This document shows, in pieces, positions 1 to 64,000 of a stretch of DNA of 64,000 nt. Numbering within the stretch: position 1 is the stretch's first letter; every line of letters starts with the position of its first letter. The stretch covers positions 1 to 64,000 of the IMG/VR virus record IMGVR_UViG_3300031823_000002. One strand, 5' to 3'. A program made the position numbers and the translations under genes. This stretch comes from a virus. Below the pieces are notes generated by a model, which was not told where the DNA came from, searched no databases, and was given only the letters and a program-made list of their open reading frames with translations.

Positions 1-93
1 CACGTGGTCTGCGTGGATTGCTTCGTAAAGCTCGTTCAGGAGCACACCGTCATACTCGGCGGATCGATACGGCACGGAGTGGTGATCGAATGA
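1..93 (+). CDS. C-terminal end of an unknown protein, cut by the window edge
   Basis: The frame is open from the first base to TGA at 91-93, giving the last 30 residues. A VCVDC segment near the cut edge suggests a metal-binding Cys pair. The stop overlaps the next start as ATGA, the junction style used throughout this block, which supports a real gene end. Confidence 0.6.
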   Translation, partial: HVVCVDCFVKLVQEHTVILGGSIRHGVVIE

Positions 94-398
94 GCATGAT
101 GTGGTTTGGGAAATGGCACCCTGCACCAGCCTATAGCGACTGCCCGCAGACGGAAACTCCCGCAGGACGCGCCTGCGTATACTGCGACGAGTTGATCGCG
201 GTCGGTGAGGACGGGTGGATATATGACAATGGTTCCGTGCATCACCGCGAATGCCAGTTTCGCGCAGTCGTAGGATCGGTTGCGCATCAGCAGAAGCGCT
301 GCTCTTGCTTCGGCGGCAACGGCACAGATAAGGAAGACGGCATGACGCGGCGGGAAGGCGCACAGGCGGCGCTGGACTATCACGAGGGCCGTCGATGA
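90..398 (+). CDS. Small Cys/His-rich phage protein
   Basis: 102 residues, starting at the ATG that overlaps the preceding stop, with a GGAG-like site upstream. Cysteines occur as CVYC (about residues 29-32), HHREC and CSC, after a conserved-looking GSVAHQQKRC stretch. I recognise this as a common short phage protein type with the ending SVAHQQKRCxCFGG, but no function is known to me. Probably binds zinc. Confidence 0.8.
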   Translation: MSMMWFGKWHPAPAYSDCPQTETPAGRACVYCDELIAVGEDGWIYDNGSVHHRECQFRAVVGSVAHQQKRCSCFGGNGTDKEDGMTRREGAQAALDYHEGRR

Positions 399-604
399 AG
401 CGCGGCGACTTTGTATGGATCGAGCGCGGTGACGTGAAGATGCAGGCCATGGTGACACTGGCGTCGCCCAACGAAGATTCGCTCATGGTCATGTTCGACG
501 GCATGTTCTGCGGATACGTGAATGCGATGCCACTGCTCCGCGATGACGAAGGCGTATACCACGACCTGCTGGAAAATAAGCCGGTAGAGGTTCGGCCAGC
601 ATGA
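395..604 (+). CDS. Hypothetical 69-residue protein
   Basis: Starts with an ATGA overlap on the previous gene. The sequence alternates short beta-like segments (DFVWIERGDVKMQAMVTLAS) and reads like a small beta barrel; no family recognised. A 12-codon frame beginning MSYVIK at 601 overlaps its stop and could be a minute peptide, but I do not list it separately. Confidence 0.7.
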   Translation: MKRGDFVWIERGDVKMQAMVTLASPNEDSLMVMFDGMFCGYVNAMPLLRDDEGVYHDLLENKPVEVRPA

Positions 605-641
605 GCTACGTAATCAAGATCGAGTGGTTGAGGGACTGAAG

Positions 642-818
642 ATGTCTGACGCAGAAAATAATCCTATACTCCATGGCAGCGTTACCGTAGCCAACACCGC
701 ATGCCCAGATTGCGGATCGACCGAGTTCGAAATGCGCAACTACGAACAGTTGTGGCATGAGGGCGACATTCACTGCGCCCGGTGCGGGAAATTTATTCGC
801 AGGTTCGATGCGGGGTGA
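642..818 (+). CDS. Zinc-ribbon protein, 58 residues
   Basis: Two CxxC knuckles, CPDCG and CARCG, about 30 residues apart form a classic zinc ribbon. I chose the ATG at 642 because GAGGGA lies just upstream; a longer reading from GTG 624 has no such site. Target and role unknown. Confidence 0.75.
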   Translation: MSDAENNPILHGSVTVANTACPDCGSTEFEMRNYEQLWHEGDIHCARCGKFIRRFDAG

Positions 819-819
819 T

Positions 820-906
820 ATGCACCACTCTTGGGTGATCTATGCCGTCGTCGGCTTTGTGGCTGGCGTGGTGACCAAACAACTGGTTAAGAGGAGAAGT
901 AGATAA
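820..906 (+). CDS. Tiny single-span membrane protein, 28 residues
   Basis: One hydrophobic helix (VIYAVVGFVAGVV) followed by a basic end KRRSR, so probably an inner-membrane peptide with the C-terminus inside. The stop TAA overlaps the next ATG. Two similar micro-proteins (5255-5347, 57745-57852) occur elsewhere in the element. Confidence 0.6.
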   Translation: MHHSWVIYAVVGFVAGVVTKQLVKRRSR

Positions 907-1163
907 TGGCGGAACCGCCGAAGGAAGTGCAGGAGTTTGAAGTCTACGCATGGGTAGGCCGGGACGAGTTGGGGTCGGGCCTGTTCGGGCTGAAGCAGGG
1001 CAACGTGCCAGCGGGGACGATCCCCATGGTATCCACCAATCAGGAAAAGCTGGATAAGTACTGGGGTCAAGCTGAGGCTCAGTCGGAGGCTTACGGCCAG
1101 CGAATTTATTTCGTCAAGCTCACGTTCGCGGAAGTGGTGCGGGAGACGAAGCATGGTGACTGA
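906..1163 (+). CDS. Hypothetical 85-residue protein
   Basis: Starts in a TAATG overlap, preceded by AAGAGGAGAAGTAG. Acidic N-terminus, then FEVYAWVGRDELGSGLFGLKQG, which looks like a compact alpha/beta fold. Family not recognised. Its end overlaps the next gene by 11 bases. Confidence 0.75.
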   Translation: MAEPPKEVQEFEVYAWVGRDELGSGLFGLKQGNVPAGTIPMVSTNQEKLDKYWGQAEAQSEAYGQRIYFVKLTFAEVVRETKHGD

Positions 1164-1428
1164 TAAAACCGTCGAGTTCATCCCTTCAGGCCGGGGCAAG
1201 GCGCAGTGTCCACCCGATCCTGACTTCCCCAACGGGATTGCCATACACGCTCCCGTGGGCGTGCCGGTAAGCTGCAAGGTGGAGCTACCCTATCCCGCGC
1301 CAGAATGTGGCATGTGGAAGGTCACCTGCACGACCTGCAACTTTAGCATTCTGGTCACCGCAGCCGGTCGCCCTGACGACCCGATCAGCGTGCGCCTGCC
1401 ATGCAAGATCGGAGCGACGAATGCCTGA
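1153..1428 (+). CDS. Hypothetical phage protein with a CTTC motif
   Basis: 91 residues; VEFIPSGRGKAQCPPDPDFP at the N-terminus and CKVELPYPAPECG then CTTC in the middle. This N-terminal signature is familiar from uncharacterised phage proteins. The Cys pairs suggest a metal or disulfide site. Function unknown. Confidence 0.75.
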   Translation: MVTDKTVEFIPSGRGKAQCPPDPDFPNGIAIHAPVGVPVSCKVELPYPAPECGMWKVTCTTCNFSILVTAAGRPDDPISVRLPCKIGATNA

Positions 1429-1651
1429 GAAGATGTGCGCGTGCGGGAAGCCACTGCACTACACGTCTGAGCTTACGCAGCATCTGGTGGAAACGATGAT
1501 TGCCGATCTGGGCGACTGCGTCAAAATCACTGTGATGGAACTAGGGAGGGCATTCATGGTGCCAAGGCATTTCATCGCGCTGCACACTATTACTGGCCGC
1601 GATCTACCTAAACTTGCAGAGCAATACGGGTTCAAAGAAATTAAACCGTAG
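1421..1651 (+). CDS. Hypothetical 76-residue protein
   Basis: The ATG at 1421 overlaps the previous gene. Short N-terminal CACG motif, then two amphipathic helices and GRAFMVPRHFIALHTITG. No family recognised. A longer reading from 1307 would lie almost wholly inside the upstream gene and is rejected. Confidence 0.7.
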   Translation: MPEKMCACGKPLHYTSELTQHLVETMIADLGDCVKITVMELGRAFMVPRHFIALHTITGRDLPKLAEQYGFKEIKP

Positions 1652-1660
1652 GTGTTTACG

Positions 1661-2152
1661 ATGCTCATTCATGACAAACAGGGGCGATTCGCTGGCGGAT
1701 CGTATTGGACTGAGAGAAAGGGTGATCCACGCATCAGCGGTGAGAACCATGGTAACTGGCAGGGAGATTTAATTTCCTACTCGCAGCTTCATCGCTGGGC
1801 AAAGAAACAATTTCCATCTCCGATGGAGTGTTGGATTTGCGGAGCCAGTAATTGCAAGCTAAACATGGCCTGCATTAACAAGATTTACACCAGATCAGAT
1901 GCGACTTGGGCGCGGCTATGTATAAGATGCCACCGAATTTTAGATGAGCACCCATTCTCTGATCGCGGTATGGATTCGAGACGAAAGACCGTCGTAGAAC
2001 TAGCCAGCAAAGGCTTAACGACAAATCAGATTGCAGTTGCCGTGAACGTGAGCGCCAGAACGGTGGTGCGTGACTTGGCATATATTGCGACTACGAAGAA
2101 GCCGCCCGGTCGAGAGCTACCCCGGCATGGGCTTGAGGAAGAGGTGAAATGA
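1661..2152 (+). CDS. HNH-like zinc protein with C-terminal helix-turn-helix
   Basis: 163 residues. The centre carries CWICG...C and LCIRCHRILDEH, the paired-Cys scaffold usual in HNH nucleases, although the full HNH triad is not clear. The C-terminal part (LASKGLTTNQIAVAVNVSA then RTVVRDL) is a plain helix-turn-helix. The combination suggests a DNA-binding protein, either a degenerate homing-type nuclease or a small regulator. ATG 1661 is preferred over GTG 1652. Confidence 0.7.
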   Translation: MLIHDKQGRFAGGSYWTERKGDPRISGENHGNWQGDLISYSQLHRWAKKQFPSPMECWICGASNCKLNMACINKIYTRSDATWARLCIRCHRILDEHPFSDRGMDSRRKTVVELASKGLTTNQIAVAVNVSARTVVRDLAYIATTKKPPGRELPRHGLEEEVK

Positions 2153-2571
2153 ACGAGTGCAACATACTTGAGGCAACGCATGTCTTCTACAGGGGAAAGA
2201 TGCATCGCATCGCTTCCAAGTGGGGGATCAGCGTCGCGAATCGTCTTGCCAAGCCGTCTGAAGGCGGCTTTGGCTGCATTACCGACACGGGCGAGCGCAT
2301 CAGCATGTGGGATGCTGAGCGGTACTTCCGAGAGCCACAGGAAGAGCCTTTCATGAGCGTGTGGACGATCTACTACAACCCCCGTGACTTTCCCGGCAAG
2401 TACGTAGCACGTCGGCACGACATCTTCCGTAACAGGACGGAGCCGCAGGCCAGCAGCGAATACTTCATGGCCGACACTCTTGATGAAATCCGGTCGTTGA
2501 TCCCGTTCGGTCTGGCCTGCCTGACGCGCTCTGAGGGCGATGAACCGCAGATTGTGGAGACTTGGATATGA
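2149..2571 (+). CDS. Hypothetical 140-residue protein
   Basis: ATGA overlap with the preceding gene. The N-terminal half contains a small SH3-like beta segment (FYRGKMHRIASKWG). The second half beginning MSVWTIYYNPRDFPGKYVAR reads like an independent small phage protein, so this could be a fusion or two genes with the second starting at ATG 2353. No function recognised. Confidence 0.7.
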   Translation: MNECNILEATHVFYRGKMHRIASKWGISVANRLAKPSEGGFGCITDTGERISMWDAERYFREPQEEPFMSVWTIYYNPRDFPGKYVARRHDIFRNRTEPQASSEYFMADTLDEIRSLIPFGLACLTRSEGDEPQIVETWI

Positions 2572-2750
2572 CAACAGAAATAAGTGGATGTGATTTGTGC
2601 GGAGACTTCCCTGTGGAACTCGGAGCGAAATGCCATCCGACAGCGCCTTTGCGCGTAGAGATGACTCGTGAAGATGAACTGGTTCTGTATTGTTATCTGC
2701 CCGAATGCAATCGCGAGGTGGCAAGGTTTCGAGTCGAGGTGACCCGATGA
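2568..2750 (+). CDS. Small Cys-rich protein
   Basis: 60 residues with CDLCGD near the N-terminus, a lone Cys in CHP and CYLPECN near the end, a likely four-Cys zinc site. Overlaps both neighbours by ATGA. Confidence 0.7.
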   Translation: MTTEISGCDLCGDFPVELGAKCHPTAPLRVEMTREDELVLYCYLPECNREVARFRVEVTR

Positions 2751-3100
2751 CGCCGGAAGAGGGAATTAAGCAGATCGATGAAGCGCGGTGGGAGAGAGAC
2801 AAGTTCGGCTATCTCAACCTGCATGTGAGCTTCCCGGACGGGAGGCCGGTCCACGCCTTTCTTTCGATGCGCCCGCCTTACTGCGACCGAGGCCACATCC
2901 AACTCAACGTCGATGGGCCGCTGGAACTGGACGGACACGACAGCTTTCCCCGGTTTTTCTTCTCCTTTGAAGAGGCCGATGCTCACGCAAGGGAGTTCCT
3001 GAAGTGGCGGCTCTGGAAGGAGCGTACGCATTCCTATGCTGAGATACGTAGTGCGTTTGAGATTGAAGGTGGCCCCACCGGGACTGGCGGGGCCGCGTGA
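2747..3100 (+). CDS. Hypothetical 117-residue protein ending in a terminator-like hairpin
   Basis: Last gene of the first rightward run. Contains HVSFPDGRPVHAFLSMRPPY and two helices. Its final codons contain GGCCCC and GGGGCC arms, an inverted repeat between convergent genes that may end transcription from both sides. Family unknown. Confidence 0.75.
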   Translation: MTPEEGIKQIDEARWERDKFGYLNLHVSFPDGRPVHAFLSMRPPYCDRGHIQLNVDGPLELDGHDSFPRFFFSFEEADAHAREFLKWRLWKERTHSYAEIRSAFEIEGGPTGTGGAA

Positions 3101-3102
3101 TG

Positions 3103-3465
3103 TTACGCTTTTCTCTTCTTAAAGGTCGGCACCCAGCCTTCGTCCATACGACGCCGCATCACCGCCTTGCTGCTGATCGAGCGGCGGCGCTTGGTCAGCG
3201 AGTCCCGCTGGCTGGCAATGGCGGCAGCAACCTTGGGCGGCAGCGCCAGACGCGTCAGGCCGTTCTCGTCCATGCACTCGATGAAAATGAAGTCTCCAAG
3301 CTCTTCATGGCGAAGGGTCTGCACCACAAACGTCTCGCTCTTGCCGGTCAATGTCTGCACGTTCTTGACGGTGGATGGTTTGGTTGTGAGGCTGATGTCA
3401 TGCAACCCTCCGTAGGTGCGGTCGTACTTGCTGATTGTCTGTGTTTCTACTTGTCCGTTAGTCAT
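3103..3465 (-). CDS. Hypothetical basic protein, leftward
   Basis: 120 residues, starting after AGGAAAGGACACAAATAAA. The C-terminus is strongly basic (KRRRSI, MRRRMDEGW, KKRK), which fits nucleic-acid binding. It is the only leftward gene in the first 12 kb and faces the preceding block tail to tail. A GATAAT -10-like box lies upstream. No family recognised. Confidence 0.75.
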   Translation of the reverse strand: MTNGQVETQTISKYDRTYGGLHDISLTTKPSTVKNVQTLTGKSETFVVQTLRHEELGDFIFIECMDENGLTRLALPPKVAAAIASQRDSLTKRRRSISSKAVMRRRMDEGWVPTFKKRKA

Positions 3466-3479
3466 TTTATTTGTGTCCT

Positions 3480-3688
3480 TTCCTATCTCTATTATCTCAA
3501 GCGCATTTTTAAAAAGTACGAAATGCCCAGTGTTTATGCGGGTTTGCGCTTAGTAAGTGCTTGAAATTCAGTATTAGAAAAAATAACTTGACAGGCACTC
3601 CGCTTATTTTTCGGTACTTGTCGCTTTAAGCTTGAAAACGCTGGGTTGAACGCGGTATCCTGCGCCTTCGATCCGGGAGGAAATCTCA
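3480..3688. promoter_or_regulatory. Divergent promoter region
   Basis: AT-rich 200-bp gap between the leftward gene at 3465 and the rightward gene at 3689. Rightward -35-like TTGACA lies at 3588-3593; a leftward GATAAT lies just upstream of the 3465 gene. The inverted pair GCATTT and AAATGC around a run of T and A could be an operator. GGGAGGAAA precedes the 3689 start. Confidence 0.5.
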
Positions 3689-3979
3689 ATGGCAACTGAA
3701 GCGTTGGAAGCGTACGTTCTGGAAAACAGCGCACGCTACAGGGACGAGTTTGGACAGGGCACCCTGTGCATTCTCGATGAGTCTGGCGACAGCCGGATAC
3801 AGTGGGACCGGAACAATCCTGAACAGGTAGCCGCCGCGCAAGCACGGTTCAATGAACTGAGGGCGAAGCGCTATCTAGCCTACAAGGTAGACGCCAAGGG
3901 CGGACAGGGCGAGGTGATCGACAAATTCGATCCCAGCGCCGAGCGCATCATTCTCCACGCGCCCATGATCGGTGGCTAG
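3689..3979 (+). CDS. Hypothetical 96-residue protein
   Basis: First gene after the divergent promoter, with a strong GGGAGGAAA ribosome site. Alpha/beta composition with WDRNNPEQVAAAQARFNEL as a helical middle. Reads like a small soluble phage protein with no recognised domain. Confidence 0.8.
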   Translation: MATEALEAYVLENSARYRDEFGQGTLCILDESGDSRIQWDRNNPEQVAAAQARFNELRAKRYLAYKVDAKGGQGEVIDKFDPSAERIILHAPMIGG

Positions 3980-3981
3980 CG

Positions 3982-4185
3982 ATGAACGTGAAAGCAAGGC
4001 TGGCTCAAGCTCTCATGGAAGCCGACGCACCGGCTGACATGATCGATGACGCCACACGCGGCAGATATGCCGATTTCGAAAGTGACAGCGCTACGCCGAT
4101 CATGGACCTTGTGCGCGATTGTCGCAGGCTTGGCCTGAACGAGATTGCGACGCGTGCCATGGACGGAGAGTTCGACGGGGAGTGA
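3982..4185 (+). CDS. Hypothetical 67-residue helical protein
   Basis: Two bases after the previous stop. Predominantly helical and acidic, ending DGEFDGE. Function unknown. An ATTTAAAT octamer lies right after the stop codon. Confidence 0.7.
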   Translation: MNVKARLAQALMEADAPADMIDDATRGRYADFESDSATPIMDLVRDCRRLGLNEIATRAMDGEFDGE

Positions 4186-4191
4186 ATTTAA

Positions 4192-4608
4192 ATGTGCCTG
4201 ACAAAAGTCATCAGCAGCCCTGCAAAGGTGTCGGACCTGATCGTAGACGGATGGAAGGAGTTCGGTGGCGGCAGGAAGTCGCTGACTTTCGCGAACATGA
4301 CCGGCGATGTCGCGCTGGACAAGTGGCTTTTTGCCAATCTGATAAGACCTCCAATAAAAATCAGGGCCAGCGATGGTAAAGAGTACGAGGCAGGGTTCCA
4401 CGTCTATGCCGAAGAGAGTGACCTCAGGAATCGCTATCGCTTACGGCGCGTGTACTACCGCCGCGTCACCTGCGTCGGCGAGCAGGATGGAAGCAAATGC
4501 GTCATCGCGCAGGAGATGTATGTGCCATCAAATCAGGACTCGTGGCCTCCGCTGCCGCCGCCTCAAACAAAGAAAAACCTGATGAAAAGGATTAAGGGGG
4601 CGTCGTGA
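4192..4608 (+). CDS. Hypothetical 138-residue protein
   Basis: Begins MCLTKVISSP; includes a basic central segment RNRYRLRRVYYRRVTC and a proline-rich end (SWPPLPPPQTKKN). Four-base overlap with the next gene. No family recognised. Confidence 0.75.
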   Translation: MCLTKVISSPAKVSDLIVDGWKEFGGGRKSLTFANMTGDVALDKWLFANLIRPPIKIRASDGKEYEAGFHVYAEESDLRNRYRLRRVYYRRVTCVGEQDGSKCVIAQEMYVPSNQDSWPPLPPPQTKKNLMKRIKGAS

Positions 4609-5258
4609 ATCTGAAGGTTGATTACAGCCAGTGGATAAACAGTGGATTCTGGGGCGGTCTGGGTAGCTCGACCGGCAACAGCAAGAGCAATATTCAGTAC
4701 ATCTACCAACCCGCCGCAGTGACGGGCCAGTACTGCCCCGAGACCCACATCATTTACCAGTATCAGAACGTTTCTAACCTCAAATACGAGGTGACGAACT
4801 GGTATCAGGCACTGGTGGGTGGCGCATACATTCAGAGCGGAGCGACTGCCGCAAACTCCATCATCTACAGCAACCTTGGCCAACAAGCGCCGGAGACAGC
4901 CGAAGAAAAGGCTGCACGCGTGAAGCGGTTCGCGGAGCTAGAGGCAAAGCGCAAGGCCGCGTCTCTCCGCGCTGAGCACCTGCTGTTTACGATCCTGACC
5001 CCGTCGCAGGTAAGGCAGTATACGGACGACGCCTATGTCGAACAGGAGATCGATGGGCGCATCTATCGGCTACACTGCAACAGCCGGTCGGGCAACGTGA
5101 TCCTGCTGGAAGACGGCAAGCCGAAGTTCAAGTATTGTGCTCATCCAATCGACGCGCACGACGTACCGATGCCCGATGTCCTGCTTAGCCAGCTTTTGAT
5201 GTTGAAGACGGATGAGCAGGCGTTTCTCAAGATCGCCAACAGGACGGTGTTGCAATGA
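4605..5258 (+). CDS. Hypothetical 217-residue phage protein
   Basis: GTG start at 4605 overlaps the upstream stop. The N-terminal half is Ser/Asn/Tyr-rich. The C-terminal half (RAEHLLFTILTPSQVRQY, GRIYRLHCNSRSGNVIL, YCAHP) matches a recurrent uncharacterised phage protein. Residues 110-215 look like one compact alpha/beta domain. Function unknown. Confidence 0.8.
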   Translation: MNLKVDYSQWINSGFWGGLGSSTGNSKSNIQYIYQPAAVTGQYCPETHIIYQYQNVSNLKYEVTNWYQALVGGAYIQSGATAANSIIYSNLGQQAPETAEEKAARVKRFAELEAKRKAASLRAEHLLFTILTPSQVRQYTDDAYVEQEIDGRIYRLHCNSRSGNVILLEDGKPKFKYCAHPIDAHDVPMPDVLLSQLLMLKTDEQAFLKIANRTVLQ

Positions 5259-5347
5259 CGCCCAGAACTATCAGACTGTTAGAAGATATCGTGCTGCCGC
5301 TGTTGGTTGGCATAACTATCGGCTGTCTGTTAAAGCAGTTGCTATGA
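5255..5347 (+). CDS. Micro membrane protein, 30 residues
   Basis: ATGA overlaps on both sides tie this reading frame into the operon. One hydrophobic segment (DIVLPLLVGITIGCLL) makes it a likely single-span membrane peptide. Short holin-like or regulatory peptides have this form, but there is no lysis gene nearby to support that. Confidence 0.6.
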   Translation: MTPRTIRLLEDIVLPLLVGITIGCLLKQLL

Positions 5348-5781
5348 CACCTGAAGAGCTAAGCGAACTGGAGCGGCTGCGCAAGGAGAACGACATCATG
5401 CGCGGGCTGATCGCCGAAAGCAACATGGACTGCATCTACTGTGGCCTGCCGAAGGCGGACATGGTGAAGTGCCCGTCTGGCTTTCCGGGATGTGGACGCG
5501 CAGACGATATGCTGCTTACGGTTTCCGTCAAAGAGATACTGGAACGAAACCGGATGCTGAGCGACATCGCGCTGTCGGCGGCGTGTCTGAAATTAAATAT
5601 CGAGCACGGCTTTAAACCCAGCCTGCACGCACTGAACCGCGATCTGGCCGCTTTTGACCGTCGCTTTGGAGGAAACATCGATGAGCCGCAAAGTAAACCC
5701 AAAAGAGCCAGAGGTGGACGAAAACATGGTCGGCTTCAACCTGCCAAAGGAAAACCTCCGGTGCCTCGTCGTCCTCAGTGA
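5344..5781 (+). CDS. Hypothetical protein with coiled-coil start and a Cys cluster
   Basis: 145 residues from the ATG overlapping the upstream TGA. The N-terminus is coiled-coil-like (EELSELERLRKENDIM), followed by CIYCGLPKADMVKCPSGFPGC, a zinc-like site. The last 33 residues overlap the next gene out of frame by about 100 bases and are Pro/Arg/Lys-rich, so the natural end may have been lost. Confidence 0.65.
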   Translation: MTPEELSELERLRKENDIMRGLIAESNMDCIYCGLPKADMVKCPSGFPGCGRADDMLLTVSVKEILERNRMLSDIALSAACLKLNIEHGFKPSLHALNRDLAAFDRRFGGNIDEPQSKPKRARGGRKHGRLQPAKGKPPVPRRPQ

Positions 5782-6178
5782 CCAAATTGCCGAGGCGATA
5801 TCGCGGAATGCGGGCGATGCGTTCTGGCGCGGCTTTATCGTCGAAGATCGCGAGACCGGCGATTCATGGATGCATCTGCACCTGACTCCGGAACAACGAA
5901 AGCGCCCGGTCAAGGAACAGATTCAGTACATTGCCTCCAGCTTCGAAAAAGTGATGCGTGGAGGGCTGGCGTTAATGGCTGGCACGGCCAAGGGCCTTGA
6001 GGGGGCCATGCGCGACGATAACGGCGTTCCCAAGGGGCTGGTGACCTGTTTCTACCCACCCACCCCCGAAGACCCTCAGGCGACGCTGGACTGGCTGCTT
6101 GCGCAGGATTTGATCGAAGTCAGGCAGATCATCAAGGACGGAAAAGAGATTCCGATAGGCAAAGAGGGGAAGGCGTGA
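5681..6178 (+). CDS. Hypothetical 165-residue protein
   Basis: ATG 5681 follows TGGAGGAAACATCG. Contains WRGFIVEDRETGDSWMHLHL and a helical C-terminal half. Overlaps the preceding frame by about 100 bases. Family unknown; codon pattern and ribosome site favour this frame as genuine. Confidence 0.75.
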   Translation: MSRKVNPKEPEVDENMVGFNLPKENLRCLVVLSDQIAEAISRNAGDAFWRGFIVEDRETGDSWMHLHLTPEQRKRPVKEQIQYIASSFEKVMRGGLALMAGTAKGLEGAMRDDNGVPKGLVTCFYPPTPEDPQATLDWLLAQDLIEVRQIIKDGKEIPIGKEGKA

Positions 6179-6525
6179 CCATAAAAACCGACGAGTGCGA
6201 CTTTTGCAGTAGTCACGCTGTCGTGCGCCGGTATCAGTGCAGGGACTTCGAAGCGGAGTCCAAAAGCGCGGGCGTTCTGTACGTCGAGCCTAAAGCTACA
6301 AGACCAACCAACCTTGTGCTCCGTTCCATCAACTACTGGGCAGCGTGCGCGGAGTGTTCACGCTACGTGGATGCTGAGGATATCGATGGATTGCTGAAAC
6401 ATGTGGACTTAGCTTTAGATACACAGAGAAGACTCAGTCCGTCCAAGCGCGAAGCCTTTCTCGCCCATACGCGTCACGTCTATACACTGTTTTTCAGGAA
6501 CCGGATTCGCATCGCGGCGGAATGA
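6175..6525 (+). CDS. Cys-rich protein of a repeated family
   Basis: GTG start overlapping the previous stop. CDFCS near the N-terminus and WAACAECSRYVDAEDIDGLL in the middle form a two-part Cys site. The same layout is seen at 34409-34744 and 56113-56550 in this element, so it is one of a dispersed paralogous set. Function unknown. Confidence 0.75.
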   Translation: MTIKTDECDFCSSHAVVRRYQCRDFEAESKSAGVLYVEPKATRPTNLVLRSINYWAACAECSRYVDAEDIDGLLKHVDLALDTQRRLSPSKREAFLAHTRHVYTLFFRNRIRIAAE

Positions 6526-6562
6526 GGGATACTGTATTCCATGTATCGGGAGGGACCGAGCT

Positions 6563-6880
6563 ATGTGTGGTGGAACTGTAAAAATCGAACTCCTAGATTT
6601 CGACGAAGCCAGCAGCATTCTTGACGTACTTGTCAGCGGTGCAAAACACCGACCGGAGCAAGTCAAGCCGCTTATCGACAAAGGCTTCGCCGCGTTAGAT
6701 CGCTACTTTTGTCGCGGGGCGAACTACGACGAGCATCACGTTAGAGCGGCTTGGACGGGAATGGTGACGAAAATAGTAGCGGAGAGGTTGGCGAACGGCG
6801 ATGTGCAGGCGATTGAAGCCGTAGAGCAGATACTGATGGGCTTGTATGAGCGAAATACTGCTTCCCGGAATGATGGTTGA
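6563..6880 (+). CDS. Hypothetical 105-residue helical protein
   Basis: Preceded by GGGAGGGACCGAGCT. Mostly helical with a short DYFCRGANYDEHH-like central part (RYFCRGANYDEHHVRAAW). Overlaps the YkgJ-like gene by 35 bases. No family recognised. Confidence 0.7.
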   Translation: MCGGTVKIELLDFDEASSILDVLVSGAKHRPEQVKPLIDKGFAALDRYFCRGANYDEHHVRAAWTGMVTKIVAERLANGDVQAIEAVEQILMGLYERNTASRNDG

Positions 6881-7245
6881 GCGGTTACCCTGCGCATCCT
6901 GTACGGCGATGTGCTGCGGGCCGGTGCCGATCCCTGCGGCGCGGCTTCCCAAAATTCGCGAGCACCTGAACGCATTGCCAGCAGAAGAGCGCAGGCGTCT
7001 GGCGAAGCAGGAGCGCGGGGAACTGGATTGCGGCTTTCTGGACAAGGACAATTACCGCTGCACGATCTACCCGGTGCGGCCATGGGTATGCGAGGCGTTT
7101 GGCCGGGCTGGTGTGCCCGAAGGTAGACAAGCTGGTGCAGATCATTCCGCCCATGGTTGAAAAGGAGCAGATCGAGAAAGAGATCGCCACGCCCATCGTC
7201 GCTTCGTCAGATCGGTGGAACTGGAAGAGGATGGATTTCGAGTGA
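6846..7245 (+). pseudogene. YkgJ-type metal-cluster protein gene, apparently frameshifted
   Basis: The start reads MSEILLPGMMVERLPCASC, followed by CASCTAMCC, then CGFLDKDNYRCTIYPVRPWVC, the spaced Cys pattern of the YkgJ (CxxCxxCC) zinc/iron-chelating family. After EAFGRA at about 7110 this frame drifts and stops at 7160. The neighbouring frame continues in family style with VCPKVDKLVQIIPP to a stop at 7245. One extra base in the GGG run near 7108 would explain it. It could be real decay, a sequencing indel or programmed frameshifting. A second, intact relative is at 33053-33565. Confidence 0.7.
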
Positions 7246-7263
7246 AGCTTCGGGAGGGGATAC

Positions 7264-7875
7264 GTGGATGACGAGCTAGCCCGCGCCTTAGAAGATATGG
7301 CCCGCAGGATCGAGGAGCTTGCTATCGATCACCGCCAACGGACAGAGCAGTCAGTTGCGGAACGCGGCCCCCAGAATTCATGGCTGCGAAAAGATGCAAT
7401 GGAAATCTTTACGCTCGACGGTGAAGAGTGCTGGATAATAAAGCCCCGCGTTTGGGATGAATTTGATGAGATCGCCAAGGAATTACCGGATTTTCGCGGC
7501 CTAACGGTTGAATATAACGGCTACGTATGTTTCAAGCAGAAGCCGGTCATCGAGCCGGGAAACCGTGGCATATTGACCTACATCCCGGTGCATGGCGGTA
7601 TCACCTATTGCGTGCATGATGAAATCGGAAGCGTCTACGGTTTCGACACGGCGCACAGTGATTCCGATCAGTATCCAATCAGAGACGTTGACTGGGTAAA
7701 GAATAATATTCTGCTGATGATGCTTGGCATCCGCAAAGCGGCGGAGATCGAACCGGAGTACCTCAGGGCTGACGGTGATAATCAGCGCCGTGCAGAGCTA
7801 GTACAGCCATTGGTTGATCTCGCTGACGGACTGAATTTCGGGACGATGATCAACCTCCTTACTGGCGAGCTATAA
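7264..7875 (+). CDS. Hypothetical 203-residue phage protein
   Basis: GTG start five bases after GGGAGGGG. The middle part, ILTYIPVHGGITYCVHDE then YGFDTAHSDSDQYPI and RDVDWVKNNI, is a pattern I associate with an uncharacterised phage family often found near other small accessory genes. Last protein gene before the RNA island. Confidence 0.75.
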   Translation: MDDELARALEDMARRIEELAIDHRQRTEQSVAERGPQNSWLRKDAMEIFTLDGEECWIIKPRVWDEFDEIAKELPDFRGLTVEYNGYVCFKQKPVIEPGNRGILTYIPVHGGITYCVHDEIGSVYGFDTAHSDSDQYPIRDVDWVKNNILLMMLGIRKAAEIEPEYLRADGDNQRRAELVQPLVDLADGLNFGTMINLLTGEL

Positions 7876-7887
7876 GACGGCTATTGT

Positions 7888-7920
7888 TTGACACTCCAGT
7901 GCGGCCCGTGCAACCATACC
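7888..7920 (+). promoter_or_regulatory. Promoter-like element, TTGACAC family
   Basis: TTGACA at 7888-7893 is followed by CTCCAGTGCGG, resembling the TTGACAC plus GTRCCGAG family found at five other places in this element. The -10 box is poor (CATACC, 21 bases away). It precedes the structured RNA at 7941. Confidence 0.35.
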
Positions 7921-7940
7921 TGAGTTATGACCATGAAACA

Positions 7941-8015
7941 CCTTAGTTCGCTGTCCTCTAGCTCATCTCTGAGCGAAAGCGGAGGCGTGTAGCTGAGGAC
8001 TAACTAGGTTCAGCG
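7941..8015 (+). ncRNA. Structured RNA of unknown family
   Basis: A long imperfect stem: CCTTAGTT pairs with AACTAGG, GTCCTC (7953-7958) with GAGGAC (7995-8000), then AGCT with AGCT, and an apical part with GC-GAAA-GC. It lies between a TTGACA element and an intrinsic terminator, and no protein frame covers it. The function is unknown; I see no match to tmRNA, 6S, RNase P or a known ribozyme core. Confidence 0.5.
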
Positions 8016-8017
8016 AG

Positions 8018-8048
8018 CGCCTTCCGAATGCCGGAAGGCGTTTTTATT
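8018..8048 (+). terminator. Intrinsic terminator
   Basis: CGCCTTCC (8018-8025) pairs perfectly with GGAAGGCG (8033-8040), followed at once by TTTTTATTT. It ends the structured RNA upstream and sits seven bases before the first tRNA. Confidence 0.8.
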
Positions 8049-13709: not shown

Positions 13710-14237
13710 TTAATTATGCTCCTTCCAACATTCATGATTCTTCGTTGGGGCCGGTGTTTCGTACCCGCAGCGTGGACAGCGAAAGAGTACCTTGCCGCTG
13801 CGTGTTGTCTTGGGAATAAGCTCCCAGTCGATGTCGCCGTTACGCTTCGCGTTGTAGTTGATCCGGCGCGAACCTTTCTTCATGTTGCATGCTTCGTGCG
13901 CTGCGCCGTTCTGCCACTTTACCTTAGCGTGGCCGTTCCTCTTTTTCTCTTTCACCTCGATACGGTCGTCCTGCGATCCCCCACCATAACCTCGCGGAAT
14001 CTCGTGGTCGAAGGTAGCGTCAGCCCAGTTTAAATTTCCGGGGCAACTGGGAATGTAATCCTTCAGGCAGCAGAGGTGATTCTGTCGCTCCCACATAGCT
14101 CTTTTACGGCCCTTGTAAATCTCACGGCCCTCTGCTGTCTGCTGGTTGCAGACCTCTCTTCCACTCCGGTACACGTAGACTGCTTCCGGCAACTGCTTCT
14201 TTTTGTCCTTCGGCTTAGGAAGTGCCAGCGGTGTCAT
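13710..14237 (-). CDS. HNH endonuclease
   Basis: 175 residues. RAMWERQNHLCCLKD then FDHEIPRGYGGG and NGAAHEACNMKKG give the HNH core: the DHE start, the Asn/His pair and flanking Cys. A C-terminal zinc ribbon follows (FRCPRCGYETP and HEC). Likely nicks or cuts DNA. It sits directly downstream of the helicase gene, a common place for mobile HNH genes. Confidence 0.82.
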   Translation of the reverse strand: MTPLALPKPKDKKKQLPEAVYVYRSGREVCNQQTAEGREIYKGRKRAMWERQNHLCCLKDYIPSCPGNLNWADATFDHEIPRGYGGGSQDDRIEVKEKKRNGHAKVKWQNGAAHEACNMKKGSRRINYNAKRNGDIDWELIPKTTRSGKVLFRCPRCGYETPAPTKNHECWKEHN

Positions 14238-14270
14238 AAGGTCGCCTCTCTCGGTGGACCGGCTCTGTCA

Positions 14271-15632
14271 CTAGAATCTCCTGTCGTCCTCGTCAGACTG
14301 TGCAGACTCCGTGGCGTATTTGTCGCGGAACCCACCCCACTCCTCAGCCTTGATACCCATGCCTCGAATCTCCTGAAGCTCGCGCATCTTGCCGATGATG
14401 CAGAGATCGTTGCCGGTGTACTTCTTGTCCTGTCTTTCCCGGTGCAGCATGAGGATGATCTGCGCTGCCTGTTCAAACGCCGATGAGCCGTAAATGTCTT
14501 CGATGTCCGGGAATTTGTTCAGGTCGTTGGGTGGCGCTCTTCGAAGCTGGGCCAGCGCCAAGGTGCGGCAGTAATCGCGGGCAATATGGCGCAACGTTTC
14601 AGCCTGCTTCTTCGCTTCCTCCAGCACGTTCTTAGCGCGGGGAACAAGGAGTAGCTGTGCGTAATCGGTCACAATCAGGTCGGCCTTCCAGCGCTTCGCA
14701 GCCAGCACGCTCCGGGAGCGGTATTCGCTCGTAGTCAACTCGTGGGTGTCGTCGATCACGATAGGCAGCGTGGCCAGTTCATCGCGTGCCTTGGCCAGCC
14801 GGAAGAGTTGGCCGGGTGTGAGTACGCGGGGATCGCGCATGTGTTTGACGGGCACCTGAGCGACGTAGCGAGCCATGCGTCGCACGATCTGCGGAGCGGT
14901 CATCTCCAGAGAGAAGAAGTGGACACGCAGGCCGCGTTTCGCATTCTCGACGATCACCTGTATGGCTGCTTCCGTCTTGCCTTGGTGGGGTCGGGCGCAC
15001 AGGAGGCATAGCTCGCCCTGCTGGATGCCCTTGGTGGCGGCAGATAGGTCACGTGTGAACAGGGAGACGCCCAGAATGGCATCTGCTGGCGCGTTGGCTT
15101 CAGCTTCAAACTTCGGGCCGTCTTCGGCAAGGATGTCGGCAATCTGTCTTCCGCTGCGCCTGCTGTCGCGGGAGAGTGAGTCCTCCATGCGCTCGATAGA
15201 TTCGACGAGTATCTCTGCGGTTGGATCGCTCTGGTCAGCGGCGCGGGTGATGGCTGTAGACGAGATGTTAATCAGGGTCCGGGCGAGCGACTTGTCCTTG
15301 ACGATACGGATGTACTCGGTGATGGACAGGCGGCGCGGCAGACCTTCGGTAAGTGAGGCAAGGTATGCGACACCGCCGATGGCGTTGACCTCTTTGCGCC
15401 GCGCCAATTCTTCCGCCAGCGTGACGATATCGACAGCGCGTCGTGCCTCCATCAACTCGCTCATCCGGGTAAAAATGCGGCGGTGGGAATCGAGGGCGAA
15501 GTCTGGAGATTCGATCTGTTCGGAGGCTTCGTAGTAGGCGACGTTGTCGAGCAGGATCGCCCCAAGGATGGATCGCTCAGCGTCGATGCTGGCCGGGAGG
15601 CCGCGTTCAAAGGCTACGTCAGGGGTGGCCAT
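14271..15632 (-). CDS. dnaB: Replicative DNA helicase, DnaB type
   Basis: 453 residues from MATPDVAF. The N-terminal domain (residues 10-110, AERSILGAILLDN) is the DnaB primase-interacting fold. The RecA-type ATPase domain has the P-loop RPHQGKTE (usual form RPSMGKTA), the Walker B strand LIVTDYAQLL and the SSAFEQAAQIILMLHRE arginine-region motif. It unwinds DNA ahead of the phage replisome as a hexamer. The P-loop wording is unusual but keeps Gly-Lys-Thr. Leftward, with the HNH gene downstream and attP upstream. Confidence 0.92.
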   Translation of the reverse strand: MATPDVAFERGLPASIDAERSILGAILLDNVAYYEASEQIESPDFALDSHRRIFTRMSELMEARRAVDIVTLAEELARRKEVNAIGGVAYLASLTEGLPRRLSITEYIRIVKDKSLARTLINISSTAITRAADQSDPTAEILVESIERMEDSLSRDSRRSGRQIADILAEDGPKFEAEANAPADAILGVSLFTRDLSAATKGIQQGELCLLCARPHQGKTEAAIQVIVENAKRGLRVHFFSLEMTAPQIVRRMARYVAQVPVKHMRDPRVLTPGQLFRLAKARDELATLPIVIDDTHELTTSEYRSRSVLAAKRWKADLIVTDYAQLLLVPRAKNVLEEAKKQAETLRHIARDYCRTLALAQLRRAPPNDLNKFPDIEDIYGSSAFEQAAQIILMLHRERQDKKYTGNDLCIIGKMRELQEIRGMGIKAEEWGGFRDKYATESAQSDEDDRRF

Positions 15633-15658
15633 GAGGGAACTCCTTCCCCCAAAAAGCA

Positions 15659-15688
15659 AAAGGCACACGCCGGAAAGCATGTGCCTTT
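15659..15688 (-). terminator. Terminator-like hairpin upstream of dnaB
   Basis: AAAGGCACA (15659-15667) and TGTGCCTTT (15680-15688) pair perfectly; on the minus strand TTGCTTTTT follows. It lies 27 bases before the dnaB start, so it could stop leftward read-through from the excisionase side or act as an attenuator. Confidence 0.6.
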
Positions 15689-15828
15689 GAAGGTTTTCAG
15701 GGAGTGATAGAGGGGACTTCTAAGAAGCGGTCGTGGGACGCAGGGACGAGCTTTGCGCCCGAAACCGCTCCCCAACCGCTCCCCGCCATTTTTCAGGCTG
15801 CTTGTAACTTCTTTTGTTTCAATAACTT

Positions 15829-15861
15829 TGGTGAGCCCGCTGGGAATCGAACCCAGAACCC
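15829..15861 (-). other. Attachment core (attP-like), 3' end of a tRNA
   Basis: On the minus strand this reads as a complete tRNA 3' end: T-arm CTGGG-TTCGATT-CCCAG, acceptor strand CGGGCTC, discriminator A and CCA (complement at 15829-15831). No 5' tRNA half is present. With the integrase 220 bases away this is most simply the attachment site that recreates the host tRNA 3' end on integration. The host acceptor 5' strand should be GAGCCCG; the amino acid is not determinable from this fragment. Confidence 0.82.
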
Positions 15862-15893
15862 AGAGTGGGGTTTTATGGGGTTCGAAGTAGTTC

Positions 15894-15922
15894 GGACAGG
15901 ATTGAAGTAAAAGGTGTATAAT
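15894..15922 (+). promoter_or_regulatory. Probable integrase promoter
   Basis: A perfect TATAAT at 15917-15922, with GGACAG 17 bases upstream as a weak -35. The -10 lies between the attP core and the right-hand arm repeats, so integrase binding could repress its own gene. Confidence 0.5.
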
Positions 15923-16081
15923 CAATGATATGGCGTTCGAAATGGTCCGGAATAGTTCGGCTACAGCAGCCCCCAAACCGCTCCCCACCGCTCCCCAAAG
16001 GGAGCGGTTCTGGGGAGCGGTAGCGTCGTGCAGAAGGTACAGAAGTACCGATTTAAATTCGCTCCAGCGAGGATAACTACC

Positions 16082-17416
16082 ATGGGAAACCAACTCACCG
16101 ATTTTGAGATTCAGGCAGCAAGACCGAAAGACAAGGAGTACTCGCTGCACGATGGCGACGGCCTCTATTTGCGCATCAAGCCGAAGGGCACCAAACTCTG
16201 GAAGGGCGAGTACTGGCTGGCTGGAAAGCGTATGTCGATTCCGCTCGGATCGTACCCGCAGGTTTCCCTGAAGCAGGCCCGCAAGGACCACATCGACGTG
16301 CGGTATCACGCCTCTAAGGGCACCGACCCCAAGAAGCTCGTCGAGGAGAGGCAGAAGGCTATCTTGGACGTGCCGGGGAAACGCAGCGGCAGCGCGAGCG
16401 ACGAGGAAGATGAGACGATCCCAGTTGATGAGCTTACTCCTGAGTCCACCTTTCGATCTTTGGCGCTCGCTTGGTTCCAACATTGGAAGATTGGCAAGGC
16501 AAGTAAGCATGTGTCCCGTTCCCGGCAGCGGCTGACCGACAACATCTTCCCCACGCTCGGCACGCTGCGCATTAAACAGGTGGAAGCGCCCGACATCGTA
16601 AGAATGGCCAAAGCTATCGAGCGGCGTCTGGGGAGGCCCACTGATCTTGCTCAGCGCAGCATCCAGACTGTGGGACAGATCATGCGGTACGGTCTCTACA
16701 ATGCCGGGGTGGTCCGGCGCGATCCTTCGGCGGATATCAAGCCGTGTGAAGTCCTGCTGCCGGTCCCAGAGAACAATCAAGCTCGTGTCGAAGAAGCCGA
16801 TGTCCCCGCGCTCCTCGTGGCCATGGATGAGTATACGGGCCGCGTCATCGTGAAGCATGCCGCGCAGCTTATGCTTCTGGTATTCCTGAGAACCGTCGAG
16901 TTGATCGGTGCTAGATGGAAAGAAATCGATCTGGAGCAGCGGATGTGGCGGGTTCCTCGTGAGCGCATGAAAAAAGTGCGTGGGCAGGGTCAACAGGCGA
17001 AGGGCGCTCCTCACCTGATTCCACTTTCCAATCAGGCGGTGGAGGTGTTGAAGCGGTTGCAGGAGTATTCCGATAACACCGGCTTCATCTTCCCCGGAGT
17101 TTATTCGAAGAGTGGTCACATCCATCCAAACAGCATCTTGGAGATGCTGGAGGATATTGGGTTCAAGGGAGAACAGACCGGACACGGGTTCCGTGGTATC
17201 GCCTCGACGATCCTGCACGAGCGCGGCTACAGCGATGCTGTTATCGATGCGCAACTGGCTCACCTCAAGCGGAGTAAAGTGAAGCGTGCGTACGATTACG
17301 CGCAGTACCTGCCTCAGAGGCGGGAGCTTTTGCAGGGATGGGCCGATTATGTGGACGAAGCTCGGGAGCGCGGGTATGCGGCTCGTCGTCCTCCTGTTGA
17401 GATGGCGGCTGATTAG
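16082..17416 (+). CDS. int: Tyrosine recombinase (integrase)
   Basis: 444 residues from ATG 16082 after GAGGATAAC. Residues 5-90 form the DUF4102 arm-binding domain typical of P4-type integrases (SLHDGDGLYLRIKPKGTKLW). The catalytic domain shows the first Arg in FLRTVELIGARW (near 270), HGFRG (His and Arg near 366-369), QLAH (near 390) and the Tyr nucleophile in KRAYDYAQYL (near 403). It should recombine attP at 15829 with a host tRNA gene. A GTG at 16028 could add 18 residues but lies in the repeat region. Confidence 0.93.
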   Translation: MGNQLTDFEIQAARPKDKEYSLHDGDGLYLRIKPKGTKLWKGEYWLAGKRMSIPLGSYPQVSLKQARKDHIDVRYHASKGTDPKKLVEERQKAILDVPGKRSGSASDEEDETIPVDELTPESTFRSLALAWFQHWKIGKASKHVSRSRQRLTDNIFPTLGTLRIKQVEAPDIVRMAKAIERRLGRPTDLAQRSIQTVGQIMRYGLYNAGVVRRDPSADIKPCEVLLPVPENNQARVEEADVPALLVAMDEYTGRVIVKHAAQLMLLVFLRTVELIGARWKEIDLEQRMWRVPRERMKKVRGQGQQAKGAPHLIPLSNQAVEVLKRLQEYSDNTGFIFPGVYSKSGHIHPNSILEMLEDIGFKGEQTGHGFRGIASTILHERGYSDAVIDAQLAHLKRSKVKRAYDYAQYLPQRRELLQGWADYVDEARERGYAARRPPVEMAAD

Positions 17417-17612
17417 GCCGCGCCTCGTCAATTCTGGCATCCTGCCACGCAGCCACTTCGGATTCAATCCAGCCAACCGAACGGCCTCCCAGAGAAACGG
17501 GGGCCGGGAAGGTTCCCTTCTTAATCCTGTCGTAAAGGGTGGTCTTACTGAGTCCCGTCATAGCTTTCACTTGGCGAAGACGTAGAAAGTGCCTTACAGG
17601 TGTGCCTGTCAT
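17265..17612 (-). CDS. AlpA-family excisionase-like regulator
   Basis: 115 residues. The first 60 are the short MerR-like helix-turn-helix of AlpA proteins (LRLRQVKAMTGLSKTTLYDR, GTFPAPVSLGGRSVGW). AlpA proteins activate or assist excision together with P4-type integrases. The low-complexity C-terminus overlaps the integrase gene antisense by about 150 bases, so transcription of one may oppose the other. Confidence 0.82.
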   Translation of the reverse strand: MTGTPVRHFLRLRQVKAMTGLSKTTLYDRIKKGTFPAPVSLGGRSVGWIESEVAAWQDARIDEARPNQPPSQQEDDEPHTRAPELRPHNRPIPAKAPASEAGTARNRTHASLYSA

Positions 17613-17628
17613 TTTAAAATTTCTCCTC

Positions 17629-18438
17629 TCAGTTCACCCGCTCCAGCGGGCCGCTTAGGATTTCAACTTTCTCGCGCTGCTTGGACGCATCGACCGCCCA
17701 GTCCTCTTCAAAAACGCGTGTTATATTCCGGTCGTTCTGGATGAGCCAGTCGAACCGGGCCTTCCAGTGACGCGTCCCTTCTCCCCGTAAAAACGGTTTC
17801 TGTGTGCAGAGCTTCACCGCTTCCGTGAATCGCTCCAGCGTGAGGCCCTCTTTGATTCGCTTCACGACTTTGTCCCGGCGCGAGTCGGTGAACTCTTTGA
17901 TCTTCGGCAGTATCTTCCCGGCATTCCGGTTCCACGCGTTGCCGAATTCCTCCGGCCTGATTTTTAAACCGGCGCTCGCGTCAACTCCGTTGACAAGAGA
18001 TTTTGTATTGTCTTTAGGTGAAGGTGATGGGGATTCCTTGTGCAATACTCCAAGCATCGATTTTTGTGTGCTTGGAGCATTACCTGAAGCACGTGATTTC
18101 CAGCGTGCGTGCGCGGCGTCTGCGGCTTTCTCCTTTGCTAACCGTGTCTTAGTGACCCAGCGCAGTTTTTCATCATCGGCCCGCTTCTGGTGATACAGTC
18201 CATCAGTTTCGAGGTGGAAGAACTCCGTTAGCATTCGTTTAGCAATGCTTGGAGCATCCGGCCCAGTTAGCTTCCCGATCTGGATCAAATCTTCCATAGA
18301 GTTAGGCAGCGGTCCCTTGATCCAGTAGTGCATCAGCCACAGGAAATAGCAGCCATGGCGCACGGTATCAAGATGCTGGGTATCTTTGAGGTAATCGCCG
18401 ATATTCACTGGCATCCAGATGTCGGTCTCTTTACTCAC
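17629..18438 (-). CDS. DUF1376-type replication initiation-like protein
   Basis: 269 residues from a GTG that follows GGGAGGGATGGCGCA. Residues 5-85 (DIWMPVNIGDYLKDTQHLDT, YFLWLMHYWIKGPL) match DUF1376, found in phage replication proteins. The C-terminal part (WNRNAGKILPKIKEFTDSRR, FLRGEGTRHWKARFDWLI) resembles the helicase-loader-type end of such proteins. Three copies of a 13-bp palindrome lie in or near the middle of the gene (18045, 18068, 18245), as in initiator genes that contain their own origin. It probably works with the DnaB-type helicase. Confidence 0.8.
   Translation of the reverse strand: MSKETDIWMPVNIGDYLKDTQHLDTVRHGCYFLWLMHYWIKGPLPNSMEDLIQIGKLTGPDAPSIAKRMLTEFFHLETDGLYHQKRADDEKLRWVTKTRLAKEKAADAAHARWKSRASGNAPSTQKSMLGVLHKESPSPSPKDNTKSLVNGVDASAGLKIRPEEFGNAWNRNAGKILPKIKEFTDSRRDKVVKRIKEGLTLERFTEAVKLCTQKPFLRGEGTRHWKARFDWLIQNDRNITRVFEEDWAVDASKQREKVEILSGPLERVN
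18045..18257. repeat. Iteron-like 13-mers inside the replication gene
   Basis: ATGCTCCAAGCAT, itself a near palindrome, occurs as ATACTCCAAGCAT at 18045-18057, as the inverted GTGCTTGGAGCAT at 18068-18080, and as an exact inverted copy at 18245-18257. Two exact copies lie in the non-coding regions at 52344-52356 and 57945-57957. Five copies of a 13-mer are far beyond chance, so a protein-binding site is likely. Confidence 0.65.
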
Positions 18439-18634
18439 TGCGCCATCCCTCCCGTTAAAAGGCACACGGCTGTGTCGGCACACACTGCATCTGTGCGCCC
18501 CTCACTCTCTTCAAGCAACAGGGGTGTGCGTTGCGTCAGCCTTAGCGGAAAAGTGAAAGGGGCCAGTTTGGAATCTGGCCCGCAATCTTCGCAACGCTTG
18601 ATGGCTGGCATCCGGTAGCTAGCCGGACTCGTCC
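18439..18634 (-). promoter_or_regulatory. Long structured leader of the replication gene
   Basis: Between the leftward promoter at 18635 and the GTG at 18438 lies about 200 bases of leader. It contains the perfect stem GGGCCAG/CTGGCCC near 18562-18583 and two GCAACGC-type copies near 18530 and 18595. It could be an attenuator or simply an untranslated region. Confidence 0.4.
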
Positions 18635-18662
18635 ATCTTAGTCACGACTTACTCTTTGTCAA
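18635..18662 (-). promoter_or_regulatory. Leftward promoter of the replication/excision genes
   Basis: Minus-strand TTGACA (18657-18662) with a 16-base spacer to TAAGAT (18635-18640). Confidence 0.6.
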
Positions 18663-18742
18663 GTACTCCATGCGTAGTTATGTGCAAAACCACCGGGCCG
18701 ATGATACTAGAAAATAATTTTTCAACTTATAGCGACAGTACT

Positions 18743-18751
18743 TTATCCACT
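18743..18751 (+). promoter_or_regulatory. DnaA-box-like site
   Basis: TTATCCACT differs from the consensus TTATNCACA only at the last base. It lies in the AT-rich divergent gap next to the replication gene. A perfect TTATCCACA is at 63586. Confidence 0.4.
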
Positions 18752-18769
18752 GGTTTTTTCCATACTACC

Positions 18770-18798
18770 TTGACACAGATTTTTTTCAGGACTATGTT
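18770..18798 (+). promoter_or_regulatory. Rightward promoter of the 18.9-28.9 kb block
   Basis: TTGACA (18770-18775), 17-base spacer, TATGTT (18793-18798). It is followed by about 100 bases of polypyrimidine leader. Confidence 0.7.
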
Positions 18799-18836
18799 GC
18801 GCTAAGTCGAGGCATGGTTCTGGTCTAACTTCGATG

Positions 18837-18929
18837 TTAGTTCCTCCTCCTCTTCCTCCTCTGAGAAAGTAAGTGGATGTTAGTTCCTCCTCTTCCTCCT
18901 CTTCCTCTTCTTCCTCTGAAAGGGCCACG
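18837..18929 (+). repeat. Duplicated polypyrimidine leader
   Basis: GATGTTAGTTCCTCCTC followed by TTCC/TCC runs occurs twice (from about 18834 and 18875). The transcript would carry many CCTCC motifs, which mimic the 3' end of 16S rRNA, and there is no clear purine-rich ribosome site before ATG 18930. Pyrimidine tracts can recruit ribosomal protein S1. A similar tract, read on the opposite strand, precedes the 63546 gene. Confidence 0.6.
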
Positions 18930-20177
18930 ATGCCAGAAATCCTTGATCCCGAAGACATAGCGATTGACGACAAACAGGACGAGATCGCCCAGATTTCCCC
19001 ATCTGCGTTGGCGACTCTGAACCAGAGCGATCATGCGGCGTGTGTGCAGACCGCGAATATGCCCGGAATGCGGCGCAAGCCAAGCGAGTTCATCAACCGG
19101 CTGAAGGAGTGGGCCGCTCCCTCTCAGGCCATCGCGCTGCTGATGTTCTACTCGCTGCCTCGCGCCAACAAGCGCATCATCGGCCCCAGCGTGCGGTTTG
19201 CGGAGGTCGTAGCGCCCTGCTGGAGGAATTGCCAGACAGGCTCGCGGGCGATAAGCGACGACGCCAACACGGTGACAGCGCAAGGCAGGTTCATCGACTA
19301 CGAGAGCAACCTGTTCAACGTCATCGAAGTGCCGCGCCGGATCACAGACAAGGACGGCAAGCGCTACAACGACGACATGATCGTGGTCACGCTCAATGCT
19401 GCCATGTCCGTGGCAAGGCGCAACGCCGTACTCAAAGGCGGTGTGCCGCAGGCGCTGTGGACTCCGGGATACGAGCACGCGATGAGCGCTGCCGTAGGCA
19501 AGGCTCCGTCGCATGAAGCACGTGTGAATGAAGCCATGGACTACCTCTACAAGCTGGGTGTGACGGAATGGGCGATCTTAAACTCGGTCGGCGTGCCCAG
19601 CCCCAAGGAACTGGAGACGGAGCACCTCGTCACACTGAGAGTGCTTTGTCAGGAGATCAAGCGCGGCGACAAGACCATCGAAGAAGTCTTCGGAAGTCCG
19701 TACGACAAGGAGATCGACGCGCTCTTCGTCCAACTCAAAAAGAACGATACTCAGCAACGCTTACTGCGCCAGTCGTACATGGGGCGAGCGAAAGACTTGC
19801 TGGAGTATCTGCGCAGCCAAATAGCACCAGCACCCCGCAGCACGCCACCAACACCAACACCAGCGCCCGTAAAGACGGCTGCACCAGCGCCGCCCGTGCA
19901 GGAGCCGCCAGCGCCGGTTGTAGCAGCACCGCAGCCAGTACCAGTGCAGGAGCCAGCGCCTCAGGAAGAGCCGCAGCAGGCAGCGGCCACCCCTCCAGAG
20001 GAAAGCGCTGCGCCGGTCGCAGAGGATGATACCGGTTTTGGTTTTGGTGCCAATGTGGCTGCTGCACCGCCAGCGGCACCGGCAAAGAAGCCGCGTGGGC
20101 GTCCACAGAAACCTCAGGCCCCGGAGCCGACGGAGCAGCACGAAGGAGATGAAGCGGACGATCAGTTCGCATTCTAG
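18930..20177 (+). CDS. Recombination-type DNA-binding protein with an SSB-like tail
   Basis: 415 residues from MPEILDPEDIA. Residues 40-240 (LKEWAAPSQAIALLMFYSLP, KRIIGPSVRFAEVVAPCW, YNDDMIVVTLNAAMSVARRN) resemble phage single-strand-annealing or recombination proteins, but I cannot assign an exact family. Residues 300-385 are a Pro/Ala/Glu linker. The last residues, EGDEADDQFAF, look like the acidic, Phe-ending tip of SSB proteins that recruits repair enzymes. It is followed by nuclease and Rad50-like genes. The first 19 codons of the longer frame from 18873 encode only polyserine and are not used. Confidence 0.65.
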   Translation: MPEILDPEDIAIDDKQDEIAQISPSALATLNQSDHAACVQTANMPGMRRKPSEFINRLKEWAAPSQAIALLMFYSLPRANKRIIGPSVRFAEVVAPCWRNCQTGSRAISDDANTVTAQGRFIDYESNLFNVIEVPRRITDKDGKRYNDDMIVVTLNAAMSVARRNAVLKGGVPQALWTPGYEHAMSAAVGKAPSHEARVNEAMDYLYKLGVTEWAILNSVGVPSPKELETEHLVTLRVLCQEIKRGDKTIEEVFGSPYDKEIDALFVQLKKNDTQQRLLRQSYMGRAKDLLEYLRSQIAPAPRSTPPTPTPAPVKTAAPAPPVQEPPAPVVAAPQPVPVQEPAPQEEPQQAAATPPEESAAPVAEDDTGFGFGANVAAAPPAAPAKKPRGRPQKPQAPEPTEQHEGDEADDQFAF

Positions 20178-20190
20178 GTGGGAGGTCGGT

Positions 20191-21105
20191 ATGACACATC
20201 ACCACGACGATCAGCGTCAGGACTCTCTGTTTGATCATGAAAAGGAAACCAAAGCAGTGGGCAGCGAACAAGCAACGAGCTTTAGCTTCGGCGTGAACGC
20301 GCCAGCTTCGACGACGAGGGAACTAGCGCTGCCTTCTCGCCGCTTGAGCACGAAGCGCATCGCGGAAATCACTGGGAAAGAGCATCGCAACGTGCTGCGC
20401 GATGTCCGGGAGATGTGCCAGAAGCTCGGCGTAACCTCTTTCATTGCAACAGCAAAAAATTCAGCCGTTGAATCTGAAGGAGTTATTGCCGAGTACTATG
20501 CCAATGGAGACGTGCTCCAGTATTACCTCAGCGAACACTATTGTCGGCTGCTGGCCACCCGCTATGACATCAGGCTAGCCGACCTAATCCTCCGCGAGTG
20601 GGAGCAATTAAAGAAACAACAGCACGCCCTGCCCAACTTCGCAGACCCAGCCGCAGCGGCGGAGGCATGGGCCGCAGAGTACCGGCACGCTCAAAGGCTG
20701 GAGGCGGAGAACCGCGTGCTGGAGCAGCAGAAGGCGGTACTTCTCCCCAAGGCGGATATAGCCGACAAGATAGCCAATAGCGACAAATACTTCCCGATAG
20801 ATGAAGTTGCCAAGCTGCTCCATATTCCTCGACAGGGGCCGAATCTGCTATTCGCGCTTCTGCGGAGACAGAAGGCTATCTACAAGAGAGACGGGGTCAA
20901 CCGTCCCTATCAGGACTGTGTGGAAGCGGGGTATCTGGTGCTGGTGGAGAGGGAGATTTATAAAAACGGACACCCGGAGATGTATTCGCAGGTGATGGTC
21001 ACAGGCAAGGGGATTTCATGGGTGGTGCGTTTAGTCGAAAAAGATCGGCAGGAGCAGCTTCAGCGCGGCGGCTTCAATCAGCCGCCAAACGGGAGCGCAG
21101 CGTAA
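20191..21105 (+). CDS. Phage antirepressor (Rha plus KilAC domains)
   Basis: 304 residues. Residues 50-145 match the Rha regulatory domain (LSTKRIAEITGKEHRNVLRD, YYLSEHYCRLLATRYDIRL). Residues 160-185 form a coiled coil. Residues 190-290 match the KilAC/ANT DNA-binding domain (DKIANSDKYFPIDEVAKLLH, LLFALLRRQKAIY). Antirepressors of this type free lytic genes from repression. GGGAGG lies just upstream. Confidence 0.9.
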   Translation: MTHHHDDQRQDSLFDHEKETKAVGSEQATSFSFGVNAPASTTRELALPSRRLSTKRIAEITGKEHRNVLRDVREMCQKLGVTSFIATAKNSAVESEGVIAEYYANGDVLQYYLSEHYCRLLATRYDIRLADLILREWEQLKKQQHALPNFADPAAAAEAWAAEYRHAQRLEAENRVLEQQKAVLLPKADIADKIANSDKYFPIDEVAKLLHIPRQGPNLLFALLRRQKAIYKRDGVNRPYQDCVEAGYLVLVEREIYKNGHPEMYSQVMVTGKGISWVVRLVEKDRQEQLQRGGFNQPPNGSAA

Positions 21106-21155
21106 TGCCGTCTCCCAAAACGTTCGATGAGTTGTTTGCAGCCGGGTATCAGTAA
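21105..21155 (+). CDS. Possible 16-residue peptide
   Basis: The TAATG overlap with the antirepressor stop gives MPSPKTFDELFAAGYQ. It may be a leader peptide or chance; only the overlap supports it. Confidence 0.25.
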   Translation: MPSPKTFDELFAAGYQ

Positions 21156-21217
21156 CGCCTCATCACGACCTGTTCGCAGGTGGAACAGTTTAGAAAAACC
21201 TTCCGGGAGAGCGCGAC

Positions 21218-22321
21218 ATGGAGTACCACCAGATAGCCAGCATGTTCGAACTGCTTAGCGAGGCGGAGTTACAGGAACTCGCCAGCGATATTAAACAGCA
21301 AGGTCTGCTTCTGCCGGTGATGCTTTTCGAGGGCAAGATTCTGGATGGCCGCAACCGCTACCGAGCCTGCCAGATGGCCGAAGTAGAACCAATATACACA
21401 CAGTTTGAGGGTACGCCGGAAGAAGCGGTTCATCGGGTGTGGAGTCTGAACCGCCCGCGCCGCCACCTAACGTCGGATCAGTCCGCCTGCGCTGACGCAG
21501 TGCGAAACAAGCTGCTGAACTCCTATGCGACGGTGCGGGAAGCGGCGAAGCAGCGGCAGACGGCTGCGCAGGCGGCAAATCTGAAGCGGGGAAATGAGCC
21601 GCCTCCCGGCGGTGGTATTAATATTCCCGCCGGGAAGACTGAAGTAGGCAAAGGAGTTAAGACCGTCGAGGTCCGCGCGAAAGCAGCGGGTACTTGCGCA
21701 AGTTATCTCAGGCTAGCCGACAAGCTGCTGAAAGAGGAGCCGGAGGTATTCGCTCAGGTACAGAAGGGTGAAAAACGACTGAGTCAGGTACGGCGCGAGA
21801 AGGGGGCGGCGAAAATGAGTTTTTCGACGGCGCGAACGAACGGGCGAGCAAAGATAGACATTGTCGCCCGCACACACCAAGACATTATTCGGCTTGCTGA
21901 GAAAGGAAGGTTTCTTAGTAGCAGGGAGATATCCGAGGAAACGGGATATACCTGTGCGAGTCTCGACAAGTTTTTTACTCGTTGCTCATTTGTCCCGTGG
22001 GTCACTGTTCTAAGCCAGCGCAGCGAGAAGAAATTTGTAATCAACGAGGAGCTAAAAAATATTTGCGAGAACCTTGTTCTTCGTCCGGAACTGGCTATTA
22101 TCCGTCCAGAGTTAGGTATCTGTTCAATTTTTGTTCACATGGCTGATTTAGGCCAAGAGATTGCCCGTAGACGACAAGAGGCAAGAGCCGGACGGTCCAA
22201 TTGGAAGCCGCATTCGATCCACGCTCATCAACTGGTTGAATTACTCAACTTTATCGAAGACGAATTCACCCGCTACCGCCAGTTTTCAACCCAGACCCCA
22301 AAAAGGAGGCCAGCATGTTAA
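21218..22321 (+). CDS. ParB-like protein with C-terminal DNA-binding extension
   Basis: 367 residues. Residues 5-75 resemble the ParB/Spo0J nuclease-like fold (LSEAELQELASDIKQQGLLL, ILDGRNRYRACQMA with the DGRNR motif). Residues 75-200 match the helical region of ParB-like phage regulators. The C-terminal 150 residues include ISEETGYTCASLDKFFTRCS, a second helix-turn-helix-like part. Roles could be regulation or DNA partition. It overlaps the next gene by seven bases. Confidence 0.75.
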   Translation: MEYHQIASMFELLSEAELQELASDIKQQGLLLPVMLFEGKILDGRNRYRACQMAEVEPIYTQFEGTPEEAVHRVWSLNRPRRHLTSDQSACADAVRNKLLNSYATVREAAKQRQTAAQAANLKRGNEPPPGGGINIPAGKTEVGKGVKTVEVRAKAAGTCASYLRLADKLLKEEPEVFAQVQKGEKRLSQVRREKGAAKMSFSTARTNGRAKIDIVARTHQDIIRLAEKGRFLSSREISEETGYTCASLDKFFTRCSFVPWVTVLSQRSEKKFVINEELKNICENLVLRPELAIIRPELGICSIFVHMADLGQEIARRRQEARAGRSNWKPHSIHAHQLVELLNFIEDEFTRYRQFSTQTPKRRPAC

Positions 22322-23280
22322 CGCAGAAATCTATCAACCTAGTGCCACTCACTAGGGAGTTTGCCATCAAGCATTATTCAATGCCAGCCATGGATGGCGA
22401 GCGCGAACTCAAAGCTTCTCGGGTCGCAATATTTACCGCGCTACTTGAAACTGGGCAATTTCTTAGTCCGGTGTGGTCTATCGCGATACTCAGAGGAACC
22501 GGGCAAGTTTACCGCGCAGATGGACAGCATACCTCATGCGCTTTGACGCGAATACCCGATGAGTACTTTCCGGTCGCCAGAAATATTGCCTATCGGGTAT
22601 ACGAAATTGATTCTATCGAGATAGATGGCCCTACATTGTTTCTTCAGTTCGATAACAATCTGAGCGCTCGCCAAAACGTCGATTACATTGGCGTCTTTCT
22701 TGCTCGGCATCCAGATATCCAAAATCTAAGCCGCAAATTCACGGTCGAAACGATGGCCGCTGTCGCTTACTATTTACGCGATCTCGGTAGGCGCGAAACG
22801 GACCCCACTAAACGGCCTGTCGTTCACAAGACGCAAGATCATGGAATCTATCTTGAAAACCCCACCTATCGCGGGTTCGCGCTATGGCTTAATCGTTGGT
22901 GCGGAACCAGAAACGCGTGGTTGCTGCGCAGACCAGCGGTGATCGCCGAGGTACTATCTCAGTGGATGCGAGACCCGGAACTAGCTACTACATTCTGGGA
23001 TTGGTATTTTACCGAGGGCCATCATGAAGCGGATCATGAAACCCGCTTGTTGTCTGTCGCGTTAAATAAACTGCATCTTAATCGCGCCAAAGCCGAGGAC
23101 TATCGAATTGCAGTCAAGAAGCATTGGAACAGGTTTTGCCGTGCATTAAAGACCGAAATAAAACCCACGAAATCAACCAAGCGGCGGCTACCTCTACGCA
23201 AAGTTGAAGCTGAGCCGTCTCTTCCGTTCATGCCTCCAATGCCCCCTGCGGGAAATCGGTCCCCCGCTAAATACAGATAG
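22315..23280 (+). CDS. DGQH-motif protein, possibly ParB-fold related
   Basis: 321 residues. RGTGQVYRADGQHTSCAL contains a DGQH motif like that of DGQHR-domain proteins, which share the ParB-type fold. The rest is alpha-helical with a basic, proline-rich tail (LPFMPPMPPAG). It directly follows the ParB-like gene, so the two may act together. No specific function can be given. Confidence 0.65.
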   Translation: MLTQKSINLVPLTREFAIKHYSMPAMDGERELKASRVAIFTALLETGQFLSPVWSIAILRGTGQVYRADGQHTSCALTRIPDEYFPVARNIAYRVYEIDSIEIDGPTLFLQFDNNLSARQNVDYIGVFLARHPDIQNLSRKFTVETMAAVAYYLRDLGRRETDPTKRPVVHKTQDHGIYLENPTYRGFALWLNRWCGTRNAWLLRRPAVIAEVLSQWMRDPELATTFWDWYFTEGHHEADHETRLLSVALNKLHLNRAKAEDYRIAVKKHWNRFCRALKTEIKPTKSTKRRLPLRKVEAEPSLPFMPPMPPAGNRSPAKYR

Positions 23281-23300
23281 CTATTGAATCGACGAATGAA

Positions 23301-24587
23301 ATGGATAACCTCGCCCAAATTAAAATTCCGCCATGGCACCAGAGCACCGAGTTTCTAACTAGCTGCCCGCAGCTATATGTCGAATCGGTGATCAAGGGCC
23401 ACCCGCAACCGGGCGGACTGGACTCCGCACGCGGCAAGGAAGTTCACCAGACTGGCGCTGCTTATGTTGCTTATTGCGCATTGGAACGCGTTTCGCTTGA
23501 TCTAGCAAAGTTCGATGAGTTAGCAGCCGGTGCTGGTCCTCTCGCGGCTCGCATTCTGGCTGGGATGAGAGATTCTTACGAAGTTGACTTTACACATGTG
23601 CTGGCGACAGAACTTACCTTGTCGCTGGACGAACACTTTCTGCCGACGCAGGTGACGGATGCGATTAAGGGAACGTGCGTAGACACAGGAGAAGAGCCAG
23701 TAACCGTCGGCACGCTGGACGCGCTGTATGCATTTCCAGTGGAAGCAACGATGCGGATCGACGATTTAAAAACGCATCCGAAACCCTTTGAACCCGGCGA
23801 CAAACTGCAAGCGAAAACCTATGCCCTGTTGGCGTTCATGCACTGGCAGTGGGTTGAGAAGGTTATCTTCCGCCTGATCTTCGTCCGTTATAGAAAGGTA
23901 ACTCGCGAAGTTACATTTACCCGCGACCAGATACCTGATCTGATCGCAGCCGTCAAAGCTGGCCGCGAGCGGCAAATTAAAATTCACGCCGACTACGAAG
24001 CTGGCAACAAAATCGAAGCCATTGCCGGGTCGCATTGCTGGTATTGCCCCCTGCTGTCGAACCTGAAGTGCCCCATCGCGCAATACAACGAGAACATGCA
24101 ACTCACCATGACGCAGCGGCTCAACTTCAATCTCTGGTACGCGCAGTTCAGCCGCAAAAATAACCAAGTGATGAGGGCATACGTGCAGGAGAGGGGTCGA
24201 GGGATCGTGCTCAAGGATTACAACGGCAAGGCGTACGTCTACGACCACGTCGAAGTCGAGTCGGAGGTGTACCCGGTATTTAAATTCATCGATCAACGCA
24301 TGGAGCTTCGCGATGGCGTCAATCCGACGCTGCCGATCATCGATCTGTTGATCGACTACGCGGCTGGCAATCCGGATGACTCAGAGTGGATGAAAAATGT
24401 AGTGGTGTCGTCCACTCCGCTGAGGCGCTACCTCAAAACCAATAAGCGCAGCTTTCTCGACCAAGCTGTTGAGGATGCCGTGGTGAAAGTCCCTAAATCG
24501 CCTATACGTGTGTCGAAGCCGCTCGACGCGGTGCCGGAAGCGGAGTTTGACGATGACGAAGAGTTCGAAGACGAGGAGGAATTGTAA
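23301..24587 (+). CDS. Cas4/RecB-type PD-(D/E)XK nuclease
   Basis: 428 residues. LTSCPQLY and ARGKEVHQTGAAY open the domain; catalytic elements are ELTLS, GTLDALY, the DDLKTHP motif and DKLQAKTYALL. The Cys in SCPQLY together with HCWYCPLLSNLKCP (near 248-262) would form the four-Cys iron-sulfur site of Cas4 and AddB proteins. The very acidic end (EFDDDEEFEDEEEL) is unusual. Probably a 5'-3' single-strand nuclease serving recombination with the neighbouring Rad50-like ATPase. Confidence 0.82.
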   Translation: MDNLAQIKIPPWHQSTEFLTSCPQLYVESVIKGHPQPGGLDSARGKEVHQTGAAYVAYCALERVSLDLAKFDELAAGAGPLAARILAGMRDSYEVDFTHVLATELTLSLDEHFLPTQVTDAIKGTCVDTGEEPVTVGTLDALYAFPVEATMRIDDLKTHPKPFEPGDKLQAKTYALLAFMHWQWVEKVIFRLIFVRYRKVTREVTFTRDQIPDLIAAVKAGRERQIKIHADYEAGNKIEAIAGSHCWYCPLLSNLKCPIAQYNENMQLTMTQRLNFNLWYAQFSRKNNQVMRAYVQERGRGIVLKDYNGKAYVYDHVEVESEVYPVFKFIDQRMELRDGVNPTLPIIDLLIDYAAGNPDDSEWMKNVVVSSTPLRRYLKTNKRSFLDQAVEDAVVKVPKSPIRVSKPLDAVPEAEFDDDEEFEDEEEL

Positions 24588-24847
24588 TGGAACAGGAAAT
24601 GCTGATGCGGGCCAGTGAGATCACCGCCGAAACTGAACGTGCCATGAGTGTCCATCCTCCGATCAATACTGCGCACGAAGCGTATGCGGTCATCAAGGAA
24701 GAGTTGGAAGAGTTCTGGGATTTGGTGAAGGTCAACCCCAACAAGCTGGATGCAGCGCAACGGGCTGTGCGGCTGGATCAGATGCGCAAAGAGCTTACGC
24801 AGACGGCAGCGATGTGCCTGCGCACGATGATGGATTTGGCGCTATGA
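24587..24847 (+). CDS. MazG-like nucleotide pyrophosphohydrolase-type protein
   Basis: 86 residues. AHEAYAVIKEELEEFWDLVK has the Glu-rich ExxE metal-binding helix of MazG-type all-alpha enzymes, followed by a second helix (MRKELTQTAAMCLRTMMDL). Such phage proteins hydrolyse (d)NTPs or ppGpp. Short for the family, so possibly a minimal domain. Confidence 0.7.
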   Translation: MEQEMLMRASEITAETERAMSVHPPINTAHEAYAVIKEELEEFWDLVKVNPNKLDAAQRAVRLDQMRKELTQTAAMCLRTMMDLAL

Positions 24848-25161
24848 CTGTGCTCCCCAGATTGTTCGCGCTGATGGTTGGGCATGCGCTGGCCGACTTC
24901 CCGCTGCAAGGAGACTTCCTCGCCAGAGGGAAGGATCATCGCCATCCAATTCCCGGCGTGCCGTGGTATCAGTGCATGTTCGCGCACTGCATGATTCAGG
25001 CGGGCATGGTCTACCTCATTACGGGAAGCCTTGTGATCGGACTGGCTGAATTCGTACTGCATTTTGTGATCGATTACGCGAAGTGCGACGGGAAGCTGAC
25101 GTTCAACCAAGATCAGGCGCTGCATGCTACCTGCAAAGTGATCTGGGCGGTGGTCGCATAA
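24844..25161 (+). CDS. DUF3307 membrane protein
   Basis: 105 residues. GHALADFPLQGDFLARGKD, followed by two or three membrane segments and FVIDYAKCDGKLTFNQDQAL, is the DUF3307 pattern. Integral membrane protein of unknown role, found in many phages and bacteria. ATGA overlap with the MazG-like gene. Confidence 0.85.
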   Translation: MTVLPRLFALMVGHALADFPLQGDFLARGKDHRHPIPGVPWYQCMFAHCMIQAGMVYLITGSLVIGLAEFVLHFVIDYAKCDGKLTFNQDQALHATCKVIWAVVA

Positions 25162-25174
25162 GGGAGCCATAGAT

Positions 25175-25414
25175 ATGAGCAATGAAGCGGATCAGAAGAA
25201 ACGCACGCCCACGGAAGTCCTAGTGCAGGCCATGGAACTGGCCGAAGAGATGGCCGAATGCGTCGTTATATTTCGGCTCATGAAAGACGGTCAGGGGCAC
25301 AGCGGAATGGGCTGGGTGACAGAGCTTCCAGAACTGGCGCAAAAGTTCGCCTTCCTTGAAGAGGCCAAGTTAGCGATGTTTCACAAAAGCTACGGAGAGC
25401 GGGATATGCGATGA
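25175..25414 (+). CDS. Hypothetical 79-residue protein
   Basis: N-terminal helix, then ECVVIFRLMKDGQGHSGMGW, a small beta-hairpin-like part. No family recognised. AGGGAGCC lies upstream. Confidence 0.7.
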   Translation: MSNEADQKKRTPTEVLVQAMELAEEMAECVVIFRLMKDGQGHSGMGWVTELPELAQKFAFLEEAKLAMFHKSYGERDMR

Positions 25415-25680
25415 GACTCAAGCTTGAATACGAAGACGACCCGGTATTTGCCACCGTCAAGTACAGAAAGAGCGACTATCGCGCACTGACATTGAAGATC
25501 AACGGCAAACCCTTCAGTGTCTGGGTAACGCTGGACCTCGTGTACCAGTTTCGCCGCGATGACCCAGACTACATGCGAGAGATCGACAGGAGCCTCGTTG
25601 CAGCCATGGAGCGAATGCTGGGAAAGATTTTTCTGGACGCCGTTGGAGCGATCCCGGATGGAAGCGACTTAATGATATGA
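25411..25680 (+). CDS. Hypothetical 89-residue protein
   Basis: ATGA overlaps on both sides. Beta-rich N-terminus (LKLEYEDDPVFATVKYRKSD) and helical end. Function unknown. Confidence 0.7.
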   Translation: MRLKLEYEDDPVFATVKYRKSDYRALTLKINGKPFSVWVTLDLVYQFRRDDPDYMREIDRSLVAAMERMLGKIFLDAVGAIPDGSDLMI

Positions 25681-27611
25681 AGCTGATCAAACTGCACTTG
25701 GAAAATTTCCGTATCCACAAAGACTCCACCCTGTCACTCGGAGAGAGCGCCTTCGTGGTGATTCGCGGCAGCAACTTCGCCGGGAAGTCCACCATTGGGC
25801 AAGGTCTTTCGATGTGCCTCACACCATCGACCACCGGCCTCGATGCGCAGGGCCGGGGCTACGCCTCGAAGATTAAGCGTGGCGCTACTAGGGCGGTGAT
25901 CACGGCAGACTTCCAGACGAAGCGCCATCTGATCGAGCGCACGGTCACGTTGAACGCCAACGCTGCGGGCCGCACACAGAAAACAGTTTGCCTGAGTGAT
26001 CCAAGCTGGAAGCCGACCAAGTTTGACGACGAGATCGACCGGCAAAAGGCCGCGCTGACGGTGGTGCTGAACACCGACGCGTTTCTGCGCATGGACGAGA
26101 AAGAGCAGAAGAACCTGCTGGCTGGGCTGGCGCTTCCCAGTCACTACGACTTCGACCGGCAGATCGTCGCGGACGTGGAGGCGGTCCTCGGCGAGTGGTC
26201 CGTCAACTTCACAGGCGAACCGTTCGCAGCGATCAATCTGGCGTACAAGAAGCTCTTCGACGAGCGCCAGATCGTCAACCGGCAGGTGAAGGAATTCGTG
26301 ATCCCGGAAGCGTTGGCGGCTCCTGAAGACGTAGACTCCAACTCGCTGCAAAGCAGGCTGGCAGAGTTACGGGAGCAGCGCCGGGAGAAGCAGCGCGAGC
26401 GCGATCAGGCGGTAGCGGAGGCCAGCAAAGAAGAGACCGCCCGCCAGCGGGCCAAGGATAAAGTGCAGCAGGCTCTCGACGGTGAATATCGCCGGGGGAA
26501 CTCGATCCGGGACAAGCTGGTCAAAGAAGGTCAGTTGGTCTACCTGCGCAAGATCGCGGAGAGCAAGCCGGAACTGGACAGACTGATGAAGGAGCGCGAG
26601 GCGTCTTTAAGGCTGCGCAATCATTACGACATCCAGCTTAAAGCTCTGGAGGCGGTGCCATGGAACGCGAAGGAATGCCCTACGTGCGAGCAGCCGGTGG
26701 ACGTGGAGAATTTAAAAAGGCTGAGCGAGAAGCTGAAGAAGGACATCCGGGAATCCAACGGAACGTTGGGCGTCGTCGAGCAGAAAATCAAAGCTCTGGG
26801 CGACGTGGATGATGCAATCGCTCTCATCGAAAGGCACGAGGCGGCGCTGAAGGAACTGGGCGCGTTCGACGAGCAGGCGGAAGAGAGGAAGAAGCAGATC
26901 GAAGAGGCGGAGCGTGACATTCCGGGTCCGACGCTGTTCGACTTTGCCCCCTTCAATATCAGCATCTCTGAAATCGAACTGGAGATCGAGCGGCTGTCCG
27001 GCCTGCTTCGCCCGGTGATCGTCGCGGAGGAGCGGCGCAAGGAGATCGCGATCAAGCAGGGACAGCTAGCGGTCCTGAAGCAGAAGGCAGCGACGCTGGA
27101 CCGGCTGGTCAAGTATTTCGACAAGGGCGGCATCAAAGCCAAGCTCATCGGCCAGTACATTGGCGGCTTCGAGTCGAAGCTGAATGAGGTGATGGGCGCG
27201 TGGGGCTACTCCTGTGCGCTCTCGATTGAGCCGTACTCGTTCGACGTAACCAACGCCCGTCAGGATGTGATTCCGGTGCGCGAGCTTTCCGGGGCCGAAG
27301 AGGTCATGTTCTCGCTGGCCTTCCAGTGCGCGGTGAGCCAGACGGCCAACATCGGCATGGTGGTGATCGACGAGGTGGCCATGTTCCTGCCGGAAATCCG
27401 CCGCGTGCTGAATGCGCGACTCTACGACATGATCCAGCGCGGCTTTCTGGAGCAGGTCATTCTGCTGGTCGCGGACACCTCGGAGCAGGCATCCAGCCTG
27501 CCGGGAGCGGCCTTCTACATGGTGGAAAACGGCGAGGTGCGTGCTCTGCCAGCAAACGGTGTACGAAAGGAGACACAAAGTGAGCGACGAAACGACCAAC
27601 GTATTGCCTGA
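25677..27611 (+). CDS. Rad50/SbcC-like SMC ATPase
   Basis: 644 residues. P-loop GSNFAGKST at 31-39; two long coiled-coil arms (about 200-330 and 345-470) joined by the zinc hook CPTC near 333; signature LSGAEE near 537; Walker B MVVIDEVAMF near 560. Rad50/SbcC proteins hold DNA ends and control a nuclease partner. No SbcD/Mre11 gene is nearby, so the Cas4-like nuclease upstream is a candidate partner. Shorter than cellular SbcC, as is usual in phages. Confidence 0.9.
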   Translation: MKLIKLHLENFRIHKDSTLSLGESAFVVIRGSNFAGKSTIGQGLSMCLTPSTTGLDAQGRGYASKIKRGATRAVITADFQTKRHLIERTVTLNANAAGRTQKTVCLSDPSWKPTKFDDEIDRQKAALTVVLNTDAFLRMDEKEQKNLLAGLALPSHYDFDRQIVADVEAVLGEWSVNFTGEPFAAINLAYKKLFDERQIVNRQVKEFVIPEALAAPEDVDSNSLQSRLAELREQRREKQRERDQAVAEASKEETARQRAKDKVQQALDGEYRRGNSIRDKLVKEGQLVYLRKIAESKPELDRLMKEREASLRLRNHYDIQLKALEAVPWNAKECPTCEQPVDVENLKRLSEKLKKDIRESNGTLGVVEQKIKALGDVDDAIALIERHEAALKELGAFDEQAEERKKQIEEAERDIPGPTLFDFAPFNISISEIELEIERLSGLLRPVIVAEERRKEIAIKQGQLAVLKQKAATLDRLVKYFDKGGIKAKLIGQYIGGFESKLNEVMGAWGYSCALSIEPYSFDVTNARQDVIPVRELSGAEEVMFSLAFQCAVSQTANIGMVVIDEVAMFLPEIRRVLNARLYDMIQRGFLEQVILLVADTSEQASSLPGAAFYMVENGEVRALPANGVRKETQSERRNDQRIA

Positions 27612-27759
27612 TCCTGAGGAGCAGGTGCAAACCACAACCAACGGGGACGACGAAGAGGGCGACGACAGCAAGGAAGAGACGGATACACCAGAACCGGTGA
27701 CGGAAGGAACGGTCAAAGACGCAGTACCTGAGCAGCATAAGACCGTTACTGTGCCGTGA
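27580..27759 (+). CDS. Small acidic protein
   Basis: 59 residues from GTG 27580 after AAAGGAGACACAAA, overlapping the Rad50-like gene by 32 bases. Very acidic (TTTNGDDEEGDDSKEETDT), probably disordered. Could be a DNA mimic, but nothing further supports that. Confidence 0.6.
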   Translation: MSDETTNVLPDPEEQVQTTTNGDDEEGDDSKEETDTPEPVTEGTVKDAVPEQHKTVTVP

Positions 27760-28025
27760 TTGGCGTCTGGGTGCGCGACAACTGCGAACGCCATCCACGT
27801 ATTGCGGGTGGCGTCGTGGTCATATTGCGGCACATGAATGCGTGGCTGACGGAGCACGGCCACAGGACGTACAGCCTCGACGATTTTAAATCTGCTCTGG
27901 AGAAAAATGGTCTGCCCGTGATCGAGGTTGCCGGAACACTGCTGGTGCCGGGTCTGGGCTTCAAGGAAGACTGTAAATGCCTACCAAAGAACAAGCCAAG
28001 CAGCCGATCATCCCGAAAGAAATAG
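27756..28025 (+). CDS. Hypothetical protein resembling a winged-helix fragment
   Basis: GTG start overlapping the previous stop, 89 residues. HRTYSLDDFKSALEKNGL then VIEVAGTLLVPGLGF resembles the recognition helix and wing of small phage winged-helix proteins. Basic end KNKPSSRSSRKK. Confidence 0.6.
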   Translation: MIGVWVRDNCERHPRIAGGVVVILRHMNAWLTEHGHRTYSLDDFKSALEKNGLPVIEVAGTLLVPGLGFKEDCKCLPKNKPSSRSSRKK

Positions 28026-28231
28026 TTCACATGGCCAAGTTCTGCTACGCGGCCATGCGAGTCAGTCAACAGTGTCCGGAGCTTGAAGGGCATGCGCGAA
28101 AGGCAATCGACGCGGTCAAGCGAGCGCAGATACAGATGATCGACGGCAAGCCAACCCGCTGGCGTGCGAGCCGCCATGTGAAGCGGCTGGTGAGTGACAT
28201 TTACGAGCGCTTCGGAACGGTGCCGTACTGA
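27977..28231 (+). CDS. Hypothetical basic helical protein
   Basis: 84 residues overlapping the upstream gene by 49 bases. Three helices and a basic patch (KPTRWRASRHVKRLVSDIYE). No family recognised. Confidence 0.65.
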   Translation: MPTKEQAKQPIIPKEIVHMAKFCYAAMRVSQQCPELEGHARKAIDAVKRAQIQMIDGKPTRWRASRHVKRLVSDIYERFGTVPY

Positions 28232-28239
28232 GGTGCAAT

Positions 28240-28437
28240 ATGGCTCTGAGCAAAGAAGATCAGGAGTACTACGAAACACAGCGAATCGAGCAGGAGAGGC
28301 GCGACGATTTTGAATGTGAGCGCGACTTCTGGACCAACGTCATGCTGGCGGTTCTAGGTGAACCCGGAGTCACGGTAAGGAAATCGGTTGAGCAGGCAGA
28401 CGAGGCGCTGCGGCTCTACAAGGAGCGGTTTCAGTAA
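28240..28437 (+). CDS. Hypothetical 65-residue charged protein
   Basis: Almost entirely helical and charged (EYYETQRIEQERRDDFECER). The stop TAATG overlaps the HNH gene start. Confidence 0.65.
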   Translation: MALSKEDQEYYETQRIEQERRDDFECERDFWTNVMLAVLGEPGVTVRKSVEQADEALRLYKERFQ

Positions 28438-28955
28438 TGGGCGACTTCAAGAGGAGGGCGCGTTACAAGACTGGCTCCGGGATTTTATTTCAGGACGCAG
28501 TGAAATCAGTTTTCCTGCGCGTCACCGGGCAGACGTACGACAACATGCTGGCGAGAATCAGAAAGAAGGGATTCCCCGGCCTGCCCTTCGATAAGGACGC
28601 CTTCCGGGATCACGTCCTGTCCGCCATGGGCGGGAACTACGACGGCTACTTCCGCTGCCAGTACTGCAACGGGTTTTTCACTCTGGAGCAGGTTGCCGTG
28701 GATCACGCCCACTCGCTAGGACGGGCCGGTGGTGTCGAACTCAGCAATCTCGACTATCCGTGCAAGCCCTGCAATGCCCGCAAGGGCACCATGCTACCCG
28801 ATGAGTATCACAGGCTCCTGAAGTTCCTTGATGACGAGCTTCCACTGGCCAAGACCGACATATTGCAGCGGCTGGAGATCAGCGTGCAACTGGCGGCGGC
28901 GGATCGGGCGCGGCGAGCCAAGGAAAAGCGCCAGATGGAAGCTAAAACGTTTTAG
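28437..28955 (+). CDS. HNH endonuclease
   Basis: 172 residues. CQYCNGFFTLEQVAVDHAHS supplies the first zinc knuckle and the DHxHS catalytic core; LDYPCKPCNARKG supplies the second knuckle and the Asn. A basic helical tail follows. Last gene of the rightward block. Could be a structure-specific or homing-type nuclease. Confidence 0.85.
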   Translation: MGDFKRRARYKTGSGILFQDAVKSVFLRVTGQTYDNMLARIRKKGFPGLPFDKDAFRDHVLSAMGGNYDGYFRCQYCNGFFTLEQVAVDHAHSLGRAGGVELSNLDYPCKPCNARKGTMLPDEYHRLLKFLDDELPLAKTDILQRLEISVQLAAADRARRAKEKRQMEAKTF

Positions 28956-28972
28956 CTGACCCGGTGCGCTCA

Positions 28973-29380
28973 TCACTCTGGCGGCGGAGGGTAGAAGGCG
29001 TTGAAGTGCTCGTCGATGTACGCCAGCGCCTCGGTATAGGTTGCAAAGTTGCAGACCTGCGTGTCTCCAGTGGGGATGCCCTCGCGATGCGGCACCCAGC
29101 GCGATCCGCTCCATGCCAGACCGGGATGGTTGTTGTGGATAATGACGCAGCGGCCAAGTGCCCCTTGGATCACGCCGATGGGAAGCGGCGGCGCTTTGGC
29201 AGGCTGGGCTAAGACTCCCCACTGGTCGCCTTTGCGCATCACGACGCTGCCACACTTCTTGCAGCCAGCCATGAGTGCCTCTGGTGACGTGCCGACGTAC
29301 AGGAATTGCTCCCAGTCATTGTTTCCGCAGGTACACCAGACTTTTCCGTCTGCGATCCGCTGTATGTCTGCGAGGTCCAT
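28973..29380 (-). CDS. Zinc-binding hypothetical protein
   Basis: 135 residues starting MDLADIQR. CTCGNNDWEQFLYV and GCKKCGS give a split zinc ribbon; the C-terminus includes FATYTEALAYIDEHFNAFYP. First gene met at the 3' end of the long leftward block. Function unknown. Confidence 0.75.
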   Translation of the reverse strand: MDLADIQRIADGKVWCTCGNNDWEQFLYVGTSPEALMAGCKKCGSVVMRKGDQWGVLAQPAKAPPLPIGVIQGALGRCVIIHNNHPGLAWSGSRWVPHREGIPTGDTQVCNFATYTEALAYIDEHFNAFYPPPPE

Positions 29381-29583
29381 CAATGCCTCTCCCAAACGAA
29401 TTCCCACGAGCGCAGGCCAAGGTCATCTTCGTACACCGGCTCACCCTCAAAGTGATTGCTTAGAAAACGAATGCCGGTGTGATCGTTGTTGGGGTAGATT
29501 GCGCCCTTGAACTGGCCATCTACAAAGACCTCGACCACCTCGACCTTCCTGACGGTGTGCAGCTTCTTCCTGAATTCGATCAT
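29380..29583 (-). CDS. Hypothetical 67-residue protein
   Basis: TAATG-type junctions with neighbours. VEVVEVFVDGQFKGAIYPN is a beta-hairpin signature common in small phage proteins. No named family. Confidence 0.7.
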   Translation of the reverse strand: MIEFRKKLHTVRKVEVVEVFVDGQFKGAIYPNNDHTGIRFLSNHFEGEPVYEDDLGLRSWEFVWERH

Positions 29584-29798
29584 CGCTCACCAAAACCTTT
29601 GCTGAACACCATCTCCGTGTCAGCGGGGAAAACTCTGTAGTAGTCGATCTCGTCGAAAGAGATTCTCTTGGTGCCGTTGTCGGTCTTCTCCCGCCAGATT
29701 TTATTCGCCTCGTCATAGGGCAGGGGGCCGGACACATCGATCCACTGGTTATCCATGCCGTCGTAGAGCCGCACGATGAACAGGGAGTCCATCTTCAT
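29580..29798 (-). CDS. Hypothetical 72-residue protein
   Basis: AAAGGAGG precedes ATG 29798. DSLFIVRLYDGMDNQWIDVS then PLPYDEANKIWREKTDNG. Looks like a small alpha/beta protein of the same style as its neighbour. Family unknown. Confidence 0.7.
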   Translation of the reverse strand: MKMDSLFIVRLYDGMDNQWIDVSGPLPYDEANKIWREKTDNGTKRISFDEIDYYRVFPADTEMVFSKGFGER

Positions 29799-30097
29799 TC
29801 GTGTGCCTCCTTTAGTTCTTTCCACTTCACGTTAAAAGCTTCGTCGGTAGGAGCCGGAAGTATGCCGAAAGCAGTCATGATTTTCAGTTGCAAATCACGA
29901 GCGCCGCGACAGAGATGCGTTTCCCGCTTGCCGTGCAGTGCCGGGTGATGGCAGAGTTGTGAGCCTTGAAACTGGGTGCTTCGTTTCACGACGCCTGCGT
30001 GGACAGTCGGGTCACCGTTGGGGCCGAAAGGACACGTGGCGCACTGGCTCTTCATCACGGGCAGGTCGAGGGCATTGCGACGGGACCGCCGCCTCAT
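29795..30097 (-). CDS. Cys-rich phage protein with CxxCPF and CRGAR motifs
   Basis: 100 residues. SQCATCPF, LCHHPAL and HLCRGARD define a recurrent phage protein of unknown function with a likely four-Cys metal site. An internal Met before SQCATC is an alternative start. Confidence 0.75.
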   Translation of the reverse strand: MRRRSRRNALDLPVMKSQCATCPFGPNGDPTVHAGVVKRSTQFQGSQLCHHPALHGKRETHLCRGARDLQLKIMTAFGILPAPTDEAFNVKWKELKEAHE

Positions 30098-30261
30098 GCG
30101 GCCTCCAGTGCTGCTTCCTCTGTGCGTTCGTCGTCATAGCAGAACAGGGCATCGCCGCCGTCATCGTGGTAAACGGCGTCGTACCCCATCTCCCCACAAA
30201 ATTCAGGAATCCTGTCCACCCTCACCGGGCGACCGCAGTTCTTGCACTTTAACTCGCTCAT
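30094..30261 (-). CDS. Zinc-ribbon micro-protein
   Basis: 55 residues from MSELKCKNCGRP. One CxxC at the N-terminus and FCGE plus FCYDDER later. Overlaps the Uma2 gene start region by four bases. Confidence 0.65.
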   Translation of the reverse strand: MSELKCKNCGRPVRVDRIPEFCGEMGYDAVYHDDGGDALFCYDDERTEEAALEAA

Positions 30262-30872
30262 TCGTATACTCTCCACACTTCGGTCAGGTCGAGCACGAAT
30301 CCTTCAACCGGGCCAGAACCCTCCATCTCGCTCGCTGGTGTGCCTATCGCCGCCGCCCCCGCCGCTGCCGCGATGAAGTAATAACTCTTCCGCCTGTAGG
30401 GGTCGATCAACCAGCCTACCTCGACACCGTTATGGCTCCACTCGTGCATCTTGTCTATCGCCTCTGTCAGCGAGTCCGTAGCTGACATCAGTTCAATAAC
30501 GAAGTTCGGGCAAACGGGTGCAAACTTGCGCAGCGCCTCGCGTGGTACGGTTGCCAGCCGCTCAGCGGTGATGTAGGCAGCGTCCGGCCCCTTCTTTGAT
30601 CCATCAGGCAGGATGAACAGCGTATTGGAGTCGTAGACGCGTCCGCGCTTGTGGGTGTGCCACCATGCGTGTAGCTGATAAATAATCTCTGCGTTCGCCT
30701 CGCTGCTTTCGTTGCCGGATGGCGTCATCATGCGGATCGTACCCTCTTTCGTCACTTCAAAATTCATGTCATCGTAGCGAACGCAAAGCTCGAAAAACTC
30801 GTCATCGCTCAGCGGTGGTGCAAAAGTAATCGTGTGGTTCTCAAACAACAGCGGCTTCTCAAGCTGTGGCAT
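30258..30872 (-). CDS. Uma2-family (DUF820) endonuclease-like protein
   Basis: 204 residues. PLSDDEFFELCVRYDDMNFE, GTIRMMTPSGNESSEAN, GSKKGPDAAYITAERL and FVIELMSATDSL match the Uma2 restriction-nuclease-like fold, with the Asp of GPDAAYI and the Glu of VIELMS as the presumed catalytic pair. Function in vivo is unproven. A second member lies at 35849-36403. Confidence 0.85.
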   Translation of the reverse strand: MPQLEKPLLFENHTITFAPPLSDDEFFELCVRYDDMNFEVTKEGTIRMMTPSGNESSEANAEIIYQLHAWWHTHKRGRVYDSNTLFILPDGSKKGPDAAYITAERLATVPREALRKFAPVCPNFVIELMSATDSLTEAIDKMHEWSHNGVEVGWLIDPYRRKSYYFIAAAAGAAAIGTPASEMEGSGPVEGFVLDLTEVWRVYE

Positions 30873-31527
30873 ACTGCTCCTCCATGCGGCGAAGAATCTT
30901 TGCCACCGTGGTGCCGCGCCACGGCTTGCCAGAGCGGCTCCTGTGGCCCCCGGCGTTGAGGTGCGCTGCGATATGCTTCGCTGTTGACCCGGTGCTGCGC
31001 CACGCCAGAATAAATTTCATAGTGGCGACCTCTTCCGGCTTCTCGCCGAAGGCATGACGACCCTCGCCCTTGCCGTGTTTTAATTTCTTGCGCTGACGGG
31101 CGGCGCGAAGCTTCTGCACGATCATCACGCGATCATACTCGGCTATCGCGCCCATGATCTGGCGCATCAGTTTACGGCTGGGATCATCGCTGCACAGGTC
31201 CGGCTCATACGCTGAGATGAGCGTGAAGCCACGCTTCTGGATATCGGCAAGAATCGTCTCCTGCACCATCAGGTCACGCGCCAGCCGGTCGAGCTTTTCG
31301 ATAATGACGACCGTTACACCGTTCTCTTCCAGCGCTACGAATAGCTCCGCAAGCGCTGGGCGGTCGTCCAGTTCCTTAGTGCCAGAGACGCCCTTCTCCT
31401 GAAAGACCTCGGCGATCTCGTAGCCGTTCCCAGCGGCGTACTTCTCGCAGGCGAGTTGCTGACGATCAAAGCCGTCGCCATCAATTTGGCCCCGGCCAGA
31501 TACACGTAAATAAGCAAAGGCTTTCAT
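30859..31527 (-). CDS. Serine recombinase (resolvase/invertase family)
   Basis: 222 residues. Ser10 in YLRVSGRGQ is the nucleophile; EKLDRLARD and SDDPSRKLMRQIMGAIAEYD complete the catalytic domain. The C-terminal part (ILAWRSTGSTAKHIAAHLNA, SGKPWRGTTVAKIL) is the helix-turn-helix DNA-binding end. It appears complete. In an element with its own tyrosine integrase this may resolve multimers, invert DNA or be a separate mobile unit. Confidence 0.9.
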   Translation of the reverse strand: MKAFAYLRVSGRGQIDGDGFDRQQLACEKYAAGNGYEIAEVFQEKGVSGTKELDDRPALAELFVALEENGVTVVIIEKLDRLARDLMVQETILADIQKRGFTLISAYEPDLCSDDPSRKLMRQIMGAIAEYDRVMIVQKLRAARQRKKLKHGKGEGRHAFGEKPEEVATMKFILAWRSTGSTAKHIAAHLNAGGHRSRSGKPWRGTTVAKILRRMEEQYATA

Positions 31528-31554
31528 TTACCCCTCCCGGTAAGTGATGCAGTT

Positions 31555-31584
31555 ATGTTCGCAGAGTATGCGTACAGTTGTCAA
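31555..31584 (-). promoter_or_regulatory. Promoter and operator of the serine recombinase gene
   Basis: Minus-strand TTGACA at 31579-31584. The adjoining AGTATGCGTACA (31565-31576) recurs at 51986-51997 beside the promoter of a structured RNA. Its place inside the spacer suggests repression. The -10 (GAACAT) is weak. Confidence 0.45.
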
Positions 31585-31596
31585 CGTTGCATGCGT

Positions 31597-31869
31597 TCAT
31601 GCCTGATGCCCTTTGACGTTGATGTCAGCGAAGTGCTGCAAGCGGGCGTCCATCTCTTTACTCTCTAGCTTGTTGGCGTAGAGGCGCAGCAAGTCCACGA
31701 TGTCGGAGCGAGTCCCGTCATCCATCCGCACGCCATTGATCTCGCGAAAGATTTCCGGGAGCCACATGAAGCGGATGGTTCCGTCGCGACCCATGCGCAG
31801 ATAGGCGAGGACCACACCCTCATCGTCCATGGGTTTCATGTATCCGGTCACTGGTGTCTCAGCGTTCAC
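31597..31869 (-). CDS. Hypothetical 90-residue protein
   Basis: VVLAYLRMGRDGTIRFMWLP then a helical end. The N-terminus resembles the first strand of a small alpha/beta fold. No family recognised. Overlaps the upstream gene by 11 bases. Confidence 0.7.
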   Translation of the reverse strand: MNAETPVTGYMKPMDDEGVVLAYLRMGRDGTIRFMWLPEIFREINGVRMDDGTRSDIVDLLRLYANKLESKEMDARLQHFADINVKGHQA

Positions 31870-32338
31870 TTATCACCTCACAGAAAGGGGTTCTGAAGAG
31901 TTCAAAGTCTGAATGGATATTGTCGAGCACAGTGCTGCCATCGTGAGCGAGCGCCGCCTTCGCCACGTCCACCGGGAACGCGACGCCAAAGTAGGCCCGC
32001 CCGAGCTTGTCCCAAGTGCAATCGATTACCTTTCCGTCGTGGTCAAGGTTCCACGCGTGGTGGGCAGGGAAGTCCAGATTGTTAATGTCGGGAACGGCGT
32101 ATCCTTCCACATACCGATAGCCGCGCCTCCGGCTCACCTGTAGCGCGTTGTAGAAGCACTGCCTCGGCATACCGCGCCGGATATCTTTCGGTAGCGGCTT
32201 CGGCTCGTACCAAACGCCGTGCTGCGTCAGGAAGTCGCCGATCCCGGCGTAGTGGTAGCCCTCAGGCACGCCGTTACTGCGACAGTTCTTACTGAGCAAG
32301 GTCAGCCACTCAGTGATCGAGTCTTGCGGGCTTGCCAT
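31859..32338 (-). CDS. Hypothetical protein with a papain-like Cys-His-Asp pattern
   Basis: 159 residues from MASPQDSIT. MPRQCFYNALQVSRRRG, YVEGYAVPDIN, FPAHHAWNLDHDGKVIDCTW place Cys at a helix start, His before a strand and Asp after it, as in papain/transglutaminase-like folds. This is inference from pattern only; the family is known to me as an uncharacterised phage type. Confidence 0.65.
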   Translation of the reverse strand: MASPQDSITEWLTLLSKNCRSNGVPEGYHYAGIGDFLTQHGVWYEPKPLPKDIRRGMPRQCFYNALQVSRRRGYRYVEGYAVPDINNLDFPAHHAWNLDHDGKVIDCTWDKLGRAYFGVAFPVDVAKAALAHDGSTVLDNIHSDFELFRTPFCEVISER

Positions 32339-32504
32339 TCTTCGTTCCCTCTTCCTCTTCGTAGTGAATTCCAGCCAGTTTCTCAAGGCGTTTGATGCGC
32401 TCGTTGAGCAGGTGAAACGCCACATTCCAAGTCTTGTGGATGTAAACCTGCATGACGAGCACGGCCACAGCAATCACCAGATTGATATACACCGGCTTCA
32501 GCAT
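32310..32504 (-). CDS. Small membrane-anchored coiled-coil protein
   Basis: 64 residues. One N-terminal membrane segment (INLVIAVAVLVMQVYI), then an amphipathic helix (LLNERIKRLEKLAGI) and acidic EEEEG. Resembles small phage membrane proteins of lysis-associated type, without further support. Confidence 0.65.
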   Translation of the reverse strand: MLKPVYINLVIAVAVLVMQVYIHKTWNVAFHLLNERIKRLEKLAGIHYEEEEGTKNGKPARLDH

Positions 32505-32784
32505 TCACCCACCGAACTCTTTCTTCGTGCCGACGAGTACATTGCCGACTACGAAGTCCACAATACCAGCACGATTGCCGAACAGGAGAATCGAAGCCTC
32601 CCGGTTGATGGGTTTCTGCTTCATCTTGCCGTCCTCGTCCATAAGCATGAGCTTGCCGTTAGCCATCCGCTGCATTTCGAAGTAGCCGCCAACGTGCTCC
32701 TGTATCTCTGCCAGCGTGAAAGAGTTGCCGCTTATCGGCTTAATCTCTTCCTGTGCGCCGCTTGCTTTTATCAGTGTTGCCCAT
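32505..32784 (-). pseudogene. DUF3846-like gene with a one-base shift at its start
   Basis: The leftward frame ending at 32505 encodes a DUF3846-like protein (TLIKASGAQEEIKPISGN, FTLAEIQEHVGGYFEM, DEDGKMKQKP, FVVGNVLVGTK). The ATG at 32784 follows GGGAGGAATAA but reads MGNTDKSK and stops after 13 codons. Removing one G from the GGG after ATG would give MATLIKAS, the expected family start. Either a sequencing indel or a recent mutation. The body of the gene is intact, so loss is recent. Confidence 0.7.
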
Positions 32785-32798
32785 TTATTCCTCCCGGT

Positions 32799-33053
32799 TT
32801 ATGGGTCTTCTTCGTAGTCAATCAAGGCGATAGTTTCCGTCATGGTATGTCGCCTGCCGCGCTCACGCACAGCCGGAAATTTAATTTCGTGAATATGTGA
32901 CTGTGTGTGTATCTTTTTACCGTTCCACTCTCGCGACCGGCAGTCCTGATTGCGACAGTGCGACGGGAGCGGATTGTCTTCGTATATCGTCCACTCGCGA
33001 CCGCACACGTCGCACTTGCAGCGCTTCGCCGGGACAGTGATGTCGGTGATCAT
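32799..33053 (-). CDS. Zinc-ribbon protein of a repeated family
   Basis: 84 residues. CKCDVCGREW and HCRNQDCRSREWNG: paired knuckles with the Trp-Asn ending. Similar ribbons occur at 33980-34387, 54621-55217 and 58353-58559. Binding partner unknown. Confidence 0.75.
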   Translation of the reverse strand: MITDITVPAKRCKCDVCGREWTIYEDNPLPSHCRNQDCRSREWNGKKIHTQSHIHEIKFPAVRERGRRHTMTETIALIDYEEDP

Positions 33054-33565
33054 CAGCTTTCCAGCATCCTCGCCCGCTTGTCCTCAGGCGGTTCAGACTC
33101 GTGCCCGGACTCCATGAGGTGACACCAGACGCGCTTGTACAGGGAGTCGGTTCGCCACGCATCAAAGACGGCCTTCAGCCCGTGCTGGGAAAGCTGGTGC
33201 TGGATGCGGTCCTGCTCAGGGTCATCCTTGGACCGGCAGTCAAAGAAAGCACAGCCGAAAGGGGAAGTCTCCCAGATGAGGCACTTGCGCTTCTCAAAAT
33301 AAATGCACGAGCCGTCTTCCTTGCTAGCCATGACCAGCGTGGGGATTCTGAAGGTCTCGCCGTCTTTCTTGACGATGGCCCCCGGTGACGCCTCCAGATT
33401 CACCTCGGCCCACTTCAGCGGGTCTTCACCCTCCGGGATCATGCGCTCCAGATCGGCGGGGATGAGAAACCCCGGAAGATACATACAATTCCTGCGGCAG
33501 GTGCGGCAGGAGCAGCCCTCGCCGCGCTCTACGCCGAATTCGATTCTTGTGACAGTCTGTTTCAT
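33053..33565 (-). CDS. YkgJ-related Cys-cluster protein
   Basis: 170 residues from MKQTVTRIEFG. CSCRTCRRNCMYLPGFLIP, then SPGAIV, GSCIYFEKRKCLIWETSPFG and CAFFDCR match the zinc/iron-chelating YkgJ-type Cys arrangement in its longer phage form. Intact, unlike the copy at 6846. Confidence 0.8.
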   Translation of the reverse strand: MKQTVTRIEFGVERGEGCSCRTCRRNCMYLPGFLIPADLERMIPEGEDPLKWAEVNLEASPGAIVKKDGETFRIPTLVMASKEDGSCIYFEKRKCLIWETSPFGCAFFDCRSKDDPEQDRIQHQLSQHGLKAVFDAWRTDSLYKRVWCHLMESGHESEPPEDKRARMLES

Positions 33566-33987
33566 GCTCTCCTGAATGGTCGTTGTACTGCGTTCTTTGC
33601 GGCTGGGACAGGCCGGGGACTCACGCCGTCCCATAGCTGGCGACCCGTCTCCCAGCACAGGCCCATTCTCGTGAAAACCGGTTCTCCGGTGAGGAGTCCC
33701 CAGAGGTGGTACTGATTCGAATAATCGACCAGTTGCGACTCTCGCGGGTATATCTCAACCATCTCCGTCTCCGGCCCAATGATCTCGTTCTTGATCCGCT
33801 GGAAGTCGCGCCAGTCATGCTTCGCTGTTCGCTCGTTGTCGCGGATCGAAAGGTGAATGATGTCCGGCCCGCCCTCGTGCGGGTTCGGGTACTTGCGCAG
33901 GATGACGTGATACCGATTGTTGTGGAATAAAATCCCATTGCCCTCGGGTATCTTTTCAGCCGCAAACGGTCGCCAGCTTTTAGGCAT
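33562..33987 (-). CDS. DUF7694-type protein
   Basis: 141 residues. IHLSIRDNERTAKHDWRDFQ, RIKNEIIGPETEMVEIYPRE and LVDYSNQYHLWGLL follow the pattern I know as DUF7694: charged ND..., DWR, QRIKNE, ELYP and NQYHLW. Function unknown; widespread in phages. Confidence 0.8.
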   Translation of the reverse strand: MPKSWRPFAAEKIPEGNGILFHNNRYHVILRKYPNPHEGGPDIIHLSIRDNERTAKHDWRDFQRIKNEIIGPETEMVEIYPRESQLVDYSNQYHLWGLLTGEPVFTRMGLCWETGRQLWDGVSPRPVPAAKNAVQRPFRRA

Positions 33988-34387
33988 CCACTAACTCCCC
34001 GTTCTTCAGGGCAGACGCGGAGCGTCGCAGCGCAGTCAGTCTCTCAATATGCTCGTCAATTTCAGGCATCAGTTTTTTCAGGTCAGCGCGTTTGTACGTT
34101 TCGTGAACAAGAATCTCCTCGATAATTGCTTTTATACTGGCCAACGTTTCCAGCAGGGCAGCGCTGTTCGGTCCACTGGGAGCGAGAGTGCCGACCTTAA
34201 TCTGCGCCCTCGCGGGGACATTTGAGTTCTTGTTGTTGTAGGGATTCTGGAAGCGGTGGTCTTCACCGTTCCAGCGTCGGCTCTTGCACGACGAGCATCG
34301 CCCCGGCTTCTTCTCGGCGCTCCACTCGTGACCGCACTTGATGCACTTACAGTCAAAGACCCTTTTTGTTCTGAGAGTAATAGGCAC
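33980..34387 (-). CDS. Zinc ribbon fused to a helical domain
   Basis: 135 residues. CKCIKCGHEWSAEKKPGRCS and CKSRRWNG form the N-terminal ribbon (residues 12-40). Residues 75-130 are two helices with a leucine-rich seam, possibly for dimer formation. Confidence 0.75.
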   Translation of the reverse strand: MPITLRTKRVFDCKCIKCGHEWSAEKKPGRCSSCKSRRWNGEDHRFQNPYNNKNSNVPARAQIKVGTLAPSGPNSAALLETLASIKAIIEEILVHETYKRADLKKLMPEIDEHIERLTALRRSASALKNGELVDA

Positions 34388-34408
34388 TGGGGAAAATCTC
34401 TTTCTGTG

Positions 34409-34744
34409 TCAGTTGATCTGCTGCCTATTCTCGCGGAATTGGCGGTGCAGATCGGAAATAAATTTACGCAAGTCGCGCTCCGGGATCATGCCGCCGAACT
34501 TCACGCGGAACGTCTTGACGCTGCGTTGCAACAGGGCGTCCCACTGGCTGGCATCGACGAGGTCGGCGCAGGTTTTGCATGCCGCCCAGTCGGCCTGCGA
34601 ATTGATGTTCAGCTTCTTGCCGTCTGGGTTTTCCACTTGCTGCGTAAAGGTCTTGGCCGGGTAACTGGCGTAGATGGGAGTGCCGGAACAGAAGTCGCAG
34701 ATTGGACCCTCCGCTGGCGCGGTGACGTAGACCTCCTGCTTCAT
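34409..34744 (-). CDS. Cys-rich protein of the CDFC/WAAC family
   Basis: 111 residues. ICDFCSG near residue 16 and WAACKTCADLVDASQWDALL near 55, then a basic helix. Same order as the proteins at 6175 and 56113. Probably zinc-bound. Confidence 0.78.
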   Translation of the reverse strand: MKQEVYVTAPAEGPICDFCSGTPIYASYPAKTFTQQVENPDGKKLNINSQADWAACKTCADLVDASQWDALLQRSVKTFRVKFGGMIPERDLRKFISDLHRQFRENRQQIN

Positions 34745-35610
34745 GCCTGAATCGCTTCCCAGAAGCCCTCACCGTAAGTGGTTTTACCGTCCTGAGAGTG
34801 GAAGACAAGCCTGTCGCCGCCCTCGCAGACGCGCACTTCTTTCTTTTGCGCGATGGCTTCAACGGCTCGCCGCATAGCCTCTTCGACGGCGATCTGCTCG
34901 TCCTCGTACTCGATGACCTTGGCGAAGTATTGGCATCCGCTGTGCAGTCCGTCATCGCCGAAGATGTACAACGCCCACGGACCTTCGCTGTCCTCGGTGT
35001 ACTGAAGCTCAGTCAATTCGTGGACGATGCTCACCCGATCCGGGGTCGCCATAGCCGGGTGGCCCGCCACGGCGCGAAGGAAGTCGTCCTGCTTGCGCTG
35101 GCGAGCACTGATGAGTGCATCCATCTGATGAATCGCTTCGCGCAGGGCGGCATAGTTCTCGTCGTCAGCGATCTCCAGCAGCGTCGTGCGATGCTCGTTG
35201 AAAAATTCGGACGCCTCATTCGCAAACGCCACCGTGGCAGCTTCAAGCTCCTGCACAGCGGTGTTTACGCGCTTGGCACCTTCCGGGGTCGTCAAGCCTC
35301 GGGGTGTGAGGTCGATTGTCTGTTGATTGGCCAGCGCGTAGCGGGGCGTGAAGACATCCTCGGTCAGCTTGCCGGTCTGGCGGTTGATGGCTTTACGGAT
35401 GCCGTAAACGTCATGCGAAAAGTCCTGCATGGGAGCCGCCAGCAGCCCCGCGAAGTCCAGCGGGCATCCATTGGCGTGGCAGGCGGTCAGGTCCATAATC
35501 AGGGTGCGTGGCTCGTCGGGATAGCCCGTAAGGTCGCGCATGGCCCGGTCTACAACCTGCATGAGGAGATCGTGTTCCTGCTCCGTGATTTCCCAGTTGG
35601 TGGTCGTCAT
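34741..35610 (-). CDS. Two-part protein with an N-terminal DUF6874-like domain
   Basis: 289 residues. Residues 1-100 (ITEQEHDLLMQVVDRAM, LIMDLTACHANGCPLDFAGL, DFSHDVYGIRKAINRQTGKL) match the phage DUF6874 pattern. Residues 115-180 are helical. The last 90 form an alpha/beta part including WALYIFGDDGLHSGCQYFA. It could be a fusion of two small phage genes. Confidence 0.75.
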   Translation of the reverse strand: MTTTNWEITEQEHDLLMQVVDRAMRDLTGYPDEPRTLIMDLTACHANGCPLDFAGLLAAPMQDFSHDVYGIRKAINRQTGKLTEDVFTPRYALANQQTIDLTPRGLTTPEGAKRVNTAVQELEAATVAFANEASEFFNEHRTTLLEIADDENYAALREAIHQMDALISARQRKQDDFLRAVAGHPAMATPDRVSIVHELTELQYTEDSEGPWALYIFGDDGLHSGCQYFAKVIEYEDEQIAVEEAMRRAVEAIAQKKEVRVCEGGDRLVFHSQDGKTTYGEGFWEAIQA

Positions 35611-35639
35611 TTATTTTCTTCCCTCTCCTGTAAACCTGT

Positions 35640-35843
35640 TTACGTGTTGAACTTCTCGCGCCTCGGGCGCTTGGTGATCGGCTGCGCGTTTCCGCAACTG
35701 CCGCAAACGTTGTAGCGGAGTCCCGGCATGCCGCCGACTTCCGAACCGTCCCGCTGGGTCAGCGCCATCTGGCCGCACTTGCGGCAGCGCAGATTGCGTG
35801 TCTGGTTGCTGACTCGTATTGCCTCTCTCTGATCGTCATCCAT
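35640..35843 (-). CDS. Zinc-ribbon protein, 67 residues
   Basis: LRCRKCGQMA and NVCGSCGNAQP give the two knuckles; the end KRPRREKF is basic. Small nucleic-acid-binding protein candidate. Confidence 0.72.
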   Translation of the reverse strand: MDDDQREAIRVSNQTRNLRCRKCGQMALTQRDGSEVGGMPGLRYNVCGSCGNAQPITKRPRREKFNT

Positions 35844-35848
35844 ATTGC

Positions 35849-36403
35849 TTAGCCCTGAGCTAGCGCGGTAATCTCAGCCATCATGAAGTCGATGCCCGTG
35901 AAGACTTTTCTCGCCTCGGTTTCGTATAGAAAGCGCTCTGTAGGAACCAGCACGCCGTCAATGTAGCGTTGCCATACTCCCTTATCCGGGTCCACGAACC
36001 AGATGTGCGGTATCTCTGCCTCGTCATATTCAGCGAACTTGCGACGGATGCGCCTCATAGATTCATCGGGGCTGAGTATCTCAAATACGGCCAGCGGCGT
36101 TGCGGTGACAATCTTCCCCTTGGCTCTTTCTTTGGTAGCGTCGAGAATGGTAACGTCGGGAACCCGGTGCATGCCGGGGCGCAGCCGCACGCGCACCTCG
36201 GGCAGGCTTTCGATGGCCCACTCTCTTTTGTGCTGCGCAAACCAGAGCATAATGGCTTGCTGCCATCTACTGTGTTCAATCGTTCCCACTGGCCTCTCCT
36301 CAACAATCCCATCGGTAAATTCTGCATCTGGCTCAAAGCTGAAATGGTTGAGGTACTCTTCCTCGGTCATCATCATTGGCGGATGCTGATATGCGGTTGC
36401 CAT
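35849..36403 (-). CDS. Uma2-family (DUF820) protein
   Basis: 184 residues from MATAYQHP. MTEEEYLNHFSFEPDAEFTD, GIVEERPVG, MHRVPDVTIL and AVFEILSPDESM match Uma2, with RVPDV and FEILS carrying the presumed catalytic Asp and Glu. More typical of the family than the 30258 copy. Starts with a TAATG overlap. Confidence 0.88.
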   Translation of the reverse strand: MATAYQHPPMMMTEEEYLNHFSFEPDAEFTDGIVEERPVGTIEHSRWQQAIMLWFAQHKREWAIESLPEVRVRLRPGMHRVPDVTILDATKERAKGKIVTATPLAVFEILSPDESMRRIRRKFAEYDEAEIPHIWFVDPDKGVWQRYIDGVLVPTERFLYETEARKVFTGIDFMMAEITALAQG

Positions 36404-36801
36404 TAGGACTCCTTCTGTCCGTTCTCCTGTGGGCTTGTCCGAAAGAGAAACGCCCAGCCCTCTTCGGCGTCGAAGCTGCCCAGACGGTTGCCCTGCGCGT
36501 CGTACCACGTCCGGCGCTGCTCGTCGTTTTCCTTCTGGCTCTTCCAGCCTCGCGCCGCGACGGCCTCGTGCAGCGTCTGGCCTTGGGCCATGTTCTTCTT
36601 AATCCAGAACGGATCGTAGGCAAACGGGATGTCGTAGCAGAGCTTCCCGGTCACCTGATTGTGGAACGTGGTCGCGTTGGCTTTCTCCAGCGGGTAGCGC
36701 GACAGGATTCCCTTGTTGACTTCGTTGACTTCGATGTATAGATCGGCCTCGTGATCGGCGATATAGCCGCCTGTCGCTTTTACTTCTTCGTAGAGACTCA
36801 T
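36403..36801 (-). CDS. Hypothetical 132-residue protein
   Basis: TGGYIADHEADLYIEVNEVN near the N-terminus, then AYDPFWIKKNMAQGQTLHEA, with many aromatic residues in the second half. No family recognised. ATG overlaps the stop of the membrane micro-protein upstream. Confidence 0.72.
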   Translation of the reverse strand: MSLYEEVKATGGYIADHEADLYIEVNEVNKGILSRYPLEKANATTFHNQVTGKLCYDIPFAYDPFWIKKNMAQGQTLHEAVAARGWKSQKENDEQRRTWYDAQGNRLGSFDAEEGWAFLFRTSPQENGQKES

Positions 36802-36950
36802 TAGCTGCCGACTCTCTCGCGGCGCAGGTCGGCCTCGATGTTGAGTAACCGGGTGTCGGTGCGGCTCTGCCCAAGCTGGTCAAGCAAAATGCCCACGAGG
36901 ACTAGGAAGCTGGGAATGCCGATGGCAAGAAAAAGTTGCGAGTTGGTCAT
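36801..36950 (-). CDS. Small membrane-anchored protein, 49 residues
   Basis: N-terminal membrane segment (LFLAIGIPSFLVLVGILL), then a charged amphipathic helix (LLNIEADLRRERVGS). GGGAGGAGAGAA lies upstream and TAATG links it to the next gene. Confidence 0.7.
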   Translation of the reverse strand: MTNSQLFLAIGIPSFLVLVGILLDQLGQSRTDTRLLNIEADLRRERVGS

Positions 36951-36995
36951 GCGTGTTCTCTCCTCCCAGAGATTGGTTTAGGTATGTGTTCGTCT

Positions 36996-37439
36996 TTAGT
37001 CAATTTCGCCGCCTGCCTCGATTGGCCCGCAAATTTTAATTCGCAGCACATGCCATTCTTCCGGCGTCATGCAGTCCAGCGGGTGATGGCCGACGGTCAT
37101 TGCTGAAAGCTTGTAGGCGATAGCGGATGCGTGGCGGTAGTCTTCGCGGGAGTAAAATGCCTGCACCTCGCGCTCGCGCCTGTCGCGCTCTGCCTGCTTT
37201 TGATTGAACTCGGCGATCATGTCCGGGGTTGCGACGATGTAGTGGCTGGCACCGTGCAGTCCCGGCTCGCGGCCAGTGCCTTTCTCGATCCGCTGACTGC
37301 CCATGAAAATGAATTTAGGTGTGACCTTGGTGACCCCGCGCAGGGTGCCCGTCCACTTGGACTCGTTCTCGCGATGGTCAACTCTCATCGGCGCAAGCTG
37401 GTCGCCGACCTGTACGTCCTGAAGGCTGTGTTTCGCCAT
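36996..37439 (-). CDS. Hypothetical 147-residue beta-rich protein
   Basis: Start MAKHSLQDVQVGDQLAPMRV resembles a small barrel; a helix (NQKQAERDRREREVQAFYSR) and the end follow. First gene after the promoter at 37470-37499, with GGGAGGGGTA as ribosome site. Confidence 0.72.
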   Translation of the reverse strand: MAKHSLQDVQVGDQLAPMRVDHRENESKWTGTLRGVTKVTPKFIFMGSQRIEKGTGREPGLHGASHYIVATPDMIAEFNQKQAERDRREREVQAFYSREDYRHASAIAYKLSAMTVGHHPLDCMTPEEWHVLRIKICGPIEAGGEID

Positions 37440-37469
37440 TACCCCTCCCGGTAAATTAACTGAAATCAC

Positions 37470-37499
37470 AGTACAGCATGCTCGGCACCGCAGTGTCAA
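37470..37499 (-). promoter_or_regulatory. TTGACAC-family promoter
   Basis: Minus-strand TTGACA (37494-37499), 18-base spacer, TGTACT (37470-37475). The spacer starts CTGCGGTGCCGAG, matching the promoters at 42336, 42448 and 44282. Confidence 0.7.
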
Positions 37500-37505
37500 G
37501 TAGTG

Positions 37506-37715
37506 TCAGGCTTGCTCCTGACCGGGGGTCTTCCATCCCGGCTGGCTGCGAATTTCAAGTACCTGCTCAATGGTGAGGTTTTCGGCGTCCCAGTTCTTCG
37601 CTGCGCAGTACGCGATTGCGAATTCACCGCGTCTGCGCAGGAAGTCGTGTTCTTGCTGCGTACCGCCTGCGACAGTGACCCCGAAGGGGAGTTTGGTCGT
37701 GAGCTTTTCGGTCAT
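37506..37715 (-). CDS. Hypothetical 69-residue protein
   Basis: Helical middle (EHDFLRRRGEFAIAYCAAKN). Typical short phage protein with no known domain. The leader element lies just upstream. Confidence 0.68.
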   Translation of the reverse strand: MTEKLTTKLPFGVTVAGGTQQEHDFLRRRGEFAIAYCAAKNWDAENLTIEQVLEIRSQPGWKTPGQEQA

Positions 37716-37739
37716 CAGGGCTTCTCCTGTAAACAGGTT

Positions 37740-37901
37740 TTAGGTTGTGACGAGGTCGGCGTCGAGCAGGGTAAGCATGGACTCCGCCTCGGTTTTTACA
37801 TCCGGCGTGATCTGCGCCTTGAAGTATTCCAGCCGCCGCTTGTCTCTTGCGATATGCGGCAACTCTTCAGGGCGGCAGTGCAGCAGGAGGAATGAGCGCA
37901 T
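37740..37901 (-). CDS. Hypothetical 53-residue protein or shifted 3' part of the upstream gene
   Basis: MRSFLLLHCRPEELPHIARD onward is protein-like and ends LLDADLVTT. The frame directly upstream (IRQHMRSF) is open toward the gene at 38167, and that gene's own ending looks like an out-of-frame read (STCAHSSCCTAALKS). One gene split by an indel near 37920 is as likely as two overlapping genes. Confidence 0.55.
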   Translation of the reverse strand: MRSFLLLHCRPEELPHIARDKRRLEYFKAQITPDVKTEAESMLTLLDADLVTT

Positions 37902-38167
37902 GTGCTGCCGGATGTGTCGGTGTCGTTGTCGGGCAGGGAAATATGCATCACGTCGAAACGAAACTCATACTCCTGCCCGTTGGAGAGCGTGACCCAGACA
38001 TCGGTCTTGTCGTAGCCACCATGTTCAGGTGCGGTCTGCGCGATCTCGCGGAGCCATTGATTGCCCCACTCCTCGGCGTTGTCGCCCGAGTAGGTAACCT
38101 TGACCATCGTGTAGTGGCTGGTCAGCCCCTCGGCTCGCTCTATAACTACTTTCTGAATGCTGCGCAA
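37796..38167 (-). CDS. Hypothetical protein, probably frameshifted near its end
   Basis: TTG start at 38167 after AAGGAG. The first 85 residues (VVIERAEGLTSHYTMVKVTY, TDVWVTLSNGQEYEFRFDVM, HISLPDNDTDT) read as a good alpha/beta protein. The last 35 are Ser/Cys/Arg-rich and overlap the next frame. The true product may continue into the 37740 frame. Confidence 0.55.
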   Translation of the reverse strand: MRSIQKVVIERAEGLTSHYTMVKVTYSGDNAEEWGNQWLREIAQTAPEHGGYDKTDVWVTLSNGQEYEFRFDVMHISLPDNDTDTSGSTCAHSSCCTAALKSCRISQETSGGWNTSRRRSRRM

Positions 38168-38168
38168 A

Positions 38169-38636
38169 TTAAACTCCTTCCTTCTGCCACGAAACCACAA
38201 CCGCGACGACCATTGGCTGTAACGGAACGAATGCACCTGTGTACGGTGTGAATTGGTTCCACGGCCCGCCAGCATAGGAAACGATAGGCACCCCTGTGGT
38301 CGATGTGGCCCAGCGTGTGGTTGCAACGACTGGCTTGTATTCGCAATACTTCTCGCCGATTGGCGCAGCGAGGAAGTCGCAGTCGTGCGGTTGCTTGCCA
38401 ACGAAAACATTGTCGTAGCGAACCCGGTTGGGGTTGACGTTGTACTGGATAAAGTAGCGCAACCTGCTGTGCCAAAGATCACCGGGAATCAGGTGTATCA
38501 GAGAAAGAGTGACGAGCAGCGAAAATAGCATGTAGCCCGCATAGGTCCAGAAAGCCAAGCTAGTCGTGGAGCTTCTCTCTACCGCATCCTCAACTCTTGA
38601 GACTGCTTGTTCGATATCGTAAAGATTGGTCGGCAT
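38169..38636 (-). CDS. Membrane protein with a conserved extracytoplasmic Cys domain
   Basis: 155 residues. A leading amphipathic helix, one membrane segment (WTYAGYMLFSLLVTLSLIHL), then HDCDFLAAPIGEKYCEYKP outside, where two Cys may pair. This class of small phage membrane protein is uncharacterised. Confidence 0.72.
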   Translation of the reverse strand: MPTNLYDIEQAVSRVEDAVERSSTTSLAFWTYAGYMLFSLLVTLSLIHLIPGDLWHSRLRYFIQYNVNPNRVRYDNVFVGKQPHDCDFLAAPIGEKYCEYKPVVATTRWATSTTGVPIVSYAGGPWNQFTPYTGAFVPLQPMVVAVVVSWQKEGV

Positions 38637-38642
38637 TTTCTT

Positions 38643-38930
38643 TTATGCTCTCTTCCTCGTCGTTTTCTTCGCATGCGCGACGGCCCAGTTATAGCCGCAG
38701 GACGCACCGCAAAAGAGGCTGTCACGAAAGCGCCCGTAGTCTCCGGTGAACTGCTCCGGGTGCTCTTTTACCCACGCCTCACGCTGCGTGCGGCGGCGAC
38801 CATCTGCAAGGTCCGGGGGCATCGCCTCGGTTATAAACTGCGGGTCTAGTTCCTTGGTGCAGTACAGGCAGCGGGGGCGCTGGCCCTTCGGTTTAGGTTT
38901 AAGGTTGATGTTTTTGCTGCCTGACTTCAT
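38643..38930 (-). CDS. Zinc-binding hypothetical protein
   Basis: 95 residues. CLYCTKELDPQF and FCGASCGYNWAVAHA give a CxxC...CxxxC site; basic at both ends. I recognise the ending CGYxWAVAHA from other phage proteins of unknown role. Confidence 0.75.
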   Translation of the reverse strand: MKSGSKNINLKPKPKGQRPRCLYCTKELDPQFITEAMPPDLADGRRRTQREAWVKEHPEQFTGDYGRFRDSLFCGASCGYNWAVAHAKKTTRKRA

Positions 38931-38967
38931 TGGTTTGCTCCTGTTGTTGAGTTGTTTGGTACGTCAT

Positions 38968-39270
38968 TTAAATTGCACCCTCTTCGTGAAAAGCTGTTTC
39001 AGTGCGCCACGCGAGTAACTCTGCGTTGTCGATGGTGGGCAGGTTATAGCTGCTGACCAAGTCGCTGTAAATCTCTTTCCCGTTGTCACTCAGGGACTCG
39101 AAGCCGTTGAAGGCTAAGGCGGGCTTGAACTTCAGGCGGTGAAGCTGAACGTGCGTCGCCTCGCTGCGCCTGCGGTTGCTCGGCCTCTCGTGCAGCCAGC
39201 CGCCCACGTTGTAATCGCTCTCCAGCGCAGCGTAAGCTTCGCAGATATCGAATCGGTCGAAATAGGCCAT
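38968..39270 (-). CDS. Hypothetical 100-residue protein
   Basis: MAYFDRFDICEAYAALESDY opens the protein; a central LKFKPALAFNGFESLSDNGK follows. This type (YFDRFDICEAY) is common among phage and plasmid small proteins. An ATTTAAAT octamer lies at its stop. Confidence 0.75.
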   Translation of the reverse strand: MAYFDRFDICEAYAALESDYNVGGWLHERPSNRRRSEATHVQLHRLKFKPALAFNGFESLSDNGKEIYSDLVSSYNLPTIDNAELLAWRTETAFHEEGAI

Positions 39271-39743
39271 TAAAACTCCTTTACCACTGTCAGTTGTTTG
39301 CCAGCGTAGAGTGCCGCCGACTCCGACCCTAGCTGGTGCCACTCGATAGCGCCGGTCACCCCGCGCAGGAGGTACATCTTCGCGGGCCGCTCGTCAGCAC
39401 CCTGTAATGGCATCGCCTTCACGTCATCGCCGCGATACGTCGGTTTCGTTCCATTCAGAAACGGGCAGAGGTTGATCGATAGCTCTGCGCACTTCTCATG
39501 CATGGGACCATCCGCGAAGTAGTGCGAGTCCGCGCTGGCCTTCCCGCCGACCCAGTAGCAGGACAGCTTGAGCTTGGTGCCGCAGACGGAGCAGAGCTTG
39601 TACCGGTAGTGTTGAACGTAGGTCTCCCCGTCGATCTGCCGGAAGTCCGGCTTGCCGTCGATCCACTTCACGACCACCGGGACGGGCATTCCTGCAAACG
39701 TCTTTAGACGTGCGATGGCTCGCGTGATAGGGCACTTGCTCAT
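39270..39743 (-). CDS. Cys-rich protein, paralog of the 13046 gene
   Basis: 157 residues. VKWIDGKPDFRQIDGETYV, LCSVCGTKL, MHEKCAELSINLCPFLNG follow the same order as the larger 13046 protein. The C-terminal 40 residues (YLLRGVTGAIEWHQLGSES) are comparable as well. Zinc binding likely. Confidence 0.8.
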   Translation of the reverse strand: MSKCPITRAIARLKTFAGMPVPVVVKWIDGKPDFRQIDGETYVQHYRYKLCSVCGTKLKLSCYWVGGKASADSHYFADGPMHEKCAELSINLCPFLNGTKPTYRGDDVKAMPLQGADERPAKMYLLRGVTGAIEWHQLGSESAALYAGKQLTVVKEF

Positions 39744-39799
39744 TGATGCTCCGTGTACCAGCGATCCATAAAGGCCAGCACTCGCTCGATCAGACTCAT
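39740..39799 (-). CDS. Possible 19-residue peptide
   Basis: MSLIERVLAFMDRWYTEHQ, with ATGA overlaps at both ends. The linkage is the only evidence; amphipathic helix. Confidence 0.4.
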   Translation of the reverse strand: MSLIERVLAFMDRWYTEHQ

Positions 39800-40011
39800 T
39801 GAATCACTCCTGTGTCTTCGTGGTTGGAAACGCTGGAACCGCAGAGCCGACAGTGAATCGTCGGCCCGGAGATGACGCAGCGCTCACCTACCCAGATATC
39901 GCGTCCGCAGGTGTTACAGTCCCGCGCCGCTGTGCATTCCGTCCAGTACGGCACAGCGGAAGTAGGCGGTTGGATTAATCCCGTTCTATGGTGATAGCCA
40001 AGCCAGTTCAC
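39796..40011 (-). CDS. Small Cys-rich protein
   Basis: 71 residues from GTG 40011. ECTAARDCNTCGRDIWVGE and CRLCGSS form a zinc-binding set similar in style to the 90-398 protein (ERCVISGPTIHC). An 11-codon frame (METYYARRHKT, 40008-40043) lies just upstream. Confidence 0.65.
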   Translation of the reverse strand: MNWLGYHHRTGLIQPPTSAVPYWTECTAARDCNTCGRDIWVGERCVISGPTIHCRLCGSSVSNHEDTGVIQ

Positions 40012-40042
40012 GTCTTATGCCTCCTCGCGTAGTAAGTCTCCA

Positions 40043-40269
40043 TCAGTGTTTCCCTCCGCAGCGGCAATGCTCCCGCGCTACCTCGTCCCACTTGTCGGAG
40101 ACGGCCAGACGGTCGATGTTGTAAATAAATCCGTGGCTCCGTACCATGCGATCCGACTGCGCCCAGTAGCCCAGCTTCTTCATGCCGCGCACGCTGCCGG
40201 TCTTGTCGATGTTCGGGTGGCAGGTGTGCCCAAGGCAGATATGGTTGCAATTGCTAAAAACTTTCTCAT
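40043..40269 (-). pseudogene. Cys/His protein gene shifted near its start
   Basis: The frame ending at 40043 encodes KVFSNCNHICLGHTCHPNID, then GYWAQSDRMVRSHGFIYNID and EHCRCGGKH, a well-formed metal-binding protein, but it has no start codon. The ATG at 40269 follows AGGAAAGAGAACG in another frame. A two-base deletion after that ATG would restore MKVFSNCN. Likely indel or recent decay. Confidence 0.6.
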
Positions 40270-40357
40270 CGTTCTCTTTCCTGTAATTTTATTTACTGCA
40301 ACTCCGCAGTCGGTTGGGGTTATTCATGGGGGCCGCAGTTCTTTCCGGTAAACCTGT

Positions 40358-40495
40358 TTACGCGTGAATCCAGTGAACCCTGTTCTTGCAGTGAGCGCAC
40401 CGCGCAGGAACGCTGGAGACTAGCCAGCGCTTTCCCTTGCTCGGGCAGTCGGGGTTAGTACACCAGATTAAGTATTTAGGTACGACTGCTGCCAT
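40358..40495 (-). CDS. Zinc-ribbon micro-protein, 45 residues
   Basis: WCTNPDCPSKGKRWLVSS and RCAHCKNRVHW form a compact four-Cys ribbon. The leader element with AGGAGA precedes the start. Confidence 0.7.
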   Translation of the reverse strand: MAAVVPKYLIWCTNPDCPSKGKRWLVSSVPARCAHCKNRVHWIHA

Positions 40496-40519
40496 CTGTG
40501 CGTCTCCTGTAAACCTGTT

Positions 40520-40876
40520 TTATGTGTGGGTGTAACCGTCCGGTTCGATACCGACAAACATGCCGCACCAGTTGATCCCAGCGTAGCGGTCAGAGCCGAT
40601 GCCGCTTTCCTGCACGCGGGTAAAGAACTCGTGACGGTTGCGTGAGCCATCCGGGCTGCGCTTGTACAGCGCATTGATAGCCTCGACCTGCTTGGGTGTC
40701 ATCCACTCAGGAATGACGATATGCGGTTCACCGCGCACCAGCCGTTCGTCGCGATCCTGTGAGCCAGCGGAATAGCCCTCAAAGTATGCCTCACGGTTGG
40801 ACACGCCACGGGTGTCAGGCATCTCTGAATCGGAGCCGTGACGATATCCCAGCGCGTAATTCTCGGTCTTGGTCAT
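40520..40876 (-). CDS. Hypothetical 118-residue protein
   Basis: Repeated Tyr-Gly-Ser patterns (YALGYRHGSDSE, YFEGYSAGSQDRDE) resemble short helical repeats; the second half starts EWMTPKQVEAINALYKRSPD. Function unknown. Confidence 0.7.
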   Translation of the reverse strand: MTKTENYALGYRHGSDSEMPDTRGVSNREAYFEGYSAGSQDRDERLVRGEPHIVIPEWMTPKQVEAINALYKRSPDGSRNRHEFFTRVQESGIGSDRYAGINWCGMFVGIEPDGYTHT

Positions 40877-40882
40877 GACTTT

Positions 40883-41194
40883 CTATTCCTCCGGTTTCGT
40901 ATAAATTGGTTTAGCGTTGAGGTCCATGAAGAAGACTGCATCGCATTCGTCACAGGCTCGCAGTGCTTGCGCCGGGACGCCTTCGGCTGGCTTCGTATGC
41001 ACCCACTTGCCACACTCAGGGCAAAGCAGGAACTCTCGCTGCGCGTCGCGTTCAAGGTCGGATGCTGATTGGGGACACACGCCGTTGGTGTGATCTGTGA
41101 ATGGTTGGCCGCAGTTGCGGCAGCGGTCTGGCACGTCGTATCCGGCGTTGCCGCGCTGATGCTCCTTGGGATCGAGCGGTTCAAAGTGGGTCAT
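40883..41194 (-). CDS. Zinc protein with two ribbons
   Basis: 103 residues from MTHFEPLDP. CRNCGQPFTDH, LCPECGKWV and ACDECDAVFF give three CxxC pairs. Possibly a zinc-stabilised scaffold protein. Confidence 0.72.
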   Translation of the reverse strand: MTHFEPLDPKEHQRGNAGYDVPDRCRNCGQPFTDHTNGVCPQSASDLERDAQREFLLCPECGKWVHTKPAEGVPAQALRACDECDAVFFMDLNAKPIYTKPEE

Positions 41195-41277
41195 TGCCTC
41201 TCCTGTAAACGTCTTTGTGTGAGGGTCAGATTTCAAGTGGCCGGTGGTTGCCGACCACTTTCATCCGGGGTAGGTTC

Positions 41278-42252
41278 TTAGGCCGCTTTCTGCGGGCGGG
41301 GGACAAGTACCCGGTACGCCTTGTGTGCGGCGACCAGCTTCTTCTCCGTGTCTGCGGTGGCGTTCTCCAGCCACGCATCGAGTGCGCGGGCTACAGTCTC
41401 AGCCGCGTCATAGACGGAGCTTGTCACCTTCGGTACAGGAGCGGCAGCAGGGGCAGGAGTATGGGTGGGCTTCTTGCCAGCCTTCCTGTCCTGTGAGGCT
41501 TGGACCTGAGCCTTCGCCCTCTCCGCCGTCTTGCCCTTACCCTTGGCGAGGACAGCGGCGACCTTGACGCGCTTCTTGCCCTTCACCACGGTCGCGCTCT
41601 CAGCGATGATCTTGCGCTGCTCGTCCTTGCTCACCTTCGCCAGTTGCTTCGCAGTGGTGACCTTGATTTCGCCCTTGGTGACGGCTTCCTGTGCTTCGAC
41701 GGCCAACTCTGCCAGTGCAGCGCGATCCTTGACCCACTTCGCAGCGTTCGCCCTCTTTTCGCCCTGCTTCGCCTCGGGGAAATAGATAAGTGCAATCTCT
41801 TCGTCGGACTTCTTGAAGCGTTTACGCAGCAGAGTGATATTCCAGCAGTCGTCCATTGGCGAGGTGCCTACGCGGAAGCGGTTCTCGCTGATAGCCGTGA
41901 TGAGAGCCTCTTCCTCGGACAGAGTCTCGTAGATACCCTCAACCTTAAGAAGCTGCTCTTCGGAGGTTCCCTTGGCGCGGAGCTTCTTGTTAATCAGGTT
42001 GATGGCATGGTAGCGGCAGTAGCCGAAAACCAGAACGGGCTGACCCGCATCGTTCTTGCGGAACTTGACCGGCGTGTCCTGACCTTTAGCCTGAATGTCT
42101 GCGGCCAGAGCTTCAACAGCAGCCTTGACATCAGGGTTGTCGCGCTCGTAACGCCCATTTAGCTGGGGGTCGAGGACAATGTTTTCGGGGTAGTCGGCAA
42201 CGACCAGCGTGCTAGTGCGCTTAGTCGTATCGTTAGAAAAGCTTACGTTCAT
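41278..42252 (-). CDS. ParB-like protein with a basic Ala/Lys-rich tail
   Basis: 324 residues. Residues 25-125 (PDVKAAVEALAADIQAKGQD, PVLVFGYCRYHAINLINKKL) resemble the ParB nuclease-like fold, followed by helical binding regions (EALITAISENRF, ITLLRKRFKKSDEEIA). Residues 225-275 are Lys/Ala/Pro-rich. It could be a DNA-partition or regulatory protein. Two TTGACAC-family promoters lie upstream. Confidence 0.72.
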   Translation of the reverse strand: MNVSFSNDTTKRTSTLVVADYPENIVLDPQLNGRYERDNPDVKAAVEALAADIQAKGQDTPVKFRKNDAGQPVLVFGYCRYHAINLINKKLRAKGTSEEQLLKVEGIYETLSEEEALITAISENRFRVGTSPMDDCWNITLLRKRFKKSDEEIALIYFPEAKQGEKRANAAKWVKDRAALAELAVEAQEAVTKGEIKVTTAKQLAKVSKDEQRKIIAESATVVKGKKRVKVAAVLAKGKGKTAERAKAQVQASQDRKAGKKPTHTPAPAAAPVPKVTSSVYDAAETVARALDAWLENATADTEKKLVAAHKAYRVLVPRPQKAA

Positions 42253-42335
42253 TTTTTAAATTTCCTCCCGTGTGATGTTTCGTGAATGCGAGCATCTAAC
42301 CTCCCTGAGTCAGATGCAGTTTCGTCGTTACAGTC

Positions 42336-42364
42336 AGCTTATTTCCTCGGTACTGCGGTGTCAA
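42336..42364 (-). promoter_or_regulatory. TTGACAC-family promoter P2
   Basis: Minus-strand TTGACA (42359-42364), 17-base spacer beginning CCGCAGTACCGAG, TAAGCT (42336-42341). Confidence 0.7.
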
Positions 42365-42447
42365 GCAGAATCTTGGAAATTCCCTAACTATTTTCTTCTC
42401 ATGTAAAGGGTTATAGGTGAGATGTCGAGTCTCACCAAAACATGTTT

Positions 42448-42476
42448 TTGTAAGGTTTTCGGTACTGCCGTGTCAG
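42448..42476 (-). promoter_or_regulatory. TTGACAC-family promoter P1
   Basis: CTGACA (42471-42476), 17-base spacer beginning CGGCAGTACCGA, TTACAA (42448-42453). Confidence 0.65.
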
Positions 42477-42550
42477 CGGGGGGAAATTCTCGGCAAGCCA
42501 GAAGCGCAGGATAGGCGCAGGATGGACTGATATTTATTTCGACCTCTCGA

Positions 42551-43033
42551 TTATGAAGCTGTCTTAACCAAATGCATCCCTAGTTTTGTCCGCGTCTCTA
42601 GGAACTCAAGCAGGGAAACCTGAGACTCAGGCTTCATAATAACCGCTTCCTGCGTGGCGTAATCAAAGACGTAGTATGCACCGTCGCCCGCTTTGGCCAC
42701 TTCGGCGCGGATGCGGCGGGTGGCTGCGTCAGTACATTTGATCTGCATCCCGCTGTCGCTTCGACGTAAGCCCACCCTAAAGCGTTTAACCGGCAAGTCT
42801 TTGGCGACAAGCACGTCAGCTAGATCGGTAATGATGCAGGCAGGTGATGTACCCGTCCACCATGCGGGCTTAGGACAGGGTTCGCCCTCGGCAGTGAGTG
42901 CAGGTGTGGTTACCGTGCGGGCCGGGTCGGCAAGGTTGGCGGACTGCCAGATGGCGATGCCGCCTCTGTCGCGTATCCACTCGGTTACCTGTATCGCATT
43001 CTCAGGCGATGTGATGTACGGCTTTAAATTCAT
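42551..43033 (-). CDS. Hypothetical 160-residue protein
   Basis: ITSPENAIQVTEWIRDRGGI, AIWQSANLADPARTVTTPAL, then a beta-rich second half. It ends before the parB-like promoters. No family recognised. Confidence 0.72.
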   Translation of the reverse strand: MNLKPYITSPENAIQVTEWIRDRGGIAIWQSANLADPARTVTTPALTAEGEPCPKPAWWTGTSPACIITDLADVLVAKDLPVKRFRVGLRRSDSGMQIKCTDAATRRIRAEVAKAGDGAYYVFDYATQEAVIMKPESQVSLLEFLETRTKLGMHLVKTAS

Positions 43034-43171
43034 TCACTCCCCCTGTACTGCGTCGAAGATGCGAGCGCCAGCGAACAGGACGATGGCTGCGATGATGCCA
43101 GCGATCCACCCAAGGTGTATCCAGACAAGAACTATCACGGCGATGATTGCCGCCCAGATTAACCAAACCAT
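43034..43171 (-). CDS. Hydrophobic 45-residue membrane protein
   Basis: Two closely spaced membrane helices (LIWAAIIAVIVLVWIHLG, GIIAAIVLFAGARI) with a short acidic end. The start directly follows GGAGTCATCAAA. Holin-like in shape, but there is no lysis gene beside it. Confidence 0.65.
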   Translation of the reverse strand: MVWLIWAAIIAVIVLVWIHLGWIAGIIAAIVLFAGARIFDAVQGE

Positions 43172-43190
43172 TTTGATGACTCCTTCCCAG

Positions 43191-43418
43191 TCAGTGTGTA
43201 CACGGAATCCAGTACGAATGTGTAACGTTCTGGCGTGTCTCAGTGTCGTAGTGCGTATGTTGGTAGTTGCAGGACTCACCGTTCGGCGTGTCCTTCGCGT
43301 CGGAAAAGTATGCTGTCTCACCGTCACGGGGACAGGTTGCGGTAAGGTCGTAGCCTCCCGCGTCGGCAGTAGCCACTGCGAGTAAAGCCAAGGCAATGAA
43401 AAGCGTGAGCTTCCTCAC
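43191..43418 (-). CDS. Small secreted protein
   Basis: 75 residues with a clear signal peptide (MRKLTLFIALALLAVATADA) and a mature part with three Cys (ATCPRDGE, ESCNYQHTHYD, WIPCTH) and several His. A periplasmic or extracellular protein is an unusual item for a phage early block; it could alter the host envelope. Confidence 0.75.
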   Translation of the reverse strand: MRKLTLFIALALLAVATADAGGYDLTATCPRDGETAYFSDAKDTPNGESCNYQHTHYDTETRQNVTHSYWIPCTH

Positions 43419-43774
43419 GCGCCACCTCTCTGCGGCTGAACTGGCGACCGCCAGTCAGTGACGTTGGCCTTGTACAGGCGGTCGAACTCGGAGCGATCCT
43501 CCGGGGTTAGCTCGGTGCGGTACTCGCTAAGGTTGCGCTCTAGATCGTCGGCGCTGCCGATGAATGCGCCTCCGCCGTCTGACATGGTTGAGGCTGCGGT
43601 GACGAAGCCGTCAGACGTAATGCTCAGGCGGGACAGTTTGCCGCCGCGCCCGTCGCGTACTCCGTAGTCATGGCCGATGATTGCGCCCACGATGGCGACC
43701 AGCTTAGGGCTGAAGTTGAACTTGCTCGGATCGATGCGATCTGCGAAGTCGATGACTCCCGTTTCGTTTCCCAT
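43415..43774 (-). CDS. Hypothetical 119-residue protein
   Basis: GGKLSRLSITSDGFVTAAST looks beta-structured and resembles small phage proteins near DNA-processing genes. Function unknown. Four-base overlap with the secreted protein gene. Confidence 0.72.
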   Translation of the reverse strand: MGNETGVIDFADRIDPSKFNFSPKLVAIVGAIIGHDYGVRDGRGGKLSRLSITSDGFVTAASTMSDGGGAFIGSADDLERNLSEYRTELTPEDRSEFDRLYKANVTDWRSPVQPQRGGA

Positions 43775-43819
43775 TGCGATTCTCCTGTAAATAGGTTTTA
43801 GTGTGCTGCGTGGCCGGGA

Positions 43820-44047
43820 TTAGTCGGCCACGGGGTTAGGCGGGGTGAGTGACACCAGACCTGCCGTAGATGACCACTGGTAATTCACAGGCTCGGCGGA
43901 CTCAACGACTTGGTAGCCCTCGGCCAGCGTCCATGCTGCCACCTTGTTGCGGCCATAAGACTCAGCTTCCTCGCGGGTCGCCAGTGCAATGCCGTTCTGG
44001 TAATACTTCGGGTCGTCGTAGACTTTTATTTCTGCTTTGAAGCTCAT
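43820..44047 (-). CDS. Hypothetical 75-residue protein
   Basis: MSFKAEIKVYDDPKYYQNGI then EEAESYGRNKVAAWTLAEGY, a frequent compact alpha/beta phage protein. Translation signal GGGAGG lies 15 bases before the start. The structured RNA 44087-44276 lies upstream on the same strand. Confidence 0.75.
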   Translation of the reverse strand: MSFKAEIKVYDDPKYYQNGIALATREEAESYGRNKVAAWTLAEGYQVVESAEPVNYQWSSTAGLVSLTPPNPVAD

Positions 44048-44086
44048 TGTTTAAAATTTTCCTCCCGGTTGGTTTCGTGTAAACAC

Positions 44087-44276
44087 ATGCCCCATAAAAA
44101 GCTTGCGCTTTCGGATGCCCATCGATGATTCCTGCGACTGCGCTTGTCCGCAGGACAATCAAGATACTCGCGGCTGCGTCCAGCCGCACTAGATTTCCAC
44201 CCAGCCCCGCTACACCCGGTAGGGTGCTGTTTCACGAGGGTAGTACCTGACGGGCATCCGAAAGAGCAATGCTCTT
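44087..44276 (-). ncRNA. Structured RNA with its own promoter
   Basis: A closing stem GGGCATCCGAAAG (44252-44264) with CTTTCGGATGCCC (44108-44120) is perfect over 13 bp and encloses about 130 bases. Inside, on the minus strand: CACCC-TACC-GGGTG, GCGGCTG-GACG-CAGCCGC and CCTGCG/CGCAGG. AAGAGC/GCTCTT precedes the closing stem. Promoter at 44282; a T-rich stretch GCTTTTTAT follows. No RNase P, tmRNA or known riboswitch core seen. It could be a free RNA or a leader for the 44047 gene. Confidence 0.68.
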
Positions 44277-44281
44277 CCTTG

Positions 44282-44310
44282 AAGATACTTACTCGGTACT
44301 ACGGTGTCAA
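44282..44310 (-). promoter_or_regulatory. TTGACAC-family promoter of the structured RNA
   Basis: TTGACA (44305-44310), 17-base spacer beginning CCGTAGTACCGAG, TATCTT (44282-44287). Confidence 0.72.
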
Positions 44311-44675
44311 GCAGTGCCGGGTAATTTAAATTTCCGCCCCTCGGCCTCCTCAATGGCCTCGGCGGGCAGGGGAACCTCGATCCATCCAACCGGGGCGCAC
44401 GCATAGGCCGTCTTGCTGTTGAGGACAATTACGTCGCCCACGCTCATGCTGCGGTTGCGGTAGTCGGCAGGGTGACCGATGTTGAATGTCTCAAACAGTC
44501 GATTGCAAGCGTCGCGCTCCTCAAAGCGTTCGCGGCCTTCCTGCGTCTCGCGCATATGCGCTGCCAGTTCGCTGTCAGGCTCGACCTCGCCAGCATACGC
44601 AAGCTCCAGCGTGTCGCCCTCCCGGTAGCCGCTGAAAAAGTCTGTCTGCGTGTTCACGAAGAACAGGTACTTCAT
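44307..44675 (-). CDS. YodL-like protein
   Basis: 122 residues. MKYLFFVNTQTDFF, GYREGDTLELAY, HPADYRNRSMSVGDVIVLNS follow the order of YodL-type domains found in small phage and mobile-element proteins. Function unknown. Confidence 0.7.
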   Translation of the reverse strand: MKYLFFVNTQTDFFSGYREGDTLELAYAGEVEPDSELAAHMRETQEGRERFEERDACNRLFETFNIGHPADYRNRSMSVGDVIVLNSKTAYACAPVGWIEVPLPAEAIEEAEGRKFKLPGTA

Positions 44676-44699
44676 TTCGATCTCTCCTCTAAACCAGTT

Positions 44700-44876
44700 T
44701 CAGTGTGCGTGTGGCTTCGATTGCAAAGCGTGCCACGGCGTCATGGCATCCAGCTTTTCCATCAGCGTGCCACCGTGTACTTGCCAGTACAGGTTCGCGT
44801 CCTCGTAGTTGGTGAAGGGTCGCCCGTTGACGCGGTACTTTCGCTCGTCCTCTCGGGGTTGCTGTGCGGGTGTCAT
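44700..44876 (-). CDS. Hypothetical 58-residue protein
   Basis: MTPAQQPREDERKYRVNGRP then YEDANLYWQVHGGTLMEKLD. ATGA overlap with the upstream gene. No family recognised. Confidence 0.65.
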   Translation of the reverse strand: MTPAQQPREDERKYRVNGRPFTNYEDANLYWQVHGGTLMEKLDAMTPWHALQSKPHAH

Positions 44877-45196
44877 TGAATGACTCCTGCGCGTTGTGCG
44901 AAGGCAATGTCGTCGATGACTCCAGCGGAGCCAGTGGCGTAAACAGGTTGGCCGGGATAAAACCCTCGCCCTTCTTCGTAGACGACGCCATAGGCGGGTG
45001 CGGGTTGCTGGCTGCGCTCAAAGGCTCGCTCGGCGGGTGCGACGTGCTGCTCCCACTGTTTGCCAGTGTCGCTGTGCCGGGATGGCTTGTACGCGTAGCG
45101 GTAGATGCCTACGGGAACCGTGACGGTATCGCCTGAATCAAGCTTGACCGTCACAGTGTGAACGTCGGATGGCTTCGTTTTGTAGACGTACTCCAC
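44873..45196 (-). CDS. Hypothetical 107-residue protein
   Basis: Beta-rich start (VYKTKPSDVHTVTVKLDSGD), Pro/Ala/Gln middle and YPGQPVYATGS. The leader element precedes the start. Confidence 0.7.
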   Translation of the reverse strand: MEYVYKTKPSDVHTVTVKLDSGDTVTVPVGIYRYAYKPSRHSDTGKQWEQHVAPAERAFERSQQPAPAYGVVYEEGRGFYPGQPVYATGSAGVIDDIAFAQRAGVIQ

Positions 45197-45198
45197 AA

Positions 45199-45390
45199 TT
45201 AACTTCTCCTGTAAACCTGTTTTCCTGTGTACTTGCGCGATCTATGCCAGCGCATCAGCGGCGGGTGCGGGGCAGGGCAGGACTGGCGAATCGCTGTCTG
45301 CATGTAGCGATCCGCAAGCACTGTCTCCACGTGGAAGGTCAGCAGCGCCACGATGCATCCGACCAGCAGGGCATTCACGGCGATCCTCAT
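45199..45390 (-). CDS. Small protein with N-terminal membrane or signal segment
   Basis: 63 residues. Hydrophobic MRIAVNALLVGCIVALLTFH with a Cys, then a basic proline-containing tail. Might be a lipoprotein-like or inner-membrane peptide. ATGA overlap upstream. Confidence 0.6.
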   Translation of the reverse strand: MRIAVNALLVGCIVALLTFHVETVLADRYMQTAIRQSCPAPHPPLMRWHRSRKYTGKQVYRRS

Positions 45391-45710
45391 CGAACCTCCG
45401 GGAACTGCATCCCGGCCTTGCTGCCGTGCTTGGTGTAGAACGCTTTGATAGGTGCCAGCGTCTTCTTCAGGTCTGCATCTGTCGGCTCGGGCAGTCGTGG
45501 ATATGCGCCCATGCCCGCGAACATATGACCGTGCAGGATAGTCATCAGCTTGTCGGCTGCTTTCGTCGGAAGCTTCCAGTAGGCCCAGCCATCGCTGTGC
45601 TCGTTGACTTCATTCTTGAACGCGTCCAGAAACCTTGCGTACTTGCCCAGCACAGGATGCGACTTGAACCTCTCCGCTGCCTCCTCAACTTCCCACTGAT
45701 TCATCCACAT
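45387..45710 (-). CDS. Hypothetical 107-residue helical protein
   Basis: Helices with aromatic residues (QWEVEEAAERFKSHPVLGKY, HGHMFAGMGAYPRLPEPTD). No family recognised. Confidence 0.7.
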   Translation of the reverse strand: MWMNQWEVEEAAERFKSHPVLGKYARFLDAFKNEVNEHSDGWAYWKLPTKAADKLMTILHGHMFAGMGAYPRLPEPTDADLKKTLAPIKAFYTKHGSKAGMQFPEVR

Positions 45711-45741
45711 AATTTTTTCCTCCCGGTTTGTGTAAATTGGT

Positions 45742-46374
45742 TTATCTGTAGGCGCTGCGTCGTTCAGCGCGTCTCTTTGCTTCCTGATTGGCTCGCTCTA
45801 CCTCCGCGTAATCAAATACGGGGTCAAGTAGTATCAGCGTCTCGCCATCCACGGCTAAGTTACGCTTGGATATCTCGACGAGGTACTCGCCGTAGGAGCA
45901 TGCCCAGTTCACCAGTGCGCGTACGTCATCGCGGATGCTCTGCGGCAGTGCGTCGTCCTCTTCGACCAGTGAAGCAAAGTCCTCATTGACTCGCTGCACG
46001 TTCAGCCTTTCGTTGTATTTCGGCTGCGCCTCTCTCAATGCTTGCTCAGCGTAGCGCTGGAGCACCTTGAAAAGGTTCCATGCTGGCCTGTTGCTGGCCG
46101 TCAGTGGCTCGTAGAACTGTGTGCGATACAGAGTCTCCTCGGCAGTGAACTGCCCGCACTGTTCCAGCTTGGGGATGTGTACGCCGTCAAGGTGGCTGAG
46201 TAATTCCTTGCTGTTGTCTCTGTCGCTCACTTGGAGATAGACGACGGCAGGATTGGAGACGCTGCGCCATGCAATCGTATAGCGGCCTTTGCCCAACTTC
46301 TCCACCTCTACGGCTGTACCTGTGTCCAGCGTCAGCATGGCGCGACGCGGCAAACTTTTTAAAGTGACTGTCAT
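45742..46374 (-). CDS. Hypothetical 210-residue protein
   Basis: N-terminal barrel-like strands (AMLTLDTGTAVEVEKLGKGR), a helical middle with LVEEDDALPQSIRDDVRALV and a basic end (EAKRRAERRSAYR). Family unknown. Confidence 0.7.
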   Translation of the reverse strand: MTVTLKSLPRRAMLTLDTGTAVEVEKLGKGRYTIAWRSVSNPAVVYLQVSDRDNSKELLSHLDGVHIPKLEQCGQFTAEETLYRTQFYEPLTASNRPAWNLFKVLQRYAEQALREAQPKYNERLNVQRVNEDFASLVEEDDALPQSIRDDVRALVNWACSYGEYLVEISKRNLAVDGETLILLDPVFDYAEVERANQEAKRRAERRSAYR

Positions 46375-46424
46375 TTACCCTCCCGGTAAAGATGTTCTGG
46401 TGTGATTGCGTTCTAACCTCGCCG

Positions 46425-46757
46425 TTACTGGCGGATTGCCGTAACGATGCCGTTCTCAAGAGCGCAGTCTATTTTGCCTAGACGGATGGCTTCGGCTTCG
46501 CTGTCCGCGTTCACGGTGACCTCAAAGCGAAACGTCCATGTCGGTTTTAACGGATCGTTTATCAGCGTCGCTAAGTCTGGCTTCGGCTTTGCCTCGGCCT
46601 CGGCGCTCTCTGGGAACTCGCCCTCGACTACGATAGGCTCGCGGCTTGGCGCGATGCCAGACTCGTACACCAGCGCCTCCAGTCGGGTATCAAACTGGCG
46701 ACGAGTCGCCAGCACATAGGAACCGCTCTCATCGCGGCAGATGACAAAGTGCTTCAT
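46425..46757 (-). CDS. Hypothetical 110-residue protein
   Basis: Two parts: MKHFVICRDESGSYVLATRR and a C-terminal ferredoxin-like half-fold (WTFRFEVTVNADSEAEAIRL GK region). The latter type is common in phage small proteins. The leader element precedes it. Confidence 0.68.
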   Translation of the reverse strand: MKHFVICRDESGSYVLATRRQFDTRLEALVYESGIAPSREPIVVEGEFPESAEAEAKPKPDLATLINDPLKPTWTFRFEVTVNADSEAEAIRLGKIDCALENGIVTAIRQ

Positions 46758-46798
46758 GGGTTTTCTCCTCCTGTAAATCAGTTGTGGTGTGATGCGGC

Positions 46799-47440
46799 TC
46801 ATGCCGTGCGGTTGATAATCTCCTCGGCTTGCTCCCACGTCAGCGGCTGCGTCTCGTCCGAGTATGTCGGCTCGTCGTTGTTAAGTGTGGCCGTTGGATT
46901 GAACAGAGTCCCGTGTGCGGTATGCTTCTCAACGTTAAACGTGATACGTGCAAAGCCTTCCGACCTGTACTTGACAGGTTCAAAGTCGCGGTAATCCTCG
47001 TATGTCTGGAGTAAATACCACTGGTTGCCAGTCAGCTTCGGCTCGCGCTGTGCTGGCAGGTTGCCCTCGTTGCGTGTCGTGGCTGTTGCCGTATCCGTCC
47101 ACGGACGCGATACGTTCGCGGCTGTATTAATCGCGCTCTCGTGCTGCCACGAAGTAAGCACAGCATCCGGTGTGTACGTCTCCGTATACCTGCGCTTGAA
47201 GCTCCCGCGCAGAATGGACCCAGCGGGGATAATGGCCGCGCCTTTCAGTTCCAGCGCGATAGAGCGCAGCGCGTTGTCGGCGGACTCGGCACGCGCTCGC
47301 TTTTCCTTCTCGGCTCGCGTGAGTCTCGACTTGCGGTCTAGGATTTTAACTTCTGTGCTTCGCCGCAAAGCTTCCATGTCGATGTACTCGGCCACTTCTT
47401 TCAGTAGCTCCTGCGGTGTCAGTGATTCAAATGCAAGCAT
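46799..47440 (-). CDS. Hypothetical 213-residue protein
   Basis: Helical, basic N-terminal half (KILDRKSRLTRAEKEKRARA) and a Thr/Asn-rich second half with YETYEDYRDF-like aromatic content. It lies upstream of the VWA/MoxR module in genome order but is transcribed after it. Unknown. Confidence 0.68.
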   Translation of the reverse strand: MLAFESLTPQELLKEVAEYIDMEALRRSTEVKILDRKSRLTRAEKEKRARAESADNALRSIALELKGAAIIPAGSILRGSFKRRYTETYTPDAVLTSWQHESAINTAANVSRPWTDTATATTRNEGNLPAQREPKLTGNQWYLLQTYEDYRDFEPVKYRSEGFARITFNVEKHTAHGTLFNPTATLNNDEPTYSDETQPLTWEQAEEIINRTA

Positions 47441-47477
47441 GTTTCTCTCCTGTAAACGTGTTGTGGTGTGGTGGGGC

Positions 47478-47738
47478 TTACTTCGATTGCAAGCTGGCGT
47501 TTATCGCCGTCGCTCCTGCCGGTTGCCGTGCGAGTATGTCTGCCGCTTCCTTGGCCGGGATCGTCACGCGTCCAAGCTCTACCCATTGCTCACCGCTGCC
47601 AACAACTGGAACGATCAGCAAGCGCGGCTTGCCCCATGCGTTCTTTACGTCCTTCACCCAGCATTCAACGGTCAGGGACTCGAAGCGGACTAGGACGTGT
47701 GCGCCCAGCGCGGGGATCATCTCTCTTGCTGTTGTCAT
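47478..47738 (-). CDS. Hypothetical small beta-barrel protein
   Basis: 86 residues. GAHVLVRFESLTVECWVKDV, LLIVPVVGSGEQWVELGRV fits a small SH3-like barrel. Adjacent to the VWA-domain gene. Confidence 0.68.
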   Translation of the reverse strand: MTTAREMIPALGAHVLVRFESLTVECWVKDVKNAWGKPRLLIVPVVGSGEQWVELGRVTIPAKEAADILARQPAGATAINASLQSK

Positions 47739-47803
47739 TGACTCTTCTCCTGTAAATTGCTTTGTGTGTGAAGGGCCGGACCCTTGCGGGTCCAGCCTGT
47801 TGA

Positions 47804-49120
47804 TTACCAGCCTACGTACACCGTCTCGCCAAAGGGTGCCTCGCGTTCCAGCGTGGCCAGCCAGAGCACCGGGACTTGCGGTTCAACCTGCGGGAAGATG
47901 CCCAGCAAGTCAGTGATGAAGATCGTGCAAACCGGTTGATTCTCGTCTGCGTCGATTGCCTCAAGCACGGGCCGGAAGTCCGTTCCCCATCCGCCCTTTG
48001 GCTCCCACACCAGCGTGTCGCCACGCTCAAGTCGTTGTACGTGGCAGACTTTCTCGTCTGCGAAGTACAGGGTGACTCCAGCGGGTTCGACCTCGTCCAG
48101 AACCTCCTGCACGATTGCTGCCGCCTTGCCTAGCGCGACTTGATCGATTGATCCAGAGGTATCGATGGCAATGGCCACCTCGCCCATCTCCTTGCTGTGC
48201 CGCTTCGGGAAGAAGTAACCGCTGCCCGCGTAGCGGGGGTTGGGCCTCTGCCAGTCGTAGGACGCTGCGTTGCTCTCTTGCATGAAGCGCAGGACTAAGC
48301 TGTACACGTCCACGCGTGGTTGCAAGGTCTGCTCGAATGCTCGCGTGAGTGCTTCGCCCGTCTCCAGCCCTTGGCCTTTGGCCAGTGCTGAAGTCTGCGC
48401 GACGCGCTCTTTCCACTCGTCCTCTGAGGGTGGGCCGTCGCCTTCGGCGTCACTGTCTAGCGGTGCATCGCGGCACTCACCCAACTCGTCGCCCTCCTCG
48501 TCGCCGTCGCCCTGACCTTCGCCCTCGCCTTCGCCGTCCTCGTCGCCAGACTCCCCGTCGCCCTCGTCCTCGTCTCCCTCTCCGTCCTCGTCGCCTTCTG
48601 GCTCGGACTCGTCGCCTTCTTCGTTCTCGCCAGACTCACCCTTGCCCGGTTCAGGCTTGGGCTTGTCTTGCGGTTCGTCGAATGGCATGTGGTCGTATAT
48701 CCACTCCGCTGATTGACCTTGCTCGTCGCCTTCGGCGTAGTATGCGCCGTCCGGCAATTCGAAACCGAATCCGCGAAGCAGGGTATTAATCGCCTTGTCA
48801 CAAGCAATATTCCAGCGTCGCATATCGCGATTGCCACGCCGCCACGGATGCCCCAACGCAACATGCAGGACTTCATGGGCTACCAGCGCAATCAACCGCT
48901 TCGGAGTCAGGCTTAGGACGAAGTGGGGGTTGAACCCCAGACTCCGCCCGTCCACCCATGCCGTTTTGCAGCGCGGGTCAGCCAGTAGCTTCAGCCCCAT
49001 CGCCAGTGCTCCAAGCTGAAACTGGTCGAGTACCAGCGTCTGGCGTGCCTTCTCAAACCGCGTGACGGCTTGGCCAATGGCCGCGTCCATCGCGGCCTGT
49101 GCCTCTACTCGTGCGCTCAT
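47804..49120 (-). CDS. VWA-like protein with metallopeptidase-type N-terminus (DUF2201)
   Basis: 438 residues. HEVLH at 82-86 with a further His at 91 forms a zinc-protease-like site. Residues 150-225 are an extremely acidic Glu/Gly/Asp linker. The last 150 residues are a VWA-like domain with DTSGS as the metal-binding start and GGWGTDF nearby. It is encoded with a MoxR ATPase and a linker gene, the known MoxR-VWA partnership used for chaperone or complex-remodelling work. Confidence 0.85.
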   Translation of the reverse strand: MSARVEAQAAMDAAIGQAVTRFEKARQTLVLDQFQLGALAMGLKLLADPRCKTAWVDGRSLGFNPHFVLSLTPKRLIALVAHEVLHVALGHPWRRGNRDMRRWNIACDKAINTLLRGFGFELPDGAYYAEGDEQGQSAEWIYDHMPFDEPQDKPKPEPGKGESGENEEGDESEPEGDEDGEGDEDEGDGESGDEDGEGEGEGQGDGDEEGDELGECRDAPLDSDAEGDGPPSEDEWKERVAQTSALAKGQGLETGEALTRAFEQTLQPRVDVYSLVLRFMQESNAASYDWQRPNPRYAGSGYFFPKRHSKEMGEVAIAIDTSGSIDQVALGKAAAIVQEVLDEVEPAGVTLYFADEKVCHVQRLERGDTLVWEPKGGWGTDFRPVLEAIDADENQPVCTIFITDLLGIFPQVEPQVPVLWLATLEREAPFGETVYVGW

Positions 49121-50049
49121 TTCAGCGTGTCCTTTCCAAATGCATTGAGCATGTCATCCATAATGCTCTGTGCTCTCGCGGCAGTTTCCAGCCGCACGTT
49201 TACGTTTTCGCGGAGGATGTCCGGCTCGCTCATGGCGAGTAGCTCGGTCTCGCGCCGGTACTTCTCCAGTGACGCGTCGTCGGTCACGTTCAGGCGGGTG
49301 AGAATGTCGCAGATTTCGCGGGCATTCGTTATCAGGGTGTCCTCGAAACGCTTGTACCCGGACTTCGTGTTCCCCGCCTTGCCCCCCAACGTTTCCTTGA
49401 TGCGGTCAAGGCATTTGTACAGCTTCTTGGCCGCTTCGCCCGTGACCTGCTGCGCCATGTCGCGCATATCAGCTTCTGCGGACTCGCGCAGGACTGCCAG
49501 TTCAGCATCGCCCAGCGTGACGCGGAAGTCAGCGCTCGGCACGGGACGCGGAGTCACTTGCATATCGAAGCGTGCCAAGGCATCGTCTACATTCGGCCAG
49601 ACTGCGTCCTTCGCCAGCCCATTAAGCTGAACCTTCGCGCATGTGACCAACTCGCGCCAGTCAAGCTCCAGATTGCGCCGCAAGCGGTCGTACTCAGCCT
49701 TGAACGTACGCCATTGATCCATGTACGGTTCATAGTTGAGCATGGGCAGGATGTGCCACCCGTCGCGGTTCCACGGCAGGGTGTTTTTGTAGTGCCACTG
49801 GCGCACGGCGGACAGGTGCGATACCAGCGCGTGGTATGCGTTTTGCTCTTCGCCCGCTTCGCGCTGCCGCTCGGTGTATGCCGTCTCAGGCATCAGTCGC
49901 TGCGTAAACTTGCCGGAGCCTTTGGCCGCGCCGTGCTTCTCAATCACAGCTTTGGACTCTGCCTTGTTCTCCATTGAGTCATTCCAGACTGGCAAGCTAG
50001 GATGCACGAGGATGGCTCGCTCGTGCAGGTTCATTATCTGCGTCATCAT
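49117..50049 (-). CDS. Helper protein of the MoxR-VWA module (DUF3150-like)
   Basis: 310 residues, largely helical, with ATGA overlap to the VWA gene. A protein of this size and helical content usually lies between the MoxR and VWA genes in phages; DUF3150 is my best guess, not certain. The longest coiled-coil-like portion is residues 210-300. Confidence 0.65.
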   Translation of the reverse strand: MMTQIMNLHERAILVHPSLPVWNDSMENKAESKAVIEKHGAAKGSGKFTQRLMPETAYTERQREAGEEQNAYHALVSHLSAVRQWHYKNTLPWNRDGWHILPMLNYEPYMDQWRTFKAEYDRLRRNLELDWRELVTCAKVQLNGLAKDAVWPNVDDALARFDMQVTPRPVPSADFRVTLGDAELAVLRESAEADMRDMAQQVTGEAAKKLYKCLDRIKETLGGKAGNTKSGYKRFEDTLITNAREICDILTRLNVTDDASLEKYRRETELLAMSEPDILRENVNVRLETAARAQSIMDDMLNAFGKDTLK

Positions 50050-50116
50050 GATGTGTGGTTACCCCTTCCCGGTAACTGCTTTTGGTGAGTGGCGCGGTTC
50101 CCATGCCGCGCCGATT

Positions 50117-51163
50117 TTAATTTTGCCCCGCCAGAATGTCGGCGTACTTGCCTTGCTGCATACGGATGTATGCGTCCGTCAGGACGACTTCAGGATGCAG
50201 CTTCACAGAGGTCCGCATGATGAGGGTGGAAACCTCGCCGTGCTTCGAATCGAATAGCCTCTCCGTGTACGTTGCGACGGCGGGAAAATTGGTGCGTTTG
50301 GCCACGCGTGCAAGCGTGACGGCTACGGCATACAGTTCACCGGGTGACTTCGGCAAGGCTGCCGTGCGGGGATTCTTGAGGATATCGGCCACGTCTACCA
50401 GCGAACGATGCGCCAGCTTGAATTGCCGGTACATCTGGCCAAACGTTGCGCCCACTGCGCCCTCGATAGAGATGCGCTCGGTCTCAGCGCTCATGCCCCA
50501 TGAGTCGATATGCGAGACGTGCTCCCATGTACGGGCGCAAGGACTATTCGTCAGGTCCGCCGTGGGGGTGAATACGTGGAACGCGTCCGGGTTCAACTTC
50601 AGGAAGGCAATCAACATAGGGCTGATGCCATGCGGCAGCGCGAAATTTTCCAGCCAGTAGTCGAGGTCAGGAATCAGTTTCACGATGGTGACCATGCGCG
50701 ACTTGACCGTTTCCAGCATGCCGCGCACGCCCGCCTTGTGCTGCCGCTCATTCGTGGCTGCAATGAGCGAGACGCACTGCGGCAGCTTGTTATTGTGGAA
50801 AAGGTGCATGGTGGCCTTCTGCACATCCTCATTGCCTTGCGCCAAGTCGTCGAAGAACCATCCTGTATTCCTCGTCGCGGCCAGTGCCAGAGCATGCTCG
50901 CCTATCGGCAGGAAAGCGCCGCCATTGATCGGAGGCATGCCGCGCAGGTCAGGCGGTTCAATGGTTGCCGGGTACGTGGTGAGTGAGTCCCACTTCAAAA
51001 GATCGGTCAGAACATGGTTCACGATTGCGGTCTTGCCAATGCCGGGGTCGCCCGCAATGCATACGGGTTGACGCGCCGGGATAGCCTTCAAAAGTAGTTC
51101 AATCAGTTGCGCCGGTCCCATTGCCGGGACGGGTGTAGCGGTCTGCTGTGCAATTGCTGGCAT
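50117..51163 (-). CDS. MoxR-type AAA+ ATPase
   Basis: 348 residues. Walker A GDPGIGKT at 38-45, Walker B GWFFDDLAQG, sensor region SLIAATNERQHKAGV. MoxR AAA+ proteins act with VWA partners in maturation of protein complexes. First gene of the three-gene module; the leader element lies upstream. Confidence 0.9.
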   Translation of the reverse strand: MPAIAQQTATPVPAMGPAQLIELLLKAIPARQPVCIAGDPGIGKTAIVNHVLTDLLKWDSLTTYPATIEPPDLRGMPPINGGAFLPIGEHALALAATRNTGWFFDDLAQGNEDVQKATMHLFHNNKLPQCVSLIAATNERQHKAGVRGMLETVKSRMVTIVKLIPDLDYWLENFALPHGISPMLIAFLKLNPDAFHVFTPTADLTNSPCARTWEHVSHIDSWGMSAETERISIEGAVGATFGQMYRQFKLAHRSLVDVADILKNPRTAALPKSPGELYAVAVTLARVAKRTNFPAVATYTERLFDSKHGEVSTLIMRTSVKLHPEVVLTDAYIRMQQGKYADILAGQN

Positions 51164-51247
51164 TTCATTCTCCTGTAAAGGTCTTTAGGTGCATATGCGC
51201 CTATCGCTTGCCTCGTATCTGAGGCAAGGCATAGAAGCATTTCAGGG

Positions 51248-51421
51248 TTACTTGATATAGGCATTCAGCCCGACAATCACGGGCTTGCCGTCCACGGTTG
51301 CCGTGGTGGCGATGTTCCCGCCGCTGGATGCGACGATCAGCGTCCTGCCGGTCTTGGACGGGGTGGGTTTCTGCAAAGGAATGCGGATGACTAACTCGTT
51401 TTTCTCGATTACAACTTTCAT
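51248..51421 (-). CDS. Hypothetical 57-residue protein
   Basis: MKVVIEKNELVIRIPLQKPT, then VASSGGNIATTATVDGKPVI, a short beta protein. Proteins of this type occur beside MoxR genes in other phages. The leader element precedes the start. Confidence 0.72.
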   Translation of the reverse strand: MKVVIEKNELVIRIPLQKPTPSKTGRTLIVASSGGNIATTATVDGKPVIVGLNAYIK

Positions 51422-51479
51422 GTTTTTCTCTCCTGTAAAAGGCGAATGCGCCTATTTCAACCCTCATGCAAAGGACTGA

Positions 51480-51955
51480 AGTAGACACACGGTAGAGGCT
51501 AAAATCGAAGCTCTACCCGTGCCCTCTCTCCAAACTCTTATGTTTGGTTGCCCGTCTCACGCTCGCTTGCTTCGCTAGGTCTGAGGTACTTCGCCGGTCA
51601 CCATCAAGCTTTCCTGTCCCTGAATCGTCGCGCCCGTCTCTATGGACTCCAGCGCCGCCGCTCGATTCAAAGCTGCTTGTCTATGCTGCCTCACGGCAGT
51701 AGATGACCCGTCCGTTTCGCTCTAACTCTCGTGGATCGGGATACGCGCCATTACAGCGCCTTCGGCCAGTTCAAACGTTGATTGCTGGTGTCAACTCATT
51801 CCGCCCGGTAACTCTGCTGACCCCTTTCTCGCCGTCCCTCGCTAGGGACTGAAAGCTCAAGGACTCCATTTCAGCTTCGGGCTATGTTGTCAAAGATTCG
51901 GCGGTTCATCTGCGCCACTAGCGCCCCCACCATGCCCGCCCCTTGGGGCGAACTC
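51480..51955 (-). ncRNA. Candidate large structured RNA
   Basis: No convincing protein frame. Perfect hairpin arms lie along the stretch: GGTAGAG/CTCTACC (51491-51517), CCAAAC/GTTTGG (51530-51547), TGAATCG/CGATTCA (51621-51669), CTGCC/GGCAG with a GTGA loop on the minus strand (51686-51699), GTCCCT/AGGGAC (51834-51849), CGCCCC/GGGGCG (51937-51950). A leftward promoter lies at 52001-52029. On the minus strand a short coding-like stretch broken by one TAG (around LNRAAALESIETGATIQ) is an alternative reading. Confidence 0.5.
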
Positions 51956-51985
51956 ACTAAAACAACTATACACAGAAACTCGTCA

Positions 51986-52029
51986 GTATGCGTACACTTG
52001 TACATAATTATTTTAACCTCTGTATTCAA
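51986..52029 (-). promoter_or_regulatory. Promoter and operator of the 51480-51955 RNA
   Basis: Minus-strand TTGAAT (52024-52029), 17-base spacer, TATGTA (52001-52006). AGTATGCGTACA at 51986-51997 is identical to a 12-mer at the serine recombinase promoter (31565). Confidence 0.55.
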
Positions 52030-52060
52030 GCACTTGGAAGGTTTTCCACAGGGTGTGCCG

Positions 52061-52089
52061 TTGACACCTCATTACCGAGTAGGCAAACC
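52061..52089 (+). promoter_or_regulatory. TTGACAC-family promoter, rightward
   Basis: TTGACACC at 52061 and the spacer TCATTACCGAGTA match the leftward family on the opposite strand. The -10 region is poor (CAAACC). Confidence 0.5.
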
Positions 52090-52209
52090 AGACCCGACGG
52101 GTATCCATATATGGGGGAAAAGTTCACCGGGTAGACCGGGACAGGATTACACTAGGAATGCATTTCAGAACTGGACTTGCCCCCAAGCCAAACCTTGGGG
52201 GTATTTTTT
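52087..52209 (+). ncRNA. Candidate small RNA with terminator
   Basis: Between the promoter at 52061 and a strong terminator. Short hairpins: ACCC-GAC-GGGT (about 52090-52100) and CCATATATGG. Terminator arms CCCCCAAG (52180-52187) and CTTGGGGG (52194-52201), then TATTTTTT. The same terminator arm sequence (CCCCAAG) ends the RNA at 8487. No protein frame. Confidence 0.6.
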
Positions 52210-52765
52210 GCCCGCCGCACCTCTCCACACGCCAGCCCGGATTAAAATCACCCTCTCAGGTACAGGGCGCAAGGAGTCATGCTTCCGGTAAGCCTAGAGA
52301 CGCGGTCTCTCCGCGTCGCGGGGGTGATCCCCGCCCGCCCGCCATGCTCCAAGCATTCGCCCGCTTGCTTGCCACGCCACGCGCTACACTGCGCCCGCCA
52401 TGCGTCCGTCGCCCACCCGCCTACTCAATAGCCCGCCCGCCCGTGCGACGCCGCACAGCGCCAAGCTTTCGCTGGATGCAGGAACCGGTCTCGCGCTTCG
52501 CGCAATTAAAAAAGTCCCGCCTTGTCCAAACTGCTTTTGTCCACGTTGTCCGCTCAATTTGCTTTCGCCGGTATCGCTCAAACCCCTATAAACATTGGGT
52601 AAACTCCGATTCTCTAGATTCGGACTCCAGCCCCGCCCCGCCCGCCGCCCGGACCTGTGCCGCCCTATGCGCCTGTCCATGTCCTCGCCCGAGGTTGTCC
52701 CGTACCCCACGCCTACACTTAAGCAGTAACTCCTTTTCGCCTCTCACCTTGACGCACGTAAACTC
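52210..52765. other. GC-rich region with hairpins, no gene seen
   Basis: Contains GACGCGG/CCGCGTC (about 52291-52309), GCGGGG/CCCCGC (about 52316-52332), an exact ATGCTCCAAGCAT at 52344-52356 and CCGA/TCGG arms near 52610. Open frames here are Arg/Pro/Ser-rich in all phases and not protein-like. Possibly part of an origin or an untranslated region. Confidence 0.4.
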
Positions 52766-52930
52766 GGAGGCGCAGCTTTGGCGCAGAAAAAAAATTGGCG
52801 GGAATTTTTTGGCGGAGATTTGGATAATTCCATACCAAAATTTAGCTAGAAAAATCTGTGGATTTCTACTCGCTACAAACGTCTAAGGTTACGGCGAGCT
52901 AGGCGCAGCTTAGGCGCAGCTTGTGTGATT
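52766..52930. other. AT-rich repeat region, candidate origin
   Basis: Copies of AGGCGCAGCTT at 52768-52778, 52901-52911 and 52912-52922; TTGGCGGGAATTTTTTGGCG as an internal duplication at about 52794-52815; a TGTGGATTT DnaA-box-like sequence near 52856. This is the most AT-rich stretch of the window. AGGCGCAGCTT returns at 58103 and 63631, each time before a rightward gene run, so a regulatory role is the main alternative. Confidence 0.45.
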
Positions 52931-52945
52931 CGTGCTATTTACGCA

Positions 52946-53150
52946 GAGTGGGAGGAGTGGTAGGGGTAGTGGTGGGAGTAGTAGTAGAACCGGATACAGG
53001 GGTAGCGAGATACTTCGCCGGTCAGTTTTCCCCGACTTCCGGGAGGCAGAAAGGGGTGTGTTAGCGACCCGAGAGGTGCTGCGACACCCTGATCTATGGA
53101 AACGGGGAAGCGAAAGTTCTCTACTACCCCTACTACTACCACTACTCCAA
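52946..53150. repeat. G-rich and C-rich inverted tracts
   Basis: GGGAGGAGTGGTAGGGGTAG (about 52950) and the near-complementary CTACTACCCCTACTACTACC (53121-53140) lie about 130 bases apart. The first could form a G-quadruplex; the pair could form an imperfect stem. Both are untranslated or at the doubtful start of the next gene. Confidence 0.45.
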
Positions 53151-53170
53151 GAGGGGCCGGGAGGGCAAGT

Positions 53171-53731
53171 ATGAAGCACACGCGGGCGGTGGATCAGAAA
53201 TACCGGCTGCTGCGCGAAGAGGCGCGGTACAGGATGTGGGAAGGGAAGCGCCAGATGCAGGCGGTATACGAGGCGCGGATCGACGATCTGGTGAAGCAAC
53301 GGCAGGCCGAGATCGACGCGTTGCCGGATTCCCCGGAGCGGGTAAGGAGCGACCCCCATCGCGAGGATCGGACGCAGCGCTATTGCGCGACCTGCGGCGG
53401 CGCGTTTCTACTGGCTACGGTCAGGAACGCCAAGCTGCTTCAGCGCGTGATTCATCTCCGGCGGACGGATACGGACAGCGAGGAAGGCTGGCACTATAAG
53501 CTGGCCGCGCTGCGCCATCCGCGCAAGAAGTACTGCTGCTATCCCTGTCAGGTGGGCCGGGAAGATGGGCACAATGCGCCCTGCTGTTTGCTGTCGGAGT
53601 TGGAAGCGGACCTGAAATATTACGAGGTGGTTGAGGGGATCGAGGTGGATCGTGAAGCGGCTGTGGCAGAGACTGTTTCCAAGCTGGGTGGCGGAGATCA
53701 GGCGGGAGAGCCGCCAGCGCACGCTGGATGA
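53171..53731 (+). CDS. Cys-rich hypothetical protein
   Basis: 186 residues from MKHTRAVDQKY after a GGGAGGGC site; the upstream in-frame part is poly-Thr from the repeat and is left out. RYCATCGGAF, then YCCYPCQVG and APCCLLSELE form a likely zinc site; helical start (EEARYRMWEGKRQMQAVYEA). Confidence 0.72.
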   Translation: MKHTRAVDQKYRLLREEARYRMWEGKRQMQAVYEARIDDLVKQRQAEIDALPDSPERVRSDPHREDRTQRYCATCGGAFLLATVRNAKLLQRVIHLRRTDTDSEEGWHYKLAALRHPRKKYCCYPCQVGREDGHNAPCCLLSELEADLKYYEVVEGIEVDREAAVAETVSKLGGGDQAGEPPAHAG

Positions 53732-53852
53732 ACTGAAGGCGTTTTCCACCCATCAGCCGATTGAGGCCGGGGTGGGCGTGGATGTGGAGCGGGCCTATTG
53801 GCTGATGAGGCTGGTGATGCGGCAGGAGTGGGTAAAGCGGGCGGGACGATGA
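53652..53852 (+). CDS. Hypothetical 66-residue protein
   Basis: GTG start after GAGGTGGATC, within the preceding gene (80-base overlap). Basic N-terminus (VKRLWQRLFPSWVAEIRRES), helical end. ATGA link to the next gene supports it. Confidence 0.6.
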   Translation: MKRLWQRLFPSWVAEIRRESRQRTLDELKAFSTHQPIEAGVGVDVERAYWLMRLVMRQEWVKRAGR

Positions 53853-54124
53853 CCAATAAGGCGCGTGGCGCGAAACCACGACCGGCTCTTCAGCAGGTAG
53901 CCAACGATTCTATTACCGACGCCGAGTGGCTGGTGGCGCTTCTGAAAAATAGCGGCTACTCGCCCTGCCGCGCCATCCATGCCCTGCTGAGCGCCATTGT
54001 CGTGATCACCATCGGGCAGAAGCAGGAAGAGATACTCAGCGAGCCGCTGGATGAACTGGTGGGGCATTTTGCCGCGCTGCGCGAATACGAGATCGAACAC
54101 GGGCCGAAACAACGGGTGCAATGA
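53849..54124 (+). CDS. Hypothetical 91-residue protein before the 18-bp array
   Basis: TDAEWLVALLKNSGYSPCRA then HALLSAIVVITIGQKQEEIL; helical. Its stop lies nine bases before the array starts. No family recognised. Confidence 0.7.
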   Translation: MTNKARGAKPRPALQQVANDSITDAEWLVALLKNSGYSPCRAIHALLSAIVVITIGQKQEEILSEPLDELVGHFAALREYEIEHGPKQRVQ

Positions 54125-54132
54125 TGGAAGTG

Positions 54133-54620
54133 CTTGACAACCATAAATACAGCGAGTGCCAAAACAAGAGAGTGAACCACCAGTGGCGAGCGTACCAGTG
54201 AATGGGAGTGAACCATCATGGGTGAGAGTACCGGAGAAAGTGAGTGAACCATAAACAAAGAGAGTGCCATGGTTCGAGAGTGAACCAAAGCAACTGCGAG
54301 TGCCATTAGATGAAAGTGAACCACGATACTAGCGAGTACCAGAGGTTTTGAGTGAACCGATGAGCATGAGCGTACCAAGAACCGGGAGTGAACCACGGTA
54401 GATGCGAGCACCAGTAAAGTGGAGTGAGCCAAGTCAAGTGTGAGCACCAACTGCTCAAGAGCGAACCAGATCAGGAGCGAGTGCCAATTTAAGTGTGTGA
54501 ACCATCATGGTCGAGCGTGCCAAAGAGAGCGGAGTGTCAGCCAGACCCTTGGTGAGTGCCATGGTAGTGGAGTGAACCCAGTAAGAGATGAGAGTGCCAA
54601 GGATAGCGAGTGAATCAACG
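54133..54620. repeat. Array of about 26 units of 18 bp
   Basis: Units follow N-G-[AC]-G-N-G-N-[AG]-C-C-A plus seven variable bases. Two forms alternate: GAGTGAACCA and GCGAGTGCCA (or GAGCGTACCA). Nineteen successive units from 54133 to 54474 keep an exact 18-base period; later ones show small indels (19, 22 and 19 bases). The variable bases differ in nearly every unit. A leftward open frame across it is split by these indels, so conservation is at the DNA or RNA level. Candidate functions are an origin or partition site built of iterons, or a protein-binding scaffold. Confidence 0.85.
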
Positions 54621-55217
54621 ATGAAGTGCCTGAAGTGTGGACATGAGTGGGAGCCGAAGGTGGAACAGCCAGCGCGGTGCCCCAACTGCAAGACGGCGAC
54701 CTACATGTTCCCTCCGGGCGTGGGCTTCGGCAGGGCCGTGCCCCGCGTCAGCGAAGGGGATCAGGGCGTCTACAACCCGCGTAGGGTGATCACGGAGCCG
54801 AAGGGCTGGAACGATCCGACGCCGCTGGTGATGGTCGAAGAGATGCCGCTGGCGGAGGCGCGGAGGCGCTACCCCGATGCTGCGATCTTCGATCCCGAGC
54901 ATCCGGCGATGGCCGATGAGGTAGCGAACGTCAGCGATGCACTGAGGGGCGAGACCGCCCATCCTGTCGAAGAGGGCGAGGCCCTGTTCGCGCTCGACGA
55001 AAGCAAAGAGCCGGATATGGATGAACTCCGGAAAATTGCTTCAGGTGAGTTGGACCCCACCGGCTACAAGCGCCCGCCTGTGAGAGAGACAGCCGCTGTC
55101 GGGATGTGCGAATACCGCGAGCTTGACCCGGAGTCGAATGAGTGGGTCTACTGTTCGCTGCCGGTGCATGATCCCAAGAAGCAGCGCCATGTGCCCGGAC
55201 GGAGGGAAAGCGCATGA
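54621..55217 (+). CDS. Zinc-ribbon protein, 198 residues
   Basis: CLKCGHEW and RCPNCKTATYM form an N-terminal ribbon (residues 3-28); the rest is Pro/Glu-rich with DPEHPAMADEVANVSDALRG. A second Cys pair lies near the end (GMCEY, YCSLPVHD). The ATG immediately follows the last array unit, with GAGTG as the only possible ribosome site. Confidence 0.75.
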   Translation: MKCLKCGHEWEPKVEQPARCPNCKTATYMFPPGVGFGRAVPRVSEGDQGVYNPRRVITEPKGWNDPTPLVMVEEMPLAEARRRYPDAAIFDPEHPAMADEVANVSDALRGETAHPVEEGEALFALDESKEPDMDELRKIASGELDPTGYKRPPVRETAAVGMCEYRELDPESNEWVYCSLPVHDPKKQRHVPGRRESA

Positions 55218-55492
55218 GGCTCTTCGGCTGGTTCCGCAGGCAAACACTGATCGTGATGCGTACTGAAGATATGGTGCTGGTCCACCCGGAGACAGACTTC
55301 TCGTACCGCTGTTCGGCGTGCGCTTCCGAGGTCGGCATCTATCCCTCCGGACAGGCGCTGATCCGCCAGCTTGGCACCAAAAGGCTGCGCATCGTCTGCA
55401 ACCGCTGCGTGGACGCGGGCAAGGTGTCGCGAGCACAGTTGGCCCCCGGCGCGATGGCCGAGGTCGGCGAGTCGGTCAGGAGAGAACCATGA
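55214..55492 (+). CDS. Zinc-binding 92-residue protein
   Basis: YRCSACASEVGIYPSGQALI and IVCNRCVDAGK give two Cys pairs; basic start MRLFGWFRRQ. Four-base overlaps on both sides. Confidence 0.7.
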   Translation: MRLFGWFRRQTLIVMRTEDMVLVHPETDFSYRCSACASEVGIYPSGQALIRQLGTKRLRIVCNRCVDAGKVSRAQLAPGAMAEVGESVRREP

Positions 55493-55758
55493 GCGATTTT
55501 ATTCGCGTCTACGGGATGAAGATGAGCCACATCGGCACCTGCGCGAAGTGTGCGAAGTCGCGGGAAAAAGGGAACCACAGCCAGTGCGACCGCTGGCCGG
55601 GAATCAACTCCATGCGCTTCGGCTTTCACTACGTGGCCAACTCCAAGGAAACCACCCTCGCCGAATTAAAGCGCGTGGTCGAAGCCATCTGCGCAGGCGA
55701 CAGCGATCAGACCCCGGTGCAGTTCGAGATACGTATCCGCCAGAGGCTCAATCCATGA
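55489..55758 (+). CDS. Hypothetical Cys-containing protein
   Basis: 89 residues. GTCAKCAKSREKGNHSQCDR gives a three-Cys cluster; SMRFGFHYVANSKETTLAEL follows. Unknown role. Confidence 0.7.
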   Translation: MSDFIRVYGMKMSHIGTCAKCAKSREKGNHSQCDRWPGINSMRFGFHYVANSKETTLAELKRVVEAICAGDSDQTPVQFEIRIRQRLNP

Positions 55759-56108
55759 CCTTCCCTGATATCTCCCGCGAGGCGTGGGACGCGGCTATGA
55801 TCGTCGATGATGTCATCGACCACTTCTTCAGAGACCACGATCTCACCCGCAGCGAAGGCGTCACCCGGATTCCCGTGGTCATTGCCAAGCTGGTGCAGAC
55901 CACCATCGATAGAGCCGAGGTCAACTGGGAGTTGGGCAAGCTGAAGGAGTCGGATGAGGCGCTGGTGATGTACATCATGCGCCACTTCGATGATATCGAG
56001 CATGACCCTGTCACCCTGCGTAACCGGGCGGCGGCGGCGCTCCACGACTATCACGAACATCAGCGCAGGGAGGCACAGAGTGGAACCCGGCCCTCTGGAG
56101 AAAATTAA
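55755..56108 (+). CDS. Hypothetical 117-residue helical protein
   Basis: Acidic helical bundle (SREAWDAAMIVDDVIDHFFR, AKLVQTTIDRAEVNWELGKL). No family recognised. ATGA overlap upstream. Confidence 0.7.
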   Translation: MTFPDISREAWDAAMIVDDVIDHFFRDHDLTRSEGVTRIPVVIAKLVQTTIDRAEVNWELGKLKESDEALVMYIMRHFDDIEHDPVTLRNRAAAALHDYHEHQRREAQSGTRPSGEN

Positions 56109-56112
56109 AACC

Positions 56113-56550
56113 ATGCCCAAGATTGCCGCACCTCTCGCCCTCGTCGCCAAAGGCTTACACTGCGACTGCTGTCACGCGCCCGATCCCCAGTACGACTACG
56201 ACACCAGCAACAACATCGTGCTCGAAGCGTGGGTCGAGTCCGGCCCCCGGCTCGCGCCGCCGCTCATCCTCGACCGCTGGTGGGTGGTCTGCGGCGACTG
56301 CGAAGCCCTGATCCGCGACAGGAACTTTACCGGGCTGCTGGAGCGCGTGCTCGCGGTCCACGAAGAGCGCAATGGCAAACACTCCGAGGCCGACGCCTTG
56401 GACCGGCGCAGGATGTTCACCCATCTCTACCGGGCGCTGGCCGAAACCGGCATGAAGCCCTGCTTCATCTGCGACGCCTGTAAGTCGGTCAGCTATCATC
56501 CGGAGGATCGCAGGCATCGCTATTGCGGAAAGTGTCATGAGTTCCGCTGA
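56113..56550 (+). CDS. Cys-rich protein of the CDFC/WAAC family
   Basis: 145 residues. GLHCDCCHAP, WVVCGDCEALIRDRNFTGLL and a C-terminal extra ribbon (CFICDACKS, YCGKCHEF). The middle matches the 6175 and 34409 proteins; the final ribbon is an addition. Confidence 0.75.
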   Translation: MPKIAAPLALVAKGLHCDCCHAPDPQYDYDTSNNIVLEAWVESGPRLAPPLILDRWWVVCGDCEALIRDRNFTGLLERVLAVHEERNGKHSEADALDRRRMFTHLYRALAETGMKPCFICDACKSVSYHPEDRRHRYCGKCHEFR

Positions 56551-56559
56551 GGAGGCGCG

Positions 56560-56712
56560 ATGACGGAAAGCATCAGTGTAGACCGAAGCTCATGGGAGCG
56601 CTGGAAGGAACGCGCTGAAGCCTGCGGCCTGCCCGACATCCTCTCGAACACCGCCCTGATGGTGCTGTGGCTGCTGCTGGGCGAGAACTGCTGGAGACGC
56701 CATGACCCATGA
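56560..56712 (+). CDS. Hypothetical 50-residue protein
   Basis: GAGGAGGCGCG immediately upstream. SSWERWKERAEACGLPDILS then a hydrophobic stretch LMVLWLLLG. Possibly membrane-associated. Confidence 0.6.
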   Translation: MTESISVDRSSWERWKERAEACGLPDILSNTALMVLWLLLGENCWRRHDP

Positions 56713-57211
56713 CGAGCTACGCGCCAAGGCCATGAGTGTGCTGCGCCGCCCGCCGGTCACGTGGACACGCACCGGCAAGTGGAAGGAGCGCAGAGCGGGC
56801 TTTGCCTGCGGCGTGATCCTCTCGGAGTTGGCGTCGGTGGCAGGCGACATCCCGGACGCCATCGGCTGGAGCTACGGCCACTCGGTGCTGATCGAGTGCA
56901 AGGTATCCCGCAGCGACTTCTTCCGCGACGCCAAGAAGCCGCAGCGCCAGAACGGCTCAGGCGCGGGCGAGCGGCGCTTCTATATGGTGCCCAAGGGGCT
57001 GATCGAACAGGCCGATTTGCCGCAAGGCTGGGGACTGCTGGAGGTGGATGGCCGGGAAGTGATGGAGGTCGTACCCGCACCCCGTCGCACGCTCGATCTG
57101 GCTGCGCACGTTCAGGAAAAGCTGATGCTGCTCTCCACTATCCGGCGCATCCGTACACGGGAGTTTTTAATTATTCAGCGCGAGGACGGCGGGGAAGGCG
57201 TGGTCGCATGA
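56702..57211 (+). CDS. PD-(D/E)XK nuclease-like protein
   Basis: 169 residues. PDAIGWSYGHSVLIECKVSR SDFF carries an Asp and the E-x-K pair of the fold; GERRFYMVPKGLIEQADLP and GWGLLEV follow, as in the MmcB/VRR-NUC-like phage proteins. Probably acts on DNA ends or branched DNA; the true substrate is unknown. Confidence 0.78.
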   Translation: MTHDELRAKAMSVLRRPPVTWTRTGKWKERRAGFACGVILSELASVAGDIPDAIGWSYGHSVLIECKVSRSDFFRDAKKPQRQNGSGAGERRFYMVPKGLIEQADLPQGWGLLEVDGREVMEVVPAPRRTLDLAAHVQEKLMLLSTIRRIRTREFLIIQREDGGEGVVA

Positions 57212-57236
57212 AAAGCTCTTTAGGAGACAAGGCATA

Positions 57237-57758
57237 ATGGCGCTTGAAGTGGAAATGGAACGCGGCTGGGAATGGCTGGAAGATGCGGCACACGATCTGC
57301 GCCTGACTGGCAGTATCGCCATGAAGTTCATCGTGGAAAACGAGCGCAGTGTCGTCATCATGCTCGTGCCTGAGTCGGAGGTCATCAACGATCCCGATCT
57401 GAAAACCTCAGTCGCCCAAAAGGTGCGTACGCTGGTGGACTCGATGGACGCGCATACCGTTTACCATCTCTCCGATGCTTGGACGAGTACGGTGAATAAC
57501 GCCAGCCAGAGGCCGGAGTTAATCCGCAAGATTGAGGAGCTAGGCATTCGCCGCGCCTCTGATCTGGGCCTGATCGAGCGCCGCGAAGCCCTGATGTGCT
57601 CGATCAGCACCCGTAACGGCGAAGGTGCGACGCTGCGCTGGTTCTATCGCCGCGATGGGAAACAGATCACCATGGAAGAGCGCGACCGTCCCGGCGGGGC
57701 CATGAAAGGCAGATTCTCCCACCTGTTCGACAAAGGGTCTGACCATGATCGGCGATGA
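57237..57758 (+). CDS. Hypothetical 173-residue protein
   Basis: N-terminal WEWLEDAAHDLRLTGSIAMK, alpha/beta middle with VIMLVPESEVIND, and MEERDRPGGAMKGRFSHLFD at the end. AGGAGAC lies upstream. No named family. Confidence 0.72.
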   Translation: MALEVEMERGWEWLEDAAHDLRLTGSIAMKFIVENERSVVIMLVPESEVINDPDLKTSVAQKVRTLVDSMDAHTVYHLSDAWTSTVNNASQRPELIRKIEELGIRRASDLGLIERREALMCSISTRNGEGATLRWFYRRDGKQITMEERDRPGGAMKGRFSHLFDKGSDHDRR

Positions 57759-57852
57759 TTGGTTCATACAGGCGATTGCTGCTGCCATCGCGTTAGGGCT
57801 GATCTTCTGGCTGCTCGAACGGCGCGAGCGCAGACGCAGGCAAGGGAAGTAA
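57745..57852 (+). CDS. Micro membrane protein, 35 residues
   Basis: One membrane helix (FIQAIAAAIALGLIFWLL) and a strongly basic end (ERRERRRRQGK). Overlaps the preceding gene by 14 bases. Same style as those at 820 and 5255. Confidence 0.62.
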   Translation: MIGDDWFIQAIAAAIALGLIFWLLERRERRRRQGK

Positions 57853-58352
57853 GTCTGCTAATAGGTGTGCCTACCTTAGTAATCTAAGTCAGTCAGGGTA
57901 CTTACTGTATTACGGCATAGATGGAAATTAATTTCCTTGGAGTAATGCTCCAAGCATCTTCTCGCCGCTACGCATCTTTTAAAATCCATCGCAACTCTCG
58001 CGGATTTTAAATCTCATCAAAACACTGAAAACGGTAACAACCGAACTCTGCATCTGTAACTGCTCTGGTAACTAACAGATCAGGCGGGAAGTCTCACACA
58101 CGAGGCGCAGCTTCTGAATCACACGATGCGTGCGAAGTTGAAAAATATTTACCCTGCCTGTGCAAAACCATGCGCAAGACTCTTGACTCAGGAGGATGAG
58201 GAAGAGGAACATGACCAAAGTCAGTTAGCCACTCTCATCGTGATGTTAAGGGCCATATGCACAGCCGATCAAGCTTGAACCCCACCCGATGAATGTTGGA
58301 CCCGCAAAAAGATGTGTCACAGCCAGCTTGGCCAAAAGTTGGGAGGCTAGAA
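57853..58352. promoter_or_regulatory. Intergenic regulatory region
   Basis: About 500 bases without a clear gene. Holds the hairpin CTTGGAG/CTCCAAG that includes an exact ATGCTCCAAGCAT (57945-57957), TTTTAAA-rich segments, AGGCGCAGCTT at 58103-58113 next to GAATCACACG (its inverse GTGTGATTCG follows the copy at 52912), and a purine-rich run GGAGGATGAGGAAGAGG at about 58191. GGGAGGC before 58353 is the next ribosome site. Confidence 0.5.
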
Positions 58353-58559
58353 GTGTCCGAGCAATTAAGAAAACCCGTGAAGCCAGTGAGGCCGCGCAAC
58401 CACTGCAACCGTTGCGGGCTGAACTGGACGCAGCGCAAACCCGAAGACGGCAAACCGCGTGAGTGTCCCGAGTGCCACAAGCGCAACTGGAGTGATCCGC
58501 CCGACGAGCACCCCAACCCCAATCAAGAAGCGGCACCGCAGGCTCGCATGAGCGCGTAA
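58353..58559 (+). CDS. Zinc-ribbon protein of the repeated family
   Basis: 68 residues from GTG 58353 after GGGAGG. HCNRCGLNWTQRKPEDGKPR and CPECHKRNWS match the ribbons at 32799 and 33980 (CxxC, Trp, CxxC, Asn-Trp). Pro/Asn-rich end. Confidence 0.72.
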   Translation: MSEQLRKPVKPVRPRNHCNRCGLNWTQRKPEDGKPRECPECHKRNWSDPPDEHPNPNQEAAPQARMSA

Positions 58560-58599
58560 CCTGCCGTATAACCTGTGTTACTTCCGGGAGAGTAAGTCA

Positions 58600-58680
58600 G
58601 TGGCCGAGTTATTCGTAATTACGCGGAGCAACAAACAACCTTACCGGTTGCACCCGAGGTACGGCCATGCGCAGCCTTGA
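58600..58680 (+). CDS. Possible 26-residue peptide
   Basis: GTG after GGGAGAGTAAGTCA; MAELFVITRSNKQPYRLHPR. Overlaps the following gene. Short but with a good ribosome site. Confidence 0.4.
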   Translation: MAELFVITRSNKQPYRLHPRYGHAQP

Positions 58681-58846
58681 CGAACTGTACTGGGACAGCC
58701 ACTGCAATGAGCGCTGTGGCTGCAAGAGCCTGAAAGAGGCGTTGGCCAAGCATCCGGAATTACGCAAGGCCAGAGACGGCGATGAAAGCGAGGCAAGTTC
58801 ATGCCAGCCGAATACCTCATCCTCAAAAACCGAGTCGCACCGATAG
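58667..58846 (+). CDS. Small Cys-containing protein, 59 residues
   Basis: MRSLDELYWDSHCNERCGCK SL region has HC, C and CGC; helical next part. The last 20 residues overlap the next gene and are Ser-rich. Confidence 0.55.
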   Translation: MRSLDELYWDSHCNERCGCKSLKEALAKHPELRKARDGDESEASSCQPNTSSSKTESHR

Positions 58847-59058
58847 AGCGCTGCCCCGACTGTGGGGCGTACCCCTTCGACTGCTTCATGCGCGGCATGG
58901 TGAAGAGCTACTGGCGGGCCTTCTGGGGGCGTCCCTGCTGGTGTGTCATCTGCTCCCAGTGTAAAGAGATCGTGGGCTACGAGTTGGCCTGCCCGCGCAA
59001 CTCCCTGCGGCGCACCCTGTACGACATCTTCACCTCGTTCAGAGCAAGGCGCTCGTGA
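58801..59058 (+). CDS. Zinc-binding 85-residue phage protein
   Basis: RCPDCGAYPFDCFMRGMVKS then CWCVICSQCKEIVGYELACP. I recognise the CPDCG...FMRG...CVIC...CKEIVGYE order from other phages; function unknown. Overlaps the upstream gene by 46 bases. Confidence 0.78.
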   Translation: MPAEYLILKNRVAPIERCPDCGAYPFDCFMRGMVKSYWRAFWGRPCWCVICSQCKEIVGYELACPRNSLRRTLYDIFTSFRARRS

Positions 59059-59096
59059 TGATCCAACCCATTCACCCAAAAGAAAGGACTATCCCC

Positions 59097-59324
59097 ATGG
59101 CCTACATCCGCGAACGTTCGAACGGCACCAGTGTCGTCCATCCCCATAAACTCCGCGCCATGCTGAAAACTAAAATCTCCGAGCTACTCACCCGCTACTC
59201 ACTGGACGAGGTGTTGAGCGAAGTCGCTGCCCAGCGGCCCAGCTTTGACATCCACATCTGTCCAGCCAAGACCGATACGGTCCCCGGCACCAAACCCGAA
59301 GAACAGGAAGCAGTGGAGGTCTAA
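59097..59324 (+). CDS. Hypothetical 75-residue protein
   Basis: ATG 59097 follows AAAGGACTATCCCC. Basic helix (PHKLRAMLKTKISELLTRYS), acidic end (PEEQEAVEV). A start at 59058 is the alternative. Confidence 0.68.
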   Translation: MAYIRERSNGTSVVHPHKLRAMLKTKISELLTRYSLDEVLSEVAAQRPSFDIHICPAKTDTVPGTKPEEQEAVEV

Positions 59325-59326
59325 CG

Positions 59327-59605
59327 ATGCCCTGCGGCGGCGTGTATCCAGTCCGTATCATTCCCGACGATGGCGGCATTCGACCCGCCACCATGACTCC
59401 CGCAGAGAAGCGCACCTGCTTCTGGTGCCGCAGACCGGGTGCAGGGCACTTCTATGAAGAGTGGGACGCGTACGTCCACGCCGCCTGCTTCCTGCATGAT
59501 CTGCGTAACCATCCGGACGGTGAAGCTGCCATCGCACTGATCCATGGGCACCAGATTTACCTCGACACCACCGCTGACCAATATCCCGTGCTGACGCCAC
59601 AATGA
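59327..59605 (+). CDS. Cys/His hypothetical phage protein
   Basis: 92 residues. TCFWCRRPGAGHFYEEWDAY VHAACFLHD matches a short phage family with CxWC...EWD..VH..C. Zinc site likely. Two bases after the preceding stop. Confidence 0.75.
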   Translation: MPCGGVYPVRIIPDDGGIRPATMTPAEKRTCFWCRRPGAGHFYEEWDAYVHAACFLHDLRNHPDGEAAIALIHGHQIYLDTTADQYPVLTPQ

Positions 59606-59847
59606 GCAGAGGGCGTGACACGTTGCTGGCGGAAATTAAAAACGGGGGTAAGGAATCGCCCTGCCCCCTGTGCGGATTACCCCGTGTCAAGCGCAGCGAC
59701 TACATTCGCTGCTGCCGGTGCGGGACCAACTGGGTAGAGGGTGATCCGCTGGACAAAGACCCACGGAATTTCCGCCAGCGCAGGTTGATCGACGATATGC
59801 AGGCCATGCAGATTAAAAAGAGGGAGGAGCCGGATGGACGAAGCTAA
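59602..59847 (+). CDS. Zinc-ribbon protein, 81 residues
   Basis: CPLCGLPRVKRSDYIRCCRC with GTNWVEGDP: four Cys in a ribbon layout, basic C-terminus. ATGA overlap upstream. Confidence 0.72.
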   Translation: MSRGRDTLLAEIKNGGKESPCPLCGLPRVKRSDYIRCCRCGTNWVEGDPLDKDPRNFRQRRLIDDMQAMQIKKREEPDGRS

Positions 59848-60058
59848 GCAGTTCTCCGTCGATGGAGACGAGGTCGTGATCCGCATCAGCGCCGATGACT
59901 ACGACTGGCTCCTGATCATGATGGGCTTTGCCGTGGGCGCGGCCTGTGAGAAGGATCGGGGGATGGCGTACCGCTTTCTCGATCTGATCAACCGCGTGAA
60001 CAGGGGAAATCCCAACTTCATACCGTACGAGATACCGCAACACCTGAAAGGAGACTAG
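59834..60058 (+). CDS. Hypothetical 74-residue protein
   Basis: DEVVIRISADDYDWLLIMMG FAVG portion is alpha/beta; RFLDLINRVNRGNPNFIPYE is the end. GGGAGGAGCC upstream; overlaps the previous gene by 14 bases. Confidence 0.7.
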   Translation: MDEAKQFSVDGDEVVIRISADDYDWLLIMMGFAVGAACEKDRGMAYRFLDLINRVNRGNPNFIPYEIPQHLKGD

Positions 60059-60067
60059 GCAATCCGT

Positions 60068-60271
60068 ATGGCCCACTATCAGGTCTATCTGCGCGGCGGC
60101 GTGACCACCGAAATACAGGTCGAGAAGAACATCATCGTCAACTCCACCAAGCTGGAGAACGCCATCGGGTTGAGCTTCGCAAGGTTCAGCGCATGGGTCA
60201 AAGAGAAGGGCGGCGAGATCGTTCTGGTCATGGAGCCACCCTCTCTGGAAAGGATCAGCAAGTTATGGTGA
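60068..60271 (+). CDS. Hypothetical 67-residue protein
   Basis: MAHYQVYLRGGVTTEIQVEK opens a small beta-rich protein; ends ISKLW. GAAAGGAGAC lies upstream. Confidence 0.7.
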   Translation: MAHYQVYLRGGVTTEIQVEKNIIVNSTKLENAIGLSFARFSAWVKEKGGEIVLVMEPPSLERISKLW

Positions 60272-60933
60272 CAACACAGAAAAAGCCCGCAGCCTCCGGC
60301 AGGGTAGAAGTTCAGGACGAATTAAAATTGCGCTGGCCCGAGGGCTGGAAGCGAACCCTGATTGAGTTGCGTAGGGGGCAAAAGCGATGGGGCAAGACCT
60401 CTTCCTACTACCACCAGAGCGTCATCAGGGAACTGACGCTGATGGGTGCCACCGCCATCCTGATCACCCATTGGCCCAACGACAAGGAGCGCATGGACCC
60501 CGGCGTTGCCGTGTGGTTCTCGCTGGTCAAGGAAGACTACTCATGGCAGACGCTGCTCGATCTGCCGCCCGCGCCCACACTGGACGAGATCGACCGCGCC
60601 TTCCGCGACAAGGCGAAGCCCATCCACCCCGACCGGACGGACGGCGGCGATCCCGAGATGTTCAAACGGATGGGTGAGGCCAAGAGGCGGGCCAGAGATT
60701 GGGTTCTGGGCGAGAATGCGGGCCGTCATGAGCATGTGATGGCGCTGGACCTTTACACCAGCATCCACTCCAATCTGGCCGGACTCGCGCAAGCCTTCAA
60801 GGCGTTCCGATCCTTGCAGCGTCTGGGTATGCCCACCATTCTGGAGCGCGTGCTGGAGGGAGCTTTGAAGGGCGTACTGCCTATGACGGCATCGGGAGGT
60901 GCCAATGAGCCTCGTACTGAACGTTCCGCATAA
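60265..60933 (+). CDS. J-domain-like protein
   Basis: 222 residues. Residues 105-150 (TLDEIDRAFRDKAKPIHPDR TDGGD, MFKRMGEAKRRARDWVLG) carry the HPD motif and flanking helices of DnaJ J-domains. The first 90 residues may be a separate alpha/beta fold; the last 70 are helical. J-domains stimulate Hsp70; phages use such proteins to redirect the host chaperone. Confidence 0.75.
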   Translation: MVTTQKKPAASGRVEVQDELKLRWPEGWKRTLIELRRGQKRWGKTSSYYHQSVIRELTLMGATAILITHWPNDKERMDPGVAVWFSLVKEDYSWQTLLDLPPAPTLDEIDRAFRDKAKPIHPDRTDGGDPEMFKRMGEAKRRARDWVLGENAGRHEHVMALDLYTSIHSNLAGLAQAFKAFRSLQRLGMPTILERVLEGALKGVLPMTASGGANEPRTERSA

Positions 60934-61378
60934 CCCGCAAGACACGATCACCTCACTTCAGCGCGAACTGCATGACCGAATCCTGCGCATTCGCGAACTG
61001 GAAGATGAACTCGACAAAGAGAAGCTGCGCAACCGGGGCGTCGAGGTCAGCGCCGCAAGCCTGCGCAACATTCTAACCCCGCTCTACAACGCCATTGGCG
61101 GCATTCTCGGCCATATAGACGCCATGGATATCACCGCCACGGACGGACGCAGCAGCGAAGACGACAAGGTGTGGGAGTCGTGGAAACAGAAGCTGGGGGG
61201 AAAGACGGCAGCGGCCATCGACGCGCTGCGCATGCACGGCCCCATGACACAGGCACAGTTACGAATTCAGCTAGGCTGCGCGACGCGTACGGTCACCAAC
61301 GTAGTCGGAGCACTGAACAAGGCCGCGCTCATCAACAAGGCCAACGGAAAGATCGCGCTCAAGGAGTTGTACAAGTGA
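60905..61378 (+). CDS. Coiled-coil plus winged-helix protein
   Basis: 157 residues from MSLVLNVP. Residues 15-45 are coiled coil (LQRELHDRILRIRELEDELD). Residues 100-155 are a winged helix (TAAAIDALRMHGPMTQAQLR, CATRTVTNVVGALNKA). Probable DNA-binding regulator. Confidence 0.72.
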   Translation: MSLVLNVPHNPQDTITSLQRELHDRILRIRELEDELDKEKLRNRGVEVSAASLRNILTPLYNAIGGILGHIDAMDITATDGRSSEDDKVWESWKQKLGGKTAAAIDALRMHGPMTQAQLRIQLGCATRTVTNVVGALNKAALINKANGKIALKELYK

Positions 61379-61572
61379 CACTCTGGACGTTGTGCAACCC
61401 ACACAGCTTGTCTATGGTGATCGAAATCATAGGCGTTCAAACGGTGCGAGCTACCTTCCCGGCGATCCCCGGCTGCGAAGGAGAGGGCACCCATCTCGAT
61501 CCTTGGAAAGCACGCGATATGGCGATCCTCAATTGCGCACAGTCAATTGTGGCGAAGCTGCAATCGGAGTAA
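61375..61572 (+). CDS. Hypothetical 65-residue protein
   Basis: GTG overlapping the upstream stop. SMVIEIIGVQTVRATFPAIP GCEGEG, then a helix. Resembles a HicB-like single strand-helix unit, too short to be sure. Confidence 0.6.
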   Translation: MTLWTLCNPHSLSMVIEIIGVQTVRATFPAIPGCEGEGTHLDPWKARDMAILNCAQSIVAKLQSE

Positions 61573-61577
61573 ACGTC

Positions 61578-61817
61578 ATGCATATTCAGGTCGTCAGCAC
61601 AGAAGGTGGAAGACACGAACTTATCACGCTCACTGAACCAGTGACGATTTTGTGCGGCGAAACATTGGACCGTTTAATCTGCGGAGCCACGGAACACTGG
61701 TTCAGGAAAGACGGCACCTACGACGGTTGGGGCATGAATCTGGCCGACACCAAGATGACTCCAGAGGAAATATCCAAGCTTGTCGATGAGGTCGAGAAGG
61801 GCCGGGTGTTCCCGTAA
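61578..61817 (+). CDS. Hypothetical 79-residue protein
   Basis: Beta-rich first half (MHIQVVSTEGGRHELITLTE) and helical end (TPEEISKLVDEVEKGRVFP). Unknown. Confidence 0.68.
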   Translation: MHIQVVSTEGGRHELITLTEPVTILCGETLDRLICGATEHWFRKDGTYDGWGMNLADTKMTPEEISKLVDEVEKGRVFP

Positions 61818-61834
61818 AGAACACGGAGGCAACG

Positions 61835-64000: not shown

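What the first reader, a model, noticed from the sequence alone, without database searches (positions are those of the whole stretch)
54133..54620. Array of about 26 units of 18 bp with alternating core sequences
Nineteen consecutive units keep an exact 18-base period and alternate GAGTGAACCA with GCGAGTGCCA-type cores, while the other seven bases vary. It is non-coding, sits between two genes, and the downstream gene starts at its last unit. The regular period with variable filler suggests a scaffold for an oligomeric DNA-binding protein (partition or origin iterons) or a repeated RNA motif.
Basis: seen in the sequence. Interest (0 to 1): 0.85.

Follow-up and report, generated by a model that had tools for sequence, protein, structure and literature searches.

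The report
A virus's remote guide-RNA array (TIGR)
The repeat is a TIGR array: a string of small guide-RNA cassettes that a virus of microbes carries for an RNA-guided DNA-binding protein (TasA) encoded on the other side of its genome; the kind was described in 2025, but the remote location, the roughly 90 guides in all, and the visible swapping of guides between sister viruses are informative.

Summary
The array is real (54139-54617): 26 repeats of two alternating 10-nt kinds with 8-nt variable fillers. It is not a partition or origin iteron. It is a TIGR array (tandem interspaced guide RNA; Faure et al. 2025, PMC12045711), about 13 dual-spacer guide units. The 121-kb virus record has two larger arrays of the same repeats (about 76 more units) flanking a nuclease-less Nop-domain protein, TasA, 56-64 kb away. 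TasA matches the solved TasR (phmmer E 8e-15) and TasH proteins, and its model matches their structures (Z 17-18). All 12 other viral contigs found by the array DNA pattern alone also encode TasA. Each unit carries a covarying base pair between successive edge repeats (z = 66), as the TasR structure predicts, and the predicted mature RNA is exactly 36 nt in 72 of 89 units. A sister phage (about 97% identical) has the same three array sites, but its spacers are either identical or wholly replaced. I found no targets in its own genome or in other TIGR viruses. Most likely function, inferred: 36-nt tigRNAs are loaded on TasA, which binds competing DNA without cutting it. New member of a known kind, with remote arrays and visible spacer turnover.

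The parts
54139..54617 (+). TIGR array: about 13 tigRNA units (5'-truncated edge, then alternating loop and edge repeats with 8-nt spacers)
   Evidence: repeat parse; null parses give no chain
54139..54143 (+). 5'-truncated edge repeat (AACCA) that opens the array
   Evidence: sequence; [quoted passage not shown]
54139..54174 (+). first predicted 36-nt tigRNA: AACCA - spacer A TAAATACA - loop GCGAGTGCCA - spacer B AAACAAGA - GAGTG
   Evidence: sequence; the AACCA-to-GAGTG span is exactly 36 nt in 72 of 89 units of the record
54422..54468 (+). edge GAGTGAGCCA (54422) followed by edge GAGCGAACCA (54459): compensatory A-U to G-C change in the pair that closes the tigRNA between them
54608..54617 (+). 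last, degenerate edge repeat GAGTGAATCA; its GAG lies 10 nt before the next start codon and may act as ribosome-binding site (inference)
   Evidence: sequence
53798..54124 (+). upstream gene of unknown function; stop codon 14 nt before the array
   Evidence: no Pfam or PHROG match
54621..55217 (+). downstream gene, N-terminal CxxC zinc-ribbon-like protein of unknown function
   Evidence: below Pfam cut-off

Best explanation
The stretch is a TIGR array that encodes about 13 dual-spacer guide RNAs (tigRNAs) for a nuclease-less Tas protein (TasA) encoded 56-64 kb away on the same viral genome. Shown here: the alternating edge (GAGUGAACCA) and loop (GMGMGYRCCA) repeats; constant 36-nt units; a covarying base pair that closes each unit; homology and fold of the Tas protein; co-occurrence of array and tas gene; a conserved array site with replaced spacers in a sister phage. 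Inferred from the characterised systems: the array is transcribed from the + strand, probably as part of an operon mRNA, and cut within the edges into 36-nt RNAs bound by a TasA dimer. Spacers A and B (8+8 nt) pair with opposite strands of a 16-bp DNA target. Without a nuclease domain, TasA would bind, unwind and bend rather than cut, most likely interfering with replication or transcription of competing mobile DNA. Use of the remote array by this TasA is inferred from the identical repeats. The confidence given is for the identity as a TIGR array; the competition role is a much weaker inference (about 0.4).
For: TasA (record 118408-119302): phmmer to TasR 9mty E 8e-15 and TasH E 1e-6; Pfam Transposase_20, the IS110 C-terminal part, and phrog_4285. 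AlphaFold model pLDDT 84: Foldseek top 10 are all TasR/TasH; VIA Z 18 TasH, 17 TasR, 12.7 IS110. Array DNA pattern found 12 other viral contigs, every one encoding the Tas protein. Covariation edge_k position -4 with edge_k+1 position 4: z 65.8, Watson-Crick in 90-100% of units in most viruses, absent when order is reversed or within one edge. Predicted tigRNA 36 nt in 72/89 units although edge spacing varies 35-40. Sister phage G001 has the same site and repeat count; repeats 95% and flanks 98% identical, spacers 70% and bimodal. Family definition from PMC12045711.
Against: No transcript or RNA-processing data. The array is far from tasA; the published survey looked within 5 kb. No promoter-like or terminator-like site was found near it on the + strand. 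Box D here reads GAG rather than UG. No target was found in the phage itself or in the other TIGR viruses.
Confidence: 0.94

Rival explanations
1. Partition (parS-like) or replication-origin iterons: double-stranded DNA sites bound by an oligomeric protein such as the ParB-like proteins of the window.
For: Regular period; two ParB-like genes in the window; a local minimum of cumulative GC skew about 1 kb upstream; the TIGR-Tas paper itself reports ParB-like genes in operons with some tasA genes.
Against: About 180 repeats at three sites, all on the + strand next to + strand genes; base-pair covariation between consecutive edges in one order only, which DNA binding sites do not need; cluster around tasA; ParB genes 12-32 kb away and not beside tasA; the skew minimum also coincides with the switch of gene orientation.
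Confidence: 0.02
2. Decayed or orphan TIGR array: of TIGR origin but no longer expressed or used at this remote site.
For: Distance from tasA; some degenerate repeats at the 3' end (GAGTGTCAGCCA, GAGTGAACCC, GAGTGAATCA).
Against: The sister phage keeps the site with the same number of repeats, repeats stay 95% identical while spacers turn over, and the closing pair is kept, with a compensatory pair in this very array. Remote arrays also occur in G007 (36-39 kb from tas) and G009 (about 20-31 kb).
Confidence: 0.05
3. A translated minus-strand repeat protein.
For: One long minus-strand open frame (164 aa), fully open in the sister phage.
Against: Random spacers in the same repeat scaffold give frames as open as this in 43-74% of trials; the larger arrays have 3-10 stops per minus frame and changing frame; the frame runs antisense into the upstream gene.
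Confidence: 0.01

Closest known systems
TIGR-TasA systems (Faure et al. 2025, Science; PMC12045711)
   Same: Alternating edge/loop repeats of 10 nt, dual spacers, 36-nt units, closing pair between edges, CCA box C, solo Nop-domain Tas protein, virus-borne
   Different: An array 56-64 kb from tasA besides the adjacent ones; about 90 units against the usual 5-15; 8-nt spacers; box D reads GAG; arrays run straight into the next gene with no terminator found
TaTasR (RuvC) and SpTasH (HNH) nucleases, PDB 9mty and 9w04/21kl
   Same: Nop-domain fold and sequence homology; TasH arrays also have 8+8-nt spacers
   Different: The protein here lacks the N-terminal nuclease domain
IS110/IS621 bridge-RNA recombinases
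   Same: C-terminal Nop-like RNA-binding domain (Pfam Transposase_20; VIA Z 12.7)
   Different: No DEDD catalytic domain, no transposon ends looked for or seen; array of guides instead of one bridge RNA

Membership tests
TIGR dual-repeat array | two distinct alternating 8-12-nt repeats separated by about 9-nt (8-12) variable spacers | tested here: met
   edge 10-14 nt, loop 10 nt, spacers 8 nt in 165 of 183
TIGR dual-repeat array | unit gives a 36-nt RNA from mid-edge to mid-edge | tested here: inconclusive
   met on sequence: AACCA-to-GAGTG span is 36 nt in 72/89 units; the RNA itself was not observed
TIGR dual-repeat array | edge repeat carries an extra covarying base pair next to the box C/D pair | tested here: met
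   edge_k position -4 with edge_k+1 position 4, z 65.8; 10 of 11 virus sequences at 90% or more Watson-Crick; G012 without clear signal, G013 invariant
TIGR dual-repeat array | box C (CCA) and box D shared by edge and loop | tested here: met
   both repeats start GAG/GNG and end CCA; box D differs from the UG of TasR arrays, which the paper allows
TIGR dual-repeat array | begins with a 5'-truncated and ends with a 3'-truncated edge, then a terminator | tested here: inconclusive
   5'-truncated edge and degenerate last edge present; no terminator found
TIGR dual-repeat array | encoded with a Nop-domain Tas protein | tested here: met
   tasA on the same record and on all 14 other records tested, but 56-64 kb from this array
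TasA (solo Nop-domain Tas protein) | Nop-domain fold and homology to TasR/TasH without nuclease domain | tested here: met
   aligned part starts near residue 26-62 of 297, leaving no room for a RuvC or HNH domain
TIGR-Tas | tigRNA-guided binding of both strands of DNA | not testable with these tools
   needs biochemistry; no genomic target found
parS/origin iterons | DNA sites bound by ParB or Rep | not testable with these tools
   only indirect evidence against

The most novel reading that the evidence does not exclude
In this virus lineage TIGR arrays are dispersed, trans-acting libraries: the same TasA is fed by arrays at distant operons, and the libraries are renewed fast, by gain, loss and exchange of whole edge-to-edge units (breakpoints in the edge repeats) with no dedicated acquisition genes seen, so that two phages 97% identical carry largely different guide sets for unknown competitor DNA.
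Probability: 0.5. Interest if true: 0.78.

Novelty: new member of a known kind. Interest (0 to 1): 0.6.

Why it matters
How TIGR arrays arise, gain spacers and find their natural targets is stated as open in the founding paper. A pair of near-identical phages with 89 and 88 parsed guide units, three matched array sites and largely different spacers gives a direct before/after view of array turnover. Remote arrays show that surveys limited to 5 kb around tas genes undercount guides.

Tried and rejected
Target search: guides (spacer A + 0-2 nt + reverse complement of spacer B) against the phage's own genome and all held TIGR-virus DNA, arrays masked, gave no more near matches than shuffled pairings; and the main test used the wrong pairing, before edge and loop were told apart; one search's alternative pairs and one search use the right one. 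First labelling of edge and loop was reversed; corrected from the array ends, from spacer turnover and from covariation. A correlation inside the loop repeat (positions 6-7) is not seen in G007 and may be CpG avoidance; not pursued. RNA folding of the whole array is no more stable than shuffles (z -0.24), as expected for a pre-tigRNA. Rfam gave only a sub-threshold chance match. No TasA relative among 50,697 phage records by tblastn, nor in GTDB genomes by the peptide-pattern search (limited sensitivity). Exact 16-mer target scans of viral contigs were not run, because I estimate tens of chance hits per guide.

Full report
What was checked. The stretch 54133-54620 holds 26 repeats of two alternating kinds, GAGTGAACCA-like and GCGAGTGCCA-like, with 8-nt variable fillers, preceded by a truncated copy at 54139. 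The same parser finds no chain in Markov copies of the genome or of the array. TRF sees only a fragment of it, because the fillers carry no similarity.

Beyond the window. The window is the first 64 kb of a 121,079-bp virus record. A degenerate pattern finds further copies only at 116.5-120.4 kb, all on the + strand, none for the reversed control pattern. There two long arrays (about 1.9 kb and 1.1 kb) flank an open reading frame of 297 aa at 118408-119302. In all, 89 edge-to-edge units could be parsed in the record, 12 of them in the window, plus the first unit that opens with the truncated edge.

The protein. The 297-aa protein matches Pfam Transposase_20, phrog_4285 and, in the PDB, TasR 9mty at E 8e-15 and TasH at E 1e-6. 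A 12-sequence alignment gave a model with pLDDT 84 and pTM 0.82. Foldseek's ten significant matches are all TasR or TasH chains; VIA-align gives Z 18 and 17 for these, 12.7 for IS110 recombinases and under 7 for everything else. There is no nuclease domain, so it is a TasA.

Family. The TIGR-Tas paper (PMC12045711) defines arrays of alternating 8-12-nt edge and loop repeats with about 9-nt spacers, 36-nt tigRNAs, box C (CCA) and box D, an extra covarying pair in the edge, and Nop-domain Tas proteins mostly in viruses. Independent tests here agree. (1) Searching IMG/VR with the array pattern alone gave 12 other contigs, and all encode the Tas protein at 47-100% identity. (2) Position -4 of each edge covaries with position 4 of the next edge: z 65.8, next best 13.3, with A-U, G-C and U-A pairs; the signal is gone within one edge or in reversed order. 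In the window array the pair GAGTGAGCCA (54422) and GAGCGAACCA (54459) shows the compensatory change. (3) The span from AACCA to the next GAGTG is exactly 36 nt in 72 of 89 units, although edge-to-edge spacing varies from 35 to 40: insertions sit in the middle of the edge, the part processed away.

Edge and loop. The GAGTGAACCA kind is the edge: arrays begin and end with it in truncated or degenerate form, it carries the closing pair, and spacer turnover is more often discordant across it (17 of 55) than across the other repeat (7 of 63).

Sister phage. IMGVR_UViG_3300045012_000066 (122,463 bp) is collinear as a circle, mostly 90-99% identical in the aligned blocks, with a 100% identical TasA. 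It has the same three array sites. At the window site it also has 26 repeats; flanks are 98% identical and repeats 95%, but spacers 70%: ten identical, three with one change, ten essentially unrelated, plus one unit gained and one lost. The larger arrays behave alike. This is turnover by replacement and whole-unit gain or loss, not by point mutation. Assembly error cannot be excluded for metagenome contigs, but repeats of 10 nt are far shorter than usual assembly words (general knowledge).

Remote arrays. The window array is 56-64 kb from tasA. Remote arrays also occur in G007 (36-39 kb) and G009 (about 20-31 kb). The published search took 5 kb on either side of tas genes. All use the same kind of repeats as the adjacent arrays, so trans use by one TasA is likely but not shown.

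Expression. The array sits between two + strand genes, 14 nt after one stop codon and 3 nt before the next start; no promoter-like or terminator-like site was found on the + strand. The arrays at 54.6 and 118.4 kb end so that the GAG of the last edge lies 10 nt before the start codon, so the last repeat may double as ribosome-binding site. This is inference.

Targets. Dual-spacer targets (geometry) are not enriched in its own genome or in other TIGR viruses over shuffled pairings. So self-regulation or targeting of these relatives is not supported; the targets, if any, are elsewhere.

Rivals. Iterons for ParB are disfavoured by the ordered RNA-type covariation, single-strand orientation and tasA linkage. 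Minus-strand translation is explained away by simulation. A dead array is unlikely given the conserved site with renewed spacers and kept pairing.

Verdict. A TIGR array of a virus-borne TasA system: new member of a known kind. The specific interest lies in its remote position, the large guide set and the sister-phage comparison.

Noticed in passing
window 10652-12184 (+) and 8055-8410 (+): TROVE/Ro60-like RNA-binding protein (PF05731 E 9e-14) about 2.2 kb downstream of a cluster of four tRNA genes (Ser, Ser, Glu, Lys).
   Followed up: no
window 21218-22321 (+) and 41278-42252 (-): Two ParB-like proteins (weak Pfam ParB_N; PHROG ParB-like partition), neither adjacent to an array or to tasA.
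   Followed up: partly
window 47804-51163 (-): Three-gene set with a DUF2201 metallopeptidase/VWA protein and an ATPase-like gene (P-loop GDPGIGKT) upstream, about 3 kb before the array.
   Followed up: no
window about 53000: Local minimum of cumulative GC skew where gene orientation switches from - to +; it may mark a divergent promoter region or an origin.
   Followed up: no
L013 (IMGVR_UViG_3300032076_000047), L016, L021: In other viruses TIGR arrays also sit in front of several unrelated genes and around tas; L016 carries a very long, strongly diverged array (about 2 kb).
   Followed up: partly
L011 14159-14482 (record 116160-116483): The stop codon (TGA) of the gene before the second array lies inside its first edge repeat (GAGTGAACCA).
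   Followed up: no
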